This document shows, piece after piece, positions 1 to 20,517 of a stretch of 20,517 nucleotides of DNA. This DNA comes from a virus, in the IMG/VR virus record IMGVR_UViG_3300033153_003966, positions 1 to 20,517 of that record; one strand, 5' to 3'. Made by a program: the position numbers and the translations under genes. The notes under the pieces are model-generated. The model was given only the letters and a program-made list of their open reading frames with translations. It did not search any database and was not told the origin of the DNA. The number at the start of each line of letters is the position of its first letter. The first letter of the stretch is position 1.

Positions 1-1497
1 ATTGATCTAGGCGTGAGTATTGACCGTAGACGTTTGATCGGCACCACCCGACGGTACACAAATACCTACGGCGAGTTTAAGATCAACGGAACCTCTCAAG
101 GCAATAACGTACTTGCCCTGTCTGACACCGGTGACCTGAACAACGCCACAGCGTTTGCAACCATCGATGCATTGGTTGATATCACAAACACAGAAGGACT
201 AAGACTCCTGGATATCTCAGGTGATGGTAGCACTGAAGAGTACTACTCTGAGTGGACTCGTGGCGCCAATACTATCAATGTGTTCTACGAGTACCTTAAG
301 CAGATCTCTGCTGATGGCACCACAGAGACTCTGAACTCACTTAATGGTGAGGTGTTCCGTGGTATTACCCACTCGTACGTATATGACAACGAGACAGGCA
401 CTAACTTCACTACCAATGATGTGGGCTGCTACGGCACCGATGTAGTCTTTACTGGTGGGTCTGGCACTGCGTTATTGGGTGAAGAGATATTCGAAGATAC
501 TGCTACTCCTACTTGGAAAGGCCGTGTCGTGGGTATCGATGACAACACAGGCTCTGGGTCGATCGTCGTTGATATCGAAGAGGGAGTTGCTACAGCAGCT
601 GAAACCTTCTCAACAACCAATGGCTTCGCAGGTACTGTATCCGGAACTCCAACAGTGCAGACTGCTGCCGGCGGCCGCTGTATCTTCTACGCAGTAGACG
701 ATGACGGCACTGTTGGTAATATGTATGTGCAGGTACTAGCGGGTGTAGCTCCAGTTAATGACACTCGTATTTACTTCGGTAATGCAACTGCTGACATCGC
801 ACGATTCCATGATGTAGACACTACTATTGTCGAGAGAGCAATCTCAACACCGTTTGCAGGAGCTTCAACAGGTTCAGCTTTGATCGGGTCTTATGGTTTA
901 GGATTGGAGTCAGGTGATACCGCAGCAGCGGATACTTACTTTGATCTGTCTAACTTACCGATCACACCACCTAACAATGTAACCTTTACTACCTCAGGGT
1001 TCATTTCTGGTGATTATGTATTGGTAGCAGAAGACAATGCGGGCGACATTAACTTTGCTCAGATGACTTCTGATGCAACCGCTAACTCAGCTACTCAGAC
1101 GACTATCTCCGTGGTAGCCATTCCATCCGATACACCAAGCTCTGCGGGAGCTAAAGGCGGCATTCGAGTTGAACGGGATACTGGTCTGTACACCCTGCAC
1201 CGCTATACATCGTGGGACAGTGGTACTAACGACTTCACTATCCCAAGCGCTGACTTTCTCACTGATACATTGAAGAATAACGGTCCAGCTACAACGCCGT
1301 TTAATGTATTTGTAACTTATCTGGATCTGGTTACTGCTGCTACTTCTGAAGTGTTCTCTTATGTATATGATGCTGATCGTACCCACTTTGTGCGGGTTCG
1401 TGATGGCGGGCCTACCCCTATCAAGACAGCAGAGACTACCGGTGTGATGAGTAATACTGGAGGAACAGCCTCTGTTAACCGTATCGACGATACTTAA
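1..1497 (+). CDS. Large phage tail/virion structural protein, 3' part (5' truncated)
   Basis: The reading frame is open to the left edge. A GTG at 13 could start it, but the codons before it (I-D-L-G) continue without a stop and GTG 13 has no SD, so the gene almost certainly begins outside the window. At least 498 residues are visible. The N-terminal part carries a DRRRLIGTTRRYTNTYG stretch and, about 100 residues on, NGEVFRGITHSY. I recognise both from large tail proteins of many tailed phages, usually about 1000 residues long. The rest is rich in G, T, S, D and V, as in all-beta virion proteins, and has no catalytic motif or membrane segment. It is followed by a hairpin and then by a gene of a family that usually travels with it. 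Family membership is recognised from memory; its role as a tail or appendage component is inference. Confidence 0.85.
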   Translation: MDLGVSIDRRRLIGTTRRYTNTYGEFKINGTSQGNNVLALSDTGDLNNATAFATIDALVDITNTEGLRLLDISGDGSTEEYYSEWTRGANTINVFYEYLKQISADGTTETLNSLNGEVFRGITHSYVYDNETGTNFTTNDVGCYGTDVVFTGGSGTALLGEEIFEDTATPTWKGRVVGIDDNTGSGSIVVDIEEGVATAAETFSTTNGFAGTVSGTPTVQTAAGGRCIFYAVDDDGTVGNMYVQVLAGVAPVNDTRIYFGNATADIARFHDVDTTIVERAISTPFAGASTGSALIGSYGLGLESGDTAAADTYFDLSNLPITPPNNVTFTTSGFISGDYVLVAEDNAGDINFAQMTSDATANSATQTTISVVAIPSDTPSSAGAKGGIRVERDTGLYTLHRYTSWDSGTNDFTIPSADFLTDTLKNNGPATTPFNVFVTYLDLVTAATSEVFSYVYDADRTHFVRVRDGGPTPIKTAETTGVMSNTGGTASVNRIDDT

Positions 1498-1507
1498 TAA
1501 GGCGCAA

Positions 1508-1535
1508 ACACAGTGGGCTTAGCGGCCCGCTGTGT
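1508..1535 (+). terminator. Strong hairpin after the first tail gene, no T-tract
   Basis: An 11-bp stem (1508-1518 with 1525-1535, one T-G wobble) closes a six-base TTAGCG loop, 10 bases after the TAA of the first gene. The bases that follow (CTGACGG) are not a T-run, so it is not a classical intrinsic terminator. It could be a weak terminator, an mRNA 3'-end stabiliser, or a processing site between two structural genes. Its right arm covers the GTG at 1532, which argues against that codon as a start. Confidence 0.5.
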
Positions 1536-1549
1536 CTGACGGTATAGCT

Positions 1550-3397
1550 ATGGCAGTTTCTACCTACTCAACTAACATGACTGATCTTATGGTCGGAGCT
1601 GGCGATAAAGCCAATGCAACTGCGCTTGGCGGTGGTGCGGCTGGCCTTAACGATGAGACTGACTACTTCATCCAAGGCACGGGCATGATAAGTAAGAATG
1701 CCTTCGCCTCTGATAAGAAAGGGATGATCTACGACACAGGAGCAGACAGGGCATCCCTGATAGGCACTGACGGCGCTTTTGTTATGTGGTGTACTCATGC
1801 AACACCAAACTCATTGGATCTACAGGCCAATGGTGGTGTAGATATGGTTATCGGAAACTCATCAAGTGCGTACAAGCACTGGTATGTAGGTGGGTCTGAT
1901 AGCATTGAATTTATGGGGTGGATATTTGCTGCTGTAAACCCATCCGAAACAACGGACGAAGCCGATACCGGCTCTCCAACAACAGTAGAACAAGAAATCG
2001 GCGTGATGTTTGACCTACCAACTGGGGGCCCAACAAAAGGCGCACCTAATGCGCTCGATGCTATACGAGCTGGTAGATGTGACATTATTTATGAATTTGG
2101 CACGTCAACAGACCCGGATGCAAGCTTTGCACTAGCTGTAACTAACCGAGGTGACGTAACTGATCGGTGGGGGCTGATCCAGTTAGTTAATGGCTCATAC
2201 TTCTGCTCTGGATTACATCAACTGGGATCGGCTACAAACGAAGTCATTTTCACAGACTCAAGCAAGACGTTATTCTGGCGGGATCATCCGGCTGTAACAG
2301 CGCCGTTTAACACTGTTGAAATACAAAACGCTAGTTCTGTCATTAACATGACAAACGTATCATGGAAGGCGCTCGGCACTAAAACTCCCGGTACGTGGAC
2401 TACAACGGATAACGCTACTGTCAACCTAACAACCTGCCAGTTTACAGGCTGGGGCACTTTTGGGTTCGATACAAACACAACAATTGACACCTGTACCTTC
2501 CTGAGCTGTGACCAGATAACTCACGGCGGCGCAATCATGAACGGGTCTTCTGTGCTGGAATCGACAGTCGCGGCAGACGAAGGAGCGCTACTTTATAACG
2601 AGGCGGTTGATCCAGACGGCGAGATGGACGACATGACCTTCTCGAAGGGTGCAAACTCACACCACGCCATACGCTTCGGTACAACCGTAACAGCTGATAT
2701 AACCCTCAGGAACATAGACTTCACAGGCTTTGGGAGCACGGATAATGCAACAGATGCAGTATTTCGTTTTGATGCAACTAGCGGGAGTCTTAATCTTAAC
2801 CTTGTCGGTTGTACCACCGATGGTACTTTTAGCGTGGATGATGCTGCGGGCATTGCAGTAACAATAGTTATTGACCCAGTAACCGAGCTCGTTAATGTAA
2901 AGAATACCAGCGGGGGTGACCTCACAGGCGCGAGAGTTTTCGTAGAAACAGCTGCAACCATCGCCAGCGGCGAGATGTTCGAAGCAGCAGTGACTACTTT
3001 GATATCCTCTACGGGCACGGCGACTTGTACGACTACAGCGGTGCATGGCCTGGTGACCGGTGACCACGTAGTTATTCGTGGCGCGCAGCCGGATGACTAC
3101 AACAAGACAGTCACTGTGACTGTGTCATCAACCACTGTGTTTACATATGATGTGACCAGCGGGATATCCTCGCCGGCCACAGCTACCCCAGTCGTATCAT
3201 TCGTGGTTCTGCATGGCACAACAGACGGCAGCGGTAATATCTCTGCCTCAAGAACATGGCCAGCAGCTCAAGAACTTAAGGGCTGGGCGCGTAAAAGTAA
3301 CGCTGTAAGCCCGTTTTATAAGGAAAGCAAGATAAGTTATACTGTAAATGTGGCAAACGGAAATACAACAAACGTAGTATTGCAACCAGACGAATAG
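1550..3397 (+). CDS. Beta-helix-like phage tail protein with HGL/GD/YN module
   Basis: From ATG 1550 it encodes 615 residues. The same frame opens at GTG 1532, but that codon sits inside a hairpin stem without an SD, so 1550 is preferred; neither start has a strong SD. Residues about 33-62 (DYFIQGTGMISKNAF) and the WYVGGSD and DAIRAGR motifs match a family common in tailed phages next to the TRRYT-type tail protein. Residues about 235-400 show short repeating strands rich in N, T and small residues, typical of a right-handed beta-helix. Near the C-terminus (about 487-545) lies a module with HGLVTGDHVVIRGA followed by DYN and FTY. I know this module from many virion and surface proteins. No enzymatic residues can be assigned; a fibre, spike or distal tail role is inferred. 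Confidence 0.9.
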   Translation: MAVSTYSTNMTDLMVGAGDKANATALGGGAAGLNDETDYFIQGTGMISKNAFASDKKGMIYDTGADRASLIGTDGAFVMWCTHATPNSLDLQANGGVDMVIGNSSSAYKHWYVGGSDSIEFMGWIFAAVNPSETTDEADTGSPTTVEQEIGVMFDLPTGGPTKGAPNALDAIRAGRCDIIYEFGTSTDPDASFALAVTNRGDVTDRWGLIQLVNGSYFCSGLHQLGSATNEVIFTDSSKTLFWRDHPAVTAPFNTVEIQNASSVINMTNVSWKALGTKTPGTWTTTDNATVNLTTCQFTGWGTFGFDTNTTIDTCTFLSCDQITHGGAIMNGSSVLESTVAADEGALLYNEAVDPDGEMDDMTFSKGANSHHAIRFGTTVTADITLRNIDFTGFGSTDNATDAVFRFDATSGSLNLNLVGCTTDGTFSVDDAAGIAVTIVIDPVTELVNVKNTSGGDLTGARVFVETAATIASGEMFEAAVTTLISSTGTATCTTTAVHGLVTGDHVVIRGAQPDDYNKTVTVTVSSTTVFTYDVTSGISSPATATPVVSFVVLHGTTDGSGNISASRTWPAAQELKGWARKSNAVSPFYKESKISYTVNVANGNTTNVVLQPDE

Positions 3398-3409
3398 AGG
3401 TAGAGGGCT

Positions 3410-3721
3410 ATGATTGGAGCAACAGAAGGTAAAGAACCAGATTTCATACAGGACATTGACTGCCTGTCGCTAGACCAGATGCGCGGGGCCATGAAGGACT
3501 TGAGTAAAGCGAAGCTGTCATTAGCAGAGCGAGCCACAGTCGAGGGTGTACAGACTGAGATTGTCGTGGTCAAACAGCAGCTTGAGATGACTCATGAGCA
3601 GCTGCGAAGGCTGATAGGTATGTACCAGACTCTCCAGAATGAGTTCGATCAGTTCAAACAACAGCGCATTGCCGAGCTACAGCTTAAAGTTAACCATGGG
3701 TCAACAACCTCAGAAGACTAA
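3410..3721 (+). CDS. Small coiled-coil protein of the tail module
   Basis: It encodes 103 residues starting at ATG 3410, behind an AGAGG at 3396-3400 with nine-base spacing. The last base of its TAA is the A of the next ATG, so translation is likely coupled. The sequence is almost wholly alpha-helical, with a heptad-like run at about residues 38-92 (VEGVQTEIVVVKQQLEMTHE and on through MYQTLQNEFDQFKQQRI), which suggests a parallel coiled coil. There is no signal peptide or membrane segment. In related phages a short coiled-coil ORF commonly sits at this place between the beta-helix protein and the next structural gene. It may be a trimerisation or chaperone-like partner, or a minor virion protein; no specific function is supported. 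Confidence 0.85.
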   Translation: MIGATEGKEPDFIQDIDCLSLDQMRGAMKDLSKAKLSLAERATVEGVQTEIVVVKQQLEMTHEQLRRLIGMYQTLQNEFDQFKQQRIAELQLKVNHGSTTSED

Positions 3722-4893
3722 TGGCTATAGCGATTGATCCAGCAACGAGTGTAATAACAGTGCCACAGGGGGATCTAGCCCACCTGTCTGGCACCCTATA
3801 CTCAGCGGACTCCAATCAGATCCGCAAAGATGTAATGGCGATACTGGCGTCTGAAGAATACATATGGATGGCCGATGCGTTCAGTCATAACACAACAGTA
3901 ACCCTGTTCGGAGTAACGTACGCAAGAACCCTGGAGTACGTTACTCCGTACAGTATCGAATTCACCCCAGATGCCCAGTGGTCTGTCCGTCTAGAGGGCA
4001 GTAACAACAACATGGGTGACGTTGAAGCAGGCATTCTTGTACAGAATCAAGTACAGGTGATACCCACGAACTCAGCGGGACTGATCGATCTTGAGATACT
4101 CACCTCTTCTGCTTATCAAGGCAAGGTTGTAGTTAGCCAAACACGGGGGCAAGCAGGTACTTCCAAGCCTATCGGCACGTTTGAGAGACCGTCAAACAAC
4201 ACCGATGATGCGTTGGTGATAGCCATGAATGAAGGGCTGCCGGAGTTCCTGTTCACAGAAACTATGACAGTAGCCGACGGTGACTTCTCACTAGGGTACA
4301 ACTTCGTAGGAACGTCACCTAACAATGTCATTACATTAGCAGAACCAGCTGATGTAACTAACTGCAACTTCAGCAATGTAACTCTTGTTGGAGAGCTGGA
4401 TGGGCTTAACCTAGTAGAGAGGTGCTCTATTGGGACAGTCACAAAGCTGAGTGGCTTCATAGAAAAGAGCGCGCTCCAGGCCACATCCACACTAAGCGGG
4501 ACGACATTCTTTGCTGAGTGCTACTCTCAGGCCCCAGGAATGGGCTACCCAACAATCTCCACTGGGGCCGAAGTTATCATGGTGCGCGATCATCACGGGT
4601 CTCTAGGGATTGACGGGATGACTTCCGGAGTCCACACCATAGAGATATATGGTGGGAGGATGGTTATTGAGGCTGGCTGTACTGGGGGCACGATCTACTA
4701 TCGGGGGTCTCAGTTCCAAGATATTGAAGATAATTCAGGTGGGGCAGTAACACTGATCGACCAGACAGATGCGGGCAGGATAACCAACAAGGTCTGGGAG
4801 GAGCTGATTGTAAACCAGTCTGATCCAGCCAAGATAGGCGGGTTCATCGTCAAACGCTTATTAACCAAGTCATTCTGGCTGGGGAATAAATAA
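3721..4893 (+). CDS. Beta-rich virion protein (AIDPATSVITVPQ family)
   Basis: It encodes 390 residues. Its ATG overlaps the stop of the coiled-coil gene (TAATG) and has no own SD, so it probably depends on translational coupling. The N-terminal 130 residues (IDPATSVITVPQGDLAHLSG, later HNTTVTLFGVTYAR, EGSNNN and NSAGL) match a domain I recognise at the N-terminus of many phage structural proteins downstream of the tail module. The middle (about 165-345) is a run of short strands suggesting a single-stranded beta-helix. The C-terminus has ITNKVWEELI, like the VW-containing linker at the end of many phage tail proteins. No enzyme motif is seen. A 13-bp perfect inverted repeat lies within codons 63-76. 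It is probably a fibre, baseplate or decoration component; the exact role is unknown. Confidence 0.9.
   Translation: MAIAIDPATSVITVPQGDLAHLSGTLYSADSNQIRKDVMAILASEEYIWMADAFSHNTTVTLFGVTYARTLEYVTPYSIEFTPDAQWSVRLEGSNNNMGDVEAGILVQNQVQVIPTNSAGLIDLEILTSSAYQGKVVVSQTRGQAGTSKPIGTFERPSNNTDDALVIAMNEGLPEFLFTETMTVADGDFSLGYNFVGTSPNNVITLAEPADVTNCNFSNVTLVGELDGLNLVERCSIGTVTKLSGFIEKSALQATSTLSGTTFFAECYSQAPGMGYPTISTGAEVIMVRDHHGSLGIDGMTSGVHTIEIYGGRMVIEAGCTGGTIYYRGSQFQDIEDNSGGAVTLIDQTDAGRITNKVWEELIVNQSDPAKIGGFIVKRLLTKSFWLGNK
3909..3948 (+). repeat. 13-bp perfect inverted repeat within a structural gene
   Basis: Bases 3909-3921 (CGGAGTAACGTAC) are the exact reverse complement of 3936-3948 (GTACGTTACTCCG), separated by 14 bases. 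The bases just outside and inside the arms do not pair. The repeat lies in frame in the 390-aa structural gene and encodes part of the FGVTYARTLEYVTPYS stretch. As RNA it would be a stable hairpin; as DNA it resembles a large operator-like dyad. It has no T-tract. Confidence 0.8.
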
Positions 4894-4929
4894 TATGCTA
4901 CTATTCCTTTTAAATACACACCGTTACGG

Positions 4930-5301
4930 ATGCCGCCAGTGAGTAAAATCTCTGTGCATTTTGATAGAACCGAATTCGCATGCAAGTGTGGGTGCGGATT
5001 CGATACGGTGGACATTGAGCTCGTCGAGCTCCTTGAAGATATACGCACTCATTTCAACTCCCCTGTAATCATAAACTCAGGACATCGTTGCACCCAGCAC
5101 AATAAGAAAGTAGGTGGCGGCTCCAAGAGCCAGCACCTGCGCGGCCGGGCAGCAGATATTGAAGTTAGTGGAGTCTCCCCCACAGTAGTGGCAGCGTACG
5201 TGGATCAGCTGTATCCGGATATGTACGGCCTAGGGCGATATTCAAGTTTCACACATGTTGACACCAGGACAGGGAAAGCCCGCTGGGATAATAGAGCATG
5301 A
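4930..5301 (+). CDS. Endolysin, peptidase M15 family (zinc D,D- or L,D-peptidase)
   Basis: It encodes 123 residues. The pattern SGHRC (50-54), then SQHLRGRAADI (67-77), then THVDTR (108-113) is that of the M15 family of D-Ala-D-Ala carboxypeptidase and endopeptidase enzymes (M15_3 type). His69, Asp76 and His109 are the expected zinc ligands. Members cut peptide cross-links of murein, and phage members serve as endolysins. The N-terminal CKCGCGFDTVD segment is also typical. There is no signal peptide or separate wall-binding domain, so release needs a holin. ATG 4930 has no clear SD; GTG 4939, nine bases later and in frame (giving V-S-K-I-S), has a weak ACGGA eight bases upstream and may be the true start. 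The holin-like genes follow after a terminator. Confidence 0.93.
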   Translation: MPPVSKISVHFDRTEFACKCGCGFDTVDIELVELLEDIRTHFNSPVIINSGHRCTQHNKKVGGGSKSQHLRGRAADIEVSGVSPTVVAAYVDQLYPDMYGLGRYSSFTHVDTRTGKARWDNRA

Positions 5302-5308
5302 ACAGTTT

Positions 5309-5361
5309 CCCAGTTTCGGCTTACCCCTACCTCTTCCTCACAGGCCGGGGCTGGGTTTTTT
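5309..5361 (+). terminator. Intrinsic terminator downstream of the endolysin
   Basis: The stem 5309-5320 (CCCAGTTTCGGC) pairs with 5344-5355 (GCCGGGGCTGGG) over 12 bp, with three consecutive T-G wobbles. The loop is a 23-base pyrimidine-rich stretch, and TTTTTT follows at 5356-5361. It begins eight bases after the endolysin stop. The T-tract ends directly at an ATG (5362), so transcripts that read through would carry the next gene's SD immediately after the hairpin. Confidence 0.8.
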
Positions 5362-5376
5362 ATGGAGAGTCCTGAG

Positions 5377-5778
5377 ATGAGAGATTTTGACCCGGTTGAG
5401 TGTACACAGATGCAATCGGACATACACGCTGTTAAAGGCGACATGGATAAACTCGATGATGATATGCATGAAATCAAAGTCATGTATGAGAATGATCCCG
5501 CTCGTAAATTCTTCGGGCGTTGGGGTGGCGCTCTAGGTATAGCTATACTCACATCATTAGGTACAGGACTGTACAATTTCGGCATGGCGGCCTCTACGCA
5601 AGACAGACTCAAAGAAGACCAGGAATCATACGTCACAAAGGAAATGTATAAAGGACATAAGGAGAATACGAACCAACGGTTTACACACGTTGAGGAGGAT
5701 GTAAATGAGATTAAGCAGCTCATTAAAGAACAGAACAAAGGCATTACTGAGTTATTGAGAAGGACCCCGATGCCATGA
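5377..5778 (+). CDS. Membrane protein with coiled coils flanking one TM segment
   Basis: From ATG 5377 it encodes 133 residues. GGAGAG at 5364-5369 lies seven bases upstream, an ideal SD. The earlier in-frame ATG 5362 abuts the terminator T-tract and has no SD, so it is rejected as the start. The protein has an acidic, heptad-like N-terminal helix (about 10-40), a short basic patch (ARKFFGRW, 42-49), one hydrophobic segment (about 50-71, GALGIAILTSLGTGLYNFGM), and a charged helical C-terminal half (75-128). This layout resembles phage membrane proteins of lysis cassettes, such as XhlA-like or spanin-like proteins, but I cannot place it in a named family. Its stop overlaps the next start (ATGA). 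It is likely lysis-related by position; topology is inferred. Confidence 0.8.
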   Translation: MRDFDPVECTQMQSDIHAVKGDMDKLDDDMHEIKVMYENDPARKFFGRWGGALGIAILTSLGTGLYNFGMAASTQDRLKEDQESYVTKEMYKGHKENTNQRFTHVEEDVNEIKQLIKEQNKGITELLRRTPMP

Positions 5779-5906
5779 AACTAGGATTCTTCTCACGTAT
5801 GTTCTATGAAATAAGCCTGAGACGCGAGCGGCGCAGGCAGTGGAAGGAATCTAACAAACTAGCGAAGAAGAGGCAGAAACGTGAAAAAGTGGATCCAGAC
5901 AAGTAA
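5775..5906 (+). CDS. Small basic protein, 43 aa, unknown function
   Basis: This short ORF starts at ATG 5775, sharing ATGA with the previous stop. It runs 43 codons to TAA 5904-5906, overlapping the next gene by 26 bases. AGGA at 5761-5764 lies ten bases upstream, a slightly long SD spacing. The product begins MKLGFFSRMFYEI and then becomes strongly basic (RRERRRQWKE, KKRQKREK), like an amphipathic or membrane-surface helix followed by a cationic tail. Without it there would be a 102-base gap in an otherwise gapless operon, which supports it as a gene. It has no lipobox and no full TM segment. A lysis accessory or membrane-associated role is a guess from position only. Confidence 0.6.
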   Translation: MKLGFFSRMFYEISLRRERRRQWKESNKLAKKRQKREKVDPDK

Positions 5907-6192
5907 GATAGGATTATGGTTTTATGCGCAGACCCAGACGAAAAACTGGTTTACCAGCAAGACTTTCTGGAATAGCGCTGCTCAGAAGGTTGCAGTGCTT
6001 GCTGTCATTTTGCTCGGCATTGACCCTGGCCTGGCTGATCAACTTGCCATTGGTATTACTGCTTTTGCTGCCTTTGGTGTTGATATGTGGGTGCGAAAGC
6101 GAACCACGGTCCCAGTCGGCGATCCTATGCCTTCCAAAGTTAAGCCTGCATCGAAATCAGGCTTTGATGAACACGACGACTATTCAGACTGA
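5881..6192 (+). CDS. Holin-like small membrane protein (SKTFW type)
   Basis: It encodes 103 residues from GTG 5881, with a strong SD (GAAGAGG, 5867-5873) seven bases upstream. The N-terminal NWFTSKTFWNS resembles the SKT-x-W start of many small phage holin-like proteins. Two hydrophobic stretches follow (about 36-46 and 51-70) around a DPG turn, then MWVRKRTTVPVGD, the basic and T-x-P end seen in that group. The tail is hydrophilic and acidic (FDEHDDYSD). These features and the nearby endolysin support a holin that forms membrane lesions and releases the endolysin. It overlaps the 43-aa gene upstream. A second, hydrophobic ORF runs in the +1 frame through this gene and is reported as a finding. 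Confidence 0.75.
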   Translation: MKKWIQTSKIGLWFYAQTQTKNWFTSKTFWNSAAQKVAVLAVILLGIDPGLADQLAIGITAFAAFGVDMWVRKRTTVPVGDPMPSKVKPASKSGFDEHDDYSD

Positions 6193-6239
6193 TGATGAGT
6201 TCTGGGTATATATAACTTGTAGATTAGAGGAGCAGAAAA

Positions 6240-6491
6240 ATGAATCAGATATGGTTTACGGCCCTCCTGTACTTCATGGAGAAACTAATGAAGTCCGACG
6301 TTTTTGAGAAAGTTGAGGAGGCAGTACAGGCATTCTTTGACAAGCAGTTTGATGATATGGCCGGAGGCGATAAGTTCCAAGCAGTTGTCGCAGCTGTAAT
6401 GCCTATCGCTACTGATGTGGGTAAGCTCTTACTGGGAGCAGCAGTACAGATGCTCTACGTTAAATACTCACCGAAGACACCACTTAAGTAA
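6240..6491 (+). CDS. Small helical protein of the lysis region, unknown function
   Basis: It encodes 83 residues from ATG 6240, behind an excellent SD (AGAGGAG, 6226-6232, seven bases upstream). It is predicted mainly helical: an N-terminal amphipathic part (MNQIWFTALLYFMEKLM), an acidic middle (DVFEKVEEAVQAFFDKQFDD), and a hydrophobic C-terminal helix (about 47-71, including AVVAAVMPIATDVGKLLLGA). The last helix could insert in the membrane. Its stop overlaps the start of the next gene (TAATG). I do not recognise the family. Position after the holin-like gene makes a lysis accessory or second holin or antiholin possible, but a small virion protein is equally possible. Confidence 0.75.
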   Translation: MNQIWFTALLYFMEKLMKSDVFEKVEEAVQAFFDKQFDDMAGGDKFQAVVAAVMPIATDVGKLLLGAAVQMLYVKYSPKTPLK

Positions 6492-7765
6492 TGCTAGGCG
6501 ATCGCGGCGGACGCACATTAGGACCCTTCACTGCAGGGGTTAACAACATCGATGGAGAGACGGATGTTCCTAAGGATGCGCTACGCGAGTCGGTAAATGT
6601 CGACATAACCAGAAGCGGCAGCTTAAAGCGCCGTTCTGGATACACACAGCTACAGGCTATGACTAACTCTCATAGTCTGTACCCTCTAGGCAGTAACTCC
6701 GTCTTGTATGTTGAGGGGAGCGACTTAAAAACAATACCACTTGATAATCTTGAAGAAGCCACCCCCACAACATTGGACACAGTAACTGATCAGCTAGCCT
6801 ATGCCAGTGTACTCGGCACCGTGTACTACACAGACAATGTAAAGATCGCCAGAGTACTATCCAACGGAACGCAGAAACTGGCATGGGTGCCGAACCCAGC
6901 TGGAAACCCGACAGTAGTTGATGCCGGGGGCTCATTGATTCATGGTAAATATCAAGTCGCCATTACCAACATAGGGAGTGACGGCGAAGAATCAGGTACT
7001 GACATAGCGGTACCCGTCACAGTCATAAATGGCGGAATTACCCTGACCAACATACCGCAGACCGCTGATGCCCAGGCAGTCAGAGTGTACCTGACTACAG
7101 TAGGCGGCGACACGTTCTACGCTCAGTATGATGTTCCGATGGGAACCACCACATTCACCATGACGAGCATGAAAGCTAGCAGAGCCCTCGAGACTCAGTG
7201 GGCGGACGCTATGCCTGCCGGCCAGGCGCTTTGCTACCACTACGGCCGCTTGTATGTAGCCGTAGGTAATATGCTAGTGTTCTCAGAGGCACTTCGGTAT
7301 GGCCTGACTCGTTTGATGGACAACTACCTACCATTCGGTAGTGACATCAAGGTTGTCATGAGTCACACTACAGGCCTGTTCATTGTGGCAGATAAAACTT
7401 ACTTTATTCCCGGTTCAGACCCCGACAAGGCCCAACTGCGTGAGGTATACCCTCACTCAGCAGTTGCGGGAACTGGCGCTTATGTACCTGCGTCGATCCT
7501 TGGACTCGAGTCACCGGGCACCGCACCTTATTGGTTCTCAGACAATGGTGCCGTTGTAGGAACAGATAATGGGGAAGTCCTACCCTTGATGGAAAAGAAA
7601 GTTTCAGTAGGGCAGTATGAAACAGGGGCAACCCTGTACCGTGAGGAAGACGGAATGCGGAGTCTGATAACCAGCCTCCAAGAAACTGAGCAGCCCAGTA
7701 TATTGGTTGCAACTGACTCCGTGAGCTTCGAGCTTCGAAGAAACGGTATTCCTGTACCTCCATAA
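6491..7765 (+). CDS. Tail nozzle/stabilisation-like virion protein
   Basis: It encodes 424 residues. ATG 6491 overlaps the preceding TAA and has no strong SD, so it is likely translationally coupled. The N-terminal segment (about 10-50: GPFTAGVNN, then PKDALRESVNVDITRSGSLK and RRSGY) is the hallmark of a family annotated in many phages as stabilisation or tail tube proteins. In it a start such as GxNN, ALRxxxNVD and RRRxGY leads into a beta-propeller-like body. Later motifs such as HYGRLYVAVGNMLVFSEAL and YWFSDNGAVVGTDNGEV are blade-like repeats. By analogy with P22 gp10 and T7 gp12 it could form the tail nozzle below the adaptor. That assignment is by remote resemblance. Its last residues contain ELRRNG, a peptide repeated at the start of the next protein. 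Confidence 0.85.
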   Translation: MLGDRGGRTLGPFTAGVNNIDGETDVPKDALRESVNVDITRSGSLKRRSGYTQLQAMTNSHSLYPLGSNSVLYVEGSDLKTIPLDNLEEATPTTLDTVTDQLAYASVLGTVYYTDNVKIARVLSNGTQKLAWVPNPAGNPTVVDAGGSLIHGKYQVAITNIGSDGEESGTDIAVPVTVINGGITLTNIPQTADAQAVRVYLTTVGGDTFYAQYDVPMGTTTFTMTSMKASRALETQWADAMPAGQALCYHYGRLYVAVGNMLVFSEALRYGLTRLMDNYLPFGSDIKVVMSHTTGLFIVADKTYFIPGSDPDKAQLREVYPHSAVAGTGAYVPASILGLESPGTAPYWFSDNGAVVGTDNGEVLPLMEKKVSVGQYETGATLYREEDGMRSLITSLQETEQPSILVATDSVSFELRRNGIPVPP

Positions 7766-7782
7766 GAGAGAGAGAGATTGAT

Positions 7783-8289
7783 ATGAAAAACGAAACTAAA
7801 CTAGCAGGCGTATTCACATACGAGCTGCGCCGTAACGGTAAGATCATCGATACATGGGAGCAACCTAATATTGTTCCTACAGTCGGACTGAACCACTTCA
7901 ACGACGTAGTCCTTAATGGTGCGTCTGCATACGGTACTTGGTATATTGGCTTATATCTCAATGCATATACTCCCGTTGCAGCTAATGTGTATGGCGATAT
8001 CGGTACACTATTCACCGAGATCACAGGTAATTATGATGAAGCTGACCGCCCTCCATATATACCTGACGGAGCAGCAGTTGCAGGGGTAACCTCTAACTCT
8101 GCTTCAAGAGCTACCTTCACGTTCAATGCTTCAGACACAGTAAATGGCGCGCTCTTTGTTTCCGGCAGTGGTAAAGGCATCAACACTGGCGGCATACTAC
8201 TGGCAGCCTCAGCTCACGTACCAGCTCGTAGCGTAATTGCTGGTGATGAATTACTGGTGAAATACGAGTTCTCGGGCACATCAAGCTAA
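7783..8289 (+). CDS. Small beta-rich phage structural protein
   Basis: It encodes 168 residues from ATG 7783. A GAGAGAGAGAGA run (7766-7777) just upstream supplies the SD. The N-terminus (GVFTYELRRNGKIIDTWE, then PNIVPTVGLNHFND) and the block YGTWYIGLYLN match a family of short phage virion proteins that share an RNG-x-I or DGK start, an N-x-V, a GLN and a W-Y-x-G-L motif. The C-terminal half alternates strands with G, S and T turns (TNSASRATFTFNASDTVNG; GDELLVKYEF). There is no signal peptide, TM segment or enzyme motif. It sits among tail and fibre genes, so a tail decoration, fibre-attachment or receptor-proximal role is likely; the precise role is unknown. The next gene starts two bases after its stop. 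Confidence 0.85.
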   Translation: MKNETKLAGVFTYELRRNGKIIDTWEQPNIVPTVGLNHFNDVVLNGASAYGTWYIGLYLNAYTPVAANVYGDIGTLFTEITGNYDEADRPPYIPDGAAVAGVTSNSASRATFTFNASDTVNGALFVSGSGKGINTGGILLAASAHVPARSVIAGDELLVKYEFSGTSS

Positions 8290-8291
8290 TC

Positions 8292-10097
8292 ATGGGTAAA
8301 GGTATCCATGACAGTACTACTGATATGGACCTCGTTTTGGGGCATGAGATGCAGATACGCATTCATGCCCCGGAAGACTTCGGGGGTGACCTGCACATAT
8401 CAGAGGCCGAATCGCAGATGATAGCAGTCTGTGAGTTTGCTAGTTTCGGCGGTATACTCGAGCACAAAACTAAGAAGATACTATCCGACGGCACAGTAAT
8501 CCAAGCGCATCTCATACATGGGATACAGCGAGTCGATATCTATCCGATCATAAATAACAAGAGGGGCGTGTTGCCTTCTGGATTAGTCGCAGTATATGAG
8601 TCAGAGGTCCCTACTGACGGAATCCCTACCGTGTGGCACCGGGATCGTGATAATGACTACTCTAATCTAGCAGGTCAAACTTTCGGCGTATCGTACGGAG
8701 GTATTAGCTGGATAGCCCTAGACGCTCAGTACATACTGTCTCATGGCGCAGCTGATTCTAAGAGATACTGGGGCGTGAGTACCGCAGATAATGGGTACTA
8801 TGTTTATAATCAAGGACGAATCATATCTGATCATGACTTTAGAGTAGTAGGAACAGCAATATACCCGCTCTCCGGAGGAGGATCTAAATACTTAATCACT
8901 ATATGCACTGAGATAACTGGAGGATCGCTCGTTGATTACCTTAAAGTATTCGCTGCCAGTCTCCCAGATATAAATAATGCAGAAACGATGACCCCAGTAC
9001 CTCGCGACGGTTGGACAGAGATCGCACATATAAACTTACCTGGTCCAGGAAGAATTTCAAATTTTAATTTCAACGCGGCTGGAGATTCATGTATAGGCCT
9101 TTATAGTGATGATTCAGAGTCAACAGACGCAAACTCAGCAATCGAGCTCTATATATCAGGTAGCGGTAATACCCCAACATCGTTATCAGTAACTTCGAAC
9201 TTCAGCGCGAGTAGCTGGCCTGGAGCTAAGGTTGTTATAGAGACCACAGGGGAGTTTAATGAGTTTGGATTTTATGGGGACACTACGACAGTAGAAACCT
9301 GGAGTGGTTCAGAGGGGCTAATTGCAGACTATGACTTCGTCTCAGGGATACCAGTATATGGAACTCTCACCTACAGCGGGGGCTCCTCAGCACGTAATTT
9401 TAACGATGGCTGCGTTATAGACTACTGCTTCGGGGAGTACGCCAGTAGCACTATAGAAGAGAAAACAGTTACTCTTGATATGCCACAAGGATCAGAGATC
9501 ATGTACTACAAAAAAACAACCGATGATTATGTAGGTACTTCTTCTGACACAGGTCCACTTACTACAGCAACCTTAACTTACTCAAGGGAAACAATTAACA
9601 CTATTGTAAATTATGTTGATCTGAGATTCGGGGGGGAGCTATCACTAGATAGAAACTCCAGTGAATATCATGCGTCTGGCGAAGTTTCAGTTAATGAGTA
9701 TCCATTTGGGGGTAATGCCGTAGTACCTTCAGCTTCATCATATGAACAAGGGCTGATTATAAAGGAACCCGGTGCTCATGTTTTCTATGAAGGGCCCAAG
9801 TACACAACTGAATCGGAGGGGGTGACTGGGTTTTACAGACCAAGATCAGCACTCGAAGAAGAGATGGGAAAAGAAACATATTACGGTAGTCCTATAGGCA
9901 CTGTTCTGACAGTTACCTTTAGGGGAGTCACTTCAGCTGATGGTTCTTTTATGGTTGAGCTACAGTCACCAGTTGATTTCACACACAGCCACCTAATAGT
10001 TGATCGCGTACTAGACTCATTATACGACCCTATACTTAACTCTGACTTGCCTCAAGGGCAGTCTGCCCCTAGGCTAGATTATTTCGGCCTTATATAA
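8292..10097 (+). CDS. Unrecognised large virion or adhesin-like protein, lower G+C
   Basis: It encodes 601 residues from ATG 8292, two bases after the previous stop and with no evident SD, so it is probably coupled. I recognise no family. The composition is that of a secreted-type beta protein: many G, S, T, Y and D, few K, no signal peptide, no TM segment and no clear repeats. Segments such as GSGNTPTSLSVTSNFSASSW and GTLTYSGGSSARNF suggest Ig-like or jelly-roll folds. Sampled lines (for example those starting 8881, 9061, 9481) count to about 35-38% G+C, against 50% or more in most lines sampled elsewhere, and AGA and ATA codons are more frequent. This suggests recent acquisition. Lying directly before the fibre gene, it may be a receptor-binding or depolymerase-like tail component; this is inference. 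Confidence 0.85.
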   Translation: MGKGIHDSTTDMDLVLGHEMQIRIHAPEDFGGDLHISEAESQMIAVCEFASFGGILEHKTKKILSDGTVIQAHLIHGIQRVDIYPIINNKRGVLPSGLVAVYESEVPTDGIPTVWHRDRDNDYSNLAGQTFGVSYGGISWIALDAQYILSHGAADSKRYWGVSTADNGYYVYNQGRIISDHDFRVVGTAIYPLSGGGSKYLITICTEITGGSLVDYLKVFAASLPDINNAETMTPVPRDGWTEIAHINLPGPGRISNFNFNAAGDSCIGLYSDDSESTDANSAIELYISGSGNTPTSLSVTSNFSASSWPGAKVVIETTGEFNEFGFYGDTTTVETWSGSEGLIADYDFVSGIPVYGTLTYSGGSSARNFNDGCVIDYCFGEYASSTIEEKTVTLDMPQGSEIMYYKKTTDDYVGTSSDTGPLTTATLTYSRETINTIVNYVDLRFGGELSLDRNSSEYHASGEVSVNEYPFGGNAVVPSASSYEQGLIIKEPGAHVFYEGPKYTTESEGVTGFYRPRSALEEEMGKETYYGSPIGTVLTVTFRGVTSADGSFMVELQSPVDFTHSHLIVDRVLDSLYDPILNSDLPQGQSAPRLDYFGLI

Positions 10098-10109
10098 CAG
10101 GAGAGCTCC

Positions 10110-11915
10110 ATGGCTGACCAGATATTATTTTCAAACAACGGCGCTACAGCGTTAAGTGTAGGTATCGACTCTGTCACGACAACTGTCTCAGTGTCTGACG
10201 GCACTGTCTTTGACACTCCCGGCGCTAATCAATACACCTTAGTTACAGTTGTAAGTGATACTGGTGTTGAGATAATGAAATGCACCGCCGTTGCAGGTAA
10301 CACTCTTACAGTAGTGCGAGCCCAAGAAGGCACATCAAATCTGACTCACTCTAATGGCTCTGTGATATCAAACAGAGTTACTGCGGATACGATGGATCAA
10401 TACCCACAAGGATTCGATAATGATGGCGATGCTAAGGGAGCAGGTGCGGTTAACTTGCAAGGCTCTCGCAGTGCTAGCACGCAGGTGGCCAGTGGCGCAG
10501 ATGCCATCACAGTAGGTAATAACACAACTGCCAGTGCCGTAGAGGCTGTAGCGGTCGGTAAAAACTCATTAGCAGATGCTGCCTATGCTGTTGCTATTGG
10601 TGGAGCTGACGCTGGGGGTCAGGCAGCAGTTGCCGCTGGATTCTCGGCAGATGCTTCTGGACTTGCAGCCATATCATTAGGTGATAGCTCAAATGCTAGT
10701 GGTGATGGTTCCAGAGCAGTTGGACAAACCGCAACCACCAATCAGGATAGAAGCATCGCGGACGGCTACGCCGCACAGGTAATTGATACTGAGGCTGGTA
10801 TTACCACCTGGTCTGCTGCTGAAACGGTAGTAATCGGAGACCTTAGAACAGCCAGTGTTAGCCACCGTATACTTGAGTGTGTCACAGCCGGAATAACTGG
10901 CGGAAGCCAGCCGTCACTGCCAACGATTGTTGGAGGGCTAGTCACAGATAATACGGCGGAGTGGGTTTACATCGGGGCATCAATATCAACCGGGGGCATT
11001 GCTCGTGGTAACTCTGCGTTGGCTATTGGTGGAGATACGATAGCTGATGGGTCGAACACCACAGCGGCTGGTGATGGGTGTGTTGCTATACAAGCTGACT
11101 CTGAGGCGAGGGGCTTAAATAGCACCGCTATCAGTGGGAAAATCACCGGTACAAGTTGCGGTGTATTCAATGGACAATTTAGTTCTGCTGTCCCATCCCG
11201 CGCTCCAATCCGAGCAACAATTATCGGTAATGGTGGCGTTGCTGTTATCAGTGAGACAACAAAGCTGTACGGTCCAGATTATGTTTCTCTTGAGTCGTGG
11301 CTTTATGAGGGCGGTAATGCACCCCAAGAACATATGCCAGTATCAGCAAAAGAACAAGTGTTCTGTTCACCACCACTGACTACCGGCGTAAGCTCATGGG
11401 CGGCAACAACTAGCTATGTTCATAATGAGTGCGTTACACCGACCACTCCAAATGGGTATAGCTATTATGCTTACTGCTATCCAGCTTTCGGGGACTATTA
11501 TGAAGACCAAATTTCAGGTGGAACTGAGCCAGCAATTTGGCCTACTACTCCCGGCGATTCAGTTGAAGATGGTGGTGTTTGGTGGATCTGTGTTGACCCA
11601 GCGAATATCAGGGTAACTATCCCAGACAACCTGAGATTCATTCCGCGAGAGGTTGGCTTCCTTTGTGACGCACACGCTGACGTTACTCCCGGCACTCAGC
11701 CGACAATTAGCTGGGGAGTTCAAGCTAACAAAGCCAAGTGGAAGGCGGCAACAATAACTACCATGCTGGTAGGCCCATATGCAGGGCAACACTTTGATGT
11801 AACCAACTCAGAAGGGGCAAAAGACCTGACGGCAGCGGTTACAATTCTTGGGAGCGGCCAAACTTCTGGTGTCGTTTACTGGAAGGGCATTTGCGTGGAG
11901 ACAATGGATGCCTAA
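10110..11915 (+). CDS. Tail fibre with YadA-like beta-roll and two W-A-A modules
   Basis: It encodes 601 residues from ATG 10110, behind AGGAGAG (10099-10105). Residues about 12-77 (SVTTTVSVSDGTVF; TLTVVRAQEGT) are the N-terminal domain seen in many phage fibres. Residues 128-221 and 293-345 are roughly 14-residue repeats of the type AVAVGKNSLADA and ALAIGGDTIADG, like the left-handed parallel beta-roll of YadA-type trimeric adhesins. Between and after them are two similar modules beginning W234-S-A-A and W430-A-A-T and ending in T-or-E-D-x-x-x-x-W; these resemble carbohydrate-binding-like fibre modules. The C-terminal 100 residues (NLRFIPREVGF; VVYWKGICVE) match a C-terminal fibre domain common in phages. 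It is most likely a trimeric host-recognition fibre. It overlaps the next gene by eight bases. Confidence 0.92.
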   Translation: MADQILFSNNGATALSVGIDSVTTTVSVSDGTVFDTPGANQYTLVTVVSDTGVEIMKCTAVAGNTLTVVRAQEGTSNLTHSNGSVISNRVTADTMDQYPQGFDNDGDAKGAGAVNLQGSRSASTQVASGADAITVGNNTTASAVEAVAVGKNSLADAAYAVAIGGADAGGQAAVAAGFSADASGLAAISLGDSSNASGDGSRAVGQTATTNQDRSIADGYAAQVIDTEAGITTWSAAETVVIGDLRTASVSHRILECVTAGITGGSQPSLPTIVGGLVTDNTAEWVYIGASISTGGIARGNSALAIGGDTIADGSNTTAAGDGCVAIQADSEARGLNSTAISGKITGTSCGVFNGQFSSAVPSRAPIRATIIGNGGVAVISETTKLYGPDYVSLESWLYEGGNAPQEHMPVSAKEQVFCSPPLTTGVSSWAATTSYVHNECVTPTTPNGYSYYAYCYPAFGDYYEDQISGGTEPAIWPTTPGDSVEDGGVWWICVDPANIRVTIPDNLRFIPREVGFLCDAHADVTPGTQPTISWGVQANKAKWKAATITTMLVGPYAGQHFDVTNSEGAKDLTAAVTILGSGQTSGVVYWKGICVETMDA

Positions 11916-13014
11916 TCAACTCGAAATTAATGGGGCTGCCATTAATGGCGCACTCACTGGCGGGAATCTGGATCTTAGCGCAGCGCTGGCATACACCAAC
12001 ACACTACATACTCAGTGGGGGCATGCATATACAACAGACTATGAGATGCAGGATGTCACAGTAAATAAAGTCGGCTTCGTACTCAACGTGCTAGGCGCGC
12101 TGCACTTCACTAATACAAGTAATGTACTACAGCAACTGGAATTTTCTACCTCATTCAACCTGACTGGCGATACTACTGTTAATGGTGACATCATACTTGA
12201 GTTCATAGCCTCACTAGTCATTGCGGGCGAGTCTATTACTGCTCTAAATGCTCTTGTAGCTATTGCAGAGACCATAGCCAATTCTGATTTCTCAAGCTCA
12301 GCTTTTGGAGCTAACTTTTTAACCGCGCTAGACCTTGATCCAGCCCTAGACATCGACTACCACCTAGCATTTAACGCGCTGTCAGAGTTACTCTTAACAG
12401 ATACTCCCACAATGACAGCGCGTATACTGGTAGCTCCTACAGAGAGCCTCGTTTTAATAGACGATCTAGACACTAATGCAGTATTCGGAGCTTTGTTTGA
12501 GGAAGGCTTGGTCATGGGTGGCCTGCTCAACACACCTGAGGGGGTGTTCGAGGCATGGGTGGTAAATGCTGAAACAAAGGCGCCGTTCCAGTACGACAAC
12601 TTCCCGTTTAACTCCTTCGCTCAAGTGAGTGGCAGGTATCTGGCTATGTCAGATACAGGGCTATACGAACTCACCGGCTCCGATGATGCTGGCACTTCCA
12701 TCAATGCGATTATTAAGACCGGCCTGACTAACTTCGGGTCAAACCTAAAGAAATCAATACCTAGGGCATATTTCGGTTATACTTCTGATGGAGACTTACT
12801 GTTTAAAACGATCACCACATCTACCGGCAAGAAGGTAGAAGATTGGTATAGACTTGAAGCACGGACTGTTGACGACACGAGGGATACACGGGTTAAGATC
12901 GGAAGAGGTCTTTTGTCAACATACTGGCAGTTCGAAATTGTAAACGTAGATGGAGCTGACTTCGATATCGATGATATCAAGCTTCTTCCTGCAGTTTTGA
13001 AGCGGAGAATTTAA
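11908..13014 (+). CDS. Conserved phage virion structural protein
   Basis: It encodes 368 residues from ATG 11908. GGAG at 11897-11900 lies seven bases upstream, so 11908 is chosen over the in-frame ATG 11848 deep inside the fibre gene. It overlaps the fibre stop by eight bases. The N-terminal half (ELING pattern, about 1-170) is a low-complexity run of A, L, N and T strands. The C-terminal half is the recognisable part: APFQYDNFPFNSFAQVSGRY, GLYELTGSDDAG, IKTGLTNFGSNLKKSIPRAY, EDWYRLEAR, VKIGRGLLSTYWQFE and LPAVLKRRI. These match a conserved phage structural family I know only as a hypothetical virion protein, typically next to the long helical protein encoded immediately downstream. It is probably a tail component; its biochemical role is unknown. 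Confidence 0.88.
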   Translation: MPNQLEINGAAINGALTGGNLDLSAALAYTNTLHTQWGHAYTTDYEMQDVTVNKVGFVLNVLGALHFTNTSNVLQQLEFSTSFNLTGDTTVNGDIILEFIASLVIAGESITALNALVAIAETIANSDFSSSAFGANFLTALDLDPALDIDYHLAFNALSELLLTDTPTMTARILVAPTESLVLIDDLDTNAVFGALFEEGLVMGGLLNTPEGVFEAWVVNAETKAPFQYDNFPFNSFAQVSGRYLAMSDTGLYELTGSDDAGTSINAIIKTGLTNFGSNLKKSIPRAYFGYTSDGDLLFKTITTSTGKKVEDWYRLEARTVDDTRDTRVKIGRGLLSTYWQFEIVNVDGADFDIDDIKLLPAVLKRRI

Positions 13015-13015
13015 T

Positions 13016-14818
13016 ATGGGATGTGGCGGCGCAGCAAGTCCAGTAGTAGGTATAGTAGGAGCGGCGGCAGGACAAGGCTTCACCGCACCTAACGCTATAG
13101 AGGTATCCTGGACAGCAGTTGATGTCCCAGGCTATAACTCTCCTGGCATAGGATCACTCACAATAGGCGGTGATCCTCCTTCAGTCCCCGGCATACCTTT
13201 CAATATGCCAAATTCCCCGTTTGTTGCTGGCGGCGGAAACATAAGCCCGTTAAATACAGGCACTGTACCAACATTCGCTGGAGGCGACCCAGGTTTTGGG
13301 CTTCCACCACAACCAGGTGCATTTACAGAGATAGCTCCTTCTGGAACTCCAGGAATAGATGATGTAACTGTACCAGATCCCCCTGACATAGAACCACTGC
13401 CTGACCTACCCACAGTCGCAGATGCAGATCTCCCTGATCTACTTCCTTTAGATATCCCTGTGTTCGCACAGGAGTTCCCAGACGCTACGGGCATAGTAAT
13501 CCCGTCAAATACTTTTGATTTCGTTGAGGCTGATTACACGTCAGACGTGATAGACAAGACCACCACTGAGCTGATGCGTATGCTCGATGGTGAGTTAATA
13601 ATCCCAGATGAAGTATGGACGCAGATATTCGAACAAGGGGCAGATCGTGAAGAAGTATCAGGTGCAAAGCTTATTACTGAAGCTACTGATGATTGGGCTG
13701 CTAGGGGCTGGGCTGCTCCTAGCGGTGTACTTGATAAGCGAATCCGTGAGGCACGTCAGAGCGTACAAAACTCACGAAACACCCTGGCTCGTGACACCAC
13801 CATCAAGCGGGCGGAGCATGAAATTGAGAGTATTAAGTATGCTATAGCTCAGGGTGTGGCCTTTGAGACCATGCTTATTGGCCTGCACAACTCTATTCAG
13901 GACAGAGCGTTAAAGGCTGCTGAGTTAAGTGTGACCATAGCCATTCAGTTAATGAATGCTCAGATCGCCATATATAACGCAGAGTTGCAGGCATACCAGA
14001 CTGCAGCTAACGTATTCAAGTCTTTGCTGGACGCAGAGATCGTTAAAGTAGAGATCTATAAAGCTGAGATCCAAGCGGCTAGTCTGGTTATTGATGTGGA
14101 TAAGGCCAAGATTGAAGCTTACAAGGCTCAAATCGAGGGACTTAACTTACTGGTAGAGCTACATAATAACCAGATAGCAGGCATAAATGCTCAGGTAGCT
14201 TTAGATAAATTACGTGTAGATGCGTTTAAATCCCAGGTAGATGTATACGTAGCTCAAGTGGGTGCTTGGTCTACCGAGTGGGATGGTTACAAAGCAGCTA
14301 CACAAGCTGAGACGGCTAAGGCCCAAGTATTTTCTGCCCGAGCACAAGCGTATGCAGCTGAGGTAGGAGGGTATGAAGCTGGTGTACGAGCCGCAGCAGT
14401 TAAAGTTGAAGCTGACGCCAAGACCATAGAGATAGATATAGCACGCATGTCAGCCGATGCTACTAGATTCGCAGCAGCTGTTTCAGGCCAAGCAGCAAGG
14501 GCCAAATCGATAGCAGATACATACAATGCCCAGATGGCGGGGTACAGTGCTAGCGCTGCATTTGGAGCAGCACAGGCAAGAGCATTTGAAGCAGAGTTGA
14601 ATGCTAGCGTGGCAGATGCGAAAGCAGCTGCTACCGCAGGGATAGAGGGCGCACGTATAGCGGCCTCCCAAGCAGATGCACAGAGTAGAGCGATAGTATC
14701 AGCGGCAGAGACGACTGCTAAGATCGAGGCACAGCTAGCAGCTAGTCAATTAGGTCAATTCAGCGCAATTGCTTCTCACAGTGCTAGCTCTACTGACAGC
14801 TTCAGCTACAGTTGTTAA
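13016..14818 (+). CDS. Pro-rich, long alpha-helical phage virion protein
   Basis: It encodes 600 residues from ATG 13016, with GGAG (13004-13007) eight bases upstream and one base after the previous stop. The N-terminal 20 residues are glycine/alanine-rich. Residues about 50-165 form a Pro, Gly and Asp-rich extended region. A conserved patch (about 200-245: WTQIFEQGADREEV, TEATDDWAARGWAAPSGVLD) comes next. After that the protein is almost entirely helical (about 245-585), with recurrent Q-I-x-x-Y-x-A-E, E-A-Y-K-A-Q-I-E and A-R-A-Q-A-Y-A-A-E units, suggesting a long coiled coil or helical hairpin. I recognise this architecture from conserved hypothetical phage proteins paired with the gene just upstream. 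It has no TM segment or lipobox (Cys3 lacks a signal). It might be a tail shaft, scaffold-like or ejected protein. Confidence 0.88.
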   Translation: MGCGGAASPVVGIVGAAAGQGFTAPNAIEVSWTAVDVPGYNSPGIGSLTIGGDPPSVPGIPFNMPNSPFVAGGGNISPLNTGTVPTFAGGDPGFGLPPQPGAFTEIAPSGTPGIDDVTVPDPPDIEPLPDLPTVADADLPDLLPLDIPVFAQEFPDATGIVIPSNTFDFVEADYTSDVIDKTTTELMRMLDGELIIPDEVWTQIFEQGADREEVSGAKLITEATDDWAARGWAAPSGVLDKRIREARQSVQNSRNTLARDTTIKRAEHEIESIKYAIAQGVAFETMLIGLHNSIQDRALKAAELSVTIAIQLMNAQIAIYNAELQAYQTAANVFKSLLDAEIVKVEIYKAEIQAASLVIDVDKAKIEAYKAQIEGLNLLVELHNNQIAGINAQVALDKLRVDAFKSQVDVYVAQVGAWSTEWDGYKAATQAETAKAQVFSARAQAYAAEVGGYEAGVRAAAVKVEADAKTIEIDIARMSADATRFAAAVSGQAARAKSIADTYNAQMAGYSASAAFGAAQARAFEAELNASVADAKAAATAGIEGARIAASQADAQSRAIVSAAETTAKIEAQLAASQLGQFSAIASHSASSTDSFSYSC

Positions 14819-14829
14819 CAGGATAAGTC

Positions 14830-15543
14830 ATGGCATATAGAACACTCTCAGATCTCATCAACCAGTTCAGGATCGACAATGACGATACTGAAAAGCCGTA
14901 CAAGTGGACTGACTCAGAGGTCTGTCGGTACTTCGACCAGGCACAAGAGCGACTGTGTGAGAAGATCAATATCATTCCGGATGTAATCAACTTCCCGTAC
15001 GTGGTAGATGATACGACTATCATTCGCCCTGAGTACATTACGCAGGTGCGTTCGGTGTTCGATACTAGCAATGAGACTATCCAGGTGCTGATTAAGAACT
15101 ATACTCAGTGGACTGAAGAACAAAGAGGGTACAGCTGGGAGGCCGACGAGGGCACTCCAGTAGTCCTTATCGAAGACATGTTTAAGGACCTGTGGCGACT
15201 GTACCCGATCCCCCAGGCAACTGGTGCGTTACGCATAGCAGTGTTCCGCAAGCCAACGAAGTCACTTTCTATTAGTCCATTGCTGGAGATCACGAACTTA
15301 CAACAACAAGAGGCCCTTATCCTGCACGCCCGGTACAAGTCGTACCTGAAACAGGATGTGGACATCTTTGATAAGATGCAATCAGCTTCATTGAAGCTGG
15401 AGTATATGGAGGCTGAAGCTGCGATAGATAAAGCAGTAAGCCGCAAGCAGCGCAGCCCGGCGAAGGTACGGTACGGTGGTATCGATATGGAGCCGGGGCA
15501 GTACGACACGTACAAGCGCAACAACAGACCGCGTTATTTATAA
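14830..15543 (+). CDS. Head-tail adaptor-like protein (T7 gp11-like class)
   Basis: It encodes 237 residues from ATG 14830, with AGGA (14820-14823) six bases upstream. The start (SDLINQFRIDNDD, KWTDSEVCRYFDQAQERLCE) is the typical pattern of a phage adaptor family in which an acidic helix is followed by W-[ST]-D-x-E-[LV], an aromatic residue and an A-Q-x-x-[FL]-C motif. A beta-sandwich-like middle (VVDDTTIIRPEYITQVRSVF; DLWRLYPIPQATGALRIAVF) and a helical C-terminal part (LILHARYKSYLKQDVDI) follow. Members join the portal ring to the tail, as gp11 does in T7; DUF6682-like proteins are similar. A head-tail connector role follows from this resemblance, at moderate confidence. No portal gene is in the window, so it probably lies further away. 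Confidence 0.85.
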   Translation: MAYRTLSDLINQFRIDNDDTEKPYKWTDSEVCRYFDQAQERLCEKINIIPDVINFPYVVDDTTIIRPEYITQVRSVFDTSNETIQVLIKNYTQWTEEQRGYSWEADEGTPVVLIEDMFKDLWRLYPIPQATGALRIAVFRKPTKSLSISPLLEITNLQQQEALILHARYKSYLKQDVDIFDKMQSASLKLEYMEAEAAIDKAVSRKQRSPAKVRYGGIDMEPGQYDTYKRNNRPRYL

Positions 15544-15556
15544 CTGAGGAAGAGAA

Positions 15557-15952
15557 ATGAAAGCAAAGAAAATGAAAATGCTAAAGGACTTTCGCCTGAT
15601 TACAACTATGGGCTATGTAGTGGATTTTAAGGCAGAGCAGCCTATTCGCGTACCTCCCATGGCGGTAGAAATGGCCATCGAGAAAGGCGCTATCTTCTGC
15701 GAAGAAGATGAGAAGTTCATCCCAAACAACGAGCTGACTGAGAGCGTAGAGCCAGTATTTGGATACGAGCGTAAACAAGCGATCTATGATGTGTGCAAGA
15801 CGATCGCAGCGAAGAACGAATCAGAAGCATTCACAGCTACTGGCGTACCCAAACTACCATTGGTAGTAGAAGAAATGGGCTATCAGGTAGATCGTAAAGA
15901 AGTAAATGAAGCGTGGAAGGCTGTACAGCAGTCCATCGCTAACGCGGAGTAA
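15557..15952 (+). CDS. Small conserved phage structural protein, 131 aa
   Basis: It encodes 131 residues from ATG 15557, with GAGGAAGAG (15546-15554) as SD. The N-terminal MLKDFRLITTMGYVVDFKAE and the nearby VPPMAVEMAIEKGAIF match a small phage family with a K-D-F-R-L-[VIL]-T-x-M-G start and a V-P-P-x-x-V motif, usually encoded close to capsid or adaptor genes. Residues about 75-130 form a separate helical region (AIYDVCKTIAAKNESEAFTA, then VDRKEVNEAWKAVQ). That part resembles a small DNA- or protein-binding helical bundle, but nothing specific can be named. It is likely a minor head or connector protein; alternatives remain open. Confidence 0.8.
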   Translation: MKAKKMKMLKDFRLITTMGYVVDFKAEQPIRVPPMAVEMAIEKGAIFCEEDEKFIPNNELTESVEPVFGYERKQAIYDVCKTIAAKNESEAFTATGVPKLPLVVEEMGYQVDRKEVNEAWKAVQQSIANAE

Positions 15953-15957
15953 GTAAC

Positions 15958-16845
15958 ATGGGACCAGCCGACGATCCATTCAAAGTAAAACCAGCAATGC
16001 CAGGACAACCGGCTGCCCCTGTTAATACCGGGCTGAGCACTGATTTGAACACAGGTGTTCAGCCCCACACGATGTCATTCCCTCCACCTGGGATGCAGGC
16101 TAACCCCTCTGCTCCAGTAGGATCAACTGACACCACTAGCCAGACAGGTGCTCTCACGTCTGACTTCCCTACTAACTACTCTGACAGAACACCAGAACAA
16201 AAGGCTAGTATGGATGGACAGGTAGATAGCTATCTGGAGGGTGTGCCTGACATGAACAGTAACCAGTACAATTCCATACCTCCAGGGGGTGGTGGTTTTT
16301 CATCTTATTCTGCTCCTACAGCTACCGCCGGCACTACTGCTGGCACTACTGCTGGCACTACCGCTTCGATGACACCGCAAGAAGCATACACTGCTAAGCG
16401 TGAAGCACACCGGCGTAAGGCTGGCATGAGCCCCCTTAGTGAGCTTAAGCAGCAACGCGGATTGTCCAGATTGAGTGATACTGACTTGAAAAACGGGTTA
16501 ATGTCTGCGCGGCACGCTAAGACACCGGGGCAAGCTGATGCTATCGCTATGAGAATGCAGTTACAAGCATCCGGAAGGTACGACCAGAAAGCTGAGAACC
16601 TACTCAAAGGATATGGCGATAGTAAGTACAGGAGTGGGCAAAGCACAGGGGAGAAATCTCGAGACGCATTAATCAAGCGCTATCTGAGTGACGGAGCTGC
16701 TGGTGATGAAGGAGCCACCGTGCGCCGGCGCGGCGTTAGTAGAGGCGTCAGGCCTGTAGCTACACAGTCTAATCAACCGAGTAACAAAGAGCAGAGAGAA
16801 GCACAAGCAAGAGCGGCCGGATTTGATCCGTACGCCGGAATGTAG
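15958..16845 (+). CDS. Gly/Pro-rich low-complexity phage protein, likely virion-internal
   Basis: It encodes 295 residues from ATG 15958, with GGAG (15946-15949) eight bases upstream. The first 120 residues are disordered-looking (P, G, S, T, N), and a 12-bp tandem repeat encodes three A-G-T-T units at residues about 124-135. The second half is basic and helical (TPQEAYTAKREAHRRKAGMS; SDTDLKNGLMSARHAKTP; GEKSRDALIKRYLSD) and ends in REAQARAAGFDPYAGM. I do not recognise a family. Composition and its place at the start of a cluster of Ala/Pro-rich genes leading to a very large protein suggest an internal or ejected virion protein. The next gene starts nine bases on. Confidence 0.75.
   Translation: MGPADDPFKVKPAMPGQPAAPVNTGLSTDLNTGVQPHTMSFPPPGMQANPSAPVGSTDTTSQTGALTSDFPTNYSDRTPEQKASMDGQVDSYLEGVPDMNSNQYNSIPPGGGGFSSYSAPTATAGTTAGTTAGTTASMTPQEAYTAKREAHRRKAGMSPLSELKQQRGLSRLSDTDLKNGLMSARHAKTPGQADAIAMRMQLQASGRYDQKAENLLKGYGDSKYRSGQSTGEKSRDALIKRYLSDGAAGDEGATVRRRGVSRGVRPVATQSNQPSNKEQREAQARAAGFDPYAGM
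16327..16362 (+). repeat. Three tandem copies of a 12-bp coding repeat (A-G-T-T)
   Basis: The unit is GCTGGCACTACT, with small variants at its ends (first GCC, last ACC), repeated three times in frame at 16327-16338, 16339-16350 and 16351-16362. It encodes Ala-Gly-Thr-Thr three times inside the disordered region of the 295-aa protein. It is probably a slippage-prone linker whose copy number may differ between related phages. Confidence 0.85.
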
Positions 16846-16854
16846 GAGAAGCTT

Positions 16855-17091
16855 ATGGCAAGAGTAGCAGTAGCAGATGAACTTGATAGGCCGGGTAAGC
16901 TCATGCCTAAAAAAGCACGTAGGAAGAGCATAGCCGGTAGACGTGTCGGGCTTGATCGCTCAACTGAAAGCTTTACCGTGGGAGCAGCGAAGGCATTGCT
17001 CAGTGCAGCGAAACGCTCCCCCTATACTTCGATACTAGCCCCCACTGCTATGGGTGATGGTACTATGCACGCAAGACGACTTAAGAGGTAA
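16855..17091 (+). CDS. Small basic phage protein, 78 aa, unknown function
   Basis: It encodes 78 residues from ATG 16855, behind a strong SD (AGGAG, 16844-16848, six bases upstream) that overlaps the end of the previous gene. It is clearly basic: ARRKSIAGRRVG near residue 20-32 and MHARRLKR at the C-terminus, with a helical ESFTVGAAKALLSAAKRSP stretch between. The fold is unrecognised. A basic short protein among presumed internal virion genes might bind DNA or an acidic partner in the capsid. Its stop lies two bases before the next ATG, and its AAGAGG also serves as that gene's SD. Genuine by SD and spacing; function unknown. Confidence 0.72.
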   Translation: MARVAVADELDRPGKLMPKKARRKSIAGRRVGLDRSTESFTVGAAKALLSAAKRSPYTSILAPTAMGDGTMHARRLKR

Positions 17092-17093
17092 TC

Positions 17094-18629
17094 ATGGCTG
17101 GACTAGATCGATTCGTACAGATGGGGCTGGACCTTAAAGGCGGTTATATGCCGCCTGCCGCAGGGCAGTTTGCACCTACAATGGCACCTCCCAGGGTACC
17201 AGTACCCTCTGTCGGTGTTGGCCCGGCACCACAGCAGCTGGATATGTTTGACGAGCTGCTTAAGCAGCCTAGAACACCTCCCCGTGCGCCTACCCCAGGC
17301 CCCGCAGTAGGCATCAAGCCAGGAGTAAGTGCTCCTATGCCCGCACCTGCACCACCAGCTAAAGCCCCCAGTAAGCTGATGGCCGGAATGAAAGGACTTG
17401 GCAGAGCTGCCGTCAGTCCATGGAATGCGGTAATTGCCGGAGTACTCCCTTATGATATGGGTACTGGGGACCTTAGTTCTGTAGAATTCGCACGCCAGCA
17501 AGATACTGGCGGGGTTCCTTTATATGATCCTAATGCTAATTTTGATGGGCCTAATAACCAGCCGCTATCACCAGAGGAACTGGCTAAATTTAAGAAAGAA
17601 TTTGCAGATGGCACTTTCGTATCACCTGCAGAATACCCCGAACTAGCCGCCAAGGAAGGGCCCCAACACGAAGGCGCTTATTTCGGCGATGATGATCTTA
17701 GCGGCATAGGCGATAAAGGCCTGAAGCGTAGGATCGCACTCGATCGCCTTGATAAAAACCTCCTTGCTGACCCTGCTGCTATGGCTGAGTTACAAGCACT
17801 CGGGCCACAGGAACTGGCTCGCCAGTTACAAGCTAACAAGGATTTATCCGAGAGTCGTAACCAGAGTGGTAGGCAGGAAATGTCCAGGCTGTACTCCAGA
17901 CTGGCTAGAACTGACCCGTCTTACAACAGGCTGGCTAATGAGGCACGCACTGACTATATGATCGGTACCGGCGTACCGCAAGAAATGGCAGACATTAAAG
18001 CTGGTGGTCCCGGCAAACGGGCGCTATCTCGAACTAAAGCTGAAGCTGCTGCAGTGACTAGAGCGCAAACCGAAATGAAAGCGCAGGAAGCCGGTGTAAC
18101 TAGAGCCAGAGATAACTTCATGGATTACTTTAAGCGTAATGGCTCAGCTAACCCTGAAGCAGAAACTAACGACCTAGTAAATAAGTGGGCTCCAGTATTC
18201 AAACGTATGAGAGGCACCCAGGACTTTACTAGGCTAGAGACGCTTATGACAATGCAGGATAGCTTGGCACAAGCAGCAGCTGACTCTCGTGGAGGTGTAT
18301 GGGAGTGGTTGTTCGGCGCTGATCCAGAGAAGATGGAAAGTCCTCGCGAGTTTGCCAAGGTCGTCGTACCTCTATCCAGAGGAGTAGCTTTATATCAGAA
18401 TGGCGATAAAGACGCCACAGTCGATATTAACGGGTCTATTGTGGATGTTGAAGACATCATGGATGATCTGATGGAGCAGAAAGTACCTCTGGGTAAAATG
18501 ATGCACGCTATGGGCTGGTCAGAGAGGAATAACGGAGACTGGAAGTTAAGTGATAACTACGGTACCGATCCCAACACTGGCATGAAGTTAGACTTAGCCG
18601 CCATGATTAACGGCGCGTATACGGACTGA
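17094..18629 (+). CDS. Pro-rich, helical phage protein, likely internal/ejection protein
   Basis: It encodes 511 residues from ATG 17094, with AGAGG (17084-17088) five bases upstream. The first 85 residues are strongly Pro/Ala-rich (MPPAAGQFAPTMAPPRVPVP; PMPAPAPPAKAPSK). A short Gly/Ala-hydrophobic patch follows (about 90-118, LMAGMKGLGRAAVSPWNAVI). The remainder is charged and helical, with LADPAAMAELQALGPQELAR, a long KAEAAAVTRAQTEMKAQEAG helix, and the C-terminal DNYGTDPNTGMKLD. No enzyme motif or signal peptide is seen. The gene is coupled to the giant gene (one base between stop and ATG). By composition and gene order I infer a virion-internal protein delivered with the DNA, like the internal proteins of podoviruses, but I cannot name a family. 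Confidence 0.82.
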   Translation: MAGLDRFVQMGLDLKGGYMPPAAGQFAPTMAPPRVPVPSVGVGPAPQQLDMFDELLKQPRTPPRAPTPGPAVGIKPGVSAPMPAPAPPAKAPSKLMAGMKGLGRAAVSPWNAVIAGVLPYDMGTGDLSSVEFARQQDTGGVPLYDPNANFDGPNNQPLSPEELAKFKKEFADGTFVSPAEYPELAAKEGPQHEGAYFGDDDLSGIGDKGLKRRIALDRLDKNLLADPAAMAELQALGPQELARQLQANKDLSESRNQSGRQEMSRLYSRLARTDPSYNRLANEARTDYMIGTGVPQEMADIKAGGPGKRALSRTKAEAAAVTRAQTEMKAQEAGVTRARDNFMDYFKRNGSANPEAETNDLVNKWAPVFKRMRGTQDFTRLETLMTMQDSLAQAAADSRGGVWEWLFGADPEKMESPREFAKVVVPLSRGVALYQNGDKDATVDINGSIVDVEDIMDDLMEQKVPLGKMMHAMGWSERNNGDWKLSDNYGTDPNTGMKLDLAAMINGAYTD

Positions 18630-18630
18630 T

Positions 18631-20517
18631 ATGCCCACTATAGATGATATCATCGCGCGGCAGCGCGCGGCAGAAGACCGCACCCTGGCACTAGGATACG
18701 ACCAAGCGCAGAAGTCTGGCTTGAGCAGGCAACTGAATATCCAGAATGTAGAGCACACTGCGCCAGTAGACAAGTACTCAGAAGACTCTAACTTTATCAG
18801 GACAGTTAGAGCCGGAACACAAGACCTCGAAACAGGTCTTCGCGGGCTAGGAGCCTATGGCAATGAGTTAATTGGCAACACGCAAGACAGCCTGGATTCA
18901 ATCGAAGGAGCAGGTAAATCAGCAGCCACTAGGAATGTGTATGCACCTGTAGGTGGGGCCAGCTTAACTTCTGCTAAGGACATATACGACATCGGAGAGT
19001 CAGTATCGACAGGTATAGCGTCTTCACTGCCAGCTATGGTAGGCATGATGGCTGGCGGTATTGCCGGGCGTTTAGCTAGTAAAGTTGGCACTAGTATCGG
19101 TATGCGTATGTTCGGCGCTGCTGCTACCCAGCTAGAGAAATCAGTGGCTAAAGCTACCGCCGCTAAGATAGCTGCTCGTGGAACAACTGCTGGTGTACTT
19201 GCAGGCGGGTCTCTGCCTTTTATAGCTAGTGATATGGAACAGTTTAATGAGGCCAGACCAGAGCTGCAAAAACAGCTAGACGCAGGTGAAGAGCCTGTAC
19301 TGGCTAGTGGGGTTACATTCCGCGAGGCCATGGGTGTCAGCGCATTAAAGAACTCAGTTAATTCTGCGCTTAATATAATAGCTCCAGTTAAAGGTATGCA
19401 GCGTTTGTCCACCGGGTTACGTGGTCAGGTGGGTAAGGAACTACAAGATCGTATAGGCAAGCGTGTGCTTAAGGGCGGGCTTGAATCAGCTGCCGTAGAA
19501 GCACCCACTGAGATGCTGCAAGAATTCAATGACATCCTGTTTGAGAAGTACATGCAGGATGGTGAGCTGAGTAGTCTCAACAAAGAAGACAGGAATCGTT
19601 TAGTTGATACCCTTGTATCCATACCTATCGGCTTCTTATTCGGTGGCGCAGCTAGCGTACCTAGTAGGAAGAAGCCTAGAAAAACACTAGGCGACATGGA
19701 CCCAGATCGCACTACAGGAATAAACAGTGACATGACCCTCGATCAGGTCATGGATGAAATCGCTGAGATGCGTGATAGCGGCAAGATGACGGCAGAAGAA
19801 GCTACCGCAGAAGAGGAGTATCACACTTTAAACATGGGTAGCAGCTCTCTAGGGAGACATCAGGAAGCGTCTCCTGACTACACTGATCCAGATGTTGATG
19901 GCGACCCAGAGGGGGATGCTGGACTGTCCGCTATGGGCCAGCAGATGCAAGATCTTGGTATAGGTGTCGGAGAGCAGGGTATCAATGTTGATGAGTCGCC
20001 TCAAGGCGTCTTTGATATGGGAGACTTCGACCTTACGAATCTGACCATGCACCCAGAAGCCAGAGACGTACTAAACGCGCGTTACAGCGGCGAAGGACGC
20101 ACAGCTCAACCAGCGGGTGACGTCATTGAAGACATGTTGCGTGTAGAAGGAGCTCACACAGCAGGGATAACCCAAGAGCTTACAGACAGAGCTAATGAGA
20201 GCGTACGATACTCAAGGTATCAACGTGACACTAAGCTAGAGTCGCTCAAGGCAAATATGGAAGTACGCCGAGGCAAGCAAAAAGATCAAGCTGGTATAGA
20301 CCATATCGAGAAGCTGTACCAAGAACATGTAGACAACGTACATGAGATGTACGCGCTAGAGCAAGAAGCTGCGGCTGAGTATCAACAGACTGGAGATTCC
20401 AAGGCGTACCTGAATCGTCTCAGTATCATGGGCACTGAACGCGGTAAGAATGACTTACCAGCATCAGAGCGCGGGATGTCTGTAGAGGAGGAGACACGTG
20501 GGATAGTAGGTGTAGGA
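18631..20517 (+). CDS. Very large phage protein, 5' part, likely ejection protein (runs off the edge)
   Basis: ATG 18631 follows the previous TGA by one base and the frame stays open for 629 codons to the right edge, so the gene is incomplete. The start has only a weak CGGA, which suggests coupling. The N-terminus (MPTIDDIIARQRAAEDRTLA) is polar. Residues about 127-150 (PAMVGMMAGGIAGRLASKVG), 184-202 (TTAGVLAGGSLPFIASD) and 328-343 (LVSIPIGFLFGGAASV) are Gly/Ala-rich hydrophobic segments, and the motif ESAAVEAPTEMLQEF lies at about 286-300. Such patterns occur in large ejected or polyvalent phage proteins that insert in the host envelope. After about 350 the protein is acidic and helical. A lysozyme, transglycosylase or other enzyme domain may lie beyond the window. 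Confidence 0.9.
   Translation, partial: MPTIDDIIARQRAAEDRTLALGYDQAQKSGLSRQLNIQNVEHTAPVDKYSEDSNFIRTVRAGTQDLETGLRGLGAYGNELIGNTQDSLDSIEGAGKSAATRNVYAPVGGASLTSAKDIYDIGESVSTGIASSLPAMVGMMAGGIAGRLASKVGTSIGMRMFGAAATQLEKSVAKATAAKIAARGTTAGVLAGGSLPFIASDMEQFNEARPELQKQLDAGEEPVLASGVTFREAMGVSALKNSVNSALNIIAPVKGMQRLSTGLRGQVGKELQDRIGKRVLKGGLESAAVEAPTEMLQEFNDILFEKYMQDGELSSLNKEDRNRLVDTLVSIPIGFLFGGAASVPSRKKPRKTLGDMDPDRTTGINSDMTLDQVMDEIAEMRDSGKMTAEEATAEEEYHTLNMGSSSLGRHQEASPDYTDPDVDGDPEGDAGLSAMGQQMQDLGIGVGEQGINVDESPQGVFDMGDFDLTNLTMHPEARDVLNARYSGEGRTAQPAGDVIEDMLRVEGAHTAGITQELTDRANESVRYSRYQRDTKLESLKANMEVRRGKQKDQAGIDHIEKLYQEHVDNVHEMYALEQEAAAEYQQTGDSKAYLNRLSIMGTERGKNDLPASERGMSVEEETRGIVGVG

Follow-up and report, generated by a model that had tools for sequence, protein, structure and literature searches.

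The window analysed here, a 20.5-kb IMG/VR record, contains at positions 8292 to 10097 of the plus strand an open reading frame encoding a protein of 601 aa, referred to as P0001. The frame starts with an ATG 2 nt after the preceding ORF stops; the next ATG is found 12 nt downstream of the end of the frame. The coordinates and the length given in the initial annotation were confirmed by the ORF listing. Two conserved genes precede it on the same strand, the gene of the Hc3 head closure protein (6491 to 7765; phrog_8040, E = 5.6e-62) and the gene of a phrog_8123 protein (7783 to 8289; E = 6.7e-20). Downstream, also on the plus strand, are located a gene for a tail-fibre protein with YadA-head-like repeats (10110 to 11915), a conserved gene for the phrog_26502 virion structural protein (11911 to 13014; E = 4.4e-26), whose start was set by us at 11911 and is at 11848 in the ORF list, and a conserved phrog_10969 gene (13016 to 14818; E = 2e-86). 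Neither RNA families nor tRNAs were detected in the window, and only short imperfect pairs of repeats are present at the borders of the P0001 gene.

The tail-fibre gene resembles P0001 in lying between the same conserved genes and in being tail-exposed by its annotation. Unlike P0001, it has PHROG tail-fibre matches (phrog_8469 and phrog_30299, with Pfam YadA_head below the cut-off) and relatives in other contigs. Compared with the fibres of four of these contigs (L021-L024), it shows 37% identity over the first ~290 residues and 36% over the last ~97. It thus appears to be another gene with conserved ends in the same slot, and it is a competing candidate for the receptor binder.

Other parts of the window are also worth describing. 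Positions 4930 to 6491 hold an M15 peptidase endolysin and, after it, small ORFs in which hydrophobic stretches were recognised by eye; this is likely a lysis cassette within the tail gene block. Downstream of phrog_10969, positions 14830 to 15952 carry a phrog_399 structural gene and the gene that follows it. Relatives of this pair lie directly upstream of Hc3 in many related loci (L089, L091, L102 and L110, for example), so the order of modules in the window is rearranged.

Concerning the product of the P0001 gene, the statement that it resembles no known family held in every search. PHROGs, Pfam, NCBIfam, PDB sequences, phages, plasmids and two IMG/VR scans were all blank, and no whole-length relative was found. 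At E values up to 10 the libraries returned chance-level matches only (Pfam E of at least 0.057, tblastn E of at least 5), with none in PHROGs and none relevant in Pfam. The tblastn search against phages gave no match at E up to 1e-5 and two at E up to 10 (E of 5 and 8), the one against plasmids (E up to 1) gave zero, and PDB sequences gave 0. The IMG/VR pattern scans, run with the whole protein and with its last 162 residues, detected no relatives. In phmmer searches of 6,583 ORFs and, later, of 2,151 genes of related loci, the best E values were 0.58 and 0.19, which are not credible. No enzyme family was assigned to P0001 from Pfam, NCBIfam or PHROGs, and the profile search found neither a T7-type tail-fibre anchor nor any named Pfam or PHROG tail-fibre family in it.

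The variable slot in related phages

The order Hc3, phrog_8123, variable slot and phrog_26502 was found in seven named phages, which are Pseudomonas phages F116, 8P, KPP25 and Atpa001, Acidovorax phage AP1, Methanosarcina virus MetMV and Podoviridae ctwe8250, as well as in many IMG/VR contigs. These contigs were retrieved through the genes of the block, and two lists were used (the best 80 of 188 and the best 80 of 98). All seven named phages have a relative of phrog_26502, and one of phrog_10969 is clear in five of the seven. The interval from phrog_8123 to phrog_26502 varies in content: it is empty in L028 and L168, in many loci it holds a single protein, at most 954 aa long, and it is occupied by several small genes in others. 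The description of the gene as lying between conserved tail genes is supported, and the locus is a variable slot with conserved flanks. P0001 comes directly after Hc3 and phrog_8123, and the fibre gene intervenes before phrog_26502, as in L018 and L021-L024, where a slot protein and a relative of the window fibre are both present.

Thirty-nine distinct Hc3-phrog_8123 pairs were considered (L002-L170). The next gene is a slot gene carrying the anchor domain described below in 22 of them, another gene in 15 and phrog_26502 in two. The 22 anchored genes, six of which are cut off by the end of the contig, follow with a gap of -1 to 19 nt. An anchored gene is near by in seven of the remaining 17 loci (L036, L051, L090, L091 and L092, L062 upstream of Hc3, and L168 after phrog_26502). 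Hence, it is directly next or close in 29 of the 39 loci, with none near in 10; this proportion characterises the set and should not be taken as an independent test, because most loci built the profile or resemble its members. Loci lacking a labelled adjacent phrog_8123 or Hc3 (L029-L034 and L104, for example) are outside the 39. In L168, which belongs to a Halieaceae MAG, the anchored gene (7653 to 8554) is placed after phrog_26502 and not before it; therefore, the slot unit changes place.

Some tail modules (L003, L014-L016 and L165-L167) present two phrog_8123 genes around other variable genes. They belong to Methanosarcina virus MetMV and to contigs binned as Methanoperedens, Peptococcaceae and a deltaproteobacterium. 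The same tail module is present in archaeal and bacterial contexts.

Ten other slot proteins were compared with the libraries as well. Pfam yielded nothing for any of them at E up to 0.01, and two hit phrog_11362, a family of unknown function. As far as the scans of Pfam, NCBIfam, PHROGs and PDB sequences show, the kind of object is already known and the anchor family is unnamed in these libraries. Literature searches for the slot gene family returned no title, a statement that concerns those searches only, and the available portions of PMC4936722 and PMC11577772 hold nothing on the slot protein.

Putative N-terminal anchor domain

Slot proteins from different phages (L004, L010-L013, L018, L024 and L025) are alike mainly in their first ~75 residues. 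A profile of this region was built from the N-termini of 27 slot proteins in 20 groups, leaving P0001 out, and was compared with a background of 4,573 sequences (1,000 shuffles of P0001, 3,559 minus-strand ORFs and 14 other proteins of the window). P0001 scored 14.0 bits (E = 0.0074), which is weak in absolute terms, and the best background sequence scored 10.3. When one group was left out at a time, P0001 outscored every background sequence in each of the 20 tests (13.2-16.6 bits), the closest being 15.1 versus 14.4. Accepted members of the family sometimes scored lower when they were left out themselves (L039 -0.7, L036 0.0, L026 2.0, L018 2.2 and L006 5.6 bits). The profile also caught the L168 gene mentioned above (L168_7653) at 35.9 bits, although this gene was not used in its construction. 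The window fibre gave no match among the best background rows listed, except for 1.9 bits with one profile.

Other profiles were used too. With an earlier and smaller one, P0001 outscored all 500 shuffles in 12 of the 13 leave-out tests and failed in one, and a longer profile of a subgroup of ten members gave no signal (6.8 bits versus 6.7 for the best background). An alignment of 21 full-length slot proteins, too gappy, another that contained a row in a wrong frame, and the first N-terminal set were put aside. The profile-profile comparison by hhalign yielded a P of 5.9e-5 and a probability of 65% over residues 35-87.

These data suggest, weakly but above every control, that the N-terminus of P0001 shares a domain with the slot proteins of its relatives. 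The domain would correspond to residues 1-86 (8292 to 8549, plus strand), of which ~22-86 are confidently folded in the AlphaFold model. As P0001 apparently keeps the anchor, any exchange would have been limited to the body. P0001 thus probably belongs, as a divergent member, to the slot family delimited in this analysis and to no named family, and an orphan becomes a probable member of a recognisable slot.

Structure predictions

The AlphaFold model of P0001 was computed with an alignment of the N-terminal rows of 23 slot proteins. Mean pLDDT values by block were 84-96 for residues 21-80 and 78 for residues 81-90. In this part, the model presents a strand (23-25), a helix (32-53) and three strands (57-63, 68-75 and 78-85). 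The variable body, residues 87-601 (8550 to 10094, plus strand; 44.4% G+C), is presumed to be exposed and host-facing; its pLDDT is mostly below 60, with 408 of the 601 residues of the protein below 50, and its fold is not interpretable.

The slot protein of phage F116 was also modelled, with 36 sequences, and reached a mean pLDDT of 88.6 and a pTM of 0.74, with 66-86 in its first 70 residues. Its start shows a strand (8-11), a helix (18-38) and three strands (42-48, 54-60 and 63-69). The strand-helix-strand-strand-strand order, with similar lengths, is common to both models, which have one alignment row in common (L058). The predicted anchor of P0001 thus has the fold of the slot family, in a model that rests largely on the rows of the relatives and is for this reason not fully independent.

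Fold searches were made with both models. The search of viral structures with the P0001 model returned three of 609 matches at E up to 0.001, with a TM of ~0.09 and an rmsd above 30, and matches of the whole model are meaningless because the prediction of the body is unreliable. For the anchor, the best PDB row, which stands among unrelated small alpha/beta proteins, had a Z of 4.6 over 62 residues. With the F116 model, none of the 253 viral or 250 PDB matches from Foldseek had an E of 0.001 or lower, and a second fold comparison gave 262 rows with Z of at least 2 and six with Z of at least 5. Many of the best 50 of these 262 rows, which extend over residues ~140-865, are what we take to be beta-propellers. 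This is a hint at most, as the Z values may reflect only a common arrangement of the chain. A recurring 'FN..G' motif, recognised by eye, led us to consider a propeller reading of P0001 itself, which is not claimed.

Variability of the body

The identity between slot loci was compared in 29 pairs. In nine sister pairs the slot bodies are hypervariable, with 21-36% identity, while Hc3 retains 48-84% and phrog_8123 57-92%. One of them is L038/L045 (Hc3 84%, phrog_8123 92%, anchor 76%, body 36% and phrog_26502 65%). The other eight are pairs among L004, L012, L018, L024 and L025, with 48-61% in Hc3, 57-70% in phrog_8123 and 31-51% in the anchor. Their bodies present 21-28%, often over short aligned lengths, and shuffled bodies give 23-32%. 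Downstream of the slot in these pairs, identity is only 37-42% in phrog_26502 (six pairs compared) and 44-61% in phrog_10969.

Ordinary divergence was observed in other loci, such as L090, L091 and L092 (Hc3 86-91%, body 65-69%). The same is true of L006/L007 (70% in Hc3 and 47% in the body), L007/L008 (97% and 87%), L101/L104 (38% and 33%) and L067/L089 (34% and 31%). For the phage of the window, the best Hc3 identity to any relative found is 38%. Judging from these identities, either body exchange or fast divergence could fit the pairs, and the slot bodies may have been exchanged in addition to evolving fast.

The F116 group

In the F116 group, the slot gene is inherited vertically together with its neighbours. 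Body identity to F116 is 36-93% (n = 32 compared), alongside 44-99% for Hc3 (n = 27 compared), the length of the protein is steady (848-874 aa), and a conserved F116-type body was found in 74 IMG/VR loci. The F116 protein (phrog_11362, F116p54 of Pseudomonas phage F116) is like P0001 in following Hc3 and phrog_8123 and in having the strand-helix-strand-strand-strand N-terminus. The difference is that the body of P0001 is an orphan with no detectable kinship.

The start deposited for F116p54 (position 9917 of the locus) is 30 codons downstream of the one used here (L007, 9827 to 12424), and the shorter form would miss the beginning of the anchor domain. With the upstream start, the N-terminus can be aligned in 36 sequences, in which the first Met is invariant. 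In L171, positions 6001 to 8595 encode an 865-aa protein of unknown function that is 100% identical to the F116 slot protein.

Possible function of the slot protein

Anchored receptor-binding proteins, such as the T7 and K1F fibres and the spikes of Klebsiella phages, combine a small N-terminal domain with a variable body, according to the accessible part of PMC6872550. Receptor-binding proteins are also among the most reshuffled phage proteins, as stated in the available text of PMC10684548. The slot proteins are similar to T7 and K1F gp17 and to the KP32-type spikes in having a short conserved N-terminus near the nozzle gene and a body that varies between relatives (PMC6872550, accessible part). 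On the other hand, the anchors and spike domains of those proteins have no Pfam or PHROG match in P0001. Among the relatives, the combination of a conserved anchor and a body variable between sisters appears in nine pairs and not in all 29, and receptor binding is putative.

A receptor-binding protein of the anchored kind has a small conserved domain by the nozzle region joined to a large variable body, and because of this layout P0001 is read as a docked tail appendage. With a probability of roughly 0.55, it would be a host-facing appendage on the tail of a podovirus-like phage, having a conserved N-terminal anchor and a variable body in contact with the host. The first ~86 residues would act as a docking domain that fixes the protein to the tail, most likely through the phrog_8123 protein encoded next to it or through the Hc3 region. 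Residues ~90-601 would form an exposed and fast-changing body able to contact the host surface. The host-range cassette proposed in the initial annotation is in line with the variable slot and with a position and architecture that fit host contact, and the part of that proposal that is not supported is the argument for acquisition from low G+C.

The neighbouring fibre suggests a different division of labour, in which P0001 is a structural component of the tail (a plug, a collar or an extension of the nozzle) that changes fast for reasons other than the receptor, and the fibre is the one that binds it. The recognisable tail-fibre gene that adjoins P0001, the fibre relatives beside the slot gene in L018 and L021-L024, and an F116-group protein that keeps 848-874 aa and diverges like Hc3 all agree with this role. 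Nevertheless, it seems unlikely, considering the eight pairs with bodies near the shuffled baseline between conserved flanks and the many relatives in which the slot protein is the sole large protein of the slot.

It is less probable still that P0001 is a tail-borne, depolymerase-like enzyme degrading surface polysaccharides and docked by the same anchor. Its layout would be that of the anchored depolymerases in the accessible part of PMC6872550, and F116 reportedly digests alginate (cited in PMC5217972, partial text). Nevertheless, nothing ties the alginate activity to the slot protein, no enzyme family was found for P0001 in Pfam, NCBIfam or PHROGs, the ten other slot proteins lack Pfam matches at E up to 0.01, and the F116 model lacks Foldseek matches at E up to 0.001. 

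The F116-like phage phiC725A did not grow on pili-less mutants and has long tail fibres, and F116 reportedly binds type IV pili; the available part of the paper that describes phiC725A assigns neither pilus binding nor alginate digestion to the slot protein (PMC5217972).

Returning to the docked, host-contacting appendage, a broader proposal can be put forward tentatively, although it is doubtful. The slot proteins could form a widespread unnamed class of podoviral host-recognition appendages, with one docking fold of ~65 residues and bodies replaced or diverged beyond recognition. This class would include the F116 slot protein, which would meet the type IV pilus in F116-like transducing phages. 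With P0001 as a probable slot member, the uncharacterised genes next to phrog_8123, both in many environmental phages and in F116, a classical transducing phage, become testable candidates for host contact.

Base composition and codon use

A marked drop in G+C had been reported for this gene. The dip is genuine but mild, with 44.9% in the P0001 gene versus 49.4% in the remainder of the window. The stretch of 1806 bases with the lowest G+C of the record (44.4%) starts at 8648, overlapping the gene and extending beyond its end, and the gene of lowest G+C in the window is not P0001 but the one at 5362 to 5778 (43.9%). The range of 35-43% given for positions 8881 to 9540 was not reproduced, as the computed value is 43.6% overall and the eleven 60-base lines vary from 37 to 52%. 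The abundance of AGA and ATA codons is real, with 6.3 AGA, AGG and ATA per 100 codons, but it is not unique to P0001: there are 5.2 in 13016 to 14818, 10.1 in 16855 to 17091 and 7.0 in a doubtful ORF at 5924 to 6307. GC3 is 0.392 in P0001, close to the fibre gene (0.395) and above 13016 to 14818 (0.383).

The G+C of P0001 predicted from its amino-acid composition and the codon use of the other genes of the window is 47.4%, leaving a residual of -2.4 points (z = -3.5) after this correction. Amino-acid composition accounts for about half of the dip. The conserved gene at 13016 to 14818 has a similar residual (-2.2 points, z = -3.3). Within P0001, the first 258 bases have 48.4% G+C and the remainder 44.4%, the first part being too short to give weight to this value.

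Slot genes of the relatives show the same tendency. They are below their flanks in 17 of 23 loci of the first set of relatives (mean -2.0 points), in which L006, L007 and L008 are F116-like, and in 28 of 31 loci of the F116 group (mean -2.5 points), many of them close relatives. Compared with the 3 kb upstream, 30 slot genes, some near-duplicates included, differ on average by -2.7 points in the body and -0.8 in the anchor, and in 20 of these 30 the body has a lower G+C than the anchor. A weak match of 202 aa in L017 was excluded from these counts.

Base composition thus does not set P0001 apart from backbone genes or from vertically inherited equivalents. Contrary to what had been proposed, a recent acquisition cannot be read from the dip, because amino-acid composition explains about half of it, a conserved neighbour has the same bias, and the F116-group equivalents dip although they are inherited with their neighbours. 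It is typical of a slot-type protein and gives no date of arrival, and a low-G+C tail gene is not necessarily a recently acquired one.

The least probable reading is that P0001 is an unrelated recent arrival that resembles slot proteins by chance, since its overlap with the lowest-G+C 1.8-kb stretch of the record, its whole-length orphan status, its residual codon bias (z = -3.5) and its weak anchor match are opposed by the equal residual of a conserved neighbour, the dips of vertically inherited equivalents, a match that exceeds every control and falls at the gene end and in the place where it would be expected, and a phrog_8123 spacing as in the relatives. Among the loci compared, the strongest candidate for a recent arrival may be the slot gene of L102 (8976 to 11564), with 45.9% G+C between flanks of 60.6% (-14.7 points).
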